The translations under genes and the position numbers were made by a program. Of a stretch of DNA of 64,000 nucleotides, positions 1-64,000 are shown piece after piece; the stretch's first letter is position 1; each line of letters begins with the position of its first letter. The notes under the pieces are model-generated. The model was given only the letters and a program-made list of their open reading frames with translations. It searched no databases and was not told the origin of the DNA. Source of the stretch: Clostridium sp. 12(A) (GTDB lineage: Bacteria; Bacillota; Clostridia; Lachnospirales; Lachnospiraceae); assembly GCA_000526575.1 (NCBI GenBank), contig JAGI01000001.1:124001-188000 (forward strand). The letters are read 5' to 3'.

Positions 1-215
1 GTCTTTCTAACGGTATCGAAGTAACAAGCTATATCCCAGGTGAGGGTCATAACTTACAGGAGCATAGCGTTGTTTTAATTCGTGGCGGTAGAGTAAAAGA
101 CTTACCAGGTACCAGATATCATATCGTTAGAGGTACCCTGGATACTGCAGGCGTAGCTAACAGAAAACAGGCTCGTTCCAAATACGGTGCGAAGAGACCG
201 AAAGACAAAAAATAA
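1..215 (+). CDS. rpsL: 30S ribosomal protein S12, 3' part
   Basis: The last 70 codons of S12, read from base 3 to the TAA at 213-215; the 5' end lies outside the window. S12 sits at the decoding centre of the 30S subunit. The segment contains the conserved [17 protein letters not shown] and [10 protein letters not shown] stretches and ends in the usual basic tail ([11 protein letters not shown]). It is the first gene of the str operon and is followed by rpsG, fusA and tuf. The streptomycin-related Lys42 region is not in the window. Confidence 0.97.
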
Positions 216-863
<648 letters not shown>

Positions 864-879
864 TTAGGAGGAATAAGCT

Positions 880-3000
880 TTGGCTGGAAGAGAATATCCA
901 TTGGAAGCAACCAGAAATATTGGTATCATGGCCCATATCGATGCAGGTAAAACTACATTGACTGAGCGTATCCTCTATTACACTGGTGTAAATTACAAAA
1001 TCGGTGACACACATGAAGGAACTGCTACCATGGACTGGATGGAGCAGGAGCAGGAAAGAGGTATCACAATTACTTCTGCTGCTACTACTTGTCACTGGAC
1101 GATGCATGAGAATAACAAAGTAAAGCCAGGCGCTCCGGAACATCGTATCAACATCATTGATACTCCAGGACACGTTGACTTTACCGTAGAGGTAGAACGT
1201 TCCTTACGTGTACTTGATGGCGCTGTTGGCGTTTTCTGTGCAAAGGGAGGCGTTGAGCCACAGTCCGAGAATGTATGGCGTCAGGCTGACACCTACAACG
1301 TACCCCGTATGGCATTCATCAACAAGATGGATATCATGGGTGCAAACTTCTTTGGTGCAGTAGAGCAGATCAAGACTCGTCTTGGTAAGAATGCTATCTG
1401 TATCCAGCTTCCTATCGGTGCAGAAGATGAATTCAAAGGAATCATCGATCTGTTCGAGATGAGAGCATATATCTACAACGATGACAAGGGTGATGATATC
1501 GATATCGTTGAAATCCCAGAGGATATGAAAGACGATGCCGAGCTTTACCATGGTGAGTTAGTAGAAAAAATCTGTGAGTTAGATGATGACTTAATGATGG
1601 CATACCTGGAAGGGGAAGAGCCATCCACAGAAGAATTAAAGAAAGCTTTAAGAAAAGCAACATGTAACTGTACCGCTATTCCTGTATGCTGCGGTAGCGC
1701 ATACAGAAACAAGGGCGTACAGAGACTCCTTGATGCGATTCTTGAATATATGCCTGCTCCAACTGACATCGCTTCTATTAAGGGTGTTGATATGGACGGC
1801 AATGAGATCGAGAGACATTCCTCTGATGACGAACCTTTCTCCGCTCTTGCATTTAAGATTATGACAGACCCATTCGTTGGTAAGCTGGCATTCTTCCGTG
1901 TTTACTCCGGTATCATGAACTCCGGTTCTTATGTATTAAATGCAACAAAAGGTAAAAAAGAGCGTGTAGGCCGTATCCTTCAGATGCATGCCAACAAGAG
2001 ATCTGAGTTAGACAAAGTGTACTCCGGTGATATCGCTGCAGCTGTTGGTTTCAAGGTAACAACAACAGGTGATACTATCTGTGACGAACAGCATCCAGTA
2101 ATTCTGGAATCCATGGAATTCCCAGAGCCAGTTATCGATATCGCTATCGAGCCTAAGACCAAAGCTGGTCAGGGCAAGATGGGCGAGGCGTTAGCTAAGC
2201 TTGCAGAAGAAGATCCTACCTTCCGTGCAAAGACCAACCAGGAAACTGGCCAGGTTATCATTTCCGGTATGGGTGAGCTTCATCTTGAGATCATCGTAGA
2301 CCGTCTGCTTCGTGAGTTCAACGTAGAAGCAAACGTAGGTGCTCCTCAGGTAGCTTACAAGGAAACCTTTACTAAGACCATTGAGGTTGATAGTAAGTAT
2401 GCAAAGCAGTCTGGTGGACGTGGTCAGTACGGACACTGTAAGGTTCGCTTTGAGCCAATGGATGCCAATGGCGAAGAACTGTTCAAGTTCGAGTCTACCG
2501 TAGTTGGTGGATCTATTCCTAAAGAATATATCCCAGCTGTCGGCGAAGGTATCGAAGAGGCAACTAAGTCTGGTGTTCTTGGTGGATTCCCGGTAGTTGG
2601 TGTTAAGGCTACTGTATACGACGGATCTTACCATGAAGTCGATTCCAGTGAAATGGCATTCCACATTGCCGGTTCTATGGCATTTAAGGATGCGATGAAC
2701 AAGGGCGGCTCCATTCTTCTTGAGCCAATCATGAAGGTTGAAGTAACTATGCCTGAGGACTACATGGGTGATGTTATCGGTGATATCAACTCCCGTCGTG
2801 GCCGTATCGAAGGTATGGAAGACATCGGCGGCGGAAAGATGGTTAAAGCATTCGTACCACTTTCTGAGATGTTCGGTTATTCCACAGACTTACGTTCCAG
2901 AACACAGGGACGCGGTAACTTCTCAATGTTCTTTGAGAAATATGAGCCGGTTCCAAAGAGTGTACAGGAAAAAGTTCTTGCAGATAAAAAGGGCAAATAA
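880..3000 (+). CDS. fusA: Elongation factor G
   Basis: Translational GTPase EF-G, 706 aa, catalysing ribosomal translocation and, with RRF, recycling. The start is a TTG at 880 after AGGAGGAA. GTPase motifs: G1 AHIDAGKTT (residues 18-26), switch II DTPGH and G4 NKMD. Domain IV carries the [16 protein letters not shown] segment. The length and the switch sequences fit canonical EF-G, not a tetracycline-resistance type protein, which would be shorter and more diverged. It is the third gene of the str operon. Confidence 0.98.
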
Positions 3001-3019
3001 TTCCTAACTGGTTCCACTG

Positions 3020-3052
3020 GGTTTCAGGCTGTCACGGCGGCCTGGAACCCGT
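3020..3052 (+). terminator. Hairpin between fusA and tuf
   Basis: GGGTTTCAGGC pairs with GCCTGGAACCC (one G-T pair) directly after fusA. No T-run follows, so it is more likely an RNA processing/stability hairpin or a leaky terminator than a full stop. Confidence 0.45.
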
Positions 3053-3062
3053 CAAATAGGCT

Positions 3063-3090
3063 TGAAAATAGTGCACAAATAGCATATAAT
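3063..3090 (+). promoter_or_regulatory. Probable tuf promoter
   Basis: TTGAAA (3063-3068), 16-base spacer, TATAAT (3085-3090), 67 bases upstream of the tuf start and just downstream of the fusA hairpin. It would give tuf transcripts independent of the str operon, which fits the high demand for EF-Tu. Confidence 0.65.
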
Positions 3091-3156
3091 AAAAAACAGC
3101 CTAACATATATAAACAAAGCTCGAAAGAGAGCGTAAATTAAGGAGGACGTTATAAA

Positions 3157-4350
3157 ATGGCTAAAGCTAAGTTTGAAAGAAACAAAACCCATTGTAACAT
3201 CGGTACCATTGGTCACGTTGACCACGGTAAAACAACTTTAACAGCTGCTATCACAAAGACACTTCACGAGAGATTAGGTACTGGACAGGCAGTAGCTTTC
3301 GAAAACATCGATAAGGCTCCAGAAGAGAGAGAACGTGGTATCACAATTTCTACTTCTCACGTTGAGTATGAGACAGAGAAGAGACATTATGCACACGTTG
3401 ACTGCCCAGGACATGCTGACTACGTTAAGAACATGATCACTGGTGCTGCTCAGATGGACGGCGCTATCTTAGTTGTAGCTGCTACCGATGGTGTTATGGC
3501 TCAGACAAGAGAGCACATCCTGCTTTCTCGTCAGGTAGGCGTTCCTTACATCGTTGTATTCATGAACAAGTGCGATATGGTTGACGATTCCGAGTTACTT
3601 GAATTAGTAGACATGGAAATCCGTGAGCTGTTAAACGAGTATGAATTCCCAGGCGATGATACACCAATCATCCAGGGTTCTGCTTTAAAGGCTCTTGAAG
3701 ATCCTACAAGCTCTTGGGGCGACAAGGTTCTTGAATTAATGGCAGCAGTTGACGAGTGGGTTCCAGATCCAGTTCGTGAAACAGATAAGCCATTCTTAAT
3801 GCCAATCGAGGACGTTTTCTCAATCACAGGTCGTGGTACCGTTGCTACTGGTAGAGTAGAGCGTGGTACATTACACGTATCTGATGAAGTTGAAATCGTT
3901 GGTATCCACGAAGAGACTCGTAAAGTTGTTGTAACTGGAATCGAAATGTTCCGTAAGTTACTTGACGAGGCTCAGGCTGGTGATAACATCGGTGCATTAC
4001 TTCGTGGTGTTCAGAGAACTGAAATCGAAAGAGGACAGTGTCTTGTTAAACCAGGTTCTGTAAAGTGCCATAAGAAATTTACCGCTCAGGTTTACGTTTT
4101 AACAAAAGATGAAGGTGGACGTCATACTCCTTTCTTCAACAACTACAGACCTCAGTTCTACTTCAGAACAACTGACGTTACTGGTGTTTGTGATTTACCA
4201 GCTGGCACAGAGATGTGTATGCCTGGCGATAACGTAGAAATGTCTGTTGAACTGATTCACCCAGTAGCTATGGAGCAGGGTCTCCGTTTCGCTATCCGTG
4301 AAGGTGGACGTACAGTAGGTTCAGGTAGAGTTGCTACTATCGTTGAATAA
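3157..4350 (+). CDS. tuf: Elongation factor Tu
   Basis: EF-Tu, 397 aa, the GTPase that delivers aminoacyl-tRNA to the ribosomal A site. The start ATG follows AAGGAGGA. Motifs: GHVDHGKT (residues 19-26), [20 protein letters not shown] around switch II, NKCD. The C-terminal beta-barrels end with the usual [13 protein letters not shown]. It is the last gene of the str cluster in this window, with a strong terminator right after it. Confidence 0.99.
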
Positions 4351-4359
4351 TTAAAATTT

Positions 4360-4404
4360 AAAGCCGAGCCCTTAGTAATAAGGGTTTCGGCTTTTTCTTT
4401 TTGT
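4360..4404 (+). terminator. tuf terminator
   Basis: Stem AAGCCGAGCCC / GGGTTTCGGCTT with loop TTAGTAATAA, followed by a T-rich tail (TTTTCTTTTT). It ends the str operon and marks the left edge of the accessory block. Confidence 0.9.
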
Positions 4405-4544
4405 CTTTTAGTAGTAAAATGGTACTATTATATGGAAGTGAATTTCTGGATTATTTCATTTGGCTTGTTGGATTATCCTTGATTGGTATTTTCTTTCAGT
4501 AGAATATGGGGTATGATATAACCAAAAGCAAGGGAGGTTATAGA

Positions 4545-4628
4545 ATGAGCTTTGTAGCAATCGGTATAGTGCTGGTTATTGTAGTAGTGGTAGTGTTGGT
4601 AATAGTAGCGGTGTTAACAAAAAAGTAG
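4545..4628 (+). CDS. 27-aa hydrophobic Val/Ile-rich peptide
   Basis: A very short gene with unusually complete signals: AAGGGAGGT (4529-4537) 7 bases before the ATG, a 27-codon frame, TAG, and its own terminator 10 bases later. The product starts MSFVAIGIVLVIVVVV and ends in LTKK, that is, one continuous membrane-spanning stretch of Val, Ile and Leu with a short Lys-Lys tail. Function is not recognised. Single-span micropeptides of this type can be membrane regulators or type I toxin-like peptides; nothing here decides between these. A weak promoter candidate (TTGATT-17-GAATAT, 4479-4507) lies upstream. Confidence 0.6.
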   Translation: MSFVAIGIVLVIVVVVVLVIVAVLTKK

Positions 4629-4637
4629 AATATCATA

Positions 4638-4668
4638 GAGGCGGTGAACCCCGTCTCCTTTTTTTTCG
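4638..4668 (+). terminator. Terminator of the 27-aa peptide gene
   Basis: GAGGCGG (4638-4644) pairs with CCGTCTC (4651-4657) around a 6-base loop, followed by eight T. From 4669 to 4796 I see no further gene or structure. Confidence 0.85.
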
Positions 4669-4796
4669 TCTAACAAGAGTAATAATAGCACAAAGCATAA
4701 TTACAAACTTGAATCAATCAGAGTATGTAGTCATAGCTGTAATATAAATTCCTGTCAATTTTATTGCAAAGAGAATCGCTTGACCATCCTAATACC

Positions 4797-5558
4797 TTAG
4801 TACTTGCCTATTTCCTCATTCAACCACAACAACCCATTCCGATAACGCTCACCAGCCAGGGAATGGTGTCCTCCTTCATCGTTGGAGACTGTGACCTTAC
4901 CTGGAAGCATTTGAGACAGGAGCTGACCAGTCTCTTCTGCATATCTGGCTGCATGTTCCATTGGGCCTGATTTCCCTTTCCCCTCCTTGGTACCATAATG
5001 TAAGTAAATAGAATCTGGCCCTTTTCCAATGCTGTTTCCTTCCAGCCAGGACATCCAGCCATCATACCAAAAGGAACTGCAGATTCCGGCCACATGGCGC
5101 CAGCAATCCTGAATGGTAAGGGCGTATACATTGATTAAGCCGCCCAGAGAATAACCAAGCAATGAAACATTATCGGGATCAACTCTGTAATGTTCCAATA
5201 GCCAGGGGAGGAGATTTGTTTCCAGTGACTTAAGGTATTCATCTCCCTTTCCCTTGAAATCAGGAAAACGTGTTGCCATGGCTTTGGCTGGCCACGGGGT
5301 ATACTCGGAGAGTCGGTCCAGAGGACATATCATGACAAGAATGAATTCCCTGCCTTTATTCTCTTTCCATAGGGCCTCCAGTTCGTCGAGCACTGGTACC
5401 AGAGCCTTCATGGCCTGATCCCCATCCTGTACAAGGATGGCTGGGTAAGTTTTGCTTTCGTTCTGTTTCCACGCCTGGGGTAGATAAATATAAATCTTGC
5501 GGTCATCCCACTGGGTTTCTATGATAGTATGAGTTCCTTCTACATGTTCTGAATTCAT
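4797..5558 (-). CDS. Alpha/beta-hydrolase esterase (siderophore esterase-like)
   Basis: 253-aa putative esterase of the enterochelin-esterase / IroE type (esterase D superfamily). The nucleophile Ser137 sits in the GYSLGG elbow, and a His is present near the C-terminus in EGGHHS. There is no signal peptide, so it is cytoplasmic. The chosen start ATG (5558-5556) overlaps the upstream araC-type stop in an ATGA arrangement and uses the AAGGAAG inside that gene; an ATG 8 codons further up has no good ribosome-binding site. It is co-transcribed with the AraC regulator and divergent from an iron-siderophore uptake operon. I infer it hydrolyses an imported ferric-siderophore ester to release iron. 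A generic carboxylesterase remains possible. Confidence 0.8.
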   Translation of the reverse strand: MNSEHVEGTHTIIETQWDDRKIYIYLPQAWKQNESKTYPAILVQDGDQAMKALVPVLDELEALWKENKGREFILVMICPLDRLSEYTPWPAKAMATRFPDFKGKGDEYLKSLETNLLPWLLEHYRVDPDNVSLLGYSLGGLINVYALTIQDCWRHVAGICSSFWYDGWMSWLEGNSIGKGPDSIYLHYGTKEGKGKSGPMEHAARYAEETGQLLSQMLPGKVTVSNDEGGHHSLAGERYRNGLLWLNEEIGKY

Positions 5559-6385
5559 AATTTCTTCCTTTCTGTTTGCCATCCGCTTTTGATTTTACTA
5601 GGAGCAATTCCCATATGCTTTTTAAATAACCGGCTGAAATAAAACTCGTCCTTATATCCCACAGAGACAGCCGCCTGCCGGACGCTGAAGCCATTTTCAT
5701 TTAGCAGACCAGCCGCTGTTTCCAGCCGGTATTCAATCAGGTAATCAATGGGGCGAATGCCCATAACCTTGTGAAACAAGTAAGAAAAGTTTTCAGGTCT
5801 TTTTCCAAAATGCCCGGCGATTACCTTAAGTGTCAGAGGCTCTGTATAATGATTTCGAATATATAAGGCTGCTTCATTGATAAAATTAAGCTCCTCTGAT
5901 TCCTGTTTACTAAGCTGGGAACAGAATAAGGCATCGAAAAGCTTTTGAGTCGTAAAATTCATACGGAACCGGGAACGGATATCATGGCAGTGAGAGAGCC
6001 GCAGCAATTCTTCCAGGCAGTCATCAACCTCTGCTCCATTTATAATTTCAAGCTCATAGGCAGAATGGATAAAATCTGTGCCCCTGCCCTGGGAATCGAA
6101 TGGGTCATAATAAAGATTAATATGGCAAAATGGTTCGTCCCCCTCAATATAAAAGGTGAGTTTTTTACCAGGACAGCCGTGAATGACTTTGCCAGGTACG
6201 GCTGTAAAGGTCTGATTATCAAAAGAAATAACAGCTTTTCCGCTCACTGGAAAGATAAAGGCTGCCCGTGTAGTTTCATAGGAAGCTGGTACCTGTCCCG
6301 GCACCTTTGTAAAGGAGGCGGCCTTTTGAATTGTCAATGGAAATCTGGCATATTCTTCTGCTAACTGGGTACGAAAATCAGACAT
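5555..6385 (-). CDS. AraC-family transcriptional regulator
   Basis: 276 aa: an N-terminal cupin-like sensing half (about residues 15-150) and a C-terminal double helix-turn-helix (about 170-268) with the AraC hallmarks, including LKVIAGHFGKRPENFSYLFH, RLETAAGLL and VGYKDEFYFSRLFKKHMGI. It has a good site (AAAGGAGGACACAC) before ATG 6385 and shares 4 bases with the esterase downstream. The divergent uptake operon 214 bases away is the obvious target. The inducer is likely the siderophore or its iron complex, by analogy with YbtA/Btr-type regulators. Confidence 0.9.
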   Translation of the reverse strand: MSDFRTQLAEEYARFPLTIQKAASFTKVPGQVPASYETTRAAFIFPVSGKAVISFDNQTFTAVPGKVIHGCPGKKLTFYIEGDEPFCHINLYYDPFDSQGRGTDFIHSAYELEIINGAEVDDCLEELLRLSHCHDIRSRFRMNFTTQKLFDALFCSQLSKQESEELNFINEAALYIRNHYTEPLTLKVIAGHFGKRPENFSYLFHKVMGIRPIDYLIEYRLETAAGLLNENGFSVRQAAVSVGYKDEFYFSRLFKKHMGIAPSKIKSGWQTERKKL

Positions 6386-6422
6386 GTGTGTCCTCCTTTT
6401 TTCATAAATCTACATTTTAGCT

Positions 6423-6451
6423 ATTATAGCTCTATTGTTTTTGGAAGTCAA
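6423..6451 (-). promoter_or_regulatory. Promoter of the araC-esterase operon
   Basis: Read on the minus strand: TTGACT, 17-base spacer, TATAAT, about 38 bases upstream of the regulator start. This is near-consensus for the housekeeping sigma factor, so the regulator is probably made at a basal level without activation. Confidence 0.8.
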
Positions 6452-6599
6452 CGTATGATGGAGTGGTGATATTTTTTATCGGAATACATTTAATAATTGT
6501 CCATGGTATTACAGAATTCTCTATTCCTATTTTCTGGATCAATCCGTATAATAATCTACGGTTAGTTATAGCTAATAAGATAGAAGGAGGACCTACTCT
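6452..6599 (+). promoter_or_regulatory. Control region of the siderophore uptake operon
   Basis: Divergent intergenic region. A TATAAT at 6547-6552 lacks a good -35 box at the right distance (TTCCTA at 6524), as expected for an activator-dependent promoter. An imperfect inverted repeat TTAG...CTAA lies at about 6562-6575. No Fur-like box was recognised by eye. Confidence 0.4.
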
Positions 6600-7691
6600 T
6601 TGAATCAACCTATTTCAGAGGCATACATAGAAAATCAAAGGAGCAGTAAGGCTTTCGGGCTGATGCTTGCGGGAATGGTATTTGTGCTCCTTTTGTCCGT
6701 TGTATTGTCCATGTCATTTGGCTCCATGAAAATATTGCCGTCTCATACCTATGCAATCCTTTTGGATAAGCTTTTTGGAATACAGATGGATCCAGCTCTC
6801 ACAAGTCGTCTTTCAGAGGTTAATATCATTTGGGAAATACGTTTTCCCCGGGTGATTCTCGGTGCCGCGGTGGGAGCCGGTCTTTCTCTTTGCGGTATGG
6901 CAATGCAGGCGGCGGTTCAGAACCCTTTGGCAGAGCCATATATTCTGGGAATTTCATCTGGTGCATCCTTAGGTGCCACCTTTTCCATCATGCTTGGCAT
7001 CGGTTCCCTTAGCTGGCTCTCTATCAATGCCAGTTCCTTCTGGGGGTTCGCAGGCGCACTGTTAGCAGCATTTTGCGTGTTAATGCTGGCTTCTATGGGA
7101 AGCAAGATGACAAGCTCCAAGCTGGTGCTATCCGGTACGGTAGTCAATGCTCTTTGCAATGCCCTCAGCAATTTTATCATCTTTATGGCAGGTGATGCCC
7201 AGGGAATGCAGAGCGTAAAATTCTGGACCATGGGTTCTCTGGCAGGAGCAAAATGGCAGAATATCTTCTTTCCGGTTGTCCTTACCATTGTTTGTTTTGT
7301 GGGATTTCTATTTCAATACAGAACCTTAAACACCTTGCTCCTTGGGGATGAAGCCGCGGTGACCCTTGGAATTCCAGTGGCAAAGTACCGAAGGCTATAT
7401 ATGGTGGCGGCTTCGTTATTAACCGGAGTGCTGGTAGCCTATTGCGGTATTATCGGATTTGTTGGACTTATTATTCCACATATCACCAGAGCTGTGGCAG
7501 GTGCTGACCATCGGAGACTGACACCTCTTTGCACCGTGGGAGGTGCCGTTTTTATGATTTGGGCGGATACCTTTGCAAGAATCGCCGTTCCCAATTCAGA
7601 GCTTCCCATTGGAATTGTCACTGCACTCATTGGTGCACCGTTCTTTGTGTATATTCTGGTACGGAAAAGCTATTCCTTCCGGGAAGGATAA
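6600..7691 (+). CDS. Iron-siderophore ABC transporter permease (FecCD family)
   Basis: 363 aa, polytopic membrane protein of the BtuC/FecCD family. TTG start at 6600, 6 bases after AGAAGGAGGACC. Family signatures are present: the first transmembrane segment at about 20-42, PRVILGAAVGAGLSLCGMAMQ, QNPLAEPYILGISSGASLGA, and the C-terminal GIIGFVGLIIPHITR coupling region. Only one permease gene is present, so it would act as a homodimer with the ATPase encoded 12 bases downstream. It is first in the three-gene uptake operon. Confidence 0.93.
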   Translation: MNQPISEAYIENQRSSKAFGLMLAGMVFVLLLSVVLSMSFGSMKILPSHTYAILLDKLFGIQMDPALTSRLSEVNIIWEIRFPRVILGAAVGAGLSLCGMAMQAAVQNPLAEPYILGISSGASLGATFSIMLGIGSLSWLSINASSFWGFAGALLAAFCVLMLASMGSKMTSSKLVLSGTVVNALCNALSNFIIFMAGDAQGMQSVKFWTMGSLAGAKWQNIFFPVVLTIVCFVGFLFQYRTLNTLLLGDEAAVTLGIPVAKYRRLYMVAASLLTGVLVAYCGIIGFVGLIIPHITRAVAGADHRRLTPLCTVGGAVFMIWADTFARIAVPNSELPIGIVTALIGAPFFVYILVRKSYSFREG

Positions 7692-7703
7692 GGAGGATAA
7701 AGA

Positions 7704-8468
7704 ATGGAACTGAACGTAGAAGACTTAAGAGTGAACATAGGAAGCACAGAGATTGTAAAGGGCATATCCTTAAGGGGAGAAAGCCATAAATTTACCGGCC
7801 TTTTAGGTCCTAACGGGAGCGGAAAGTCCACGCTGTTAAAAGCAATTTACCGGGTTTTAAAGCCAAGCGGTGGAGTGGTCCTGATGAATGGAAAGGACAT
7901 TTCCATCATACCGGAAAAAGAGAGAGCCAAAAATATGGCGGTAGTATCCCAGTTTAATCAGGTGAGCTTTGAATTTACCGTGAAAGAAATTGTTATGATG
8001 GGGCGTACTCCCCATAAAAGGCGACTGGAGCAGGAGACCATGGAAGATTATGAGATCGTTTCCGATGCTCTTAAAAAAGTGGGCATGGAGTCTTACTCCA
8101 AACGAAAATTTTCCACCCTATCAGGAGGAGAAAAGCAAAGAATCATTTTAGCCAGAGCATTGGCCCAGCAGCCGAAGATTCTGATACTGGATGAGCCGAC
8201 CAACCACCTGGATATCAAATATCAGCTTCAGGTCCTGTCCATTGTTAAACAGCTTGATATCTGCGTCGTGGCAGCCCTTCACGATCTTTCCCTGGCCTCC
8301 ATGTTCTGCGATACCATATATATGTTAAAAGACGGACGGGTAATGGGACAGGGCAAACCAGAAGAAGTGATTACAACAGAGATGATACGGGACATTTATG
8401 ATGTCAGTGCGTCGGTGGCCATTGATGAAAAGACAGGTCAGTTAGCCATTCAATATATGATTTCATGA
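7704..8468 (+). CDS. Iron-siderophore ABC transporter ATPase
   Basis: 254-aa FecE/FhuC-type ATPase. Walker A GPNGSGKST near residue 35, signature LSGGEKQR, Walker B ILILDEPTNHLD, and the switch His in ALHDLS. It sits 12 bases after the permease and 19 bases before the binding lipoprotein. It powers import of the ferric siderophore delivered by the lipoprotein. The family also includes cobalamin and heme importers; the neighbouring esterase favours a siderophore. Confidence 0.93.
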   Translation: MELNVEDLRVNIGSTEIVKGISLRGESHKFTGLLGPNGSGKSTLLKAIYRVLKPSGGVVLMNGKDISIIPEKERAKNMAVVSQFNQVSFEFTVKEIVMMGRTPHKRRLEQETMEDYEIVSDALKKVGMESYSKRKFSTLSGGEKQRIILARALAQQPKILILDEPTNHLDIKYQLQVLSIVKQLDICVVAALHDLSLASMFCDTIYMLKDGRVMGQGKPEEVITTEMIRDIYDVSASVAIDEKTGQLAIQYMIS

Positions 8469-8487
8469 TAAAATGAGGAGATTAATA

Positions 8488-9567
8488 ATGAAAAAGAAAA
8501 TGTTTTTAACTATGGCAGCCGTTTGTGCAATTGCTGTCGCAACCGCAGGCTGTACCGCCAAAAAAAATAAAACAGAATCTGCGTCTGAGACACAGACAGC
8601 TGCAAAACAGGTAACGACGGAGCAGACAGCAGAGTCACAGTCTTTGGCCAGTGATAAGTCTTCTGGTCTTCCGTTTACATACTTTGCCTATGATGCAGAC
8701 GGAACCAGCCATGAACAAAAGGTAGAAAAAGCGCCTCAGAAGATAATAACCAACAATCAGACAAGCACGGAGCTTTTATTAAAACTTGGACTTGGCGACC
8801 GTATCATAGCGACTGTATTAAAGGACAATCCTACCACAGAGGATTTGGCTGCCGCTTACGATGCGATTCCTGTATTGGCGGACAAGCGAGATATATCCAA
8901 GGAAAAGGTAGTAGGTATGGAGCCTGATATTGTAGTGGGAAGAGTAAAATCCTTTACCCCCGAAACTCTTGGTTCTGTCAGTGACTTAAATGATATGGGC
9001 ATTGCCGCCTATACCCAGGAGTCTACCCGAATGGATCAGGAAATTACAATGGAGTCTATTATAGAAGATATCAAAAACATTGGTAAGATCTTTGAGAAAG
9101 AAGAGCAGGCAGAAAAGCTGGCGGATGACCTCACCACACGCCTTGCTAAGACAGAAGAGCGTTTAAATTCCATTGAGGGAGAGCCATTAAAAGTACTTCT
9201 TATGGTAAATTATAAGGATGGAGCCTTTGGCGGCTATGGAAAAAATGCCTCCCTTCAAAATGATCTCTTAAAACGTCTTCATGCCGAGAATATATTGGAG
9301 AAAGGCGGAAGCGCCCTGTCCGCAGAGAACTTAATCTCCATGGATCCTGATGTCATTGTTTATGTCCTGGGGACCCATAATGAAGAAAATGATAAGAATG
9401 CAGTGGAGTCCATGCTTTCCAATGATGTGATAAAAAGTGTAAAGGCCATTGAAAATAAGAAAATAATAACCGTTGAATACAATGAGCTTATGGGCGGAGG
9501 GTACCGAACCTTTGACTGTATGGAAGCTTTGGCAGATTTTCTGTATCCGGAAGCGGCAACACAATAA
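8488..9567 (+). CDS. Siderophore-binding lipoprotein
   Basis: 359-aa periplasmic-binding-protein-like lipoprotein of the FepB/BtuF class. Signal peptide with lipobox ATAG-Cys22, followed by a Ser/Thr/Gln-rich linker (about 25-65), then two lobes with KAPQKIITNNQTSTELLLKL and the class III motif GMEPDIVVGR. Start ATG 8488 is chosen because GAGGAG lies 7 bases before it; the in-frame ATG at 8473 has no such site. It hands the substrate to the permease/ATPase of the same operon. Confidence 0.92.
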   Translation: MKKKMFLTMAAVCAIAVATAGCTAKKNKTESASETQTAAKQVTTEQTAESQSLASDKSSGLPFTYFAYDADGTSHEQKVEKAPQKIITNNQTSTELLLKLGLGDRIIATVLKDNPTTEDLAAAYDAIPVLADKRDISKEKVVGMEPDIVVGRVKSFTPETLGSVSDLNDMGIAAYTQESTRMDQEITMESIIEDIKNIGKIFEKEEQAEKLADDLTTRLAKTEERLNSIEGEPLKVLLMVNYKDGAFGGYGKNASLQNDLLKRLHAENILEKGGSALSAENLISMDPDVIVYVLGTHNEENDKNAVESMLSNDVIKSVKAIENKKIITVEYNELMGGGYRTFDCMEALADFLYPEAATQ

Positions 9568-9586
9568 AACAATTGTCTGAAATGAG

Positions 9587-9632
9587 AGGGCAGGGCATAG
9601 GATTTTAAATGAAATCCCTGCCCTGTTTTTCT
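9587..9632 (+). terminator. Terminator of the siderophore operon
   Basis: AGGGCAGGG (9587-9595) pairs with CCCTGCCCT (9616-9624), then GTTTTTC. It closes the uptake operon. Confidence 0.88.
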
Positions 9633-9767
9633 TTCTGTATTCGCAGAAGCCTTAAGGTTTTATTACAAATAAGTAATAAAATCGTTATTGTAAATATCAG
9701 GGAAATTGGTTATCATTGTAAGGAATCTTTAAATGACGTGATAATGACAATATGGAGGAATGCGAAC

Positions 9768-11441
9768 ATGAAGAGAATAAAGATAGGCAGGGCCTTAACC
9801 GGACTTGTTTCCGCTGCATTTTTATGCTGTGCGACTGCCTTTGTTTCACTTGCAGATGTGGGCTCGGCAGGAGTACAGGCAGAAATTCAGTCCTGTCTCA
9901 TCAATTCAGATAAAAATAATGTGACCGTTAAAATCTCAAACACTGTAAACATGGAAGGAACAGACGGAGTTCTTTATCTGGTAGAGCTGCAGCCTTATCA
10001 GTCCAACCTGGATGGAAGAACGGATTACGCGGCTAAAGCTTCACCAGGCAGTACGGTTACCTTTACATTTCCACTGAACAGGAATACCCCTCAGGACAGA
10101 CTCTACAGCAAATTCGTAGTGGCTGTATGGGATGGTACCAAATACATAGAAGTAAGCAAGCCTCACTACATAACAAATCCTGAGATGGTTGCAGCCAATA
10201 CCACAGCCTTCAACGCTCCTCTTACGAAAAAGGGATTAAACATTGAGTTAAATATGTTAGGGGATGCCTTTGAGTTAGGTGTTAAGCATGTTGCTACTAA
10301 CATCGCTTTCCATCAGATTCTTGGTGAAGGCATTGATTATCAGTTTGATGGCAAGACCTATCATTTTGATAAAAATGTAATTAAAGGATACGATGAAACC
10401 ATCAGCGCCTTGTCTGGAAAAGGAATGACTGTTACCGCTATTATCTTAAACGGGTGGAATGATAAAACACCGAATCTCATCTACCCGGGCACAAAGAAAA
10501 GCTCCACAGCATTTTACTATATGTTTAATACAGCGACTCCCGAAGGTCTTGATGAGACCAGAGCCATTGCTTCTTTCCTGGCGGAACGCTACAGTGGTGC
10601 CAACCCCAACAGCGGAAAGATCTCAAACTGGATCATTGGAAATGAGATCAATAACCAGCAATGGAACTACGTAGGTGCCAGAGATATCACCAGCTATGTA
10701 CAGGCGTATCAAAATGCCTTCCGCGTGTTCTATACAGCGATCAAGAGCACCAGTGCCAATGACAGGGTATATTACTCCCTCGACTATAACTGGAACAACG
10801 AGATTGATAACAAGGTAAAATACGGCGGTAAAGCCATTGTAGATACCTTTAACTCCATCGCCAATGAACAGGGGCAGATGGACTGGGGACTTTCCTATCA
10901 CCCATATCCATGTCCAATGACTGAGCCGGAGTTCTGGGATGATGATAAAACAGGACTGATCACCAATGATTATAACTCCCCTGTCATCAACTTTAAAAAC
11001 TTGACTACCCTTACCAACTATATGGCCCAGGATCCATTAAAATCTCCTACCGGCCATGTGCGCCATATCATACTTACAGAGCAGGGATTTACAGCGACCA
11101 GCCAGTCACGAGGCAATATCCCACAGGTTCAGGCAGCAGCATTCGCTTATTCCTATTACCTGGTTGACAGCAACCCTTACATTGATGCCTATATCTTAAG
11201 CCGTCAGGTGGATGCGCCTCTGGAAGTTAGAAGCGGTCTGTCCTTTGGCCTCTGGGAATGTGCCATGGACCGTGGCGATGATATTGTAGCAACCAAGCGC
11301 CGGAAGATCTGGCAGGTATTTAAGGATATCGATAAGAAGAAATACACTCTGGAAACAACAGAGTTTGCAAAATCTATCATAGGAATCCAAAAGTGGTCCG
11401 ATGTAGTTCCGGATTTCCGTTGGAAGTCCATAGAGAAATAA
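9768..11441 (+). CDS. Secreted glycosidase-like protein (DUF5722-like)
   Basis: 557 aa, exported: a signal peptide (about residues 1-29, LVSAAFLCCATAFVSLA) follows the chosen ATG 9768, which has GGAGGA upstream. An N-terminal beta domain (about 35-140) precedes a TIM-barrel-like region with the two glutamates expected of a clan-A glycosidase: Glu293 in IIGNEINN and Glu438 in IILTEQG. I think this is the DUF5722 family, but that recall is unverified. Substrate unknown. It faces an S8 protease gene and shares a bidirectional terminator with it; both products are exported. Confidence 0.7.
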   Translation: MKRIKIGRALTGLVSAAFLCCATAFVSLADVGSAGVQAEIQSCLINSDKNNVTVKISNTVNMEGTDGVLYLVELQPYQSNLDGRTDYAAKASPGSTVTFTFPLNRNTPQDRLYSKFVVAVWDGTKYIEVSKPHYITNPEMVAANTTAFNAPLTKKGLNIELNMLGDAFELGVKHVATNIAFHQILGEGIDYQFDGKTYHFDKNVIKGYDETISALSGKGMTVTAIILNGWNDKTPNLIYPGTKKSSTAFYYMFNTATPEGLDETRAIASFLAERYSGANPNSGKISNWIIGNEINNQQWNYVGARDITSYVQAYQNAFRVFYTAIKSTSANDRVYYSLDYNWNNEIDNKVKYGGKAIVDTFNSIANEQGQMDWGLSYHPYPCPMTEPEFWDDDKTGLITNDYNSPVINFKNLTTLTNYMAQDPLKSPTGHVRHIILTEQGFTATSQSRGNIPQVQAAAFAYSYYLVDSNPYIDAYILSRQVDAPLEVRSGLSFGLWECAMDRGDDIVATKRRKIWQVFKDIDKKKYTLETTEFAKSIIGIQKWSDVVPDFRWKSIEK

Positions 11442-11489
11442 AAAAGAAACGGCAGCAGGAATGTAATCCTTGCTGCCGTTTCTTTTTTA
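11440..11489. terminator. Bidirectional terminator
   Basis: AAAAAAGAAACGGCAGCA and its perfect complement flank a 13-base loop, with A-run on the left and T-run on the right. It works in both directions between the convergent glycosidase-like and subtilase genes; its right end overlaps the subtilase stop codon. Confidence 0.93.
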
Positions 11490-12785
11490 TTTCCAGTTAA
11501 GGGCACTGTATGCGTCTAAAAGACCGCCGCTTGCTACCTTTCCATTTAAAGATTCGAGCTTTCTGCTGGAATCCATAAGAATCTGTTTTACATCGGATAA
11601 GGCAATATCGGTGCGGTAAGAATATACCATGGCAGCCACTCCGGTTACCATAGGAGCAGCCATGGAGGTACCGCTCATAAACCCGTATTTATTATTAGGA
11701 ATGGTGCTTAAGATATAAGTACCAGGAGCAGCAATATCCACGCTGGCTGCCCCGAAGTTGGAATCCTTACTTAAGGTTCCATCAAAAAGGATATTGGCTA
11801 CGGCGATTACGTTGTCGTAGGGAAGGGAAGCAGGATAAACAGGATTTACATCCGTATCGTAACCAAGTCCTGAGATTCCTCCATTTCCAGAGGAGACAAC
11901 GAACAGCATGTGAGAATTTTTAATGGTCTGTGCCAGTTCTTCGCTGTAGGCCGAGGTTCCCATACTAAGATTACAGATGGAAGCACCATTGGCTTCCGCA
12001 TAGCGGATGGCGCTAATCACTGCTTCAGGAGTTCCGGTTCCTTCTTTTCCGCCAAGTGCTTTTATAGGCATGATCTTAACGTATTTGTTATCCGTAATTC
12101 CTGCAATTCCGTAAGCACCCCTCGCAGCTCCTATGGTTCCTGCTGCATGGGTTCCATGGCTATCCTCATTGCCGGAGAACACCTTGTTGTTTCCGGAATA
12201 GAAATTCCAGCCATGTATATCATCTACAAAGCCATTTCCGTCATTGTCCAGGCCATCGCCGTCGATTTCACCAGGGTTTGTCCAGATGGCGTCCTTAAGC
12301 TCCTGATGTCTTATATCAATGCCTGTATCTATGATAGCAACCGTCACAGAACGTTTTTCTCCTGCCTGGTCATAGAGTTCCCAGGCGGGCTGTATATCAA
12401 TATCGATTCCTTGTACTGCTTTTGTAACCTTGGATTCATAATCTCCTGGGCCAGGCTTTGGAAGTCCAAGGCCCATACTGGATTTTAACCCGTCATAAAC
12501 GTTGTCAACGGCCTGGAACTTGGATTTTAATTCCACAAGACGAAATTCCCCGTCATTTTTAAGTCCCCACTGATAGGTGGAAAACTCATCGGCCGGGGAA
12601 AGATTAACAAGCCCAGGTCCTATGGCCAGGGGGTGAAGGACTTGTCCAGCGTCGGTTGAAAACGAGCGGAGCTCACGTTCTATCCCTGAGTGATTGTCTG
12701 ACGGTATTCCGGCAGTGAAGTGAAAGGAAAGGCCGGCAATCAAAATGGCAAGGGACAGACCTGCGGCTCTAGTTCTTTTTTTCAT
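11487..12785 (-). CDS. Secreted S8 (subtilisin-like) serine protease
   Basis: 432 aa. Signal peptide after the start at 12785 (KKRTRAAGLSLAILIAGLSF), chosen because AAGGAGA precedes it. The catalytic triad is intact: Asp153 in AIIDTGID, His210 in DSHGTHAAG, Ser374 in SGTSMAAPM, with the oxyanion Asn in VVSSGNGG. About 100 residues (30-135) precede the catalytic domain and may be a pro-region; they do not look like a standard I9 inhibitor. There is no C-terminal anchor. Probably an extracellular peptidase used for nutrient release or processing of surface proteins. Confidence 0.93.
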   Translation of the reverse strand: MKKRTRAAGLSLAILIAGLSFHFTAGIPSDNHSGIERELRSFSTDAGQVLHPLAIGPGLVNLSPADEFSTYQWGLKNDGEFRLVELKSKFQAVDNVYDGLKSSMGLGLPKPGPGDYESKVTKAVQGIDIDIQPAWELYDQAGEKRSVTVAIIDTGIDIRHQELKDAIWTNPGEIDGDGLDNDGNGFVDDIHGWNFYSGNNKVFSGNEDSHGTHAAGTIGAARGAYGIAGITDNKYVKIMPIKALGGKEGTGTPEAVISAIRYAEANGASICNLSMGTSAYSEELAQTIKNSHMLFVVSSGNGGISGLGYDTDVNPVYPASLPYDNVIAVANILFDGTLSKDSNFGAASVDIAAPGTYILSTIPNNKYGFMSGTSMAAPMVTGVAAMVYSYRTDIALSDVKQILMDSSRKLESLNGKVASGGLLDAYSALNWK

Positions 12786-12974
12786 GGTTTCTTTCTCCTT
12801 ACTATGAAGCATTCATTGAAACTATTGGTATTATACCATAAACCCTACGCGTCAGGTTTCAAAATTATGTGAAAAAACAGCTTAATTTTTATTAATTTTG
12901 GACATGCGTACCACTTTTCCTGGAATATGAAAGGTACTGAACCACAAAATAATTTTCAGTTCACAGAAATTATG

Positions 12975-13004
12975 TTGAAATATATTTTTTGTTTATGATA
13001 TGAT
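12975..13004 (+). promoter_or_regulatory. Promoter of the nanE cluster
   Basis: TTGAAA (12975), 18-base spacer, TATGAT (12999-13004). Transcription would begin near 13011, which rules out the in-frame ATG at 13000 as the nanE start. Confidence 0.6.
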
Positions 13005-13032
13005 TGTTCTATTAATGGGAAGGGGGCAGATT

Positions 13033-13740
13033 ATGGGAGAAGAAATTCTTCATAAGCTAAAGGGCGGCCTGATTGTTTCCTGCCAGGCACTTGAGGATGA
13101 ACCTCTCTTTAGTTCTTATATCATGTCCCGAATGGCATATGCGGCAAAAGAGGGCGGTGCAGTGGGAATCCGGGCTAATTCCAGTGCAGATATAAAAGCC
13201 ATTAAGGAGACGGTAACGCTTCCTGTCATTGGAATTGTAAAGAAGGAATACGCTGGAAGTGAAGTATATATAACTCCCACCATAAAGGAAGTAGATGAAC
13301 TGGTTTCCTGTGGGGCAGAGATTATTGCCCTGGACGCCACTAACAGACAAAGGCCTGGAGGAGAAACTCTAAAAGACTTTTGGAAAGAAGTCCGGGTAAA
13401 ATACCCAAATCAGTTATTCATGGCGGATTGTGCCACCTATGAGGAGGGCATGGAAGCGTCTATTCTTGGATTTGATTTAATTGGAACTACCTTAAGCGGG
13501 TACACCAGGGAGACAAAAGAAGTGAAGCTTCCCAATCTTTTATTAATGAAACAGCTTTCCAGGGACATAAAGGGGCCGGTCATTGCAGAAGGAGGCATTT
13601 GGTCACCAGAGCAATTAAAGGAAGCATTTTCTGCCGGTGTATTTGCGGCAGTCGTAGGAAGTGCCATAACAAGGCCAAGGGATATCACCAATTATTTTGT
13701 TACCGGTTCCGGATGCCGGAATGGAAATGAAATGAGATAA
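13033..13740 (+). CDS. nanE: N-acetylmannosamine-6-phosphate 2-epimerase
   Basis: 235 aa, converts ManNAc-6-P to GlcNAc-6-P in sialic acid and amino-sugar breakdown. TIM-barrel family marks: GGLIVSCQALEDEPL at the N-terminus, PVIGIVKK with the catalytic Lys region, IIALDATNRQRPGG, and VIAEGGIWSPEQ for phosphate binding. Start ATG 13033 follows GGAAGGGGGCAG. No sialidase, nanA lyase or nanK kinase is next to it. A RpiR regulator follows after 23 bases, probably in one operon. Confidence 0.93.
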   Translation: MGEEILHKLKGGLIVSCQALEDEPLFSSYIMSRMAYAAKEGGAVGIRANSSADIKAIKETVTLPVIGIVKKEYAGSEVYITPTIKEVDELVSCGAEIIALDATNRQRPGGETLKDFWKEVRVKYPNQLFMADCATYEEGMEASILGFDLIGTTLSGYTRETKEVKLPNLLLMKQLSRDIKGPVIAEGGIWSPEQLKEAFSAGVFAAVVGSAITRPRDITNYFVTGSGCRNGNEMR

Positions 13741-13763
13741 GGATAAAAAGGAGCGTATATAAT

Positions 13764-14618
13764 ATGAAGGGGGATTTTTTGACCAGAATTCGTTTGGAGT
13801 ACAATCAGTTTACTAAGGCGGAGAAAAAGGTAGCAGACTACATCCTGCAAAATTCCAGAGAGGTCCTGTTTATGTCAATCACCGGACTTGCAGAGGCGTG
13901 TGAGGTAGGAGATACCAGTGTGTTCCGTTTCTGTAAGACTTTAGATTTAAAGGGATACCAGGAATTTAAGATGAGGTTGTCTTTAAGCCTCCACGATGAG
14001 ACGACGGGCCAGGGTCGCTTAGAAGGAGACATCAGCTTAAGGGATTCCTTTCAGGAGGTTTCCAGAAAAGTGCTTAATACGAATATGAGTGCACTGGAAG
14101 AGACGTACTCTCTCTTAAATGAGGAGCAGTTTGGTAAGGTCATTGATGCTCTATATGAGGCAAAACGCATCTGCTTTTTTGGTGTTGGAGCCAGTATGAT
14201 ATCTGCCCTAAAGGCTGCAAATAAATTTATGAGAATAGAGCCCAAGGTGTTCTGCCTTCAGGATGCTCACATGCAGGCCATGGCGGCTTCCATGATGACA
14301 GAGGGAGAGGCAGCTGTATTTTTCTCCTATTCCGGCTCCACTAAGGATACCATACATGCCGCGGAGCTGGCAAAAAAGGCAGGAGCAGTTACCATCTGCA
14401 TCACCAGGTTCTTAAAATCGCCTCTTACCTCCTTTGCAGATATGACTCTTTTATGCGGTGCCAATGAAGGTCCTCTTCAGGGTGGTTCCACCTCCTCTGA
14501 GATCAGCCAGCTATTTCTCATTGACTTAATGTATACGGAATATTATAGAAGGTATTTTGAACAGTGTGACAGGAATAATGAGAAGGTATCGGCATCAGTT
14601 CTGGATAAAATGTGTTAA
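13764..14618 (+). CDS. RpiR/MurR-family transcriptional regulator
   Basis: 284 aa. N-terminal HTH (about 1-77) of the RpiR type (YNQFTKAEKKVADYIL, VGDTSVFRFCKTLDLKGYQEFK), then a SIS sugar-phosphate-binding domain (about 115-250) with ICFFGVGASMISALKAANKF and FFSYSGSTKDTIHAAELAKK. These regulators sense phosphorylated amino sugars; here the ligand is likely ManNAc-6-P or GlcNAc-6-P, given nanE upstream. Confidence 0.93.
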   Translation: MKGDFLTRIRLEYNQFTKAEKKVADYILQNSREVLFMSITGLAEACEVGDTSVFRFCKTLDLKGYQEFKMRLSLSLHDETTGQGRLEGDISLRDSFQEVSRKVLNTNMSALEETYSLLNEEQFGKVIDALYEAKRICFFGVGASMISALKAANKFMRIEPKVFCLQDAHMQAMAASMMTEGEAAVFFSYSGSTKDTIHAAELAKKAGAVTICITRFLKSPLTSFADMTLLCGANEGPLQGGSTSSEISQLFLIDLMYTEYYRRYFEQCDRNNEKVSASVLDKMC

Positions 14619-14654
14619 TCACTTACTATTAGAAGAAGGAAGAAAGGAGAGCCT

Positions 14655-15692
14655 ATGGAAGAGCAGAAGTTTAGAAATAAAATCATCTGGTTTACCTTTT
14701 TCTTCAGTGTTCTGGTTATCTGGGTCCACTCCTATAACGCAGTGCTATTTTTAGGTGCCACCAAAACCGCCTATCGTACTGATTATTTGGAGCGCTTTTT
14801 AGGAGATACTATCGCGCAGGTGGCTGTGCCCGGCTTTTTTTTGATTTCTTCCTACCTTTTCTTTCGAACCTTTACCTTGAAGCTTCTTTGGCCCAAATGG
14901 AACTCCAGGATACGCAGCATACTGGTTCCTTATATTGTATGGAATTTTCTATATTATCTTGGATATGTCATAGGAAGCAGGATTCCTGTGATCAGAGATA
15001 TTATGGGAAAGGGGAGGATTCCTTTTTCCATCGTTAAGGCTGGGGATGCGGTTCTTCATTATACCTATAATTACGTGTTCTGGTATTTGAACCAGCTCAT
15101 AATCCTTGTAATACTGGCGCCTCTCATCTACCTTATAATAAAGAAGAAAGTAATTGGCGCAATCTTTATCCTGGGCATCTTCTTTGCTATTTATGCGGGT
15201 ATAGAGTTAAGATTTGTAAATCTGGATGCCATGCTCTATTATTCTGCCGGGGCCTTTGCAGCAGTTCATGGAAAAGAGATAGTAGAAAAAAGCTGGGATA
15301 GAAAAAGGTTCCTGGCCGGTCTTTTTTTGCTTATTTTATCTTATCTGGTATATGGCTTTGACTTTCCGGGGGAAGCTCGGGGAGAGATGGCAGCTTCTGT
15401 TGTGCTATTTCGCTTGTTTGTTCCCGTGGCCTTATGGCTTATAGTACCTGATTTTCTGCTGTTTGAAGCAAAGGAATGGATGAAGCAGAACTTCTTTCTC
15501 TATGCCATTCATTTTGCTATGGTGAGACTGATAAACAAAACAGGAGCATTTCTGCTCCCGTCCCTTCCGGCAATTCCTATAGGAATCTTTTTATTCATGC
15601 CGGTCATATGCGTTTTTTTAAGCTATTATATCGCTTGTTTCTTACGGAGATTCACCCCAAGAATCTGGTGTCTGTTAAACGGAGGTCGATGA
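14655..15692 (+). CDS. Membrane acyltransferase (acyltransferase 3 family)
   Basis: 345-aa polytopic membrane protein, about ten hydrophobic segments. The N-terminal IIWFTFFFSVLVIWVHSYNA carries the His characteristic of acyltransferase 3 proteins, and NQLIILVILAPLIYLIIKKK and LYAIHFAMVRLINK fit the family fold. Members O-acylate extracellular glycans. It follows the RpiR gene by 36 bases with an AAAGGAGAGCCT site, so it may belong to the nanE transcript. Its last 18 bases overlap the convergent methyltransferase gene. Confidence 0.85.
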   Translation: MEEQKFRNKIIWFTFFFSVLVIWVHSYNAVLFLGATKTAYRTDYLERFLGDTIAQVAVPGFFLISSYLFFRTFTLKLLWPKWNSRIRSILVPYIVWNFLYYLGYVIGSRIPVIRDIMGKGRIPFSIVKAGDAVLHYTYNYVFWYLNQLIILVILAPLIYLIIKKKVIGAIFILGIFFAIYAGIELRFVNLDAMLYYSAGAFAAVHGKEIVEKSWDRKRFLAGLFLLILSYLVYGFDFPGEARGEMAASVVLFRLFVPVALWLIVPDFLLFEAKEWMKQNFFLYAIHFAMVRLINKTGAFLLPSLPAIPIGIFLFMPVICVFLSYYIACFLRRFTPRIWCLLNGGR

Positions 15693-16544
15693 CCATCGTC
15701 CTGATGCACCACAGGGAAGTACCAGACCTGTCCTGGTAACCGGAAGACCTACTTCTCCAGCCTCAACCTTGCCGCCATGTTTCCCACCAACTTCCGTGGA
15801 TAACATGTAGGACAATACAGAAGGTGCCAGTCCTGTTGTATAGGAATTAATTAGGAAGAACAGCGGAGTATCAGAAAGAAGCTGAGAACAAAGCTGAACC
15901 AATGGGTAGATGGCATCTTCAATCTTCCAGATCTCACCCTTAGGTCCTCTTCCATAGGAAGGAGGATCCATAATAATGGCATCGTATTTACTGCCTCTGC
16001 GGATTTCTCTTTCCACGAACTTTACACAATCATCTACGATCCAGCGAATGTTTGCAGATTCTAAATTAGAGGAGCGGGCATTCTCCTTGGCCCAGCCTAC
16101 CATACCCTTGGAAGCATCCACATGGGTGACGGAAGCTCCGGCCTTTGCGGCAGCTAAGGTAGCGCCTCCGGTGTATGCAAATAAGTTTAATACCTTTACG
16201 GGCCGTCCGGCCTTTTTTATTTTATCACTGAACCAGTCCCAGTTTGCCGCCTGCTCCGGGAAGAGTCCTGTATGTTTAAAGCTGAAGGGCTTAAGCTGAA
16301 ATGTCAGCTCCTTATAGCTGATGGTCCACTGTTCCGGCAGGTGAAAGAATTCCCATTCACCGCCGCCTTTTGCACTTCGGTGATAATGGCCGTTCATCTT
16401 GGTCCAGCCCTTTTCTGTCTTGGGAGTAGACCAGATAACCTGAGGGTCAGGACGCACAAGGATATAATTACCCCAGCGCTCCAGCTTTTCTCCTTCTGAA
16501 CAATCTATAATTTCATAATCTTTCCAGCCGTCTGCAATCCACAT
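15675..16544 (-). CDS. Class I SAM-dependent methyltransferase (RlmI-like)
   Basis: 289 aa, with the fold and motifs of rRNA m5C methyltransferases such as RlmI: NLFAYTGGATLAAAKAGA (SAM loop), VTHVDASKGMVGWAKEN, and the catalytic-type DPPSYGRG. The N-terminal PUA domain of full-length RlmI (about 390 aa) is absent, so its target may be another RNA or protein. Start ATG 16544 is preferred over a TTG 4 codons upstream, which abuts the only GAAAGG site. It converges on the acyltransferase with an 18-base overlap of the 3' ends. Confidence 0.85.
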   Translation of the reverse strand: MWIADGWKDYEIIDCSEGEKLERWGNYILVRPDPQVIWSTPKTEKGWTKMNGHYHRSAKGGGEWEFFHLPEQWTISYKELTFQLKPFSFKHTGLFPEQAANWDWFSDKIKKAGRPVKVLNLFAYTGGATLAAAKAGASVTHVDASKGMVGWAKENARSSNLESANIRWIVDDCVKFVEREIRRGSKYDAIIMDPPSYGRGPKGEIWKIEDAIYPLVQLCSQLLSDTPLFFLINSYTTGLAPSVLSYMLSTEVGGKHGGKVEAGEVGLPVTRTGLVLPCGASGRWSSTSV

Positions 16545-16719
16545 AATCGGTGCCAACCTTTCTATCTAACAATCCTATATTTCCTACGATTCTATGATTA
16601 TACTGGAAAGAGCTTTAAGCGTCAAGTACGGCTCAAAACAGGTTTTGGACGGCTTTAATCACCTCTTTGTGCTATGTCCTATATAATATAGTATAAATCG
16701 CTTAAAGAGGTGAATTTTA

Positions 16720-16974
16720 ATGAGTTGTTTACGTATGGGCTTTTGTGTAGGTAACTGTGGGCTCAATTGCTGGGGGAATTACAGATTTTGTAACGGCTGC
16801 GGCAGTTGGGGAAATATCTGCTTTAACAATTGTTCCAACCGCAGATGTTGCTGCAGAAACCGCTGTGGAAATCAATGCAATCGCTGCAACAATCGTTGTA
16901 ACCGTTGCACAAATCAATGTGGAAACTGCGGGTGCGGAAGTAATTGTGGATGCAGAAATAATCGTTGTAACTGA
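16720..16974 (+). CDS. 84-aa Cys/Asn-rich mini-protein
   Basis: Small product with 22 Cys among 84 residues, mostly as NRC, NQC, GNC and a RCCC cluster, the rest dominated by Asn, Arg and Gly. Its own AAAGAGGTG site lies 8 bases before ATG 16720, an AT-rich promoter-like stretch (TATAAT at 16682) is upstream, and a strong terminator follows 37 bases after the stop. No leader peptide or modification enzyme is nearby. The repeats suggest metal binding or disulfide-linked surface/spore material. Function not recognised. An overlapping frame of Val/Ala-rich sequence is an artefact of the same repeats. Confidence 0.8.
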   Translation: MSCLRMGFCVGNCGLNCWGNYRFCNGCGSWGNICFNNCSNRRCCCRNRCGNQCNRCNNRCNRCTNQCGNCGCGSNCGCRNNRCN

Positions 16975-17011
16975 CAGAGTGCGTGAGCATTCTTTCATAT
17001 TTTATAGATTG

Positions 17012-17046
17012 GGCGGGTTCCCGGCATTGCCGGACCCGCCTTTTTC
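17012..17046 (+). terminator. Terminator after the Cys-rich gene
   Basis: GGCGGGTTCCCGGC pairs with GCCGGACCCGCC around a short ATT loop, followed by TTTTT. Very stable. Confidence 0.93.
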
Positions 17047-17182
17047 ATGTAATGAGCTTCTTTCGCAGAATCTCCTTGATGAATGTAATAAATACCGTTT
17101 ATTCTTATGTATTCTTTCATATTTATGACCATATGGAGAAACAGAGCAATAATTTTGTAATAGAATCGAAAGATTAAAACAG

Positions 17183-17211
17183 TTGAATAATCTGAGAATA
17201 ATTGTTAAAAT
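17183..17211 (+). promoter_or_regulatory. Promoter of the cell-wall-binding protein gene
   Basis: TTGAAT (17183-17188), 17-base spacer, TAAAAT (17206-17211), 41 bases before the chosen start at 17252. Confidence 0.7.
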
Positions 17212-17251
17212 GAAATTAGCAAGAAAAGGAAATCCTGTAAGGAGTGAAGAT

Positions 17252-18607
17252 ATGAAAAGAAAAGGTCTCATTGTACTGGCAGCAAGTGCAGTGCTGGCGG
17301 TTCATGTTCCGACCGTAGACGCCTGGGCAGGCTGGGAGAAATCAGCTTCCGGTAATAACTGGGTGTATGTGGACGAAAGCGGGAATAAAGTAACCAACAC
17401 CTGGAAGAAGGGCGAGGACAACAACTGGAGATACTTAAATTCCAACGGTGAGATGGCACTTAATTCATGGGTGGAGAATACCTATTATGTGGATTCCAAC
17501 GGAATTTTAGTGACAGACAAGTGGATGAAGTTCCAGGATAACGGTTCTGCCAACTATAAGTGGTATTATTTTGGAAGCAGTGGGAAAGCCATTATGGACA
17601 ATTGGTCAAAGATCAACAACAAGTGGTATTACTTTGACTCCAATGGTGAGATGCAGACAGGCTGGGTCTTAGATGACATGTATTACTGTGGAACAGACGG
17701 TGCTATGAGGACAGGCTGGCAGAAGCTCTATCCACCTGGCAGCAATGAAGAATCCGGAAGGGTAAATCCTGGAGACAGTGATGACGGCAAGTTATGGTAT
17801 TATTTTGGTGACAATGGAAAAAAGTACGTTCCTAAGGATTCAAGCGGTGATTATGGATCCTATAAGATTGATGGGGTAGCCTATTGTTTTAATTCAGATG
17901 GTGCCCTTCAGACTGGCTGGAAGAATGTCGGAATTGATAACGCGGAACATGAGATTCAGAATTATAAGTACTATGATGCCAATGGGAAATTAAGAGTGGG
18001 CTGGTACTCGGTAGAGCCCCCCAGAGATATTTCCGGTTATGAAGAGAATGTAGAGTGGTTTTACTTTTCTACGGCAGGAGTTCCAAAAGCTGGACCGAAA
18101 GAGGGCGAGGCAAGAACTTCAGATTTAACTAAGATTAATGATAAAACGTATTTATTTAATGAACTTGGGAATCCGGTGTATGGACTTCAGAAGGTATCCA
18201 TTGGCGGGTCTTCTGATTATACTGCTTTCTATTTTGGTGATAAAAAAACCAGTACGATGCAAAAGGGGAAAGTGAAAGTAGTGGAGGGCGATGGCAACGA
18301 TACTACTTATTACTTTAGTGACAGCGGTCGTGGGTATACTGGGGTGAAGGATGGCTACCTTTATTATATGGGAAAGCTTCAGTGTGCGGATGACGGCAAT
18401 AAGTATGACCCGATTGCAATTCCTACTGGTAGTACAAAGACTACCTATGTGGTGAATACGTCTGGGAGAGTTTCTAAGAATACTACGGTTAAAAGTGCGG
18501 ATGGTGTGAAGTATAAGACCGGGAGTAATGGGAATTTGATTAAGGTGGATGATGAGAATCCAAAAGGGAATGAAGGGAAAGAACCTGTGGAACCGGCTTG
18601 GCAGTAA
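17252..18607 (+). CDS. Secreted protein with choline/cell-wall-binding repeats
   Basis: 451 aa. Signal peptide after ATG 17252 (KRKGLIVLAASAVLAVHVPTVDAWA), with TAAGGAGTG upstream. Almost the whole mature protein is built of roughly 20-residue CW_binding repeats with the GW/WYYF pattern (for example KWYYFDSNGEMQTGW, KYYDANGKLRVGW), ending in a polar Lys/Glu-rich tail. No catalytic domain is seen. Such repeats bind choline or other teichoic-acid substituents at the surface. It stands alone between two terminators just before the S10 operon. Confidence 0.88.
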   Translation: MKRKGLIVLAASAVLAVHVPTVDAWAGWEKSASGNNWVYVDESGNKVTNTWKKGEDNNWRYLNSNGEMALNSWVENTYYVDSNGILVTDKWMKFQDNGSANYKWYYFGSSGKAIMDNWSKINNKWYYFDSNGEMQTGWVLDDMYYCGTDGAMRTGWQKLYPPGSNEESGRVNPGDSDDGKLWYYFGDNGKKYVPKDSSGDYGSYKIDGVAYCFNSDGALQTGWKNVGIDNAEHEIQNYKYYDANGKLRVGWYSVEPPRDISGYEENVEWFYFSTAGVPKAGPKEGEARTSDLTKINDKTYLFNELGNPVYGLQKVSIGGSSDYTAFYFGDKKTSTMQKGKVKVVEGDGNDTTYYFSDSGRGYTGVKDGYLYYMGKLQCADDGNKYDPIAIPTGSTKTTYVVNTSGRVSKNTTVKSADGVKYKTGSNGNLIKVDDENPKGNEGKEPVEPAWQ

Positions 18608-18666
18608 GATGGAGAGATCCGGTCAGACATGGAATCCTTCAGGTGGTTGGAGGGAGTTCAGACATG

Positions 18667-18730
18667 GAATTCATCATTTGGCGTGTTGATACTTTTATAA
18701 AGATGGATTTGTTGGCGCCAAATGATTCAT
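18667..18730. repeat. Inverted repeat
   Basis: ATCATTTGGCG (18673-18683) and its perfect complement CGCCAAATGAT (18716-18726), separated by 32 bases. There is no T-run, and it is distinct from the larger palindrome 22 bases downstream. Directly before it, the phrase TCAGACATGGAAT occurs twice (near 18624 and 18658). Confidence 0.6.
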
Positions 18731-18748
18731 TCGCGGGCTGCGCCCTAT

Positions 18749-18813
18749 AGAAAAAGATAAGCAATTTCCTCTTTGTGAGCGAGCTCACACGGGGAAATTG
18801 CTTATCTTTTTCT
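18749..18813. terminator. Large two-tier hairpin terminator
   Basis: A perfect 21-bp stem (18749-18769 with 18793-18813) encloses a second perfect stem TGTGAGC-GA-GCTCACA. The outer arms begin with an A-run and end in TTTTTCT, so it can terminate in both directions. It insulates the accessory block from the S10 operon promoter 38 bases further on. Confidence 0.88.
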
Positions 18814-18850
18814 GCATGTCTTAGTTTTTGAAAAAATTTGAAAAAAACTC

Positions 18851-18879
18851 TTGCAATGGAAAAAAAAGTGTGTTATTCT
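18851..18879 (+). promoter_or_regulatory. S10 operon promoter
   Basis: TTGCAA (18851-18856), 17-base spacer, TATTCT (18874-18879). It precedes a leader of about 220 bases before rpsJ and is the first promoter of the ribosomal superoperon. Confidence 0.75.
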
Positions 18880-18885
18880 GTTAAG

Positions 18886-19108
18886 GCTGTGGCATGATAG
18901 CGTTGAAGCGTGAGGTTGCTGCTTGTATAAGCAGGTTTTCCGCGGAGCGAATGTCAAGTTAGGAAACTGGCGACAAGTCACTGTACAATTTAAAACTCTG
19001 CAATTGAAAGAGAAAGTCTGTGTGAGGTCCTGGAGGACACACACGGGAACGTGTACAGTCACCGCTTGTCGTACTTCTATTAAGTGCGAAAAGGAGGCGA
19101 CTTTTTTT
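18886..19108 (+). promoter_or_regulatory. Structured 5' leader of the S10 operon
   Basis: About 220 untranslated bases. A long-range helix closes the element: CGACAAG (18971) pairs with CTTGTCG (19065-19071), and ACTGTAC (18980) pairs with GTACAGT (19053). Inside lie a compound hairpin GTGTG...GTCC-TGGA-GGAC...CACAC and ACACG-GGAA-CGTGT. A ribosomal-protein autoregulatory leader is the natural reading. Leader classes for S10 operons have been described in Clostridia, but I could not match this one to a model. Confidence 0.65.
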
Positions 19109-19426
19109 ATGGCAAGTCAAGTAATGAGAATCACATTAAAGGCCTATGACCATCAGTTAGTTGATCAGTCAGCAGGCAAAATCATCGACACTGTAAAAAA
19201 GACAGGATCTAAAGTGAGCGGACCGGTGCCGTTACCAACCAAGAAGGAAGTGGTAACCATCTTAAGAGCGGTTCACAAATACAAAGATTCCAGAGAGCAG
19301 TTCGAGCAGAGAACTCACAAGAGACTTATTGATATCATCACACCAAGCCAGAAAACTGTTGATGCATTATCCAGACTGGAAATGCCTGCAGGTGTGTACA
19401 TCGATATCAAGATGAAGAATAAATAA
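19109..19426 (+). CDS. rpsJ: 30S ribosomal protein S10
   Basis: S10, 105 aa, a 30S head protein that also acts in NusB-NusE antitermination. ATG 19109 has AAGGAGG 12 bases before it, separated by an unusual run of seven T. The core [17 protein letters not shown] and [20 protein letters not shown] are conserved. An in-frame ATG five codons later would give the more usual 100 aa and cannot be excluded. Confidence 0.96.
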
Positions 19427-19605
19427 TCTTCATCAGAAACAATTTAGGTAATATCCTGAAGGGTTTTAATATAGAAGCAACACTTTTTCCTGTAAGGAAT
19501 CAACATCTCTGCCAGGCAGAGTTATAGTGTTCCACGTATATTGGACTGTTCTAGGATGATTGCGAAAGCAATCCGCTGTAGAATTAACAAACAGGAGGTA
19601 AAAAC
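19427..19605 (+). promoter_or_regulatory. Structured rpsJ-rplC gap
   Basis: 179 untranslated bases. AACACT...AGTGTT encloses CTCTGC-CAG-GCAGAG at about 19510-19524, and GGATTGC-GAAA-GCAATCC at about 19556-19574 is a perfect GNRA-loop hairpin 31 bases before rplC. Possibly an internal control or processing site; no known motif was recognised. Confidence 0.45.
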
Positions 19606-20241
19606 ATGAAGAAGGGTATTTTAGCTACCAAAGTCGGAATGACACAGATCTTCAATGAAAACGGAGTATTAACTCCAGTAACAGTTCTTCAGGCTGGTCC
19701 TTGTGTAGTAACACAGATCAAGACCGTTGAGAACGATGGTTACAGTGCAGTACAGGTTGGTTATGTTGATAAGAGAGAAAAACTTGTTAGCAAGCCATTA
19801 AAAGGCCATTTTGATAAGGCCGGAGTTTCTTACAAGAGATATGTAAGAGAATTCAAGCTTGAGAATGCTTCCGAGTATTCTGTTAAAGACGAAATCAAAG
19901 CTGATATCTTCGCTGCAGGCGATAAGATTGATGCAACCGCAATCTCCAAAGGTAAAGGTTTCCAGGGTGCTATTAAGAGACACGGACAGTCCAGAGGACC
20001 TATGGCTCACGGTTCTAAGTTCCACCGTCATGCTGGTTCCAATGGTGCTGCTTCTGATCCAAGTAAGGTATTCAAAGGCAAGAAGATGCCTGGTCAGATG
20101 GGTAACAAGAGAATCACAATCCAGAACCTTGAAATCGTTAGGGTTGACATTGAAAACAACCTGATTTTAGTTAAGGGTGCTGTACCAGGACCAAAGAAGT
20201 CTCTAGTAACAATCAAGGAAACAGTAAAAGCATCTAACTAA
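19606..20241 (+). CDS. rplC: 50S ribosomal protein L3
   Basis: L3, 211 aa, an early 23S binder near the peptidyl transferase centre. The bacterial signature is clear: [16 protein letters not shown] at the start, [23 protein letters not shown], and [10 protein letters not shown] around the methylated Gln loop. AGGAGGT lies 8 bases before the ATG. rplD follows after 29 bases. Confidence 0.98.
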
Positions 20242-20270
20242 TGCTTTTATAAGAAAGGAGGATCATACAG

Positions 20271-20891
20271 ATGGCAAACGTATCTGTTTACAATATGGAA
20301 GGTAAAGAAGTTGGCACATTAGAGTTAAACGATGCAGTGTTCGGCGTAGATGTAAATGAGCATCTCGTACACATGGCAGTCGTAAGCCAGCTTGCAAATA
20401 AGCGCCAGGGCACACAGAAAGCAAAAACACGTGCTGAAGTATCCGGCGGCGGAAGAAAACCGTGGAAGCAGAAAGGAACCGGTCACGCAAGACAGGGTTC
20501 AACAAGATCTCCACAGTGGACAGGCGGTGGAGTAGTATTCGCTCCAACTCCAAGAGATTATACAATCAGACTGAACAAGAAAGAAAGAAGACTTGCTCTT
20601 AAATCTGCATTAACAAGCAGAGTGAACGAGAATAAGTTCATCGTTGTTGACGAGTTAAAGTTTGATGAAATCAAAACAAAGAAATTCCAGACTGTATTAA
20701 ATAACTTAAAGGTATCCAAAGCACTTGTTGTTGTTGGTGATGACAGCTCTAACGCAGTACTGAGCGCAAGAAACATTGCTTCTATTAAGACTGCTTTCGT
20801 TAACACAATCAACGTATACGATATCTTAAAGTACAACACAGTTGTTGCTACCAAGACTGCTGTTGCAGCAATCGAGGAGGTGTACGCATAA
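20271..20891 (+). CDS. rplD: 50S ribosomal protein L4
   Basis: L4, 206 aa, lining the exit tunnel. The tunnel loop [20 protein letters not shown] is intact with no insertion or substitution typical of macrolide resistance. In E. coli L4 represses its own operon. Its TAA overlaps the rplW ATG by one base (TAATG), so translation is coupled. Confidence 0.97.
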
Positions 20892-21190
20892 TGGCAGATA
20901 TTAAGTATTACGACGTAATCCAGAAGCCTGTAGTAACTGAGAAGAGCATGAACGCTATGGCGTCCAAGAAGTACACATTTATTGTACACACAGATGCTAA
21001 CAAGGCTATGATTAAGGAAGCTGTTGAGAAGATGTTCCCAGGAACAAAAGTTGACAAAGTGAACACTATGAACTTAGACGGAAAGACCAAAAGAAGAGGT
21101 ATGACTTTCGGTAAGACTTCTAAGACAAAGAAAGCTATCGTTCAGTTAACAGCAGACAGCAAAGAGATCGAAATTTTCGAAGGACTGTAA
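20891..21190 (+). CDS. rplW: 50S ribosomal protein L23
   Basis: L23, 99 aa, at the tunnel exit where trigger factor and SRP dock. Conserved [17 protein letters not shown] and [18 protein letters not shown]. It begins within the rplD stop codon. Confidence 0.97.
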
Positions 21191-21388
21191 GATCGGGACG
21201 CCTGGTGACGCGTGAAGCACGAAGGAGCGGTTATCCGAACTACGTGTGACAGCGGATACTCCGAACAGCGTGAGGAGTATCTTTTGCACCGTCAGAGAGC
21301 AGACAAAAGACTATCAGTCAACCTATGTGATGAACATTATATCACGATATTTAAGATACGCCAGGCGGCGTTGAAAGGAGAAATAATC
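21191..21388 (+). promoter_or_regulatory. Structured rplW-rplB gap (motif B, copy 1)
   Basis: 198 untranslated bases. At 21217-21286: a CACG/CGTG closing stem with inner GGA...TCC and a 3' GAACTA bulge, then GTGTGACAGC, then hairpin ATACTCC...GGAGTAT. A further CTTTTG...CAAAAG pairing follows. The GAACT..GTGTGACAGC core recurs before rpsK. No promoter is evident, so this is an internal leader or processing region. Confidence 0.5.
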
Positions 21389-22237
21389 ATGGGAATTAAA
21401 AAGTATAACCCATATACCCCTTCCAGAAGACACATGACCGGTTCTGATTTCAGCGAAATCACTAAAGATACTCCTGAGAAGTCCTTGATCAGCAAAACTA
21501 TCAAGAAGACAGCCGGCCGTAATAACCAGGGTAAAATCACAGTTAGACATCGCGGAGGCGGCGTTAAGAGAAAATATAGAATCATCGACTTCAAGAGAAA
21601 CAGCAAAGATGGTGTTGCAGCAACTGTAATTGGTATCGAGTACGATCCAAACAGAACAGCAAACATCGCTCTGATCAGCTATGTTGATGGTACAAAGGCA
21701 TATATCCTCGCTCCTGCTGGTTTAACAGACGGAATGAAGGTTATGAGCGGCGAGAACGCAGAAGCAAAAGTAGGTAACTGTTTACCATTAAGCAAGATCC
21801 CGGTTGGTGCTCAGGTTCATAACATTGAGCTTTACCCAGGAAAAGGCGGTCAGTTAGTACGTTCTGCTGGTAACGGCGCACAGTTAATGGCGAAAGAGGG
21901 CAAGTACGCAACTCTTCGTTTACCTTCCGGCGAAATGAGAATGGTTCCAATCAACTGCAGAGCTACCATCGGTGTTGTAGGCAATGGAGATCATAACCTG
22001 ATCAATATCGGTAAAGCTGGTAGAAAACGTCACATGGGATTCCGTCCTACAGTCCGCGGTTCTGTTATGAACCCGAATGACCATCCACACGGTGGTGGTG
22101 AAGGTAAGACTGGTATCGGCCGTCCGGGTCCAAGTACACCATGGGGCAAACCAGCACTTGGCTTAAAGACAAGAAAGAAAAACAAGCAGTCTAACAAGTT
22201 AATCGTTAGAAGAAGAGATGGAAAGACCGTTAAATAA
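21389..22237 (+). CDS. rplB: 50S ribosomal protein L2
   Basis: L2, 282 aa, essential for subunit association and peptidyl transfer. The start [18 protein letters not shown] at ATG 21389 follows AAAGGAGAAA. Conserved [16 protein letters not shown], and the C-terminal region [20 protein letters not shown] contains the catalytically implicated His. A longer in-frame extension upstream is ruled out by family length. Confidence 0.98.
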
Positions 22238-22256
22238 TTGAAGGAGGTTAGAATCT

Positions 22257-22538
22257 ATGGCTCGCTCACTTAAAAAAGGACCATTTGCAGATGCTCATTT
22301 ACTCAAAAAAGTAGATGCTATGAACGCAGCAGGACAGAAGCAGGTAATTAAGACCTGGTCTCGCCGTTCTACTATCTTCCCGCAGATGGTTGGACATACA
22401 ATTGCAGTTCACGATGGCAGAAAACACGTTCCGGTTTATGTAACAGAAGATATGGTTGGACACAAACTGGGTGAATTCGTTGCTACAAGAACTTACAGAG
22501 GACATGGCAAAGACGAGAAGAAGTCTGGCCGTAAGTAA
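22257..22538 (+). CDS. rpsS: 30S ribosomal protein S19
   Basis: S19, 93 aa, in the 30S head, contacts S13. [19 protein letters not shown] and the C-terminal [16 protein letters not shown] are canonical. AAGGAGGT precedes ATG 22257. A 73-base gap to rplV contains a weak CTCC...GGAC pairing only. Confidence 0.98.
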
Positions 22539-22611
22539 TGAAAGAAACAAACTCCCTCCGGGCAGTCGTAAGGACTCCCATAGGGCGTTATAGTTGAAAG
22601 GAGGATTTACC

Positions 22612-22998
22612 ATGGCTAAGGGACATAGAAGCCAGATTAAAAGAGAGAGAAATGCCGATAAGGACAAAAGACCGTCAGCAAAGTTATCCTATGCTAGAGT
22701 TTCTGTTCAGAAAGCATGTTTCGTATTAGACGCTATCAGAGGCAAGGACGTTCAGACAGCACTTGGTATTGTAACTTACAATCCCAGATATGCTTCTACT
22801 TTAATAGAGAAGTTATTAAAATCAGCAGCAGCTAACGCTGAGAATAATAACGGCATGGACCCAGCAAAGCTTTACGTAGAGGAATGTTTTGCAAACAAGG
22901 GACCGACAATGAAGAGAGTAAAACCTAGAGCACAGGGCCGCGCTTATAGAATCGAAAAGAGAATGAGCCACATCACGATCGTGCTTAATGAAAGATAA
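22612..22998 (+). CDS. rplV: 50S ribosomal protein L22
   Basis: L22, 128 aa, whose beta-hairpin lines the exit tunnel. Start ATG 22612 ([14 protein letters not shown]) follows GAAAGGAGG. The loop [19 protein letters not shown] is intact. It is slightly longer than the 110-115 aa norm because of the basic N-terminal extension, which is common in Lachnospiraceae. Confidence 0.97.
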
Positions 22999-23009
22999 GG
23001 AGGCAAAGA

Positions 23010-23666
23010 ATGGGACAGAAAGTTAATCCACACGGCTTAAGAGTCGGTGTTATTAAAGACTGGGACTCAAAATGGTATGCTGAAGCTGATTTCGCAGACA
23101 ACTTAGTAGAAGATTATGCGATCAGAAAATTCCTGAAAAAGAGATTATACAGCGCTGGCATTTCTAATATTGAAATTGAAAGAGCATCTGACCGCGTTAA
23201 AGTTATTATCCACACAGCAAAACCAGGTGTTGTAATTGGAAAAGGCGGATCTGAAATCGAGAAGTTAAAGGTTGAAGTTCAGAAGCTTACAGATAAAAAG
23301 TTATTCGTAGACATCAAAGAGATCAAGAGACCGGATAAAGATGCTCAGTTAGTTGCTGAATCTATCGCTCAGCAGTTAGAGAACCGTGTATCCTTCCGTC
23401 GTGCTATGAAATCTACTATGGGTCGTTCCATGAAGGCTGGAGTTAAAGGTATCAAAGCTGCAGTTGCTGGCCGTCTTGGCGGTGCAGATATGGCTCGTAC
23501 AGAGTTCTACAGCGAAGGAACTATTCCGTTACAGACATTAAGAGCAGATATTGACTACGGTTTCGCTGAGGCTGATACAACCTTCGGTAAGATCGGTGTT
23601 AAGGTTTGGATCTACAATGGTGAAGTACTTCCAACTAAAGGAAACAAGGAAGGGAGCGTAAAATAA
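23010..23666 (+). CDS. rpsC: 30S ribosomal protein S3
   Basis: S3, 218 aa, at the mRNA entry channel. N-terminal [20 protein letters not shown] domain [15 protein letters not shown] (about 72-86), and C-terminal [19 protein letters not shown]-like region. The stop overlaps the rplP start (TAATG). Confidence 0.98.
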
Positions 23667-24091
23667 TGTTAATGCCTAAAAGAGTTAAGCGTCGTAAACA
23701 GTTCCGTGGAAACATGGCTGGTAAAGCTTTAAGAGGCAATAAGATCAGCAACGGTGAATTCGGTCTGGTTTCTTTAGAGCCATGCTGGATCAGATCTAAC
23801 CAGATCGAGGCAGCTCGTATTGCCATGACACGTTACATTAAGCGTGGTGGTAAAGTCTGGATTAAGATTTTCCCGGATAAACCTGTAACAGCAAAGCCAG
23901 CAGAGACCCGAATGGGTTCCGGTAAGGGCAGTCTGGAATACTGGGTAGCAGTAGTAAAACCAGGCCGTGTATTATTCGAAATCGCTGGAGTACCTGAAGA
24001 AACAGCACGTGAAGCTTTACGTCTTGCTATGCACAAGTTACCATGCAGATGTAAGATTGCTGCTAAAGCAGATTTAGAAGGCGGTGAATGA
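23666..24091 (+). CDS. rplP: 50S ribosomal protein L16
   Basis: L16, 141 aa, organises the A-site tRNA region of the 50[16 protein letters not shown] start and [20 protein letters not shown] core. Overlaps rpsC by one base and rpmC by four (ATGA), which indicates tight translational coupling. Confidence 0.98.
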
Positions 24092-24300
24092 CAGTGAAAA
24101 CTAATAAGTATGTAGAAGAATTAAAAGGAAAATCAGTTTCTGAACTGAATACAGAATTAGTAGCTGCAAAGAAAGAACTTTTCAATTTAAGATTTCAGAA
24201 TGCGACCAATCAGCTTGATAACACAAGCAGAATCAAAGACGTTCGCAAGAACATTGCCAGAATCCAGACTGTTATCGCTGAGAAGGCAAAGTTAGCTTAA
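24088..24300 (+). CDS. rpmC: 50S ribosomal protein L29
   Basis: L29, 70 aa, a tunnel-exit protein made of two helices. Conserved [26 protein letters not shown] and the C-terminal [12 protein letters not shown]. Its ATG lies within the rplP stop region. Confidence 0.97.
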
Positions 24301-24393
24301 GTTGTGACTTTATAAAAGCATGACACACACGAGTGCGTGTAAACTTATAGATAGGGCCGAAGAGGCCATAAACTCGAAAGGAGAATACCTAAC

Positions 24394-24648
24394 GTGGAAA
24401 GAAATCTTAGAAAAACCCGTACTGGTAAGGTTGTAAGCAACAAGATGGATAAGACTATCGTAGTTGCTATCGAAGACCATGTAGAACATCCTTTATACGG
24501 CAAGATCGTAAAAAGAACGTATAAATTAAAAGCTCATGATGAGAAAAATGATTGTAACATGGGCGATACCGTTAAAGTTATGGAAACAAGACCCCTGTCC
24601 AAAGATAAGAGATGGAGACTTGTTGAGATTATCGAAAAAGCGAAATAA
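24394..24648 (+). CDS. rpsQ: 30S ribosomal protein S17
   Basis: S17, 84 aa, primary 16S binder. GTG start at 24394 after AAAGGAGAATACC. OB-fold sequence [19 protein letters not shown] and [20 protein letters not shown]. The 93-base gap upstream (24301-24393) holds two small hairpins, ACACACGAGTGCGTGT and GGGCCGAAGAGGCC. Confidence 0.97.
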
Positions 24649-24674
24649 TTTATTTTTAGGAAGGAGTATCAGGC

Positions 24675-25043
24675 ATGATTCAGCAGGAGACCAGATTAAG
24701 GGTTGCTGATAATACTGGTGCAAAGGAACTTCTTTGCATCCGTGTTATGGGTGGATCTACAAGAAGATATGCTAGTATTGGTGATGTTATCGTTGCCAGC
24801 GTTAAAGATGCAACACCTGGCGGTGTTGTAAAGAAAGGCGACGTTGTTAAGGCCGTTGTTGTACGTTCTGTAAAGGGCGCACGCCGTAAAGACGGTTCCT
24901 ATATCAAGTTCGATGAGAATGCTGCCGTAATTATCAAAGATGACAAGACTCCAAAAGGAACTCGTATCTTTGGACCGGTTGCCAGAGAGTTAAGAGAGAA
25001 GCAGTTCATGAAGATTGTTTCCTTAGCTCCAGAAGTATTATAA
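24675..25043 (+). CDS. rplN: 50S ribosomal protein L14
   Basis: L14, 122 aa, at the subunit interface and the binding site of Rsf[23 protein letters not shown] and the C-terminal [23 protein letters not shown] are textbook. AAGGAGT precedes the ATG. Confidence 0.98.
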
Positions 25044-25057
25044 GGAGGTGTCGGACT

Positions 25058-25363
25058 GTGCATAAAATTAAAAGAGACGACCTGGTTAAGGTTATCGCAG
25101 GTAAAGATAGAAACAAACAGGGCAAAGTTCTTCATGTTGACACAAAGAACAACAAAGTAACAGTGGAAGGCGTAAACATGATCACAAAGCATGTTAAGCC
25201 TAGCGCAGGCAGCCCACAGGGCGGTATCGTGCAGAAAGAAGCTGCATTTGATATTTCCAATGTTATGCTTGTTGTTAACGGAAAAGCTACAAGAGTTGGC
25301 TTTGAAGTTAAAGACGGCAAAAAAGTACGTGTTGCTAAAGCTACCGGTAAGGTAATTGACTAA
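25058..25363 (+). CDS. rplX: 50S ribosomal protein L24
   Basis: L24, 101 aa, assembly initiator near the tunnel exit. GTG start at 25058. KOW motif DDLVKVIAGKDRNKQGKVL at the N-terminus, then VEGVNMITKHVKPSAGSPQGGI. Confidence 0.98.
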   Translation: MHKIKRDDLVKVIAGKDRNKQGKVLHVDTKNNKVTVEGVNMITKHVKPSAGSPQGGIVQKEAAFDISNVMLVVNGKATRVGFEVKDGKKVRVAKATGKVID

Positions 25364-25384
25364 TTCGGAGAGGAGGAATAAAAA

Positions 25385-25924
25385 TTGGCTAGATTAAAAG
25401 ATATTTACCAGACAGAGATCGTAGAAGCTATGGTAAAGAAGTTTGGATATAAGAATGTTATGGAAGTACCGAAGTTAGACAAGATTGTCATCAATATGGG
25501 TATTGGTGAAGCTAAAGACAATGCCAAGGTTTTAGACTCTGCTGTTAGAGATTTAGAGATCATCTCCGGACAGAAGGCAGTTTTAACTAAGGCTAAGAAG
25601 TCAATTGCTAACTTCAAGCTCAGAGAAGGTATGCCGATCGGATGTAAAGTTACATTACGTGGCCAGAGAATGTATGAGTTTGCTGATCGTCTGATCAACC
25701 TTGCACTTCCTCGTGTACGTGACTTTAGAGGCGTTAACGCCAATGCATTTGATGGAAGAGGAAACTATGCACTTGGTATTAAAGAGCAGCTCATTTTCCC
25801 TGAAATTGAGTACGATAAAGTTGACAAGGTAAGAGGTATGGACATCATTTTTGTTACTACCGCTAAGACAGACGAAGAAGCCCGTGAACTTTTGACATTA
25901 TTCAATATGCCATTTGCAAAATAG
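25385..25924 (+). CDS. rplE: 50S ribosomal protein L5
   Basis: L5, 179 aa, binds 5S rRNA and contacts the P-site tRNA. TTG start at 25385 after GAGGAGGAA. Conserved [26 protein letters not shown], and [18 protein letters not shown]. Confidence 0.98.
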
Positions 25925-25939
25925 TAGGAGGAATATTCC

Positions 25940-26125
25940 ATGGCTAAGACTTCAATGAAGATCAAACAGCAGAGACCTGCAAAATTCTCCACAAGAGAAT
26001 ACAATCGTTGCAGAATCTGCGGTCGTCCACATGCTTATTTAAGAAAATACGGAATCTGCAGAATCTGCTTCCGTGAATTAGCATATAAGGGTCAGATCCC
26101 AGGCGTTAAAAAAGCTAGCTGGTAA
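25940..26125 (+). CDS. rpsZ: 30S ribosomal protein S14, zinc type
   Basis: S14 of the short, zinc-binding (C+) kind, 61 aa. Two CxxC pairs, CRICGRP and CRICF, make the zinc ribbon. The region downstream is the usual [12 protein letters not shown]. No second zinc-free S14 is in the window. Confidence 0.98.
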
Positions 26126-26148
26126 ATTAAGGAAGGAGGCAATTCAAA

Positions 26149-26550
26149 ATGACAATGAGCGATCCAATCGCAGATATGCTTACAAGAATCCGTAACGCAA
26201 ATACTGCAAAACATGATACAGTAGATGTACCTGCATCCAAGATGAAATTAGCTATTGCTGATATCCTTGTGAAAGAGGGCTACGTTAAAAAATATGATAT
26301 CGTAGAAGACGGTGCATTCCAGACAATCCGGATTACCTTAAAATACGGTAAAGACAAAAACGAAAAAATCATCACAGGTATTAAGAGAATCTCCAAACCA
26401 GGTTTACGTGTATACGCAAACAAAGAGGAGTTACCGAAAGTACTTGGCGGTTTAGGAATTGCTATCGTCTCCACAAACCAGGGCGTAATTACTGATAAAG
26501 TAGCTCGTTCCATGGGTGTAGGCGGAGAAGTTCTGGCATTCGTTTGGTAA
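26149..26550 (+). CDS. rpsH: 30S ribosomal protein S8
   Basis: S8, 133 aa, primary 16S binder and, in E. coli, the spc operon repressor. [20 protein letters not shown] at the start and [20 protein letters not shown] near the end are canonical. AAGGAGG precedes the ATG. Confidence 0.98.
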
Positions 26551-26740
26551 TTAACAAAAAGGAAACTCCATCGCCACTAAGCTCGTGGAAAACCTCGCTA
26601 TACCCAGTAAAGCGGGGCACGCTGAGTGCCGGGGAGTGCTTTCGCACGTAAGCGTCTAAAGAACAGACGCTGAGTGCTCAATGCATCTGAAAACAGAGAG
26701 GACACAGGTTCCTCTCCGAGAATTTAAGGAGGTAAACGGC
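26551..26740 (+). promoter_or_regulatory. rpsH-rplF gap carrying structured repeat A, copy 1
   Basis: 190 untranslated bases in a stretch where neighbouring gaps are 15-25 bases. The segment 26565-26686 closely resembles 32414-32510 before rpmJ. Visible structure: GTGC-TTTC-GCAC, then AGCGTCT-AAAGAAC-AGACGCT (perfect 7-bp stem), bracketed by AGTGC-type sequences. No promoter is evident, so the element lies within the operon transcript. Confidence 0.6.
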
Positions 26741-27283
26741 ATGTCACGTATCGGAAGAATGCCTATCGCGATTCCAGCAGGCGTAACTGTAACAATCGCA
26801 GAAAATAATAAAGTGACTGTAAAAGGTCCTAAGGGAACTCTTGAGAGAGATTTACCTGTAGAGATGGCTATCAAAGAAGAAGATGGTCATATCGTAGTTA
26901 CAAGACCAAATGACTTAAAGAAAATGAAATCCTTACACGGTCTGACAAGAACACTGGTAAACAACATGGTTGTTGGTGTTACTAGCGGCTATGAGAAGAA
27001 GCTTGAAATCAACGGTGTTGGTTACAGAGCTCAGAAGCAGGGCAACAAGCTGATCCTGTCTCTTGGTTATTCTCATCCAGTAGAAATGATCGATCCAGAA
27101 GGCATTGAGTCTACAATGGAAGGTCAGAACATCATTTTCATTAAAGGTATCGATAAAGAAAAAGTTGGCCAGTACGCTGCTGAAATCAGAGATAAGAGAA
27201 GACCTGAACCTTATAAGGGCAAAGGTATTAAGTATGCTGACGAAGTTATCAGACGTAAAGTTGGTAAAACTGGTAAGAAATAA
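26741..27283 (+). CDS. rplF: 50S ribosomal protein L6
   Basis: L6, 180 aa, near the factor-binding site. The start [17 protein letters not shown] at ATG 26741 has AAGGAGG 9 bases before it. Conserved [21 protein letters not shown] and the C-terminal [15 protein letters not shown]. An upstream in-frame extension would run into repeat A and is not part of the family. Confidence 0.98.
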
Positions 27284-27300
27284 TTAAGGAGAGTGTAAAG

Positions 27301-27669
27301 ATGGTTAGCAAACAGTCAAGAAGCGAAGTTCGCGTTAAAAAGCACAACAGATTACGTAATCGTTTTGCAGGCACTGCAGAAAGACCACGTTTAGCTGTGT
27401 TTAGAAGCAATAATCATGTGTATGCTCAAATTATTGACGATACAGTTGGTAAGACTTTAGTCGCTGCTTCTACAGTAGAAAAAGAAGTAAAGGCAGAATT
27501 AGAGAAAACTAACGACGTTGATGCTGCAGCATATGTAGGTACCGTAGTTGCTAAGAGAGCAATTGAAAAAGGTATTCAGGAAGTTGTTTTTGACAGAGGC
27601 GGTTTTATATATCAGGGTAAGATCCAGGCATTAGCAGACGCAGCAAGAGAAGCTGGTCTGAAATTCTAA
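27301..27669 (+). CDS. rplR: 50S ribosomal protein L18
   Basis: L18, 122 aa, carries 5S rRNA with L5. [20 protein letters not shown] and the C-terminal [24 protein letters not shown] are conserved. It begins 17 bases after rplF. Confidence 0.98.
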
Positions 27670-27689
27670 GTAGAGAGGAGAATGACAGC

Positions 27690-28199
27690 GTGAAACGTAC
27701 AATTGTTGATGCAAATCAAGTAGAATTAAACGACAGAGTAGTTGCTATCAAGCGTGTATCTAAAACCGTTAAAGGTGGACGTACCATGAGATTCTCTGCT
27801 TTAGTAGTCGTAGGCGATGGCAACGGCCGCGTAGGTGCAGGTCTTGGCAAAGCTGGTGAAGTTCCAGAAGCAATCCGTAAAGGAAAAGAGGCTGCTGTTA
27901 AGAACATGGTCAGCGTACCGATCGACGAGAACAACAGTATTCCTCATGACTTAATCGGTAAATTCGGAAGTGCATCTGTACTTCTTAAGAGAGCAAACGA
28001 AGGTACTGGAGTTATCGCAGGCGGTCCTGCTCGTGCAGTTGTTGAGCTTGCAGGTATTAAGAATATCCGTACAAAGTCTATGGGTTCTAACAACAAGACT
28101 AATGTTGTTTTAGCTACAATCAAAGGATTGACTCAGTTAAAGACTCCTGAGGAAGTTGCAAGACTTCGCGGTAAATCTGTTGAAGAGATTTTAGGCTAA
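27690..28199 (+). CDS. rpsE: 30S ribosomal protein S5
   Basis: S5, 169 aa, at the mRNA entry site. GTG start at 27690. [42 protein letters not shown] and [18 protein letters not shown] are family standards. No spectinomycin-type change is obvious in the VSKTVKGG loop. Confidence 0.98.
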
Positions 28200-28212
28200 G
28201 GAGGATAAGAAG

Positions 28213-28395
28213 ATGGCAGATAAATTAAAAATCACATTGGTGAAATCCCCGATCGGTGCAGTTCCGAAGCACAAAGCAACTGTTTTAGCATTAGGCTTAA
28301 AGAAGCTTCATAAAACAGTTGAGATGCCGAATAACGAAGCGGTTAGAGGTATGATTGCCAGCGTGCGTCATTTAGTAAAAGTAGAAGAGATCTAA
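28213..28395 (+). CDS. rpmD: 50S ribosomal protein L30
   Basis: L30, 60 aa. [27 protein letters not shown] and the C-terminal [15 protein letters not shown] fit the bacterial family. 13 bases after rpsE, with AAGGAGG-like site. Confidence 0.97.
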
Positions 28396-28421
28396 GAAAA
28401 TACAGTAAGGAGGTGCAAGCG

Positions 28422-28862
28422 ATGGATTTATCAAATTTACAGCCTGCGTTAGGTTCTAAACACAGCGATAACTTCAGAAGAGGCCGTGGCCATGGTTCAG
28501 GTAACGGTAAGACAGCAGGAAAAGGTCATAAAGGACAGAAAGCTCGTTCTGGAGCTACAAGACCTGGCTTCGAGGGTGGTCAGATGCCTTTATACAGACG
28601 TATTCCTAAGAGAGGCTTTACAAACAGAAATTCTAAAGTAATTATCGGTATTAACGTAAGTGCTTTAGAGAACTTTGACAATGGTACAGTTGTTACTGTT
28701 GAGACTTTATTAGAGAGCGGAATCGTTAAGAATCCGCGTGACGGAGTTAAGATCCTTGGAAATGGAGAATTAACCAAAAAGCTTACAGTAAAGGTAGATG
28801 CTTTCAGCGAAGGCGCAAAGACCAAAATCGAGGCTTTAGGTGGAACCTGCGAGGTGATCTAA
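28422..28862 (+). CDS. rplO: 50S ribosomal protein L15
   Basis: L15, 146 aa, late-assembly protein. The Gly/Arg-rich N-terminal [20 protein letters not shown] and the [18 protein letters not shown] motif are typical. ATG 28422 is chosen over a GTG three codons upstream because AAGGAGG sits 8 bases before it. secY begins one base after the stop. Confidence 0.97.
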
Positions 28863-28863
28863 T

Positions 28864-30186
28864 ATGTTGAAAACACTCCGTAATGCATTCAAGATCAAGG
28901 ATGTAAGAAAGAAACTTATCTTTACATTCCTGATGCTGGTGGTTACTAGAATTGGTTCTCAGTTACCGATTCCAGGAGTTGAAACAAGCTTTTTTAAAGA
29001 TTTTTTTGCTCGGCAGAATAACGATGCGTTTGGATTTTTCAACGCTATGACAGGTAGTTCTTTTACTAACATGTCCGTATTCGCTCTGAGCATTACCCCT
29101 TACATTACTTCTTCCATTATCATGCAGCTTTTAACCATTGCAATCCCCAAGCTTGAGGAAATGCAAAAAGATGGTGAAGATGGAAGAAAGAAGATTGCAG
29201 AATACACCCGTTATGTAACAGTTGGTCTGGCATTAATCGAGTCCGTCGCTATGGCGATAGGATTCGGCGGCCAGGGGCTGTTAAGAGACTTTAATGCTTT
29301 AAGTGTTATCATAGCAGTTGCTACTATGACTGCTGGTAGTGCGCTTCTTATGTGGATTGGCGAGCGTATCACAGAGAATGGTGTGGGAAATGGTATATCC
29401 ATCGTCCTGTTATTTAACATCATCTCAAGCTTCCCTTCCGATGCTTCCACTTTATATACCAGATTCATGACTGGTAAGTCCGTTGCATTGGCAGCCATAG
29501 CAGCCATTATCATTTTAGCGGTAATCGTAGCGATTGTTGTTTTTGTCGTTATCCTTCAGGGTGGCGAGAGAAGAATTCCTGTACAGTATTCTAAAAAGAT
29601 GCAGGGGCGGAAGATGGTTGGCGGTCAAGCCAGCAGCATTCCTCTCAAAGTAAATACTGCCGGTGTTATCCCGGTTATCTTTGCTTCTTCCATCATGTCT
29701 TTCCCGGTTGTTATTTCCCAGTTCTTTGGAAGCCGGATCGACTACAGCAGTATTGGTGGACACATCTTAACTGCACTTAATTCTTCCAGTTGGTTTAAAG
29801 TGGATCGTCCTTTCTATTCCATAGGTATGATCGTTTATGTGGCTCTTATCATTGTCTTTGCATATTTTTATACATCCATCACATTCAATCCGTTGGAAGT
29901 AGCGAACAACATGAAGAAGTCAGGCGGTTTTATCCCGGGTATCCGCCCAGGTAAGCCGACCAGCGATTATCTTAACTCTATTTTAAACTATATCGTATTT
30001 TTAGGTGCATGCGGTTTGACGATTATTTGTATTATCCCGATTATGGTCTCAGGTTTATTTAATGTAAGCCATTTATCCTTCGGGGGTACTTCACTTATTA
30101 TTATTGTCAGTGTTGTGCTTGAGACATTAAAGGCGATTGAATCCCAGATGCTTGTACGTAATTATAAAGGATTTTTGAATGATTAA
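28864..30186 (+). CDS. secY: Preprotein translocase subunit SecY
   Basis: 440-aa channel subunit of the Sec translocon with about ten transmembrane segments. Family regions seen: GSQLPIPGVETSFF after the first helix, SIIMQLLTIAIP in the plug/helix 3 area, GERITENGVGNGIS, QGGERRIPVQYSKKM, and the cytoplasmic KKSGGFIPGIRPGKPT loop needed for SecA action. It exports the signal-peptide proteins found elsewhere in the window. Confidence 0.98.
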   Translation: MLKTLRNAFKIKDVRKKLIFTFLMLVVTRIGSQLPIPGVETSFFKDFFARQNNDAFGFFNAMTGSSFTNMSVFALSITPYITSSIIMQLLTIAIPKLEEMQKDGEDGRKKIAEYTRYVTVGLALIESVAMAIGFGGQGLLRDFNALSVIIAVATMTAGSALLMWIGERITENGVGNGISIVLLFNIISSFPSDASTLYTRFMTGKSVALAAIAAIIILAVIVAIVVFVVILQGGERRIPVQYSKKMQGRKMVGGQASSIPLKVNTAGVIPVIFASSIMSFPVVISQFFGSRIDYSSIGGHILTALNSSSWFKVDRPFYSIGMIVYVALIIVFAYFYTSITFNPLEVANNMKKSGGFIPGIRPGKPTSDYLNSILNYIVFLGACGLTIICIIPIMVSGLFNVSHLSFGGTSLIIIVSVVLETLKAIESQMLVRNYKGFLND

Positions 30187-30237
30187 AGCACGAACCAAGG
30201 GAAACACGTCATGCGTGTTTCTCTTGGAATTTGTGCT
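30187..30237 (+). other. Long hairpin between secY and adk
   Basis: AGCACGAA pairs with TTTGTGCT at the base and CCAAGGGAAACACG with CGTGTTTCTCTTGG above it, around TCATG. No T-run follows, so a processing or stability hairpin is more likely than a terminator. adk starts 33 bases later. Confidence 0.6.
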
Positions 30238-30270
30238 ATTTAACCTTATGTTTCCAAGGAGGGACTGTTG

Positions 30271-30915
30271 ATGAAGATCATCATGTTAGGTGCCCCTGGT
30301 GCCGGTAAAGGTACTCAGGCGAAAAAGATATCTGAAAAATATCAGATTCCGCACATTTCTACCGGAGATATTTTCCGTTCTAATATAAAGGGCGGAACAG
30401 AACTAGGAAAAATGGCAAAAGAATATATGGATCAGGGGGCACTTGTTCCAGATGAACTCACTATAGGTATGCTTATAGACCGTATTCAGAAGGAAGATTG
30501 TAACAACGGATACGTGCTGGACGGATTCCCAAGAACCATCCCGCAGGCAGAATGCTTAAAAAAAGCGATCTCTGAAATGGGGCAGAAGATTGATTTTGCG
30601 ATAAATGTTGATGTACCAGATGAAAATATCGTCAGCAGAATGTCCGGCCGCCGCGCATGCATTTCCTGCGGTGCTACATATCACGTTGTATTTAACCCAA
30701 GCAAAGTTGCGGGTGTTTGCGATATCTGCGGTTCAGAGCTTGTGTTAAGAGACGATGACAAACCTGAGACGGTAAAAAAACGCTTAGCCGTTTATCACGA
30801 CCAGACAAAGCCTCTCATTAATTATTATAAGAATGAAGGCATGTTAGTGGATATCGACGGTACCCAGGAATTAGGTAAGGTGTTTATTGATATCGTTTCT
30901 ATTTTAGGAGCATAG
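30271..30915 (+). CDS. adk: Adenylate kinase
   Basis: 214-aa long-form adenylate kinase (AMP + ATP = 2 ADP), cytoplasmic. P-loop GAPGAGKGT near residues 7-15, AMP-binding [23 protein letters not shown]. The LID has four cysteines (CISC and CDIC) and so binds zinc, as in most Gram-positive enzymes. ATG 30271 is chosen over the adjacent TTG because of spacing to AAGGAGGG. Confidence 0.98.
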
Positions 30916-30918
30916 TTT

Positions 30919-31683
30919 ATGTCAGTTACGATTAAATCTGCAAGAGAGATAGAACGAATGAGAGAAGCCGGTAGGATTCTCAGCATTACCCATGAAGAAC
31001 TTTCAAAGGCCCTAAAGCCTGGAATGACAACCTGGGATATCGACCATCTGGGAGAAGAGATCATAAGAAGCTACGGCTGTATCCCCTCCTTTTTAAACTA
31101 CAACGGATATCCAGCGTCCATATGCGTTTCTGTAAACGATGAAGTGGTCCATGGAATTCCAAGTAAGAAGCGTTTTTTAGAGGAAGGCGATATCGTAAGC
31201 CTTGATGCAGGCGTCATTTACAAGGGATACCATTCCGATGCTGCCAGGACTTACGGCATAGGAGAAATTACTCCAAATGCTGGCCAGCTGATTGAAGTGA
31301 CGAGACAATGTTTCTTCGAAGGGATTAAATTTGCAAAATCTGGCAATCATCTAGGTGATATATCTGCTGCGATTCAAAAATATGCAGAAAGTTTTGGCTA
31401 TGGTGTTGTCCGTGATCTGGTAGGGCATGGAATTGGTGCGAACCTCCATGAAGAACCTGAGATACCGAATTTTGTTCAACGAAGACGAGGAATTATATTG
31501 AGGCCAGGAATGACCCTTGCCATTGAACCGATGATCAATGAAGGAACACCGGAAGTAGAATGGCTTGATGATGACTGGACCGTTGTAACAGAAGACGGAA
31601 GCTTATCTGCCCACTATGAAAATACCATTCTGATTACAGAAGGCGAACCGGAGATTTTAAGTCTGGTTACCAGTAATAAGTAA
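30919..31683 (+). CDS. map: Type I methionine aminopeptidase
   Basis: 254 aa, removes N-terminal Met from nascent proteins. Metal ligands lie in SLDAGVIYKGYHSDAARTYG (two Asp), GHGIG (His), IEPMINEG (Glu) and the C-terminal HYENTILITEGE (Glu). There is no N-terminal SH3 or zinc extension (type Ia). It starts 3 bases after adk. Confidence 0.98.
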   Translation: MSVTIKSAREIERMREAGRILSITHEELSKALKPGMTTWDIDHLGEEIIRSYGCIPSFLNYNGYPASICVSVNDEVVHGIPSKKRFLEEGDIVSLDAGVIYKGYHSDAARTYGIGEITPNAGQLIEVTRQCFFEGIKFAKSGNHLGDISAAIQKYAESFGYGVVRDLVGHGIGANLHEEPEIPNFVQRRRGIILRPGMTLAIEPMINEGTPEVEWLDDDWTVVTEDGSLSAHYENTILITEGEPEILSLVTSNK

Positions 31684-31693
31684 GGAAGTGCCC

Positions 31694-31975
31694 ATGGAAT
31701 TAGAAGCAGGATCACTGGTACAGTCAATCGCGGGACGCGATAAAGGTAGCTATTTCTTCATATTAAAAGAAGAAGACGAATATATATATCTGGTGGACGG
31801 AAAATACCGGTGTCTTGACTGTCCAAAGAAGAAAAAGAAAAAGCATGTAAAAGCCCTTGCATGGGAGAAGCATTCCCCTGGAGATAAGATCCGGGCGGAA
31901 CAAAAAGTCACCGATGAAGAGATTAAATATTTCATCCGATGTTTCAAAAGAGAAGAACAGGTTGTTAGGAGGTAA
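31694..31975 (+). CDS. KOW-domain RNA-binding protein
   Basis: 93 aa, related to the L14e/L6e/L27e family of KOW proteins found in Clostridia next to infA. N-terminal KOW-like [20 protein letters not shown], then [15 protein letters not shown] and a run of six Lys. A CLDCP motif is present but no second Cys pair. ATG 31694 fits AAGGAAG at 31682. Probably ribosome- or RNA-associated; its exact role is unknown. Confidence 0.85.
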
Positions 31976-31980
31976 GCTTT

Positions 31981-32199
31981 ATGTCAAAAGCAGATGTTAT
32001 TGAAATTGAAGGAACCGTTGTGGAAAAACTTCCCAATGCCATGTTCCAGGTTGAGCTGGAGAATGGTCATCAGGTATTGGCCCACATCAGCGGCAAGCTC
32101 CGTATGAACTACATTCGTATTTTACCAGGAGATAAGGTAACGATCGAGATGTCCCCTTATGATTTAAGCAAGGGAAGAATCATCTGGAGAGACAAATAA
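31981..32199 (+). CDS. infA: Translation initiation factor IF-1
   Basis: IF-1, 72 aa, binds the 30S A site during initiation. Entire OB-fold present: [64 protein letters not shown] precedes the ATG. It is the last gene before an internal promoter for the rpmJ-rplQ segment. Confidence 0.98.
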
Positions 32200-32278
32200 G
32201 GCATTTATTTGCCGGATAGAACCCATTTTACCATGACACACCAGGGTAAAGGGTTAATAAATATATAGGAAAAAGCGC

Positions 32279-32307
32279 TTGCATTTTTGCATGATTAGTG
32301 GTATAAT
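32279..32307 (+). promoter_or_regulatory. Promoter of the rpmJ-rpsM-rpsK-rpsD-rpoA-rplQ operon
   Basis: TTGCAT (32279-32284), exactly 17 bases, TATAAT (32302-32307). It gives the alpha operon its own transcript, beginning near 32314 with a leader of about 228 bases. Confidence 0.82.
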
Positions 32308-32313
32308 GCTGGA

Positions 32314-32541
32314 GCGACTTTGTTGAAATACTGGGTGTATATTGTCTGTAAGACAGCACTGGTTTTATATAAAACACACTGCGGGTATACTCAGAAGGCT
32401 CTTTGCAAGATGAGTCTCCATCGTCACTAGGCTCGCAAGAGAACTCGTCAAGTGTCGGGGAGCGCTTTCGCACGTAAACGTCTAGAAGACAGACGCTAAG
32501 TGCTCCATGCGAAAGAGCGCATAACGGAAAGGAGAATTGCT
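32314..32541 (+). promoter_or_regulatory. alpha operon leader with structured repeat A, copy 2
   Basis: Untranslated leader before rpmJ. 32414-32510 matches the rpsH-rplF element: CTCCATCG.CACTA.GCTCG at its 5' edge, then GTCGGGGAG, GCTTTCGCACGTAA, ACAGACGCT and AGTGCTC. Compared with copy 1, about 25 bases are missing from the middle. ATGC-GAAAGA-GCGCAT closes the 3' side, 20 bases before the rpmJ site. A leader with autoregulatory function is plausible. Confidence 0.6.
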
Positions 32542-32655
32542 GTGAAGGTTAGATCATCAGTCAAACCGATTTGCGAAAAATGCAAAATCATCAAGAGAAA
32601 AGGCAGTATCAGAGTAATCTGTGAAAATCCTAAGCATAAGCAGAGACAAGGTTAA
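32542..32655 (+). CDS. rpmJ: 50S ribosomal protein L36
   Basis: L36, 37 aa. GTG start at 32542 after AAAGGAGAATTGCT; product begins [15 protein letters not shown] and ends KHKQRQG. Zinc ligands are present (CEKC, a third Cys, and His in the tail), so this is the zinc-binding form. Confidence 0.97.
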
Positions 32656-32683
32656 AAATCATTAATGGAGGTGTAATACACAA

Positions 32684-33052
32684 ATGGCTCGTATTTCAGG
32701 TGTTGATTTACCAAGAGAAAAACGTGTTGAGATCGGCTTAACTTATATCTACGGTATCGGTAGAACAAGTTCAAACCGCATTCTCACAGAAGCAGGCGTT
32801 AATCCTGACACTCGTGTTAAGGACTTAACAGATGACGAAGTTAAAAGACTTGCAGAAGTAATTACTGGAACTCAGACTGTTGAAGGTGATTTACGTAGAG
32901 AAATCGCTATGAACATCAAGAGACTTCAGGAAATCGGTTGCTACCGCGGAATTCGTCACAGAAAGAGCCTTCCTGTTCGTGGTCAGAAGACTAAGACCAA
33001 CGCAAGAACAAGAAAAGGCCCAAGAAAAACTGTAGCAAATAAGAAGAAATAG
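32684..33052 (+). CDS. rpsM: 30S ribosomal protein S13
   Basis: S13, 122 aa, bridges the 30S head to the 50S and contacts tRNAs with its basic tail. [23 protein letters not shown] and [22 protein letters not shown] are diagnostic. 28 bases after rpmJ. Confidence 0.98.
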
Positions 33053-33261
33053 GCATTGAACACTTAGTGAGGTATCTCACGAACTTAGTGTGACAGCCGT
33101 TCTTTGACCGCAAGGGAAAAGAACATCAATATTAACAACAATACAGAATCACGTTACATGTTTTAAAAACAGGAATAACAGGATTCGATATTCGTACCCT
33201 GCGCCGGCTCTTACGATGAGGGCAGGGCGGAGCAAGTAAAAAGAAAGTAGGTTAGTTTAAA
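33053..33261 (+). promoter_or_regulatory. Structured rpsM-rpsK gap (motif B, copy 2)
   Basis: 209 untranslated bases where most genomes have few. At 33058-33126: outer stem ACACT/AGTGT, inner GTGAG-GTAT-CTCAC, 3' GAACTTA, then GTGTGACAGC, then hairpin GTTCTTT...AAAGAAC. This parallels the rplW-rplB gap. A second hairpin CCCTGC...GCAGGG lies at about 33198-33228. No promoter is evident. Confidence 0.5.
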
Positions 33262-33663
33262 ATGGCTAAAAAAGTGTCCACTACTAAAAAAGTGACAAAA
33301 AAGCGCGTAAAGAAAAACGTTGAACGCGGACAAGCACATATCCAGTCATCTTTTAATAACACAATCGTGACATTAACAGATACACAGGGTAATGCATTAT
33401 CATGGGCAAGTGCTGGCGGTCTGGGATTTAGAGGTTCAAGAAAATCTACTCCATATGCAGCTCAGATGGCGGCAGAAACTGCTACTAAGGCGGCTCTTAT
33501 ACATGGTTTAAAATCAGTAGACGTTATGGTTAAAGGTCCTGGTTCAGGCCGTGAAGCAGCTATTCGTGCACTTCAGGCATGCGGATTAGAAGTAACCAGC
33601 ATTAAGGATGTAACACCAGTTCCACATAATGGTTGTCGTCCACCAAAACGTAGAAGAGTCTAA
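33262..33663 (+). CDS. rpsK: 30S ribosomal protein S11
   Basis: S11, 133 aa, forms the platform side of the mRNA exit. Lys-rich N-terminus, then [56 protein letters not shown], and the terminal [15 protein letters not shown]. Confidence 0.98.
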
Positions 33664-33679
33664 TTAGGAGGTAATTACA

Positions 33680-34273
33680 GTGGCAGTTGATAGAGTTCCT
33701 GTTCTTAAAAGATGTAGATCCCTTGGTCTTGATCCGATCTATTTAGGAATAGATAAAAAATCAAAAAGAGAATTAAAAAGAGCGAACAGAAAGATGAGTG
33801 AGTACGGCGTTCAGTTAAGAGAAAAGCAGAAAGCCAAATTCATCTACGGCGTTCTTGAGAAACCTTTCCGTAACTACTATGCTAAGGCTGAAAGAATGAA
33901 CGGTTTAGTAGGTGAAAACCTTATGACCCTTCTTGAGAGAAGACTTGACAATGTAGTATTCCGTATGGGATTCGGAAGAACAAGAAGAGAGACCAGACAG
34001 ATGGTTGACCACAAGAGCATTCTTGTAAATGGTAAGTGCGTAAACATTCCTTCCTTCTTAGTAAAGGCTGGAGATGTGATCGAAGTAAAAGAGAAATGCA
34101 AAACCAATGCAAGATTCAAAAGTGTTCAGGAGACCACAGCAGGACGTTTAGTTCCAGCTTGGCTTGATGTTGACCATGAGAATTTACGTGGTACTGTTAA
34201 AGAGTTACCAACAAGAGATGAGATTGATGTTCCAGTGAATGAAATGCTTATCGTCGAGTTGTACTCCAAATAA
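33680..34273 (+). CDS. rpsD: 30S ribosomal protein S4
   Basis: S4, 197 aa, nucleates 30S body assembly. GTG start at 33680 after TTAGGAGGT. S4 RNA-binding domain LERRLDNVVFRMGFGRTRRE, HKSILVNGKCVNIPSFLVKAGD. The N-terminal zinc Cys residues seen in some S4 proteins are absent here (zinc-free form). S4 often represses the alpha operon; the leader before rpmJ would be the site to test. Confidence 0.98.
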   Translation: MAVDRVPVLKRCRSLGLDPIYLGIDKKSKRELKRANRKMSEYGVQLREKQKAKFIYGVLEKPFRNYYAKAERMNGLVGENLMTLLERRLDNVVFRMGFGRTRRETRQMVDHKSILVNGKCVNIPSFLVKAGDVIEVKEKCKTNARFKSVQETTAGRLVPAWLDVDHENLRGTVKELPTRDEIDVPVNEMLIVELYSK

Positions 34274-34381
34274 TTGAAAGTCTGTTCATAGCAGCCGGCT
34301 TTCGCCCGGGGGTCCTTGGCCTCCGGGCAAGGTTTGAGTATAAGACCCTCGATACAAAATACCCAAAAGGAGGGGCTATTA
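34274..34381 (+). other. rpsD-rpoA gap with GC-rich hairpin
   Basis: 108 bases. GCCCGGGGG (34304) pairs with CCTCCGGGC (34328) around TCCTTGG, a 9-bp stem with one G-T pair, unusually GC-rich for this operon. No T-run, so it is probably a processing/stability hairpin that could set the rpoA:rpsD ratio. Confidence 0.5.
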
Positions 34382-35350
34382 GTGTTCGATTTTGAAAAAC
34401 CAAATATTGAGATCGCTGAGATCTCAGAAGACAAGAAATATGGCAAGTTTGTAGTTGAACCGCTTGAAAGAGGTTATGGCACGACTTTAGGTAATTCCTT
34501 AAGAAGGATCATGCTTTCTTCCTTACCGGGAGCTGCAGTCAGTCAGGTAAAAATCGACGGCGTTTTGCATGAATTCAGTTCTATTCCTGGTGTTAAAGAG
34601 GATGTTACTGAGATCATTATGAACATCAAGAGCTTATCTATTAAGAATAATAGCGACACCAACGAAGCTAAGGTTGCATACATCGAGTTTGAAGGCGAAG
34701 GTGTTGTGACTGCTGCTGACATCCAGGCAGATCCTGATATTGAGATCATGAACCCGGATTTGGTTATCGCTACACTTAGCGGCGGAACAGACAGCAAGTT
34801 CTATATGGAGCTTACTATCACAAAGGGCCGTGGCTATGTGAGTGCAGACAAGAACAAGAGTGAGGATTTACCGATTGGCGTAATTGCAGTTGATTCTATT
34901 TATACACCAGTAGAACGCGTTAATATGACGGTACAGAACACCCGAGTAGGTCAGGTCACTGACTATGATAAGTTGGCATTAGATGTATTTACAAACGGTA
35001 CTTTGGCACCAGATGAGGCTGTCAGCCTTGCAGCTAAAGTATTAAGCGAGCATTTAAATCTGTTCATCGATCTTTCTGAAAACGCTAAGACTGCTGAAGT
35101 CATGGTGGAGAAGGAAGACAATGAAAAAGAGAAAGTGCTTGAGATGAACATTGATGAGCTGGAGCTTTCTGTCCGTTCATACAATTGTCTTAAGAGAGCT
35201 GGAATCAATACCGTTGAAGAACTGTGCAACCGCACATCTGAGGATATGATGAAGGTTCGTAACCTTGGCCGCAAGTCTTTAGAAGAAGTGTTAGCCAAGT
35301 TAAAGGAGTTAGGCTTACAGCTTAACCCAAGCGATGATTCCAATGTATAA
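34382..35350 (+). CDS. rpoA: RNA polymerase alpha subunit
   Basis: 322 aa. GTG start at 34382 ([14 protein letters not shown]) after AAAGGAGGGG. The N-terminal dimerisation domain (about 1-230) contains [30 protein letters not shown]-type sequence; the C-terminal DNA/activator-binding domain (about 250-315) contains [19 protein letters not shown] and [14 protein letters not shown]. It lies between rpsD and rplQ as usual. Confidence 0.98.
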
Positions 35351-35468
35351 TTGATCCGCTTGGATTAAGATGGGTCTGATTTCATGCCCAATGCATGGAG
35401 AATTAAGCACCGATACAGTAAGACCGAAGAAGCATGTATCCGTGTTCCACAAATGGAGGAATATTATA

Positions 35469-36005
35469 ATGGCAGGATATAGAAAGCTGGGAAGAACTTC
35501 CAGCCAGAGAAAAGCATTAATCAGAAGCCAGGTAACTGCATTATTACACAATGGCAAAATCGTGACAACAGAAGCAAGAGCAAAAGAAATCCGTAAAGTT
35601 GCGGAAGGCCTGATCGCTTTAGCAGTAAAAGAGAAGGATAACTTCGAAACTGTTAAAGTTACTGCAAAGGTTGCACGTAAAGATAAAGATGGCAAGAGAG
35701 TCAAAGAAGTTGTAAACGGCAAGAAAGTTACCGTATACGACGAAGTTGAGAAAGAGATCAAAAAAGATCTTCCTTCCAGACTTCATGCAAGAAGACAGAT
35801 GTTAAAGGTTCTTTATGATGTGACTGAGGTTCCGGCTGAAGCTGCAGGCAGAAAGAAAAACACAAAGTCTGTTGATCTTCCAAAGAAGCTTTTCGAAGAA
35901 GTTGCTCCTAAGTATGTTTCCCGCAACGGTGGTTACACACGTATCGTTAAGATCGGCCAGCGTAAAGGTGATGCAGCAATGGAAGTTCTTCTTGAGCTTG
36001 TATAA
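35469..36005 (+). CDS. rplQ: 50S ribosomal protein L17, extended form
   Basis: L17, 178 aa against about 115-130 aa in Bacillus or E. coli. The start MAGYRKLGRTSSQRKALIRS is at ATG 35469, after GGAGGAATA. The extra length is an internal Lys-rich insertion (about residues 65-140, including KDKDGKRVKEVVNGKK) before the conserved C-terminal YVSRNGGYTRIVKIGQRKGDAA. Long L17 forms occur in Lachnospiraceae, so this is a lineage trait. It is the last gene of the superoperon. Confidence 0.96.
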   Translation: MAGYRKLGRTSSQRKALIRSQVTALLHNGKIVTTEARAKEIRKVAEGLIALAVKEKDNFETVKVTAKVARKDKDGKRVKEVVNGKKVTVYDEVEKEIKKDLPSRLHARRQMLKVLYDVTEVPAEAAGRKKNTKSVDLPKKLFEEVAPKYVSRNGGYTRIVKIGQRKGDAAMEVLLELV

Positions 36006-36019
36006 TTTAAAATTTACAT

Positions 36020-36057
36020 TCCCGATATTGGAGATAATCCTTTATCGGGATTTTTTT
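36020..36057 (+). terminator. rplQ terminator
   Basis: TCCCGATA pairs with TATCGGGA, followed by seven T. It ends the ribosomal superoperon. Confidence 0.9.
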
Positions 36058-36105
36058 ATTTTTATACCTGTAAGAAAAGCAAGAATAAAGAAAGAATATC
36101 GTAAG

Positions 36106-36135
36106 TTGACGGTCAATTGCTTTCCGGGCTATAAT
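36106..36135 (+). promoter_or_regulatory. Promoter of the first surface-protein gene
   Basis: TTGACG (36106), 18-base spacer, TATAAT (36130-36135), 65 bases before the start codon. Confidence 0.72.
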
Positions 36136-36199
36136 GTTAAATATAGAATATTATGGCTAATTTGCCAGATTCGTTAAATATAGGAACGGAGGGATTTTT

Positions 36200-37444
36200 A
36201 TGAAGTTTACTACGAGACTGATGGCCTGGGCGTCCCTGGTTACCCTTTTAGGGGTCAGTGTACCATTTGAGGCGTTTGCAGCAGCAAAGACCATATCGTC
36301 CGTGACGATCAATGTTGGGTTAGAGGAGATTGGTGCAGGAGATACGGTACCATCTGAGTCTGCCTTTAAGACTAATGAGCAAACAGGTAATTATGTATAT
36401 ACCAATAACGATAAATATGAGGTGACTGACTTGCAGTGGATTACATCAGACACCAAAAAGATGAAGCTTGGCTCTGAACCAAAGATGAAGGTCACTTTAA
36501 GAGCAACAGATTCTGATAACTACGCATTTAAGGGTGGCTATCAGTCTAGCAATGTCAGCATCAAAGGTGGAAACTATGTGTCAACCAACCGGTCTGGCTC
36601 AGATACCTTATATGTGACATTTACCTTTAAACCAATTAAGGGAACCTATGAATCCCCGGAAGAAGCAGATTGGAGAGATTCCGGTTCCAGCCTTGGCAGT
36701 GCCAGATGGAGTGCTCCGGAAGGCAGCTCTGATGCCTATGATGTGTATTTATACCGTGGAAGCAGCCTTGTAAAAAAGGTAGAGAGACTGAAAGCGACCT
36801 CTTATAATTTCTATCCTTATATGACAAAAGCAGGAACCTACACCTTTAAGGTACGTACCGTTCCAGCTTCCGACAGTGAATCAAAGTATGCAAAGAACAG
36901 TGACTGGACAGAGTCTGGTGAAATCTACGTACCACAGGAAAAGGTATCTGACGGACGTGGTCAGGATAATGGTAACAGCTCTGTGGTAACAAGTCAGGAT
37001 GTAGGCTGGATCAAGAACGGCAATAACTGGTTATATCGTTATCCAGATGGTTCTTATTTAAAGAATAACTGGGCACACATTAACAACATCTGGTATTTAT
37101 TTGATACCAATGGCAACATGCTCACAGGCTGGCAGCAAAAGAATTCCCTGTGGTACTACTTTAATAATGATGGAGCTATGTTAAAGGGCTGGGTTAAGTC
37201 TTCTGCGAATAAGTGGTATTTCCTGAATCCATCCACGAACAGTGGGGTAGAGGGCGCCATGTCAGTTGGCTGGATCAATTATAATAACAAATGGTATTAT
37301 GCAGACAACAGCGGTGCGATGCAGGAAGGCTGGAAGCAGATAGATGGTAACTGGTATTATTTCTATCCTGGTGAGGGATCCAAGGCAGTAAGCACTACGA
37401 TAGGCGGTTTTACAGTAGATGCCACTGGTATTTGGCATAAGTAA
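36200..37444 (+). CDS. Secreted cell-wall-binding protein with Ig/FnIII-like domains
   Basis: 414 aa. Signal peptide (KFTTRLMAWASLVTLLGVSV, cleavage near FAAA). Then a beta-rich domain (about 30-150), a FnIII-like domain (about 155-245, ARWSAPEGSSDAYDVYLYRG), a polar linker, and five or six choline/cell-wall-binding repeats (about 268-400: NNIWYLFDTNGNMLTGW, LWYYFNNDGAMLKGW, KWYYADNSGAMQEGW). No enzyme motif. It forms a pair with the next gene, 15 bases downstream, with the same domain order, so the two look like a duplication in one operon. Likely surface-attached; ligand unknown. Confidence 0.88.
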   Translation: MKFTTRLMAWASLVTLLGVSVPFEAFAAAKTISSVTINVGLEEIGAGDTVPSESAFKTNEQTGNYVYTNNDKYEVTDLQWITSDTKKMKLGSEPKMKVTLRATDSDNYAFKGGYQSSNVSIKGGNYVSTNRSGSDTLYVTFTFKPIKGTYESPEEADWRDSGSSLGSARWSAPEGSSDAYDVYLYRGSSLVKKVERLKATSYNFYPYMTKAGTYTFKVRTVPASDSESKYAKNSDWTESGEIYVPQEKVSDGRGQDNGNSSVVTSQDVGWIKNGNNWLYRYPDGSYLKNNWAHINNIWYLFDTNGNMLTGWQQKNSLWYYFNNDGAMLKGWVKSSANKWYFLNPSTNSGVEGAMSVGWINYNNKWYYADNSGAMQEGWKQIDGNWYYFYPGEGSKAVSTTIGGFTVDATGIWHK

Positions 37445-37459
37445 CAGGAAAGGATGTTG

Positions 37460-38488
37460 ATGCAGATGAAGTGGATACGGGGAAAGGCAGCCTGGCTGGT
37501 GCTTTTGTGCATGGTTATGGTGATGGGAATGTCAATCACAGCAGGGGCTTCCGGCAGCTTGAAAATCCGGCTGGACCACGGCAGGAAGAGCAGCTGGACA
37601 GAGGGAATTCAAATTCCGTCTGTCACGGTAAATTTATCAGAAACAAGTCCCGAATGGAATAAGGATCCTGAGAAATGGGAACCAGGGAAAAAAGTAATTG
37701 CTACTTTCAGAGTTCCTGGCACCTACTCAAATTCTGATTGCTCTGTTACCGGAGGAAAGCTGATATCCGCAAAAGCAGAAGATGGTGAGACTGTAGTAAA
37801 AGTTTCCTATGTTCCGGTAGCAAAGCTTGCCGGTACGGAAAAAGCAGGCTTTAGCGATGCGGCAAGAACAAAGGCAACCTGGAAAAAGGTTCCCTTCGCT
37901 TCCCGGTATCAGGTCGTTGTTTATAAGGAAGGCGGCATCTGGGTCAAAAGCATGACCATTTCCACCAACACCGTAGATCTGCTGCAATATATGGAAAGTG
38001 GCCAGAAGTATTATTATACGGTGAAAGCCATTTTAAAGGATTCTTCCGAGGAAGAGTATTTACAGGAAGGTGAGCCGGTGATCTCTGATGATTCCGTGGT
38101 TCAGGAGCTGGGTGAAACAAACGGTGCCTGGGCGGAATATAAGAGCGGTAAGAAGTACCGCGGCGAAGACGGCGCTTATGCCGCCAACACCTGGAAGATG
38201 ATAAGCGGTAAATGGTATTACTTCAACGGAGAAGAATTTGCTGTAACCGGCTGGCAGTTCATTAATGATAAATGGTATTACTTAGGCAGCGACGGAGCCA
38301 TGCTTACGGGCTGGCAGAAGTTAGATGAGAAGTGGTATTTCTTAAATTCCAATGGAGATATGGCTTCCGGTTGGATTCAGCCAACCCCTGGAAAATGGTA
38401 TTATTTAAATTTAGACGGCAGTATGGCATCGGATACCTTAATTGATGGAGCTTATAAGGTTGACAGCTCCGGACTTTGGGTACACTAA
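37460..38488 (+). CDS. Second secreted cell-wall-binding protein
   Basis: 342 aa. ATG 37460 is chosen because AGGAAAGG ends 6 bases before it; ATGs at 37454 and 37466 are alternatives. Signal peptide with KAAWLVLLCMVMVMGMSITA. The order repeats that of its upstream neighbour: beta domain (about 30-130), FnIII-like domain (about 133-210, ATWKKVPFASRYQVVVYKEG), then four or five cell-wall-binding repeats ending at TLIDGAYKVDSSGLWVH. Shorter repeat tract than its partner. Likely a diverged tandem paralogue. Confidence 0.87.
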   Translation: MQMKWIRGKAAWLVLLCMVMVMGMSITAGASGSLKIRLDHGRKSSWTEGIQIPSVTVNLSETSPEWNKDPEKWEPGKKVIATFRVPGTYSNSDCSVTGGKLISAKAEDGETVVKVSYVPVAKLAGTEKAGFSDAARTKATWKKVPFASRYQVVVYKEGGIWVKSMTISTNTVDLLQYMESGQKYYYTVKAILKDSSEEEYLQEGEPVISDDSVVQELGETNGAWAEYKSGKKYRGEDGAYAANTWKMISGKWYYFNGEEFAVTGWQFINDKWYYLGSDGAMLTGWQKLDEKWYFLNSNGDMASGWIQPTPGKWYYLNLDGSMASDTLIDGAYKVDSSGLWVH

Positions 38489-38500
38489 TCATATAATGAG

Positions 38501-38534
38501 AAATGGTACAGAAAAAATTCTGTACCATTTTTTT
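38501..38534 (+). terminator. Terminator after the surface-protein pair
   Basis: AAATGGTACAGAA pairs perfectly with TTCTGTACCATTT around AAAA, followed by a T-run. Also usable on the opposite strand. Confidence 0.92.
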
Positions 38535-38609
38535 ATGTAATAGGAAATTACATCTATCAAATAATAAATTCCGCCAGACTCTTTATTTATAAAAGATTTA
38601 TGTCGATGC

Positions 38610-38638
38610 TTGACTGATTGGGAATATTCAACTAAAAT
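38610..38638 (+). promoter_or_regulatory. Promoter of the ecfA1-ecfA2-ecfT-truA operon
   Basis: TTGACT (38610-38615), 17-base spacer, TAAAAT (38633-38638), 44 bases before the chosen ecfA1 start. Confidence 0.72.
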
Positions 38639-38682
38639 TATGTGGCATACGAGTATATAAATTCATGACAGAAAGGCTTGCT

Positions 38683-39588
38683 ATGGGAATAATAAAAGCG
38701 TCAAAGCTGATATTTGATTATATCAGAAGAGATGAAGAAGAAAATATAGAAGAAATCAAACGCGCCATTGATGATGTCTCACTTGATATTGAAGCAGGAC
38801 AGTTCATCGCCATACTGGGGCACAACGGTTCCGGTAAGTCTACCTTTGCCAAGCAGCTCAATGCCATCTTGCTGCCCACGGAGGGAACGGTATGGATTCA
38901 GGGACTTGATACTTCCCAGGAAGAGAATTTATGGGAGGTGCGGAAAAAGACAGGGATGGTGTTCCAAAACCCGGACAACCAGATCATTGGAAATATAGTA
39001 GAAGAGGATGTGGGATTTGGTCCTGAGAACATGGGAGTTCCTACCGAAGAAATCTGGAGACGGGTGGATGAAAGCCTGAAAGCGGTTGGAATGGCGTCCT
39101 ATCGTTTAAAGTCTCCCAATAAGCTGTCAGGAGGCCAGAAGCAGAGAGTTGCCATTGCCGGAGTTATGGCTATGCGCCCTCAGTGTATTGTTTTAGATGA
39201 GCCCACTGCCATGCTAGACCCCAACGGCCGTAAGGAAGTGGTTAAGACCGTCCTGGAATTAAATAAGAAGGAAGGCATTACCGTGCTTTTAATTACCCAC
39301 TATATGGAAGAGGTCACAGATGCAGACCGGGTAATCGTTATGGACGAAGGTAAAGTGGTTATGGACGGAACACCCAAAGAGATATTCTCCAGGGTGGAGG
39401 AGCTTAAATCCTACCGCCTGGACGTGCCACAGGTTACAGAGCTTGCCTATGAGCTTCAAAAGGGAGGCGTTGACCTGCCAGATGGAATCCTTACCTTAGA
39501 GGAACTCATGGAAAATCTGATCCCTAAGTTTGCCGGTCATATATCTAATAAGGAAGCTTCGGAAAATGGAGGAGACCATGGGAATTAA
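38683..39588 (+). CDS. ecfA1: ECF transporter ATPase A1
   Basis: 301 aa, one of two ATPases of the energy-coupling-factor module that serves many vitamin-binding S components. Walker [10 protein letters not shown], signature LSGGQKQR, Walker [14 protein letters not shown], and the C-terminal dimerisation domain. ATG 38683 has GAAAGG upstream; an ATG 6 codons earlier is the alternative. Its end overlaps ecfA2 by 11 bases. No S-component gene is next door, which fits a group II (shared) ECF module. Confidence 0.95.
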
Positions 39589-40426
39589 AGTAGAGCATTT
39601 AAATTACATCTATGGAAATGGTACCGCCTTTGAACAGCATGCCCTTAAGGATGTGAACCTGGAAATAAAAGACGGAGAATTTATCGGGCTCATCGGTCAT
39701 ACCGGTTCTGGTAAATCCACTCTGATTCAGCATTTAAATGGTTTGATTCGGGGGACAAGCGGAGCCATTTATTACAACGATAAGAACATTTACAGCGATG
39801 GTTATAATATGCAGGCTCTAAGAAGTCAAGTGGGACTGGTATTCCAGTATCCGGAGCATCAGCTTTTTGAGGTGGATGTATTTTCTGATGTGTGTTTTGG
39901 TCCAAAGAATCAGAAGCTTTCAAAAGAAGAAATAGAAACGAGGGCCAGAGAAGCTCTTACTATGGTAGGCCTTGATGAGAGCTATTATAAGCGTTCCCCC
40001 TTTGACTTGTCAGGAGGCCAGAAGCGGCGGGTGGCAATCGCCGGAGTTTTAGCTATGAGACCTGAGGTTCTTATTTTAGATGAGCCTACCGCTGGTCTTG
40101 ATCCCAAGGGAAGAGATGAGATTCTGGATCAGATTGAGCGGCTTCACAAGGAGCAGAAGATGACCATCATCCTTGTTTCCCACAGCATGGAAGACATTGC
40201 ACGGTACGTGGATCGGATTTTAGTGATGAATCATGGGGAAAAGGTGTTTGATGATACACCCAAGGAAGTATTTAAGCATTACAAGGAATTGGAAGCCATT
40301 GGCCTTGCAGCGCCTCAGATTACCTATGTGGTCCATACCTTAAAGGAACGGGGCGTACCCATTGATAGCAACATTACTACCATAGAGGAAGCCAGAGACG
40401 AAATTTTAAGGCTTCTTTCAAAATAG
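39578..40426 (+). CDS. ecfA2: ECF transporter ATPase A2
   Basis: 282 aa. Walker [11 protein letters not shown]-loop [11 protein letters not shown], signature LSGGQKRR, Walker [14 protein letters not shown]. Start at 39578 ([12 protein letters not shown]) behind GGAGGAG inside the ecfA1 tail. Forms the heterodimer with EcfA1. Confidence 0.95.
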
Positions 40427-40439
40427 ATCAGGAGATACT

Positions 40440-41240
40440 ATGTTAAAAGACATTACATTGGGACAATATTATCCGGTGGACTCTTTTCTCCACAAGCTGG
40501 ACCCCAGGACAAAGCTGTTTGGGACTATGGTATTTATTATATCCCTTTTTGTTGTAAATGATATTTGGGCGTATGTGATCGCCACCTTGTTTCTTGCAGT
40601 TGCCATACGGCTGAGCCAGGTGCCTTTGTCCTTTATGGTACGGGGGTTAAAGGCAATTGTCTTTCTTTTGCTGATCAGTGTCAGCTTCAACCTGTTTTTA
40701 ACACCAGGAGAGGCAATTTTCCGTCTTGGTTTTATTAAAATTACAAAAGAAGGAATTCAGATCGCGGCATTTATGGGCGTACGGCTCATTTATCTGGTGG
40801 TAGGTTCCTCTATTATGACTCTGACCACCACACCAAATCAGCTTACAGATGGCCTGGAAAAAAGTCTGAACTTTTTAAATAAGGTCAGAGTACCGGTTCA
40901 TGAGGTGGCTATGATGATGTCCATTGCCCTTCGGTTTATTCCTATTCTTGTAGAAGAAACGGATAAGATCATGAAGGCCCAGATGGCCCGTGGTGCTGAT
41001 TTTGAATCGGGCAATCTGATTCAAAAGGCAAAAAACATGATTCCCCTTCTGGTTCCCCTTTTTATTTCAGCTTTCCGACGGGCCACGGACCTTGCCATGG
41101 CCATGGAAGCAAGATGCTACCGGGGCGGGGAAGGAAGAACGAAGATGAAGCCTCTCCGATATGGGAGACGGGATGGAATTACCTACCTGGTCTTTGTGGT
41201 ATACATGGCCGCAATTGCAGCCGTTCGGATCATGAGATAA
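40440..41240 (+). CDS. ecfT: ECF transporter transmembrane protein T
   Basis: 266-aa membrane scaffold of the ECF module, about five to six transmembrane segments. N-terminal LGQYYPVDSFLHKLDPRTKL and the two coupling-helix motifs with Ala-Arg-Gly/Cys (QMARGADFESG and AMEARCYRGGEG) that contact the ATPases. 13 bases after ecfA2, 24 before truA. Confidence 0.95.
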   Translation: MLKDITLGQYYPVDSFLHKLDPRTKLFGTMVFIISLFVVNDIWAYVIATLFLAVAIRLSQVPLSFMVRGLKAIVFLLLISVSFNLFLTPGEAIFRLGFIKITKEGIQIAAFMGVRLIYLVVGSSIMTLTTTPNQLTDGLEKSLNFLNKVRVPVHEVAMMMSIALRFIPILVEETDKIMKAQMARGADFESGNLIQKAKNMIPLLVPLFISAFRRATDLAMAMEARCYRGGEGRTKMKPLRYGRRDGITYLVFVVYMAAIAAVRIMR

Positions 41241-41264
41241 GAAATTCCGTAAAAAGGAGAAGTT

Positions 41265-42290
41265 ATGAAACGGGTAAAAATGATCGTTGCCTACGACGGC
41301 ACCAATTACTGCGGCTGGCAGATACAAAATAACGGGCTGACCATAGAAGAGGTCCTTAACAAGACCCTGACGGAGCTGTTAAAGGAAAAAATCACCGTTA
41401 CCGGAGCCAGCAGAACCGATTCCGGCGTACATGCGGAGGGAAATGTGGCGGTTTTTGATACCGAAAACAGGATGCCCGCGGATAAAATCTGTTTTGCCCT
41501 AAACCAAAGGCTTCCGGACGATATCCGCATCCTCCAGTCAGAGGAGGTAGCGCCGGATTATCACCCCAGAAAGCAAAACTGCGTCAAAACATATGAATAT
41601 AAAATCATGAACCGGAAAATTGAGATACCTACCTTAAGACTTTATACTCATTTCTGCTATTATCCCCTGGACGTGGACAAAATGCGGGAGGCAGGAGCCT
41701 ATCTGGTGGGAGAACATGATTTTAAAAGCTTCTGTACGGCCCGTGGACAGGCGGAAGAGACCGTAAGGACCATTTATAGCCTGGACATAGAAAAGACCGG
41801 AGATTTGATTACAATACGTATTAAGGGAAGCGGATTTTTATACAACATGGTGCGGATCATCGCAGGAACTCTGATGAAGGTGGGAATGGGTGTCTATCCG
41901 CCTTCCCATGTGGAAGAGATCATAGATGCCAGGGACCGGAATGCGGCAGGCCCGAAGGCAGCAGCCAAGGGCCTTACTCTGGTCAGCCTTGATTATGAAA
42001 AGGAACTGGAAAAAGAGATTCGGGGAGAGAATAAGGAATGGAGCTACACGCTTTCCCAGGAAGAGATCGTATCCCAGAAAAAAGCCTGGCTCACCATTCA
42101 CAGATGCCGTCAGGAAGACTTTGACCGGCTGCTCATTCGTGTGGTCCATCAGGCGGCAAGAAACGGAGCGGAGAAGGTCTATGTAAAGGATGAAGAAGGG
42201 CCTGGAAGGATTCTTTTAGGCAAATCTTATGGATTTTACATTTTCCAGCAGGAAGATGGGGAAGAAGAGTGGATAGTCACAGAAAAATAA
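41265..42290 (+). CDS. truA: tRNA pseudouridine(38-40) synthase with C-terminal extension
   Basis: 341 aa. Residues 1-245 are a full TruA: VAYDGTNYCGWQIQ, the catalytic Asp in ASRTDSGVHA, DDIRILQSEEV, FLYNMVRIIAGTLMKVGMG, and the usual end AAGPKAAAKGLTLVSLDY. About 96 further residues follow (LTIHRCRQEDFDRLLIRVVH, GFYIFQQEDGEEEWIV), which ordinary TruA (245-270 aa) lacks. The tail looks like a half GNAT-like alpha/beta piece, but that is only an impression. It follows ecfT as in most Firmicutes. Confidence 0.92.
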   Translation: MKRVKMIVAYDGTNYCGWQIQNNGLTIEEVLNKTLTELLKEKITVTGASRTDSGVHAEGNVAVFDTENRMPADKICFALNQRLPDDIRILQSEEVAPDYHPRKQNCVKTYEYKIMNRKIEIPTLRLYTHFCYYPLDVDKMREAGAYLVGEHDFKSFCTARGQAEETVRTIYSLDIEKTGDLITIRIKGSGFLYNMVRIIAGTLMKVGMGVYPPSHVEEIIDARDRNAAGPKAAAKGLTLVSLDYEKELEKEIRGENKEWSYTLSQEEIVSQKKAWLTIHRCRQEDFDRLLIRVVHQAARNGAEKVYVKDEEGPGRILLGKSYGFYIFQQEDGEEEWIVTEK

Positions 42291-42323
42291 GCCGGAAAAC
42301 CTTGATTTTATGGGGAAAAAAGG

Positions 42324-42352
42324 TTGACACACGAGGTTGAATGTAATATAAT
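42324..42352 (+). promoter_or_regulatory. rplM-rpsI promoter
   Basis: TTGACA (42324-42329), exactly 17 bases, TATAAT (42347-42352): full consensus for the housekeeping sigma factor. Confidence 0.92.
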
Positions 42353-42359
42353 GTATAAC

Positions 42360-42547
42360 TGTGACGTCAGGCGAAAATGTTCAGCCATGCCCCGGAGTGA
42401 GCATTTTTAAATATGACTAATTAGAGATTATTTTATGATTTCTAATGAATCGGTGCCCTGATATTGGCACCATGCATCTGATTATGAAACTTGGATTTCA
42501 TAGTATAGTAATGCTTACTAACACCAGAATTTACAGGAGGTTGTCCA
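42360..42547 (+). promoter_or_regulatory. rplM leader (L13 leader-like)
   Basis: About 190 untranslated bases after a consensus promoter. AAAATG (42376) pairs with CATTTT (42403) and is followed by a short T/A stretch, so it could be an attenuator. Further on, AGAGATTA...TGATTTCT and GGTGCC-CTGATATT-GGCACC form hairpins. Firmicutes commonly carry an L13 leader RNA here; I assign it by position and layout, not by model match. Confidence 0.6.
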
Positions 42548-42982
42548 ATGAAGACTTTTATGGCTAGTCCAGCAACAATTGAGAGAAAATGGTACGTAGT
42601 TGACGCTACAGGATATACATTAGGACGTTTGGCTTCAGAAGTAGCTAAAGTATTAAGAGGTAAGAATAAACCGACCTACACACCACATATGGATTGCGGT
42701 GATTATGTGATCGTAGTGAATGCAGATAAGATTTCCGTTACAGGTAAGAAGTTAGATCAGAAGATCTACTACAATCACTCTGACTATGTTGGCGGTATGA
42801 AAGAAACAACATTAAGAGAAATGATGGCTAAAAAGCCTGAAAGAGTTATTGAATTAGCTGTTAAGGGTATGCTTCCAAAGGGACCTTTAGGAAGAAGCAT
42901 GATTACAAAACTTCACGCGTACGCAGGTGCAGAGCATGCTCATGCAGCTCAGAAGCCAGAAGTTTTAGAAATCAAATTTTAA
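42548..42982 (+). CDS. rplM: 50S ribosomal protein L13
   Basis: L13, 144 aa. [42 protein letters not shown], and [18 protein letters not shown] are canonical. ACAGGAGGT precedes the ATG. 28 bases before rpsI. Confidence 0.98.
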
Positions 42983-43010
42983 TTAGAGGCGCTGAAAGGA
43001 GGAAGTTATC

Positions 43011-43403
43011 ATGGCTAATGCAAAATTTTACGGAACAGGTAGAAGAAAAAAATCTATCGCTAGAGTATATTTAGTACCAGGTACAGGCAAGATCACTATC
43101 AACAAGAGAGATATTGACCAGTATTTAGGTCTTGAAACATTAAAGGTTGTTGTTCGTCAGCCATTAGTTGCTACAGAGACAGTTGACAAGTTCGACGTTT
43201 TAGTTAACGTTCACGGTGGTGGTTTTACAGGACAGGCTGGTGCCATCAGACACGGTATCTCAAGAGCCCTGCTTCAGGCAGATGCGGACTATCGTCCAAT
43301 TCTTAAGAAAGCTGGATACTTAACAAGAGATCCAAGAATGAAAGAAAGAAAGAAATACGGCTTAAAGGCTGCACGTCGTGCACCACAGTTCTCAAAGAGA
43401 TAA
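43011..43403 (+). CDS. rpsI: 30S ribosomal protein S9
   Basis: S9, 130 aa, whose C-terminal tail reaches the P-site t[44 protein letters not shown], and the terminal [18 protein letters not shown] upstream. Confidence 0.98.
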
Positions 43404-43450
43404 TCATTACTGCGACGCAGGACGTCTCAGAACAACTCAATACAATTCAG

Positions 43451-43486
43451 AACCTCTCAGGACATTTCTCTTGGGAGGTTTTTTGC
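43451..43486 (+). terminator. rpsI terminator
   Basis: AACCTCTCAGG pairs with CTTGGGAGGTT and runs into TTTTT. To its left, three near-repeats of TCAGAAC.TCTCA-type sequence (43425-43460) are visible. Confidence 0.85.
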
Positions 43487-43546
43487 ATCATTTATAATTG
43501 ATGAAGCATGAATACATATTTTGAAGAAAATAGTAGTAGTTAAACA

Positions 43547-43575
43547 TTGACAAATAAGAATTCAAAATATATAAT
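43547..43575 (+). promoter_or_regulatory. Promoter of the Met T-box / metG unit
   Basis: TTGACA (43547-43552), 17-base spacer, TATAAT (43570-43575). A perfect consensus. Confidence 0.9.
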
Positions 43576-43596
43576 TATTAGAAATTTATATAATAA

Positions 43597-43886
43597 AGGC
43601 ATTGAAGAGAAGAGTAAACTATTTGCGCTTTTACAGAGACCTCAAGATGGTGAAAATGAGGAAAGTTATAAAATGGTTGAATATGGCCTCTGAGCTGCGT
43701 ACCGAAACACATTGTTTAGGCTACGACGGGTGCACCCGTTACAGTGATAGACTATCGATGAATCATTTCTCGTCCGTAGTTGATAAGACCTGTATCGTGA
43801 GGTATAGGTGAATTTAGGGTGGTAACACGAAGCTTCGCTCTCGTCCCTGAAAAAGAAATTTTTCAGAGAGGAGGGCTTTTTTATTT
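43597..43886 (+). promoter_or_regulatory. T-box riboswitch, Met specifier
   Basis: Leader between a consensus promoter and metG. It contains the T-box core AGGGTGGTAACACG (43816-43829) and a terminator whose arms are CCTGAAAAA / TTTTTCAG plus flanking GTCC...GGGC, ending in TTTTTT (about 43837-43884). By alignment with the tyrS leader in this window (both have GAGCTGCG six bases after the specifier), the specifier codon is ATG at 43683-43685. Uncharged tRNA-Met would stabilise the antiterminator and switch on the synthetase and the GNAT gene behind it. Confidence 0.93.
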
Positions 43887-43940
43887 GCTTTTGAAAATTT
43901 AGATTTGTTATCACAATAAAAAAGAAATGAGGAATGTTAT

Positions 43941-45575
43941 ATGAGAAACATTTTAGTTGGTGGTGCATGGCCATATGCAAATGGCTCATTGCACCTAGGT
44001 CACATAGCTGGGTTATTGCCAGGAGATGTAATTGCTCGGTATCATAGAGCAATAGGAGATAAAGTATATTATGTATCAGGTAGTGACTGTCATGGAACTC
44101 CTGTAGCGATACGTGCAAAGAACGAAAATAAATCACCGCAAGAAGTGAGCGATTATTATCATGAAGAATTTAGAGATTGTTTTGAACGATTAGGATTTAG
44201 TTATGATGTCTATACAAAAACGTCTTCTGAAGAGCATAAGAATTTTGTGAGACAGTTTCATGAAAAACTTTATAAGAGTAATTATGTTTATGAAAAAGAA
44301 GCTCCACAGGCATATTGTGATTGTTGTAATAATTTTCTGGCGGATAGGTTTGTGACTGGAAAATGTCCGAAATGTGGGAATGATACAAGAGGGGATCAAT
44401 GTGACTTTTGTGGAACAGTATTAGAACCAGAAGGATTAGTAGATCCAGTTTGTGCTATTTCTGGCAATAGAATTTCGTTTAAAAATGCAACTCATCTGTA
44501 TATTGCTATTTCAAAAATGGCGGATCAATTAAAAGCGTTAGTTAATAACAATCCGAATTGGAGAAAAAATGCAATATCATTTACAAACCGCTATATAAAT
44601 GAAGGCTTAAAAGACAGGGCACTTACGCGTGATTTGGATTGGGGAATTGATGTTCCAAAAGAAGGATTTGAGGATAAGAAAATTTATATCTGGGCAGAAA
44701 ATGTTCTGGGATATTTATCTGCCAGTCAAATTGCGGCAGAACAAAATGGTGAGGATTATAAAAAAATTTGGGGAGTAAATGCGAAACATTATTATGTTCA
44801 TGGAAAAGATAATATTCCTTTTCATACTATTATTTTACCAGCATTGCTTATTGCCAATGGAAATGGATGGCATTTGCCAGATGAGATTATATCAAGTGAA
44901 TATTTGACCTTGGAAGGCAGAAAAATATCCACAAGTCAGAATTATGCAATTTGGGTAAAGGATATTATAAATAGATATAATGCGGATTCTATTAGATATT
45001 ACTTGTTGGCAAATGGACCCGAAAAAAAGGATGCAGATTTTTCATGGCGAGAGTATGTGAATAGCCATAATGGTGAGTTGCTTGGTGCATATGGTAACTT
45101 TATCAATAGAACACTTGCTTTTATCAATAGATATATGAATGGAATTATTCCGGCTGGGAATTTGAATTCAGAAGTTGAGGTGAAAATTGATCAGTTATTT
45201 TGTGAAACAGGAGAAAAAGTAGAGGCAGGTAATCTAAGGGATGCCATTGATGGTATATTTGAATTTGTACGATATGCAAATAAATTCTTTGACATTGAGC
45301 AGCCTTGGATTACAAGAGTTACAGATGTTGAGGCTTGTGATAACACACTTTTTAATTGTGTTCAAATTATAGCTAATTTAGCAATATTGTTACATCCATT
45401 TTTGCCATTTTCATCTGAAAAGGTTTGTAGGTGGCTAAAAATAAGTAATGTATGGGAAAAGCAATATGTATTGACCGGTTATCAATTACCAGAAATAGAA
45501 ATATTATTTGAAAGAATTGATAAAAAAATAATTGAAGAGGAAAAAGCTAAATTGGAAAAGCAGGAGGAAGTATAA
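43941..45575 (+). CDS. metG: Methionyl-tRNA synthetase, short second type
   Basis: 544 aa, charges tRNA-Met. Class I motifs HLGH (residues 18-21) and KISTS (about 328-332, in place of KMSKS). The connective domain has a double zinc knuckle, with CDCC, CPKCG and CDFCG. This four-Cys-pair arrangement resembles the E. coli/archaeal-like MetRS2 group rather than Bacillus MetRS1. The C-terminal OB-fold tRNA-binding domain of 640-680 aa enzymes is missing. It is AT-rich relative to the ribosomal genes. It may be a second copy; MetRS2 enzymes elsewhere tolerate MetRS inhibitors, but that is not shown here. Confidence 0.92.
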   Translation: MRNILVGGAWPYANGSLHLGHIAGLLPGDVIARYHRAIGDKVYYVSGSDCHGTPVAIRAKNENKSPQEVSDYYHEEFRDCFERLGFSYDVYTKTSSEEHKNFVRQFHEKLYKSNYVYEKEAPQAYCDCCNNFLADRFVTGKCPKCGNDTRGDQCDFCGTVLEPEGLVDPVCAISGNRISFKNATHLYIAISKMADQLKALVNNNPNWRKNAISFTNRYINEGLKDRALTRDLDWGIDVPKEGFEDKKIYIWAENVLGYLSASQIAAEQNGEDYKKIWGVNAKHYYVHGKDNIPFHTIILPALLIANGNGWHLPDEIISSEYLTLEGRKISTSQNYAIWVKDIINRYNADSIRYYLLANGPEKKDADFSWREYVNSHNGELLGAYGNFINRTLAFINRYMNGIIPAGNLNSEVEVKIDQLFCETGEKVEAGNLRDAIDGIFEFVRYANKFFDIEQPWITRVTDVEACDNTLFNCVQIIANLAILLHPFLPFSSEKVCRWLKISNVWEKQYVLTGYQLPEIEILFERIDKKIIEEEKAKLEKQEEV

Positions 45576-45576
45576 G

Positions 45577-46131
45577 ATGAATCATTTAGGTACAAAGACT
45601 CTTGAAACAGAGCGACTAGTATTAAGACCATTTAAAGAAACTGATGTTGAAGATATGTATCAGAATTGGGCAAGTAATAATAATGTTACCAAATATTTAA
45701 CGTGGCCGACGCACACTTCTAAGGATATAACAAAATCTGTTGTGGATTTATGGGTAAGTAAAAACGAAGACATGAAAAATTACCAATGGTGCGTTGAGTG
45801 GAGAGAAAATCAGCAAGCTATTGGTAGCTTCGGAATCGTTCATATGGAAGAGGAAATCAATTCAGTAGAGATTGGATATTGCATTGGAGAAGAATATTGG
45901 AATAGAGGAATTACCAGTGAAGCTTTTAAAGAAGTTATCAAATTTCTATTTGAAAAAGTTGAGTGTAATAGAATCTTTGCACGGCATGATGTATGCAATC
46001 CAAATTCGGGGAAGGTTATGAAAAAATCGGGGCTTTTATATGAAGGAACGTTATTAGAAGCAGGTAAAAACAATACAGGCATATGTGATGTGGCTATATA
46101 TGGAATTACCAAGACGATATACATTAGATAA
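45577..46131 (+). CDS. GNAT family N-acetyltransferase (RimJ-like)
   Basis: 184 aa, RimJ/RimL-like: LETERLVLRPFKETDVEDMYQNWA at the N-terminus, EIGYCIGEEYWNRGITSEAF as the acetyl-CoA loop, and FARHDVCNPNSGKVMKKSG. ATG 45577 follows AGGAGGAAG and lies one base after the metG stop, so it is translated from the same T-box-controlled mRNA. The substrate is unknown; protein N-termini or small amines are usual for the family. Confidence 0.9.
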   Translation: MNHLGTKTLETERLVLRPFKETDVEDMYQNWASNNNVTKYLTWPTHTSKDITKSVVDLWVSKNEDMKNYQWCVEWRENQQAIGSFGIVHMEEEINSVEIGYCIGEEYWNRGITSEAFKEVIKFLFEKVECNRIFARHDVCNPNSGKVMKKSGLLYEGTLLEAGKNNTGICDVAIYGITKTIYIR

Positions 46132-46431
46132 ATATGATTATTAAAAGACTTACATCTCTCTTCTAGTGCAGATGTAAAAAGAATTATATTTTGTGAAACG
46201 CCCTGGCACGTAATAAAACGTCGTGGGTGTGAAACGTATGTGCAACAATGATTACTACAAACTCAGTGTTTTCGGGCTTTTCAAGTTCTTAAACGGTTTA
46301 CAAAGAGATAATAAGAACCATATTTCAAGAATATACAAATCCTCGAAACGCTTATGTTTCGGGGATTTTTGTTATATTAAAGCAATGCGGAAACATGGGG
46401 GAAATTACACTTAGAGAACACGTAGAGAACA
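46132..46431. other. Gene-poor stretch with two hairpins
   Basis: No convincing gene. TTACATCT...AGATGTAA (46150-46177) is an 8-bp hairpin near the end of the metG-GNAT transcript. A terminator lies at 46341-46370. Short open frames here have no ribosome-binding site or recognisable product. Confidence 0.6.
46341..46370 (+). terminator. Terminator
   Basis: CCTCGAAAC pairs with GTTTCGGGG around GCTTAT, then ATTTTTG. Probably the final stop for the metG-GNAT transcript. Confidence 0.8.
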
Positions 46432-46686
46432 TTAAATTAGGTTAATGCCTTCCAATAGTTCACTTATATCAAGATGGAAATAAACTCTTTCGGTAAGGCT
46501 TTGCGTACCTGAGTAACCAACAATTTTTATAATAGTTGTAGGGTAGACTTTGGCCGCGGCTAAAAGGCGTATACAAGTATGGCGTGTAGCATGGGGCTTA
46601 TGGTTAAGGCAGAGTTCTTCTATCAGCGGCATATAATAGGAACTCTCAGTAAATCCAATTATCGAAATCCTGTTGTTGTCTACCAC
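46432..46686 (-). pseudogene. Tyrosine recombinase (integrase), C-terminal remnant
   Basis: Read on the minus strand, about 84 codons match the end of a phage/ICE-type integrase: HATRHTC is the H-x-x-R-H box, IIKIVGYSGTQSLTERVYFH holds the second conserved region and the catalytic Tyr, and LLEGINLI is the usual tail. The core-binding domain and the first catalytic Arg are absent. It has no start codon of its own that makes sense and abuts an ISL3-type transposase remnant. It is a fragment of a former mobile element. Confidence 0.82.
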
Positions 46687-46960
46687 TGATATTTACCAGT
46701 AGAGGCATTGCCTTTAATTCATCAATGGAAACAGCCTCAAGAAGTTTATCTGTGGAAGAATAATGAATGGTATCTAAAAGCTTGCAGACCGTTGGAACAG
46801 AAAACCCAGTAAGGAGTGAAGCGTGTTTGAAAGAAAATGTCTGTCAAAGAAGAGTAATAGTTTTTCCTTGAAAAGGAGTATCATCAATTTCCTGAATTCA
46901 ATAGTCATAAACTCAATTTTTTGTAGCAACAACAAGGACAAGTCTGTGCAGAGAGGGTGG
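46680..46960 (-). pseudogene. ISL3-type transposase, N-terminal remnant
   Basis: On the minus strand a decayed frame reads, from higher to lower coordinates: a Cys cluster (46924-46944), YDY-stop-IQEIDDTPFQGKTITLL-stop, then FKHASLLTGFSVPTVCKLLD, then EAVSIDELK and, after a one-base frameshift, GNASTGKYQW. This order matches the N-terminal half of ISL3-family transposases. Both in-frame stops are TGA where an Arg codon CGA would be expected, as if by C-to-T change. The rest of the element is gone; the integrase remnant begins directly afterwards. Confidence 0.72.
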
Positions 46961-47052
46961 TTTCAATTAAAACCTTTGAAAACCTTGCTCCTTTCTTGAA
47001 TATTTTCTCTTCTTATGTTATATTGTTATAAATTACATAGGGGAGAAATGAT

Positions 47053-47808
47053 ATGAAAAAGATTTGTTTATTTGCTGTTACATTGATGTTGGTTGGGTGT
47101 TCTGATCAAAGTACTACCAGCAATAATTCGGAATCCTTGCAGGCTCAAGTTAAAGAATTACAAAAAGAAAATAAGGAACTCAAGGAACAAATTAATGTTT
47201 TGTCTGGAGCAGAATTTAAAGAAAGTGTTGCATCCAAGACAGAGAAATCAAAATCGAATGTTTTTGACAAAAATGATATTAAATCAAAGCTTGAAGTCAA
47301 AGAATACAGCTATATTAACAGCCGAAACAATTATCAGTTTTTCTTAGTTATTACAAACAATTCGGATAGTGATATATCGTTAACATCTAATTTGACTACA
47401 AAAGATTCAGACGGGAATTTATTAGGAGCTAAATCCGCCGATGTCAGAGCATTTGAACGAGGATCCACAATATGTTTATCTTACTATCTTGATGACCAGC
47501 CAGCAACATATGAGTATGAATTTGACATTGGTAAGGAAAGCTTTAAAAGTGTACTATCAAGCTTGAGTTACGAAACATCTATTGCTAAAGATAAGGCTAT
47601 TGTATCAGTCACAAACAATGGTGAAATACCAGCTAAATTTGTAGAATACACATGTATGTTTTTCAAAGACGATGTACTTGTGGGTATGAATAGTGGCTAT
47701 GCAACAGATGATGATAGTGAACTAAAGCCCGGGAAAACCATAAATAAAGAAGCCAGGAGCTTTACTGAATTTGATTCTATTAAAGTATATTTGACCGGAC
47801 GTGGATAA
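47053..47808 (+). CDS. Lipoprotein of unknown function
   Basis: 251 aa. Lipobox LMLVG-Cys16, then a coiled-coil stretch (about 28-52, SLQAQVKELQKENKELKEQI), a polar linker, and a beta-rich domain (about 80-250) with TNNSDSDISLTSNLTTKDSDGN and VSVTNNGEIPAKFVEYTCMFF. The latter resembles FxLYD-like lipoprotein domains. GGGGAGAA upstream. Single gene with its own terminator; function unknown. Confidence 0.8.
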   Translation: MKKICLFAVTLMLVGCSDQSTTSNNSESLQAQVKELQKENKELKEQINVLSGAEFKESVASKTEKSKSNVFDKNDIKSKLEVKEYSYINSRNNYQFFLVITNNSDSDISLTSNLTTKDSDGNLLGAKSADVRAFERGSTICLSYYLDDQPATYEYEFDIGKESFKSVLSSLSYETSIAKDKAIVSVTNNGEIPAKFVEYTCMFFKDDVLVGMNSGYATDDDSELKPGKTINKEARSFTEFDSIKVYLTGRG

Positions 47809-48118
47809 ATAATGTAACAGGAAGTAGACGGCCGTGTAAAACAGATAGTGCAGGGTTTACACAATGGTTTGAAACGCAGTATTTGCTTGACTGTACCAGC
47901 CACGAATACGATATATGAAAATATGGGGTGTTCTAAGTGCTAATCAGTGCTAAGAACACCCTTTTTTATATGAAATTGTTGTAAGTCTAAAGTTATGAAT
48001 ATGTTAGGTTCTATTTTTGTGTAGTAAACAAAAGCAACCCAATATCGAGAGTTAGTCGAAAATGGAGTAAGATTAATTTACTAATTGCGATTAAAATATG
48101 ATCCGGAGGTGTAGAGAT
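47809..48118. other. Intergenic region with terminator
   Basis: No gene. GGGTGTTCT (47926) pairs with AGAACACCC (47953-47961). The rest is AT-rich and ends in the CCGGAGGTG site of the next gene. Confidence 0.7.
47926..47967 (+). terminator. Terminator of the lipoprotein gene
   Basis: GGGTGTTCT / AGAACACCC stem with an internal AAGTGC..TAATC..AGTGCT loop region and a run of six T. Confidence 0.9.
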
Positions 48119-48607
48119 ATGAATCCCAGCTATTTCAGAATTAAACTTTCAAGAGAAGACGCGATAGAACGGTTATGTAAATACATGGAAGGAAAACTCT
48201 ATTCAGATAAAATTGAAACATCAGCAGATAAAATAGTACAAGTGTCAGTAAATGATCAGGGAATGTGGAAGGGCAGTGTTCTGTATACATACGAGAATAA
48301 TGGCTGGACAATATTTGAAGATATTTCAGGTTCATATTTTTCTATACCAGCAAGTGCATGGTTGGTTTTTGCTCATAATGAAGAACTAATTGTAGCTGGT
48401 TATAATGATTCAGATATGTTTGGGGAATTTATTGAGATTAAAGATGGGAAAGTCATAAAAGAATATCTTGAAATCAGCGATTATCCTGAAGAAAACGTAA
48501 ACGCAGGTAGCTCTGAATATAAAATAAATAGTTGGACAGATATTGTTAATTTCATTGATTCAGATACTCTTGTGTTTTCGGAATCTGGGACGGTATATAT
48601 CTTTTGA
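48119..48607 (+). CDS. Hypothetical protein
   Basis: 162-aa soluble, acidic protein, not recognised. ATG 48119 follows CCGGAGGTG. Features: an N-terminal helix (LSREDAIERLCKYMEGKLY), then alternating beta pattern with several Trp and Tyr (GMWKGSVLYTYENNGWTIFED) and an acidic end. The look is of a small SMI1- or immunity-type alpha/beta protein, but no signature supports it. No toxin-like partner is adjacent. Confidence 0.6.
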   Translation: MNPSYFRIKLSREDAIERLCKYMEGKLYSDKIETSADKIVQVSVNDQGMWKGSVLYTYENNGWTIFEDISGSYFSIPASAWLVFAHNEELIVAGYNDSDMFGEFIEIKDGKVIKEYLEISDYPEENVNAGSSEYKINSWTDIVNFIDSDTLVFSESGTVYIF

Positions 48608-48769
48608 AATAATTAAATTATAACGGTTATATGCTCGGAGTCGCATGCCGTCCAGGAATGGGTAGTTCATTCTGGTATTTATTATTAGAACCTACCAAGT
48701 GGATTCAAATTTATGTGAATTGCTTGGGGATTTTATTACGAATAAAGAAGAAATGGTAGATGAGGTAAA

Positions 48770-49798
48770 ATGGAACCATATTATTATAGTCATATGAATA
48801 AGCAGCACCAAAGAATATATCAAGTCATGAAGAGTGGGGTGGAGTCACTTTCTCAAAGCTTTGATGTTCAGAGAATTGATGGAAAGGACCTTAGCGATAT
48901 TTTTAATAAGTTAAGGCTGGATTGCCCGGAGATATTTTATGCCTCAACCTTTCGCTATTCTTTCTATGAAGATTCTACATTGTTAAAAATAAAGCCGGAA
49001 TATTTGTTTGATAAGAATAAAATTAAAGAGCACCAGTTGGCCATGAAAGCCAGAGTGGAGAAGCTTACCCGGGTAGTGAAGGATAAGAGTGACTGGGAAA
49101 AAGAGCAGTACATTCATGATTTTATCTGTGAGAATGTGACTTACGATAAACTGAAGAAGCAATATTCCCATGAGATTATAGGTCCATTGGGGCAGGGGGT
49201 TGGTGTTTGTGAAGGAATTGCGAAAGCTGTAAAGATTCTTTGTGATCAACTATCAATACCTTGTATTGTAGTTATTTCTGAGAATAATCCGGATAAGAAC
49301 ATCAAGTATCGTCATGCGTGGAATGTAATCCAAATCAATGGAGTATGGTATCATCTGGATGCTACGTTTGATAATACATTAGGGAAGAAAGAAGTGCGAT
49401 ACGATTATTTCAATTTGGATGATAAGAGTATTTTTAAGGACCATGAGCCATTGATCTATAAAGCTCCTGCGTGCAATGACGATAATCATTTTTACTATAA
49501 AGAGAAGAAGCTATCTTTTACAAAGCAGGAAGATGTAGCAAAGCGTTGTCAGCAGGCTATTAAAAAAGGGAAAGTTTTGACCTTTCATTGGAGAGGCGGT
49601 TATCTGACAAAAGCTGTCTTGGAAGAATTACTTCAAATCATAGCTGGAGCAGGTAAGGAAAAGAACAGGCACAGCCAGGTATCAATTAATTGGCAGCAGG
49701 CAGTTATCCGTGTCAAATTCATGGAGGAGCAGATCGAAGATTCTGTGAAAATGGAAGATGCGTATGAAGAGGAAAATGATGAGGTATCGGTTCAATAG
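48770..49798 (+). CDS. Transglutaminase-like cysteine protease fold protein
   Basis: 342 aa, cytoplasmic (no signal peptide). The transglutaminase-like core (about 130-215) has the triad: Cys in GVCEGIAKAVKILC, His in YRHAWNVIQI, Asp in HLDATFDN. An N-terminal helical region (1-120) and a charged C-terminal tail flank it. GATGAGGT precedes the ATG. Related bacterial proteins are peptidases or peptide cross-linkers; the substrate is unknown. The 162 bases upstream may contain the tail of a lost gene but no intact one. Confidence 0.8.
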   Translation: MEPYYYSHMNKQHQRIYQVMKSGVESLSQSFDVQRIDGKDLSDIFNKLRLDCPEIFYASTFRYSFYEDSTLLKIKPEYLFDKNKIKEHQLAMKARVEKLTRVVKDKSDWEKEQYIHDFICENVTYDKLKKQYSHEIIGPLGQGVGVCEGIAKAVKILCDQLSIPCIVVISENNPDKNIKYRHAWNVIQINGVWYHLDATFDNTLGKKEVRYDYFNLDDKSIFKDHEPLIYKAPACNDDNHFYYKEKKLSFTKQEDVAKRCQQAIKKGKVLTFHWRGGYLTKAVLEELLQIIAGAGKEKNRHSQVSINWQQAVIRVKFMEEQIEDSVKMEDAYEEENDEVSVQ

Positions 49799-50084
49799 TC
49801 TCTGGAATGAAAATAGCCTCATCCATAATTAAGCTTCATGAAACTAAATATGTAGTTTATGTATTATACCGCAAAGTCGATTTCTTACCTTAAATATATA
49901 TTGAAATTAATTTACTCTGAAAATAAAGTAATACTATATCTAATTATATTATCTATGATAATCTCATTACATAGATCGGTTTAAGAAATTACCTAATTAT
50001 ATTATAGTGAAAATTCCTATGATGTTATAAGCAATATTAGATATTTATGTAATGACCAATATTTGATCGAAGGGGGATATTTCG
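49799..50084. other. AT-rich intergenic region
   Basis: 286 bases with no gene, strong hairpin or clear promoter. Confidence 0.6.
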
Positions 50085-50675
50085 GTGACAGAGAAAGAAA
50101 AAATGTTAAATCAAATGCTTTATGATGCTAATTACGACAAGGGTTTATTAAAAGAACGTGAAATTGCAAAAGACCTTTGTTATGAATTTAATCAAGCTCG
50201 TCCATCAGAGACAGAGAAGCAGGCGGTGGTACTTAGGAAGCTGTTAGGAAAGATGGGGGAGGCATTTTGTATTACTGCACCATTCTGGTGCGATTATGGA
50301 TATAATATAGAGCTTGGTGAGAATTTCTATGCCAATCACAATCTGGTGATTTTAGATGGAGCAAAGGTTACATTTGGTGATAATGTATTTATTGCACCTA
50401 ACTGTGGATTTTATACAGCAGGACATCCCATTGATTCTGACCGGAGAAATCAGGGTCTTGAATATGCATATTCCATATCGGTAGGGGATAATGTTTGGAT
50501 TGGCGCAGGAGTTCATGTAATGCCAGGAGTCAACATAGGAAGTAATGTAGTAATTGGCGGTGGAAGTGTTGTGGTAAAGGATATTCCTGATAATTGTGTT
50601 GCAGTTGGTAATCCCTGCAAAGTTGTCCGGCCTATCACGGATAAGGATAAAGAGACCTGTTTTGATCGGTTATAA
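50085..50675 (+). CDS. Sugar O-acetyltransferase (maltose/galactoside type)
   Basis: 196 aa, left-handed beta-helix acyltransferase of the Maa/LacA/NodL type that moves acetyl from acetyl-CoA to sugars. N-terminal Mac domain (EKMLNQMLYDANYDKGLLKE), then hexapeptide repeats (about 70-185), catalytic His in YTAGHPID, and the loop SDRRNQGLEYAYSI. GTG start at 50085 after AAGGGGGAT. Monocistronic. The physiological acceptor is not predictable. Confidence 0.93.
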   Translation: MTEKEKMLNQMLYDANYDKGLLKEREIAKDLCYEFNQARPSETEKQAVVLRKLLGKMGEAFCITAPFWCDYGYNIELGENFYANHNLVILDGAKVTFGDNVFIAPNCGFYTAGHPIDSDRRNQGLEYAYSISVGDNVWIGAGVHVMPGVNIGSNVVIGGGSVVVKDIPDNCVAVGNPCKVVRPITDKDKETCFDRL

Positions 50676-51098
50676 AAGAGCATACGAGCGTATTTCTGCT
50701 TTATATGATCTGTGTAGTAAATAATTAATTTCAGGAAGCTTTGCTTATGCTTGGAGAAAAAGTATACAAGATATAAATAGTAAATAAAAAAATAATATAT
50801 TAAATTTATCTAAGAGATTCTAAGAAGGATTTTTAGTAGTTAACTATAAATGTATATAATAAGTTATAAAAAAGTTTATAATAAAATTTCTGAGTTAGTA
50901 GTACTTTAGTAACAGATATTAAGATATCTCGGCGATTAAACTGATAAGATTAATAACACACGATTCCATAAATGTAGTTAATATTAAACATTTATTAAAT
51001 GCTATGTGTTCATCTAAACATATGATATAATCTATATAATATTCTAGTACAGGTCCATTTTCTGTCATAGAAGATATATTAATTGGAGGGTGTATGAG
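50676..51098. other. AT-rich intergenic region
   Basis: About 420 bases, very AT-rich, no convincing gene or structured element. The last bases hold TTGGAGGG for the next gene. Confidence 0.6.
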
Positions 51099-52496
51099 AT
51101 GGAGTTAGAATCCAAAAATTTAACTGAAGCTGAAGTTATATCTTTGTTTAACATTGAGGAGAACCACTTTAATGATTTTAAGTCAAAAGCAATTGATGGA
51201 AATAAATTAAGTCGTACAATTTCTTCTTTTGCCAATGCGAGTGGAGGAGATATTTATGTAGGTATTCGTGAAGAAAATAGATCTAAAGTTAAACATTGGG
51301 AAGGCTTTACAAGTATAGAGGATGCAAATGGTATTCTTCAAATGTTAAATGATATTTTAGTTATGGAAAGTAATTATGTGATTTCGTTTTTGAAGCATCC
51401 AGTGCTTGGGACTTACGTGATGCAAATTACTATTTTTAAAACACAATCATTAGTATATTGTACTGATGGAAGGACGCCGTACATTAGGAAAGGAGCGCAA
51501 AATTTACCGTGTGATACAACGGAAAAAATTAGACGTTTAGAGTTGGATAAAGGTATATCATCATTTGAAAATGAGCTAGTTGCTGACTCAGAGACAAGTG
51601 ATGCAATTGAATCGAATGTTTTTAATAAATTTTGTATTAATATAGTCCCTAATATTGATGGGGAAAGTTGGCTTAGGAAACAAAGACTTTTAAAGGATAC
51701 TAAATTGACAGTTGCTGCTTTATTACTTTTTTCAGATGAGCCACAAATCTGTCTACCAAAGCGATCATCAATAAAAATTTATCGTTATCAAACTAGTGGT
51801 GAAGGTGATAGAGATACACTTGTAAGTACACCGCTAACAATAGAAGGTTGTGTATATGATCAAATTTATGATTCAGTTAAAAAGGCTAAAGAAATAATTG
51901 AAGCAATAAGAAAACTGGGTAAAGGTTTTGAGACTATTGAATATCCAGAAGAAACTCTTCATGAAATTATAACTAATGCAGTATTACATAGAGATTATAG
52001 TATAGCCACAGATATTCAAATAAGGATTTATGATAATAGAGTAGAGGTGGAAAGTCCAGGTAAACTTCCAGGATACGTAACAACCAAGAATATATTGTCT
52101 GCACAATCAGCTCGTAATCCTAAACTTGTCAGATTGATAAATAAGTTTCCGGATGCTCCAAATAAGGATGTTGGTGAAGGATTAAACACTGCCTTTGAAG
52201 CAATGACAAAGCTACGCTTAAAGGAACCAATTATTGAAGAAACTGATAATTCTGTTCTAGTCATTATCCGGCATGAGAAATTAGCATCGCCAGAAGAACT
52301 TGTAGTGGAATATCTAAGAACTAACAATCAAATTACCAATAGAGAGGGAAGGGTTATTACTGGTATTAGATCAGAAAACACAATGAAGCAAGTGTTTTGG
52401 AAATTAAGAGATCGTGGTATGATACAAATGATCGGGGCTGGTTCATCATCAGCATGGATTAAAACAGATAAGTTTAATGGGCTAACTGAAGCTTAG
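51099..52496 (+). CDS. ATP-binding regulator, AlbA_2/Schlafen type
   Basis: 465 aa. N-terminal Schlafen AlbA_2 domain (about 15-130: EENHFNDFKSKAIDGNKLS, FANASGGDIYVGI), then a GHKL-like ATP-binding segment (about 275-400: EETLHEIITNAVLHRDYSI, with GEGLNTAFEAM) and a C-terminal winged-helix-like region. This is the layout of the COG2865 proteins. ATG 51099 is preferred to a GTG three codons upstream because of TTGGAGGG spacing. Such genes often lie in defence or stress islands; no partner gene is adjacent. Confidence 0.85.
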   Translation: MELESKNLTEAEVISLFNIEENHFNDFKSKAIDGNKLSRTISSFANASGGDIYVGIREENRSKVKHWEGFTSIEDANGILQMLNDILVMESNYVISFLKHPVLGTYVMQITIFKTQSLVYCTDGRTPYIRKGAQNLPCDTTEKIRRLELDKGISSFENELVADSETSDAIESNVFNKFCINIVPNIDGESWLRKQRLLKDTKLTVAALLLFSDEPQICLPKRSSIKIYRYQTSGEGDRDTLVSTPLTIEGCVYDQIYDSVKKAKEIIEAIRKLGKGFETIEYPEETLHEIITNAVLHRDYSIATDIQIRIYDNRVEVESPGKLPGYVTTKNILSAQSARNPKLVRLINKFPDAPNKDVGEGLNTAFEAMTKLRLKEPIIEETDNSVLVIIRHEKLASPEELVVEYLRTNNQITNREGRVITGIRSENTMKQVFWKLRDRGMIQMIGAGSSSAWIKTDKFNGLTEA

Positions 52497-52726
52497 GCTA
52501 GCTATTGACATTATTATTGATTAATAAGTTGTTAAATTAAGGTTAATGATTTATTCGCCTTGTTGTTAACATTCGTATCGTTGTAGAATTAGTAATAATT
52601 CATTAATGATGTATGTTAAGTGATATATCGACACAATATGATAAAGTAATAAAGGCTCCACTTAAATAAGCGTTGCTTGCTAGAAAAGTGACTTTAGCTT
52701 AACTATCTAACAAAAGGAGAAACTAT

Positions 52727-53287
52727 ATGAATGAAATAATCCAGTCCATAATAACAAGAAGAAGCGTAAGAGCTTTTGAGGAAAAACAGATTCCAGATGA
52801 AGCACTCCATGATATTCTGGAAGCTGCAAAGTTTGCACCCAGCGGAATGGGAAAGCAAGCATGGCATTTTGCAGCGGTGCAGAATAAGGAGAAGATTCAG
52901 GAACTGATTACTGCTACGAAAGAGGTGATGAAGAATTCACCCATTGAACATTTTAGAACGATTGGAAATAACCCGGAATTCAATCCCTTTTATGCGGCAC
53001 CTACAATTATCATTACAGCCTATGAAAAAGATTCTGCTACTGGGGTCTCAGATTGTGCGGTGGCTCTGGAGAACATATTCCTGGCGGCTCATTCTATGGA
53101 GATTGGCTCCTGCTGGATTCATATTTTAGCATTTGCTGGAAATGATCCTAAGGTGAGAAGTATTCTTACTGAGTTTGGAATACCGGAAAATTATGAGATT
53201 TCAGGTACAGCGGCCTTAGGCTTTAGCAGCAAGGAAGCACCAAAGGCGGCTCCAAGAAAAGAAGGAACGGTTTCTATTTACAAATAA
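52727..53287 (+). CDS. Nitroreductase family protein
   Basis: 186 aa, FMN-dependent NAD(P)H oxidoreductase of the nitroreductase fold. IITRRSVRAFEEKQIPDEALHDILEAAKFAPSG supplies the Arg and Ser contacts with FMN; C-terminal AALGFSSKEAPKAAPRKEG is typical. AAAGGAGAAA upstream. Physiological substrate unknown. Confidence 0.92.
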   Translation: MNEIIQSIITRRSVRAFEEKQIPDEALHDILEAAKFAPSGMGKQAWHFAAVQNKEKIQELITATKEVMKNSPIEHFRTIGNNPEFNPFYAAPTIIITAYEKDSATGVSDCAVALENIFLAAHSMEIGSCWIHILAFAGNDPKVRSILTEFGIPENYEISGTAALGFSSKEAPKAAPRKEGTVSIYK

Positions 53288-53348
53288 CAAAAGGACAATG
53301 TAATCCCATTTAATTTGTGGAAAAATCATAGAATATCAAAATCTTGTA

Positions 53349-53377
53349 TTGACGCTGCAAACAGAATGTGATAACAT
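53349..53377 (+). promoter_or_regulatory. tyrS promoter
   Basis: TTGACG (53349-53354), 17-base spacer, TAACAT (53372-53377), upstream of the Tyr T-box leader. Confidence 0.72.
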
Positions 53378-53399
53378 ACCAGATAATTAAATATTTGCA

Positions 53400-53715
53400 C
53401 TACAAAGGATTGCCATGCAATCCGGAGTATAAGAAAAGGCTATGAAAAGAAAGAGTAGCATTTTCGATTCCAAACAGAAAGATGCCGGTTGATGAGAGGC
53501 TCGTGGATAGAAAGTGTGAATACGTCTTGGAGCTGCGCACCAAAACTTTAACAGGAGTAGGCTGCGACGGAAAGCACACCGTGATCAAGTGCAAGGGTAT
53601 CGCCAAGGCCGTACCCGATGAGGTAGACAGTGTGAGCTGTCTGCGAACTTAAGGTGGTAACACGAGATTTGCTCTCGTCCTTTTGAAACAAAAGGGCGGG
53701 AGTTTTTTATTGTTA
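53400..53715 (+). promoter_or_regulatory. T-box riboswitch, Tyr specifier
   Basis: Contains AAGGTGGTAACACGAG (about 53651-53666) and a terminator CTCGTCCTTTTG / CAAAAGGGCGGGAG followed by six T (about 53673-53709). The specifier codon TAC lies at 53521-53523 in the loop before GGAGCTGCG. tyrS starts 80 bases downstream, which agrees with the codon. Confidence 0.95.
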
Positions 53716-53794
53716 AAAACTTAAACTCTTTGTTTTCTGAATTTCTTATAAATCTGCAAATATTTATAATAATATGACAAGGAGATGCTTTAAC

Positions 53795-55006
53795 ATGTTA
53801 ACACCAAAGGAGCAAATGCGTATCATCTGTAAAGGAGTTCATCAGTGTATCAATGAGGAAGAATTACTCGCAAAATTAGAACGGTCATTTAACCAGAAGG
53901 AGCCGCTAATCATTAAGCTGGGACTTGATCCTTCTGCCCCGGACATTCATTTAGGCCATGGAGTGGTTCTTCGAAAAATCCGGCAAATACAGGAGCTGGG
54001 GCATAAGGCAGTCATTGTCATCGGAGATTTTACAGGTAAAATCGGGGACCCTACAGGGAAATCCAAGGGACGGAATTTATTGACCGATGAACAGGTGAAG
54101 GAGAATGCAAGCACCTACTGCGAGCAGATTTTTAAGATTCTGGATAAGGAGAGGACCGTTGTTAGATTTAACAGCCAGTGGCTTTCCAAGCTTTGCTTTG
54201 AAGATGTAATGAAGCTGGCAGCTTCCACCACGGTTGCAAGAATGCTTGAGAGAGATGAATTTGAAAAGAGATTTAAACATGGAGTTCCCATTGGAATCCA
54301 TGAATTTTTCTATCCGCTGATGCAGGCATATGACTCTGTGGAATTGCATGCGGATATTGAACTGGGTGGGACAGACCAGACGTTTAATATTCTTATGGGC
54401 AGGACGCTTCAAAAGTCAATGGGTCAGGAGGCACAGGTAGCTCTTCTCATGCCGATTTTGGAAGGAACGGATGGGGTGGAAAAGATGAGCAAGAGTCTTG
54501 GAAATTATATCGGTATCCATGAACCTGCTGAAGTGATGTTTAAAAAGGTGATGGAAATACCGGATCATTTAATCATCAGATACTTTGAGCTGGCAACAGA
54601 TGAACATCCGGATGAGATAGATAAAATCAGGCAGCAGCTGTCGGAAGGGGAAAATCCCAGAGATATCAAATTCAAACTGGCAGAAATTATTACAGCTCTG
54701 TATCATTCGCAGGAAGAAGTTTTGAAGGCTGTTTCATACTATGAGGCTGCTTTCCGTAAAAAGTCAACTCCCGATGATATTCCAACCATGATTCTGGCTA
54801 TTGGAAGAGAGACTGTGAATGATACCATTCTTCAATTCGTTGCCATGGGATTTGTAAAGAGCCGAAGTGAATTTATACGACTCTTAAAGCAGGGAGGAAT
54901 CCGGCTAAATGAAGAAAAAATTGTGGAAGATGATCTGAATACAGTGTTATTTAATAATGACGTTTTAAAAATCGGAAAGAAGCTATTTGTCAGGGTGAAT
55001 AAGTAG
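53795..55006 (+). CDS. tyrS: Tyrosyl-tRNA synthetase
   Basis: 403 aa class I enzyme. HLGH (residues 52-55), Tyr-binding loop VELHADIELGGTDQTFNI, KMSKS in EKMSKSLGNYIGI, and a C-terminal S4 domain (about 340-400: FVKSRSEFIRLLKQGGIRLNEEKI). The DPSAPDIHLGHGVVLRKI region is closer to the TyrZ branch than to the classic Bacillus TyrS branch. ATG 53795 uses AAGGAG; an ATG 7 codons upstream has none. Controlled by the Tyr T-box. Confidence 0.95.
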   Translation: MLTPKEQMRIICKGVHQCINEEELLAKLERSFNQKEPLIIKLGLDPSAPDIHLGHGVVLRKIRQIQELGHKAVIVIGDFTGKIGDPTGKSKGRNLLTDEQVKENASTYCEQIFKILDKERTVVRFNSQWLSKLCFEDVMKLAASTTVARMLERDEFEKRFKHGVPIGIHEFFYPLMQAYDSVELHADIELGGTDQTFNILMGRTLQKSMGQEAQVALLMPILEGTDGVEKMSKSLGNYIGIHEPAEVMFKKVMEIPDHLIIRYFELATDEHPDEIDKIRQQLSEGENPRDIKFKLAEIITALYHSQEEVLKAVSYYEAAFRKKSTPDDIPTMILAIGRETVNDTILQFVAMGFVKSRSEFIRLLKQGGIRLNEEKIVEDDLNTVLFNNDVLKIGKKLFVRVNK

Positions 55007-55170
55007 TAAGGAAAATTTATCCACATTTTTGTTGTATTGTCTTATTTAAGGATGGTATCATGGATTTATAGCTGAGAATACAGCAGAAATTTTCATGAAC
55101 GAAAGAGAAAGAAACATTTGACTGAGACACTGTGTCGTACTTTATACTGATTCTAAAGGGGGATAAGTCA

Positions 55171-56184
55171 GTGGAAGCAATGACAATCGGAGAGGTTTCT
55201 AAAACGTATGCAGTATCTGCAAGAATGATCCGGTACTATGAGAAAATAGGCTTGATTGAAAGCCGCCGGAGAAAGGAGTACGCTTACCGGATCTATGACG
55301 AAACAGCAGTCAGAAGGCTGAGACAGATCATGATTCTTCGGAAGCTGAGAATCTCATTAAAGCAGATCGGGGTTATTTTAAATGATATCGGGCAGACCCA
55401 GGCTCTGGAAGTCCTTCGGGAAAATATGACTGGGCTAGATGAGGAAATCCATGCTCTTAACACCATACGCTCCATTTTAGATGCCTTTGTCCATCGCTTG
55501 GATGATGGAATCAGAGCCAAGGTCCGGGTGGACCTTTTGGAAGACAGCGAATTGATTGAGATTGCTGATGCCCTTATTTCTCCTAAAAATTATTTAAAGG
55601 AGGACTGCTCTATGGAGGAGTTAAATCAGGCAAGTGAAAGAATGGAACGTAACATGGATATCAGGTTTATATACCTGCCGCCGGCAACCGTTGCAGCCAG
55701 TCAGTTTACGGGAGAAAATCCGGAAGATGTATCTGGTGGCCGAGTGAAAGCATTTATCAAAGAAAGAGATTTGCCGGTGGTAAAATCTGATTTCAGGCTG
55801 TATGGATTTAACAATCCTTCGCCCCAGGAGGGGGAAGAATACTATGGCTATGAATTCTGGGTTACCATACCAGAAGATATGGAAGTAACAAAGCCGTTGG
55901 AGAAAAAGCAGTTTGCAGGGGGACTTTATGCCGCTCATTGCATTAAAATGGGAGATTTTCATGAGTGGGGAGCATTTTTTGAGCAAATGAAAAACCATGA
56001 GGATTATGAAATCCAGTGGCGTGAACCATTTGGCATGGGTGGGGCACTGGAGGAACATCTGAATGCATTTTCATTTTATACCGGTAGCGAATCTGATTTT
56101 ATACAGTTGGACCTTCTGATACCGGTAACAAAGAAGTCTGATAAGGAAACAAACACACCATTGCAGAGACATCAGGATATTTGA
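55171..56184 (+). CDS. MerR-family regulator with GyrI-like effector domain
   Basis: 337 aa. N-terminal MerR winged helix (about 4-75: MTIGEVSKTYAVSARMIRYYEKIGLI), a linking helix (about 80-130), and a C-terminal GyrI-like/BmrR-type effector-binding domain (about 165-320: IRFIYLPPATVAASQFTGEN, YGYEFWVTIPEDMEV, FAGGLYAAHCIKMGDFHEWG). These regulators bind lipophilic or cationic drugs and switch on efflux or modification genes. GTG 55171 is chosen because AAAGGGGG ends 8 bases before it. No MerR-type 19-bp spacer promoter was identified in the vicinity. Confidence 0.9.
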   Translation: MEAMTIGEVSKTYAVSARMIRYYEKIGLIESRRRKEYAYRIYDETAVRRLRQIMILRKLRISLKQIGVILNDIGQTQALEVLRENMTGLDEEIHALNTIRSILDAFVHRLDDGIRAKVRVDLLEDSELIEIADALISPKNYLKEDCSMEELNQASERMERNMDIRFIYLPPATVAASQFTGENPEDVSGGRVKAFIKERDLPVVKSDFRLYGFNNPSPQEGEEYYGYEFWVTIPEDMEVTKPLEKKQFAGGLYAAHCIKMGDFHEWGAFFEQMKNHEDYEIQWREPFGMGGALEEHLNAFSFYTGSESDFIQLDLLIPVTKKSDKETNTPLQRHQDI

Positions 56185-56275
56185 ATTATTTGATACTGAT
56201 TGATGAGCGCCTCCGGGAAAGAAGGTAAGATCCTGGAGGCAATAAGAAAGGTGAGTTTTACAACAAGGTGAATCC

Positions 56276-56737
56276 ATGAGACCAGAGCCAAAAGGACTTA
56301 CTGAAGTTAAGTTTTATAAAGAAGTGGAAGACCATAAGCTGGATTTTGCAGTCATTATAAGCAGGTTTCATCGAAAATGGGTCTTATGCAAGCATAAGGA
56401 ACGGGATACGTATGAGGTACCAGGCGGTCACAGAGAACCGGGAGAAGCTATACTTGTAACGGCTATGCGGGAGCTGCAGGAAGAGACAGGGGCCATTGAT
56501 TTTGAATTGAGGCCGGTTTGTGTGTATTCTGTATCCAGAAAGAAAGCTGCCGGTGAGAAGCTTGGAGGAGAAAGCTTTGGAATGCTTTGCTATGCGGAGA
56601 TTCAGACATTTGAAAAGGAGCTTCACAGTGAGATTGAGAGTGTGTTGATTACGGAGCATTTGCCAAAGAACTGGACGTATCCTGACATTCAGCCAAAGCT
56701 TATGAAGAAGATTAAGGAGTTAGGGTATCTGCATTAA
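56276..56737 (+). CDS. Nudix hydrolase
   Basis: 153 aa with a complete Nudix box: Gly51, Glu57, Arg65, Glu66, Glu69, Glu70, Gly72 (GGHREPGEAILVTAMRELQ then EETG). Cytoplasmic. The family cleaves nucleoside diphosphates linked to another group; the substrate cannot be inferred. It is 91 bases after the MerR-type gene and 37 before the adenylyltransferase-like gene. Confidence 0.92.
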   Translation: MRPEPKGLTEVKFYKEVEDHKLDFAVIISRFHRKWVLCKHKERDTYEVPGGHREPGEAILVTAMRELQEETGAIDFELRPVCVYSVSRKKAAGEKLGGESFGMLCYAEIQTFEKELHSEIESVLITEHLPKNWTYPDIQPKLMKKIKELGYLH

Positions 56738-56774
56738 GGAGCAACTTAGTAAATAGATGTGTGGGGGTAGGATA

Positions 56775-57647
56775 ATGAGAAATGAATCGGAGATGTTTGA
56801 ACTTATCTTAAACACGGCAAGGGAGGACAGCAGAATTCTGGCTGTTTATATGAATGGTTCCAGGACCAATAAAAATGCAGCTAAGGATATATTTCAGGAT
56901 TATGATATCGTTTATGTGGTAAAAGCGTTGGAGCCATTTATCAGTGACCGTTCATGGATTGACCGCTTTGGGGAACGGCTATATATGCAGTATCCCGATG
57001 AGTTTCCAGGCAAACCCAAAAAGAATATAGAATTTTACGGCTGGTTAATGCAGTTTACGGATGGGAACCGGCTGGATCTGCATGTGGAAACGGTAGCGCA
57101 TGCAGTGGAAAATATAACAAAGGACAGTCTTTGCGAAATACTTATGGATAAAGCAGGTGTTCTCCCACCCATGGCACCGTCAACGGATCAGGATTACTGG
57201 ATACAAAGTCCTACGAAAGAACAATTCTTATGTTCCTGCAATGAATTCTGGTGGTGTCTGAATAATGTGGCAAAGGGGCTTTGGCGGGAGGAAATGACTT
57301 ATGTACAGGATATGGTCAATCATATCATTCGGAAAGAATTATTGAAGATGCTGTCCTGGAAGGTTGGAATCATGACAGATTTTTCTGTTAGCATTGGTAA
57401 GTCTGGTAAGTATATCAATCAATGGCTGACCGAAGTGGAGTGGCGGGAGTATTTATCCACTTATTTTTCCGCTGATATTGAGGAGGGGTGGGACGCAGTG
57501 ATTAGAATGTGCTACCTTTTTGAGAAAACAGCCCGGTATGTGGGAGATAAGCTTGGGTATGAATATCAAGAGATTGAAGGGGAAAATAGTCTTAGCTTTT
57601 TAGAACATGTTAGGAAGCTTCCTAAGGATGCGAAAGAGATTTATTAA
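56775..57647 (+). CDS. Aminoglycoside 6-adenylyltransferase-like protein (AadE/ANT(6) family)
   Basis: 290 aa. Nucleotidyltransferase core at the N-terminus: YMNGSRTNKNAAKD and FQDYDIVYVV, with the metal-binding Asp pair, then RLDLHVET. The family's length (about 285-300 aa) and C-terminal FEKTARYVGDKLGYEY fit AadE. ATG 56775 follows GGGGGTAGG. Chromosomal relatives are common in Clostridia and many have not been shown to confer streptomycin resistance, so resistance should not be assumed. Confidence 0.87.
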   Translation: MRNESEMFELILNTAREDSRILAVYMNGSRTNKNAAKDIFQDYDIVYVVKALEPFISDRSWIDRFGERLYMQYPDEFPGKPKKNIEFYGWLMQFTDGNRLDLHVETVAHAVENITKDSLCEILMDKAGVLPPMAPSTDQDYWIQSPTKEQFLCSCNEFWWCLNNVAKGLWREEMTYVQDMVNHIIRKELLKMLSWKVGIMTDFSVSIGKSGKYINQWLTEVEWREYLSTYFSADIEEGWDAVIRMCYLFEKTARYVGDKLGYEYQEIEGENSLSFLEHVRKLPKDAKEIY

Positions 57648-58027
57648 AATGGCAGTAATCTCATCTGCGACCCAATCGTCCCATTCCTTTAATAAGCGAG
57701 AAATATTGAGGTCAGAATGAATGACAAGGTCTCTTTTGTACAGACTGAGATGGCTGAGTATAAGAGAAGCAGATGGTTTTCTTCATAAAAAGCAGAGAAT
57801 AGCAGATTATCTTAAGAAGAATGAGGGAATGGCTTGCTATACTCATGTGTTAGGAAAAATGATTACTTTTGGAAGGAAGGTTTAGGCTGTACTAATTTTT
57901 AGGCAGCTGTTTTATATAGAACCTAAAAATATTGGAAAGGGGTGAGCGACATGAAACGTCGACTGATACATATGCAAATTTTGGTAAGTGAGGTGAAATT
58001 AGAATAATGATTGGAGAATAATATTTT
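57648..58027. other. Intergenic region with small ORFs
   Basis: 380 bases. A 54-codon frame (57721-57885, GAGGT upstream) encodes an unrecognised basic peptide (GFLHKKQRIADYLKKNEG inside) and may be a gene remnant. A 18-codon frame with a strong site is listed separately. No strong terminator follows the adenylyltransferase-like gene. Confidence 0.5.
57951..58007 (+). CDS. 18-aa possible leader peptide
   Basis: ATG 57951 stands 7 bases after GAAAGGGGTGAG, a far better ribosome-binding site than that of the gene downstream. The peptide MKRRLIHMQILVSEVKLE ends 20 bases before the phosphotransferase start. Short leader ORFs of this type precede several antibiotic-resistance genes and control them by ribosome stalling. 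That role is inference; no alternative hairpins over the downstream start are obvious. Confidence 0.45.
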   Translation: MKRRLIHMQILVSEVKLE

Positions 58028-59017
58028 ATGATGAAATTTAAATATCTCTTTGATAATAGAGATTTGGTAACTATGTTGTTAGAGAATTGGAATTATGATA
58101 AAGATAATACAAAGTTACTGGAGCGTTTTCGTATTTCTGCTAACGCGGTTTATCCTTTTACCATAAACGGACAATTGCATTTTCTTAGGTTTGCTCCGTT
58201 AACTGAAAAGAGCGAATCAGATTTATTGGCAGAGCTTGATTTTATTGACTATTTAGGAAATTGTGGATATTCTGCTGCTAATATAGTAGAGACAAAAAGA
58301 CAAAGCAGGTATATCAATGCTAATACACCGTGGGGTGATTATTTAGCTGTTGTTTTCAAGGGAGTACAGGGAAAACAGATGGAATCCCTTCCTTATTCCG
58401 ATGATTTATACTTTGGATACGGCAAGTCTCTGGGACAACTTCATAAACTCAGTCAAAATTATAAGCCTCTTAAGTCATCTCGTTCTGATTGGAAGCAAAG
58501 GTTGCAATGGACAAAGGATACTTTACTTGAATACTCTGCACCAAATGAATCTATGGACGAAGTAGATATTTTAATTGATTATTTAAGCAATGTAGAAACT
58601 GATGTAAGTAATTATGGTTTGATTCATTATGATTTTGAACTGGATAATGTTTTTTTCAATGAAGCAGACAAAAAATACAATATAATTGATTTTGATGATT
58701 CTGTTTACCACTGGTTCGCTATGGATATTGAACAGGCCATTGATAGCTTTGTGGGAGAGATTCCTCCTGAGTTTTGTGAAAAAGCAAAAGAATCTTTTTT
58801 ATCAGGTTATCAGAGTGAAATGGTACTATCAATAAATATAAGAAAATTATTACCTGTTTTTAGGCGCTATGCAAATGTTTATGGTTATGCCCGTTGTTTG
58901 CGCGCGATGCATGAGACTTGGGATAATGAACCAGAGTGGATGCTGGAATTAAGAAATCATATTAAATTCTTAATGGAAGAGCGTAAAAGTAAATTTGGAA
59001 GTAAAATCCAGCTATAG
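58028..59017 (+). CDS. Phosphotransferase (APH/choline-kinase-like)
   Basis: 329 aa. Kinase-like fold of the aminoglycoside phosphotransferase superfamily: the Brenner-type loop LIHYDFELDNVFF gives His200, Asp202 and Asn207, followed by the metal-binding IIDFDDS. The N-terminal lobe (FTINGQLHFLRFAPLTEKSE) corresponds to the ATP-binding beta-sheet. It is close in layout to SrkA/YihE and to unassigned APH-family kinases, so the substrate may be a small alcohol, a protein or a drug. ATG 58028 and 58031 are both possible. Confidence 0.85.
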   Translation: MMKFKYLFDNRDLVTMLLENWNYDKDNTKLLERFRISANAVYPFTINGQLHFLRFAPLTEKSESDLLAELDFIDYLGNCGYSAANIVETKRQSRYINANTPWGDYLAVVFKGVQGKQMESLPYSDDLYFGYGKSLGQLHKLSQNYKPLKSSRSDWKQRLQWTKDTLLEYSAPNESMDEVDILIDYLSNVETDVSNYGLIHYDFELDNVFFNEADKKYNIIDFDDSVYHWFAMDIEQAIDSFVGEIPPEFCEKAKESFLSGYQSEMVLSINIRKLLPVFRRYANVYGYARCLRAMHETWDNEPEWMLELRNHIKFLMEERKSKFGSKIQL

Positions 59018-59033
59018 CTAATGGTAACACTTT

Positions 59034-59076
59034 ATGCGGAACAGTGAAAACGGATACACTGTTCCGCATTTAATTT
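59034..59076 (+). terminator. Terminator of the phosphotransferase gene
   Basis: ATGCGGAACAGTG and its perfect complement CACTGTTCCGCAT around a 10-base loop, followed by TTTAATTTATTT. Confidence 0.8.
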
Positions 59077-59257
59077 ATTTAGGATTTACAGCGTGAGGCT
59101 GATTTATAAAAAAAGAAGTTATGGTATTCGACTTGAGGAATCAGGCTCAATGCAGGCTTAAGTTTAATTATAAATAAGATTAAGGTAGATATCAGTTTAT
59201 TAACGTGTATACTTATCTGTAATAATAAGATTATTTGAAACATAGGGGAGAGATAAA

Positions 59258-60133
59258 ATGAAAGACAATTATATATTTATAAAGGCGTATCAGTCTGACA
59301 ACGTCTATAGAAAATCCTTTAATAAATTGGCCCAGACTGTGTTTGATATAAATTTTGAAGACTGGTATCAAAATGGTTACTGGACGGAAAAATATATTCC
59401 TTATTCCTTCCTTCACAAGGATAAGGTGATTGCTAATGTTTCTGTAAGTCCGATGAAATTCGTGCACAATGGAAACATAAAAAACTATGTTCAATTAGGA
59501 ACTGTGATGACAGAGGAAGCGTATCGAAATCAGGGTCTCATCCGGCGTCTGATGCAGGAGGTGGATTCTGATTATAGTAATAAAGTAGACGGATTTTTTC
59601 TCTTTGCAAATGAAACAGTTCTGGACTTTTATCCTAAATTTGGATATGAGAGAGTAAAGGTGCACAGTTTCTATCAACACACAGATATTGATTGCGAAAT
59701 GACAGCCAGAAGAGTTCCCATGAAGACACGGGAGGATTTTAAGCTTTTGGAGGCAGCAGTTAATAACAGTTGTACACAAAGCAGTTTTTGGATGATTGAA
59801 AATACGGAACTGATTATGTTTTACGCCACCAGCTTCATGAATCAAAATATCTATGAAATTAATAATCAAAATGCTTATGCCATTGCAGAATTTCATCAGG
59901 GAAAATTATTTCTCCATCAGGTTTTTTCCCCGGAAAAGGTGAATCTGGATAGAATCATTGCTTCCTTTGGAAAAGAGGTTAAAAAAGTGACACTTGGGTT
60001 TACGCCATTAGAAGGTGTTGGATTTCAGTGGGAAGAAAGCAAAGGTGAGGATACAGTGCTTTACGGGAAGGGAAGTTCCCTCGTGGATATGGTACATTGG
60101 AAACAGAGAATTCCCACCTTATCACACACATAA
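59258..60133 (+). CDS. GNAT N-acetyltransferase, Eis-like two-part type
   Basis: 291 aa. The N-terminal GNAT half (about 1-150) has VQLGTVMTEEAYRNQGLIRRLMQEV as the acetyl-CoA loop and FLFANETVLDFYPKFGYERV, typical of the Acetyltransf_9/Eis group; the second half (about 155-290) looks like a further acetyltransferase-like or sterol-carrier-type domain. AGGGGAGAG precedes the ATG. Substrate unknown. Monocistronic. Confidence 0.85.
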   Translation: MKDNYIFIKAYQSDNVYRKSFNKLAQTVFDINFEDWYQNGYWTEKYIPYSFLHKDKVIANVSVSPMKFVHNGNIKNYVQLGTVMTEEAYRNQGLIRRLMQEVDSDYSNKVDGFFLFANETVLDFYPKFGYERVKVHSFYQHTDIDCEMTARRVPMKTREDFKLLEAAVNNSCTQSSFWMIENTELIMFYATSFMNQNIYEINNQNAYAIAEFHQGKLFLHQVFSPEKVNLDRIIASFGKEVKKVTLGFTPLEGVGFQWEESKGEDTVLYGKGSSLVDMVHWKQRIPTLSHT

Positions 60134-60383
60134 TAGAAGGATGTGGACAATGGGGTGTAAAGTGGCTTTATAGCAGGGAAATTTCGAAATTCTTTTGGAA
60201 TTAGGAAGAATAAGGAGATTTTGAGAGCCAAAGAGAGGAAACCTTTATAGATAATATTGTATAATAATGCCATGATGAAAGAGAGCTGTTGTGTTCTCTG
60301 GTGGGTATTAAGACCGTGTTTCGGGATATTTAAGACACCACTTAAAACATGACCAGTTTATATAAAACTGTAATAACAATGGA
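60134..60383. other. Intergenic region before the ABC exporter promoter
   Basis: 250 bases with no convincing gene. AGAGCTGTTGTGTTCTCT-type weak pairing near 60281 is the only structure noted. Confidence 0.5.
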
Positions 60384-60412
60384 TTGACAGGAATAAAATA
60401 GTAGCGTAGTAT
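60384..60412 (+). promoter_or_regulatory. ABC exporter operon promoter
   Basis: TTGACA (60384-60389), 17-base spacer, TAGTAT (60407-60412). It lies about 355 bases upstream of the ATPase gene and would generate a long leader. Confidence 0.7.
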
Positions 60413-60419
60413 GATATTA

Positions 60420-60661
60420 AAATATAGAAAAGAGAGGTATGTGTTTGTTAAGCATTGTTGGAAAGGAAAACAACTAATTAAATAGTTGAAAAGGAAGGAC
60501 ATAAGTGACTACGTCATAGGTCTGCCCTTTTATCGGCTGATGTTGCCGATATGAAAGCCTTACTGAATGCTTGACCCCTGGATATCAGGTGATCATACCT
60601 TAATAGATGTCTGTATTGGATAGACTATTTTGAGCATAACGGTATTGTTATGCTCTTTTTT
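60420..60661 (+). promoter_or_regulatory. Attenuator-like leader with upstream ORF
   Basis: Leader RNA between a good promoter and a strong intrinsic terminator (60632-60661), both upstream of the exporter genes. It contains a 14-codon frame starting GTG 60441 (stop 60483-60485) 4 bases after AGAGAGG, a hairpin TATCGGC-TGATGTT-GCCGATA (about 60532-60552), CCTG-GATAT-CAGG (about 60575), and the small palindrome TGACTACGTCA. This layout is that of a transcription attenuator or riboswitch. It matches no riboswitch class I know. Confidence 0.55.
60632..60661 (+). terminator. Leader terminator before the ABC exporter
   Basis: GAGCATAAC (60632-60640) pairs perfectly with GTTATGCTC (60647-60655) around GGTATT, followed by six T. 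It lies 107 bases upstream of the exporter start, inside the transcript. Confidence 0.9.
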
Positions 60662-60767
60662 GTTCTCATTAGGGAATCTTTGTCCAAATCCAGAACTATT
60701 TATGACTATGGAAAGCATGCATGTAAGGCGGGTATCCTGGTCATTTTTATTTGTATGGAGGGAAAAG

Positions 60768-61763
60768 ATGAATATTATTGAAACGGAAATGCTGACGAAA
60801 CGGTTTCGCAGATACAAAAAACAAGCAGGAATTGCCGGAAGCATTAAGGGGCTTATAAAACGGGATTATGAAGAGATTACTTCCGTCAGTGAGCTGGATT
60901 TAACCATCAAAGAAGGCGAGTTTGTAGGACTTATTGGGCCTAATGGTGCAGGTAAAACAACTCTGGTCAAAATGCTGACAGGAATTATTGCGCCGACTTC
61001 TGGGAAAGTAAGTGTTATGGGCTATTATCCAAATGATTTGAAAAATGATTTTAAGCAGCAGTATGCAGTGGTCATGGGACAGAAGAGCCAGTTATTTTTT
61101 GATTTAACGGTGGAGGATACTCTCCGGTTATTTAAGGAGATCTATGGAATACCGGAAGCAGAGTATCAGTCCGCCAAAAACTTCTTTATAGAGTTATTTC
61201 ACGTAAAGGAATTAATGAATGTTCAGGTCAGGACCATGTCCCTGGGTGAGCGTATGAAAATGGAACTGATTGTTGCTCTATTACATAACCCGAGGGTTTT
61301 ATTTTTGGATGAGCCTACCATTGGTCTGGATAGCGTTGCCTCAAAGCAGATCCGTGGATTTTTACGGGAAATCAATGAGGCAAAAGGAACTACTATTATG
61401 TTGACCTCTCATTATATGGAGGATATCAAAGCATTGTGCAGTCGTTCTGTGGTTATTAATCATGGAAGTAAAATCTATGATGGAAATACAGAGCAGCTAT
61501 TTGAACGGTATCAGAAACACAAAAAAATCAGCCTCACCTTTGATGCTCCCATGGAATTACCAGAGATTGGCTTTGGCGTTTCTATGATTTCTGAGACCCC
61601 ATATAAAAAGGTTATGAAGGTTTCAAAAGAAAAGGCAAGTGAGCTGTTAAGCGTTCTAATGAAGTTCAATCCCAGCGATATCTCCGTAGAGGAGGAAGAT
61701 ATCGGTACAATTGTGGAACGTATCTATGGGGAGGAGGGGAGCTCACTTGATGAAATATCTTGA
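60768..61763 (+). CDS. ABC-2 type exporter ATPase
   Basis: 331 aa, of the COG4586-like group: an N-terminal stretch (TKRFRRYKKQAGIAGSIKGL) before the ATPase core, Walker A GPNGAGKTT, signature MSLGERMKME (a variant of LSGGQ), Walker B VLFLDEPTIGLD, switch His in TSHYMEDI, then a C-terminal regulatory tail (about 245-331). ATG 60768 follows GGAGGGAAAAG. It overlaps the first permease by 14 bases. Exports an unknown compound with the two permeases downstream. Confidence 0.92.
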   Translation: MNIIETEMLTKRFRRYKKQAGIAGSIKGLIKRDYEEITSVSELDLTIKEGEFVGLIGPNGAGKTTLVKMLTGIIAPTSGKVSVMGYYPNDLKNDFKQQYAVVMGQKSQLFFDLTVEDTLRLFKEIYGIPEAEYQSAKNFFIELFHVKELMNVQVRTMSLGERMKMELIVALLHNPRVLFLDEPTIGLDSVASKQIRGFLREINEAKGTTIMLTSHYMEDIKALCSRSVVINHGSKIYDGNTEQLFERYQKHKKISLTFDAPMELPEIGFGVSMISETPYKKVMKVSKEKASELLSVLMKFNPSDISVEEEDIGTIVERIYGEEGSSLDEIS

Positions 61764-62541
61764 AATATCTAAAATATATATCAAATCCCAGTTGGTTTGG
61801 CGGGCAGATGTGGTATTTCAGGTCTTATTTACGGTTACTAAAATACTATTTGCCTATCTGTTATGGGGGATTATATTTCATGACCGTACTAAGGTAGCGG
61901 GCTTTTCGTTTCAGAGTATGCTATCCTATTATGTTATCAGTTCATTTTTATCTCAGATTGAGATGTCTGATGGGATCAGTAGTGAAATCAGCCAAAGAAT
62001 CAGAAACGGAACATTTTCCAAATATATGGTGATTCCTGTGGACATTCAGAAATATTTTATTGCCATGGAAGCAGGTGTTGTGGCTTATTATGGAATCTTT
62101 CAGTTTATAGCTGCGTTTGTATGGGTTATTATTTTTCGGATTCAATTTGTAGTTTCTCATAATCCGATTATCATACTATGCGCATTTTTACTGGTGGTGC
62201 TTGGTCTTTTGTTTATGGTGCAGTTGAATTATTATCTAGGATTGCTGGCTTTAAAATATCAGGAAATTGGTACCTTTCTGATGATTAAGAATAACCTTGT
62301 GGCATTTATCACAGGGAGTATCGTTCCTCTCATGCTGCTGCCGGAGGGGATTGTCTCTGTAATGAAGTTTTTTCCATTCTATTACATCACCTATCTGCCT
62401 TCTATGCTGTTCATCGGACAATTAGAAAGTGAAGCTGTGTCTGGATTGGTCATTATTTTTATATGGTGTGTGATGCTTCAAGTCCTGATCCATGTGACCT
62501 GGGGGAGTTACCGTAGAAAGTATGATGGGGTGGGGATATGA
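61750..62541 (+). CDS. ABC-2 permease, first subunit
   Basis: 263 aa, about six transmembrane segments, COG4587-like. ATG 61750 (MKYLEISKIYIKSQL) lies behind GGGGAGGGGAG inside the ATPase gene. Features: an amphipathic N-terminal helix, the cytoplasmic stretch SEISQRIRNGTFSKYMVIPV, and a Pro-containing VPLMLLPEGI segment, shared with this permease group. Pairs with the next gene, which overlaps it by 4 bases. Confidence 0.88.
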   Translation: MKYLEISKIYIKSQLVWRADVVFQVLFTVTKILFAYLLWGIIFHDRTKVAGFSFQSMLSYYVISSFLSQIEMSDGISSEISQRIRNGTFSKYMVIPVDIQKYFIAMEAGVVAYYGIFQFIAAFVWVIIFRIQFVVSHNPIIILCAFLLVVLGLLFMVQLNYYLGLLALKYQEIGTFLMIKNNLVAFITGSIVPLMLLPEGIVSVMKFFPFYYITYLPSMLFIGQLESEAVSGLVIIFIWCVMLQVLIHVTWGSYRRKYDGVGI

Positions 62542-63338
62542 TGGAGTTTAAAAGAAATGTTAGAGTGATAAAGGCATTGATTGAGATAAGGTTTCAGAAT
62601 CTGATGATGTTTCGGCTGGGGTTCTTTGGCCCATTTTTTGTAGACGGCAGTTTGTTTATCATTCAGCTAATGGTATTTCAGGCGATCTATTCCAACGTGG
62701 ACCGGATCGGAACCTGGGGGAGAGGGGAAATGATTGTCTTTATCGGCACTTTTTCCATGATCAATGCTATTAATATGGTTGTCTATTTCTTTGGAATCAA
62801 TGGGCTGCCTCAGAAAATTAAGAACGGGGATTTGGATTTGTATCTTACGAAGCCAGGGAGTCCTTTGGTTCGAATGACATTTGAAAAAATCAATCCTGGT
62901 TCCCTTCCTCTTGTGTGTATGAGCGTTCTCATTATTGCTTATGGAATACATCAGCTTGGAAAACCGATTTCAGGTGGTGCCATAGCAGGGTATCTGTTCT
63001 GGATCATTTTGATGACTATTTTGTTTTATGAGATGGAAGTGATCATTCGGTCTATTTGCTTTTTTGTATTATCCAATGCAAATGTGACCAGAATTGAGGA
63101 GATTGGTCTGGAATTGTGTATGAAGATTCCGGGAATCGTTTTTTATGGGGGATATAAATTATTGTTTTGCTGTATCCTGCCTTATGGTATTATGGCTACT
63201 ATACCAGTTCAGTCTTTAATTGGGGAGTTAAGCGTTTTGGGGGCAGTGTATGGGATACTGCTTACTGCTATTTTCACTATGATTACAAAGGGGGTATGGA
63301 AACGGGGAATACGGTGTTATAATAGTGCTAGTTCATAG
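62538..63338 (+). CDS. ABC-2 permease, second subunit
   Basis: 266 aa, about six transmembrane segments, COG3694-like. The ATG overlaps the preceding stop (ATGA); a second ATG three bases on is equally possible. The motif INGLPQKIKNGDLDLYLTKPGSPL matches the cytoplasmic loop of the partner and suggests that the two permeases arose by duplication. Forms the heterodimeric channel with the first subunit. Confidence 0.88.
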   Translation: MMEFKRNVRVIKALIEIRFQNLMMFRLGFFGPFFVDGSLFIIQLMVFQAIYSNVDRIGTWGRGEMIVFIGTFSMINAINMVVYFFGINGLPQKIKNGDLDLYLTKPGSPLVRMTFEKINPGSLPLVCMSVLIIAYGIHQLGKPISGGAIAGYLFWIILMTILFYEMEVIIRSICFFVLSNANVTRIEEIGLELCMKIPGIVFYGGYKLLFCCILPYGIMATIPVQSLIGELSVLGAVYGILLTAIFTMITKGVWKRGIRCYNSASS

Positions 63339-63387
63339 TGGTCAATATTTCCAGATATTAGAGCTGATATAGAACAAAGGGGGCAAT

Positions 63388-64000
63388 ATGGTAAAGATTA
63401 CGCTAGACAATGTAGAGTTTTATTTAAAGGAGTATCACGATTTCCAGTGGATTCATACCTATGGAACGGTATTTTGCGTGTTTGATCAGACGGGTTCCGG
63501 TTGTATTAGTATGGGCGTGGATAACGGTATAAAACGGTATTTTATTAAGATAGCAGGAGCAAACACGGTAGAAGCAGAGATCGATTCTTTGGAATCGATT
63601 CGGATTATGGAAAATGCAGTTAAACTGTATGAGCGATTGCGTCACCCCAATTTAATTCAGCTAATAGAATATTTTACAGTGGAAACTATGTTTGCAGCAG
63701 TATTTGAATGGGCAGATGGAGAGTGCCTTTTTGATCATTGGAATTTTGACTATTATGCAGAAAATCCACATATAAAATCTCCAATGGTAAGATATAAGGA
63801 ATTGCCTGCCAAAAAGAGACTGGATTCCGTACATATATTATTTTCCTTTTTAATAGATACGGCGGAAAATAATTACGTGGCTGTAGATTTTTATGACGGA
63901 AGCATTATGTATGATTTTAATACAGAAACCACTACCATTTGTGATATTGATTTTTTTCGGGAGAAGCCCACGATTAATGATATGGGAGAGGAATTCTGGG
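63388..64000 (+). CDS. Protein-kinase-like protein, 5' part
   Basis: 204 codons, open at the window edge. ATG 63388 follows AAAGGGGGCAAT. The reading suggests a Hanks-type fold: a Lys in RYFIKIAGA, a helix with Glu in LYERLRHPNLIQLIEYF, a hinge FAAVFEWADGECLFDHW, then YVAVDFYDGSIMYDF in place of the HRD...N loop and ICDIDFFR in place of DFG. The catalytic loop lacks His-Arg but keeps Asp, so it may be an atypical kinase. It begins 49 bases after the exporter and may belong to that operon. Confidence 0.7.
   Translation, partial: MVKITLDNVEFYLKEYHDFQWIHTYGTVFCVFDQTGSGCISMGVDNGIKRYFIKIAGANTVEAEIDSLESIRIMENAVKLYERLRHPNLIQLIEYFTVETMFAAVFEWADGECLFDHWNFDYYAENPHIKSPMVRYKELPAKKRLDSVHILFSFLIDTAENNYVAVDFYDGSIMYDFNTETTTICDIDFFREKPTINDMGEEFW

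Follow-up and report, generated by a model that had tools for sequence, protein, structure and literature searches.

REP and BIME palindromic repeats come with RAYT transposases, and MITE-type repeats such as ERIC, RUP, and Correia with terminal inverted repeats and a target site duplication, often TA. ERIC, RUP, Correia/NEMIS, and CIR are units of about 100-200 bp whose transcripts form stem-loops; ERIC is co-transcribed, with orientation-dependent destabilization of the upstream mRNA reported, and CIR RNA is described as arms and linkers rather than as one long stem (PMC2229807, in part). REP elements are short palindromes that occur in groups, many of them plausibly transcribed and mostly downstream of genes, and their dimers are mostly head-head or tail-tail (PMC3733652, in part). 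SRPS of Clostridium cellulolyticum are stem-loops between genes; a U-run is absent from 28 of 33, and most are tied to 3' processed ends; rpsP and dnaK are among their carriers, and the stability of the stem-loop goes with transcript ratios (PMC4423207, in part). Within the Clostridium SRPS set (cip-cel and others), predicted cases include ribosomal protein operons (PMC8219983, in part).

The window considered here is the whole analyzed stretch of 64,000 nucleotides from Clostridium sp. 12(A), a member of the Lachnospiraceae, and it holds three copies of a repeat within 6.6 kb of the S10-spc-alpha cluster. Comparison shows these copies to be members of a Lachnospiraceae repeat family that forms hairpins and is both mosaic and non-autonomous; its units of about 45 nt combine a common head with interchangeable stems. 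Small interspersed hairpin repeats are a known kind of element; the common head with free, covarying stems, together with confinement to ribosomal operons in one genus, sets the present family apart. In contrast to ERIC, RUP, Correia, and CIR, the present family has no terminal inverted repeats as read by eye (the window copies run from CTCC to AATGC or CATGC, and the units of another genome, G062, run from TAAAAAATAG to CATAGC plus one base), but it does have a repeated head and covarying stems, and in the host genus it is found only in ribosomal operons. Unlike REP dimers, its units are arranged head-to-tail, and the palindrome ends of the window copies lack a GTAG/CGTC tag by the same kind of reading, CGTC occurring only inside hairpin 2. 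As in SRPS, copies 1 and 3 are stable intra-operon stem-loops that lack a U-run and sit close to where the upstream cistron ends, whereas copy 2 is not placed in this way; the family also occurs, like SRPS, near dnaK (genome G080 and stretches L254 and L268, gene names by reading). SRPS are not described as a single mobile repeat family in the consulted parts of PMC4423207 and PMC8219983, whereas the present family is mobile. The S10-Clostridia leader (RF03136), found at 18895-18976 at the Rfam gathering score, is a structured RNA of the same cluster, but it is an operon leader, and RF03136 gave no match at the window copies. T-box leaders were recognized at the same score at 43593-43851 and 53433-53685. 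No description of the present family was found among the open-licence papers listed.

The features of the window copies are as follows.

26566..26684, + strand: copy 1, in the rpsH-rplF gap, starting 15 nt past the rpsH stop
26566-26636, + strand: copy 1 hairpin 1 (predicted fold)
26638-26684, + strand: copy 1 hairpin 2 (predicted fold)
26600..26623, + strand: 24-nt insertion within copy 1 hairpin 1, with relatives' + copies lacking it
32416..32511, + strand: copy 2, in the infA-rpmJ gap, 3' of a separate conserved leader
32416-32462, + strand: copy 2 hairpin 1 (predicted fold and comparison)
32464-32510, + strand: copy 2 hairpin 2 (predicted fold and comparison)
32425..32454, + strand: copy 2 hairpin head (match to the looser CTC form of the pattern, G000:C1:156425-156454)
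33052..33126, - strand: copy 3, inverted, in the rpsM-rpsK gap, holding a canonical head
33061..33090, - strand: canonical head of copy 3, CACTA-RRY-TCG-N7-CCTC-RYY-AAGTG (exact pattern match, G000:C1:157061-157090)

Gene names in the window are the author's reading of open reading frames and protein letters. Copies 1 and 2 each consist of two hairpins with a short GCTTTC as the joint, and their second hairpins end in GAGTGCTCAATGC or AAGTGCTCCATGC. There are 0 nt between rpsM and copy 3, whose first G is also the last letter of that gene's stop codon. A preliminary description of this DNA had reported a single element in two copies with common blocks in a fixed order, the second copy lacking about 25 central bases and both forming an AGCGTCT-type hairpin ahead of ribosomal genes. 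Both copies lie about where it had placed them (26566-26684 and 32416-32511), and the blocks do follow the claimed order; the remaining points need revision. There is a third, inverted copy at 33052-33126, each copy folds as two hairpins, and the difference in length is a 24-nt insertion in copy 1, which rules out copy 2 as a deleted form of copy 1. A position ahead of ribosomal genes is no rule either: copies 1 and 3 follow closely on the end of the gene before them, only copy 2 is in a 5' leader, and copies near rRNA genes precede 16S or follow 16S or 23S. Its remark that no described element has such a sequence agrees with Rfam and with the literature searched.

With copy 1 as the query against the 4.6-Mb genome, BLAST recovered copy 2 at 87% over 60 nt (E 4.7e-14); its sole other match was 18 nt long (E 0.94), and copy 3 was missed. 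BLAST and two covariance models gave no further convincing copies in this genome, just three short matches, none better than E 0.36. The folding energy of copy 1 lies well below that of its shuffles (z -3.3), as does that of copy 3 (z -4.3), with whole-copy folds of -46.9 and -26.7 kcal/mol, respectively. Copy 2, at z -1.0, folds on its own no better than chance, so its structure rests on comparison. Stable hairpins could point to intrinsic terminators or attenuators within the operon, yet this reading is hardly credible, since no terminator-like site was found on either strand in 26450-26760 or 32190-33280. Rfam 15 at the gathering score returned no family at the window copies, nor in two relatives examined; matches below that score, mostly to microRNA or snoRNA families, were not taken as the answer.

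Neither the + copies in G003 and G020 nor the aligned rpmJ copies contain the 24-nt insertion of copy 1. Its complement resembles a GC-rich module between the hairpins of the inverted rpsM-rpsK copies (G021, G007, G010, and G022) and also resembles short dispersed matches within the genus. A 25-nt sequence closely resembling the 24-nt insertion occurs elsewhere in the genus (L022, L025-L029), in intergenic positions and, in one case (L025), within a long reading frame. By its distribution, the insertion appears to be another small repeat sitting inside the main one.

The hairpins of this mosaic family share one head, CACUA-RRY-UCG-N6/7-CCUC-RYY-AAGUG, whose loop is 6 nt (94 heads) or 7 nt (47 heads) long where 4-9 nt were allowed. 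Of 141 heads, 129 form Watson-Crick pairs at all three inner positions, and all eight purine/pyrimidine combinations occur. Pairing was observed at the three positions in 136, 138, and 136 of the 141 heads, versus 76, 84, and 92 expected if the sides were independent; because the pattern demands no pairing, this agreement is covariation, with the caveat that an exact pattern selects for intact copies and that the copies have ancestry in common. Each subfamily carries this head on a stem of its own, and adjacent heads are 44-48 nt apart in 16 of 17 cases. Read on the strand opposite to that of copies 1 and 2, the constant letters of the loop are GAGG...CGA and might pair as two G.A pairs plus a G-C pair. 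This strand folds better in 136 of the 141 heads (mean -7.5 versus -4.9 kcal/mol), and among the matches listed 38 of 56 codirectional contexts have it as the transcribed strand (p 0.010). Copy 3 has the GAGG...CGA orientation and copies 1 and 2 the opposite one; in hairpin 2 of copies 1 and 2, a longer regular stem replaces the canonical loop. ANTAR double-hairpin targets follow an A1/G4 hexaloop rule. By reading, the present heads have no A1/G4 hexaloop, and membership among ANTAR targets is not claimed.

Within the host genus, 25 genomes were searched with R2, a 47-position model of the terminal hairpin with 4 base pairs that was trained mainly on ribosomal copies. R2 gave 47 matches at E <= 0.5. 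At E <= 0.0022, all 41 matches are ribosomal: 34 are no more than 12 kb from rplF, and the other 7 occupy rRNA spacers, where they follow 16S in G001 (3) and 23S in G010 (1) and G022 (3), the rRNA ends having been recognized by eye. One rRNA region contains a run of N, and several of the rRNA copies are at contig ends. Above E 0.0022 there are 3 matches in the r-protein cluster and 3 elsewhere, namely a different-looking hairpin (E 0.0175), a match inside an open reading frame (E 0.0187), and a third at E 0.47. Since R2 was trained mostly on ribosomal copies, the confinement was retested with the family-wide head pattern. This matched 16 times in 8 of the genus genomes, with 9 matches in the cluster, 7 in rRNA spacers, and none elsewhere; a reversed-pattern control gave 0 matches. 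Old insertions inherited in common by relatives make such counts non-independent, and state changes are a better measure of events. In the host genus, the family is apparently confined to the spaces between S10-spc-alpha cistrons and to rRNA spacers, as far as these searches detect it.

The state of each site was followed across 24 of the 25 genomes, i.e., the genome of the window (G000) and 23 relatives, by measuring the gaps of the cluster; G005, with no rplF match, was left out. In G016 the 5' part of the cluster is missing and the rpsM-rpsK gap contains N, leaving 23 readable genomes at that gap. Most gaps are steady to a few bases, and five show differences of tens of bases, up to about 100 nt. 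An empty rpsH-rplF gap of 66-67 nt is found in 12 of 24 genomes; this gap carries a + element in 4 (G000, G099, G003, and G020), an inverted element in 7, and an inverted remnant in 1. At the infA-rpmJ gap, 14 of the 24 genomes have the full element, 7 have hairpin 1 alone, 2 have other sequence, and 1 has none. An inverted element, full or shortened, occupies the rpsM-rpsK gap in 11 of the 23 readable genomes, and the rpsJ-rplC gap has an element in a single genome, G013. On a tree of the 24 genomes built from 18 genes, the rplF gap requires at least 7 state changes and the rpmJ gap 3; the rpsM-rpsK gap (23 genomes) requires 5. Comparing genomes shows units that appear, vanish, and give way to others at a given intergenic site, in either orientation.

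Close relatives differ at the rpsH-rplF gap. Genomes G003 (+), G004 (inverted), and G018 (empty) are pairwise 0-2 of 150 nt apart on each coding side of this gap. G000 (+) and G021 (empty) are 1 and 0 of 150 nt apart on the coding sides and have 99.1% identity over the concatenated genes. These states of the gap reflect fast, local turnover. The cleanest pair of a filled and an empty gap, G003 and G018, differs in length by 100 nt and has no target duplication beyond 1-2 bp. Inverted copies come after TA, which lies within the stop codon at two sites and is also found after 16S. The elements are dispensable at each site, the rplF gap being empty in half of the genomes. This last point bears on a reading of the elements as an r-protein autoregulatory leader, in which one r-protein would bind the RNA before rplF and before rpmJ and repress the operon. 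The positions before r-protein genes and the covariation agree with such a leader, but we consider it very improbable, given the empty rplF gaps, the differing orientation at the same site, the copies located within the operon or in rRNA spacers, and the unrelated neighbour genes elsewhere. On orientation and dispersal, a pure r-protein leader is rejected, neither position nor orientation being fixed.

Selection on the fold was examined at the orthologous rpmJ site, with 13 sequences (12 distinct, 262 cells), G099 being left out as identical there to the window's own genome. Paired cells make up 93.1% of the total, versus 89.6% in shuffles, and both sides have changed in 8 of 22 pairs, versus 3.0 in shuffles; neither value was reached in any of 500 shuffles. 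The count of further pair types was reached by 11 of 500 shuffles, and with slid partners 38-47% of cells pair. Where most sequences have a Watson-Crick pair, GU exceeds AC on the sense strand by 21:6 for the + copies at rpmJ (p 0.006), by 6:2 for inverted copies at rplF (p 0.29), and by 3:0 for inverted copies in the rpsM-rpsK gap (p 0.25); this wobble test counts cells rather than independent events, its structures are predicted from the same sequences, and the last two sets are small (7 of 8 inverted rplF copies and 6 of 11 rpsM-rpsK copies). Consensus energies on the sense and antisense strands are -21.3/-9.4 (rpmJ), -43.2/-26.9 (rplF), and -24.2/-21.2 (rpsM-rpsK). Even with structures derived from the antisense strand, GU cells number 13 on the sense strand versus 9 on the antisense strand, 6 versus 2, and 3 versus 0. 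By these measures, the transcribed strand appears to be the one that better keeps the fold, whatever the orientation of the element. The sense-strand wobble bias favours an RNA role over a DNA hairpin, and a fold kept at the RNA level is supported by the comparison.

Outside the host genus, the family behaves differently. At E <= 0.1, a model designated R1 matched 24 of 99 relatives; G062 alone accounts for 29 of the matches, several head-to-tail and some tandem, and 38 genomes of other families of the order gave none. The head pattern matched 39 of 250 genomes of the family, with 0 matches for the reversed-pattern control, and at least 120 stretches in the GTDB collection. In titles covering 80 of these at least 120 stretches, most name Lachnospiraceae genera and some only Clostridia, Eubacteriales, Ruminococcus, or uncultured bacterium; the head pattern also matched 1 viral contig. 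Among the matches listed, the stretches hold 124 clusters, of which 86 lie between predicted open reading frames (codirectional 56, convergent 15, divergent 15), 17 are in a predicted open reading frame, and 21 are at edges; 13 of the 124 have two or more heads. The upstream stop is the closer one in 31 of the 56 codirectional clusters, again among the matches listed, which is no clear stop-codon preference. Occurrence in all gene arrangements without clear proximity to stop codons fits neutral dispersal.

The neighbours of these copies, named from a reading of protein letters, are mostly unrelated genes. Among the stretches listed they include rplF (L207 and L220), infA (L202 and L301), tpi (L302), and dnaK (L254 and L268). 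Copies also lie between pgk and tpi in G082, between ssb and rpsR in G083, and between grpE and dnaK in G080. In G028, from another genus, 3 copies of 16S were found, and the element immediately precedes 2 of them. Given the mostly unrelated neighbours and varied arrangements, the family is, outside the host genus, a general dispersed repeat; it is multicopy in some hosts, mostly intergenic, and variable among close relatives, as are general mobile palindromic repeats. The preliminary description had proposed either a regulatory or processing RNA motif or a small mobile repeat settled in operon gaps. The second proposal is now well supported by a site that is filled, empty, or inverted among close relatives and by dispersed and tandem copies elsewhere. 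The first gains partial support from the confinement of genus copies to ribosomal operons, the covarying stems, and a wobble bias toward the transcribed strand that is significant in one of three sets. More copies and covariation, which that description had named as support, do exist; outside the genus the copies are scattered, which it had associated with a plain dispersed repeat.

The family might be a purely selfish small mobile repeat without function, its confinement to ribosomal operons being only apparent. Strong transcription could expose single-stranded DNA to insertion, or old copies could survive in slow-changing regions and spread between species by recombination across conserved r-protein genes. 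Copies that are dispersed, partly tandem, in both orientations, and variable among close relatives are what such a repeat would leave, as are mostly non-ribosomal neighbours among the at least 120 stretches of other genomes, and Y1 transposase genes are present in all 3 genus genomes searched (G000, G013, and G022). Decaying copies, however, would not be expected to show compensatory changes at the orthologous rpmJ site or a sense-strand wobble bias, nor head stems that covary in all eight combinations, although an exact pattern does favour intact copies. We hold the purely selfish reading, the main rival to a processing role, as a tentative possibility, short of an even chance.

It is quite unlikely that the copies are the ends of an HUH (Y1) transposable element of REP/RAYT- or IS200/IS605-like type, in which a transposase would read the head as single-stranded DNA. 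Hairpin-bearing units with a constant head and variable stem but without clear terminal inverted repeats would suit such ends, as would the near absence of target duplication between G003 and G018, and RAYT-sized Y1 frames occur in G062, G080, G082, and G083. Against this, and in contrast to REP/RAYT systems, the motifs sought revealed no copy within about 1.5 kb of the five RAYT-like genes inspected in G062, G082, and G083. In the window's own genome, the contig that carries the copies has none of the three Y1 genes, which are on another contig, and the wobble bias points to RNA. The single Y1 transposase match of RAYT-like size in G062 is a 279-aa frame (L319, G062:C46:82724-83056) with no flanking repeat.

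We consider it an evenly balanced proposition that the family is a small mobile hairpin repeat whose RNA hairpins would serve as processing or stability elements between ribosomal cistrons. On this account, for which SRPS are the known precedent, RNA ends between cistrons would be marked or protected by the hairpins; transcript cleavage or protection, like an influence on ribosome stoichiometry, would be a conjectural consequence. Against it count the dispensability of the elements at each site, the dispersal in other genera, and the place of copy 2 in a 5' leader together with its chance-level fold. A more elaborate form, which is doubtful, would make the head a binding or cutting site for an RNA-binding protein or RNase of Lachnospiraceae and the repeat a portable RNA-processing cassette, so that mobile DNA would tune the stoichiometry of ribosomal transcripts. 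Insertion in either orientation, in r-protein gaps and rRNA spacers, would then rewire the cutting and stabilization of transcripts, and the stoichiometry of ribosomal transcripts would differ between species with nearly identical r-protein genes. Ribosomal operons are usually deemed the most conservative part of the genome; here their gaps host mobile hairpin turnover, and the species concerned show no more than 2 differences per 150 bases in the flanking gene ends. If the hairpins do process ribosomal transcripts, the natural filled, empty, and inverted species pairs would provide a test of how intra-operon hairpins set r-protein dosage. The common head with free stems also offers a clean bait for a new RNA-binding protein or transposase.

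Other sequences are found in and around the same gaps. Inserts of roughly 80-110 nt with different sequence occur in the secY-adk gap of G001 and G002 (L129 and L130) and in the rpsJ-rplC gap of G001, G002, G012, and G015 (L126, L129, L130, and L132), indicating that r-protein gaps collect several kinds of insert. At about 33190-33232, the rpsM-rpsK gap contains a second module (TTCGTACCCTGC...GGGCAGGGCGGA) that is cleanly present or absent among relatives. A hairpin noted by eye at 26690-26718 lies just 5' of the rplF ribosome-binding site, whatever the state of the element, and its arms differ by relative (GAGAGGA/TCCTCTC, GAGGGAA/TTCCCTC, and others). In the infA-rpmJ gap, a promoter-like pair was seen by eye within 32280-32412, 5' of copy 2, and was not listed by the scan of this region. 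The leader in this region (GGAGCGACTTTGTTGAAATACTGGGTGTAT...GGTATACTCAGAAGGCTCTTTGC) gave no Rfam match; it is strongly conserved in the 24 genomes, with variable paired loops, and is a candidate r-protein leader of the alpha operon. Lastly, of the 3 16S copies of G013, two agree in the leader directly before 16S (L042 and L059), whereas the third has a long replacement there (L053).
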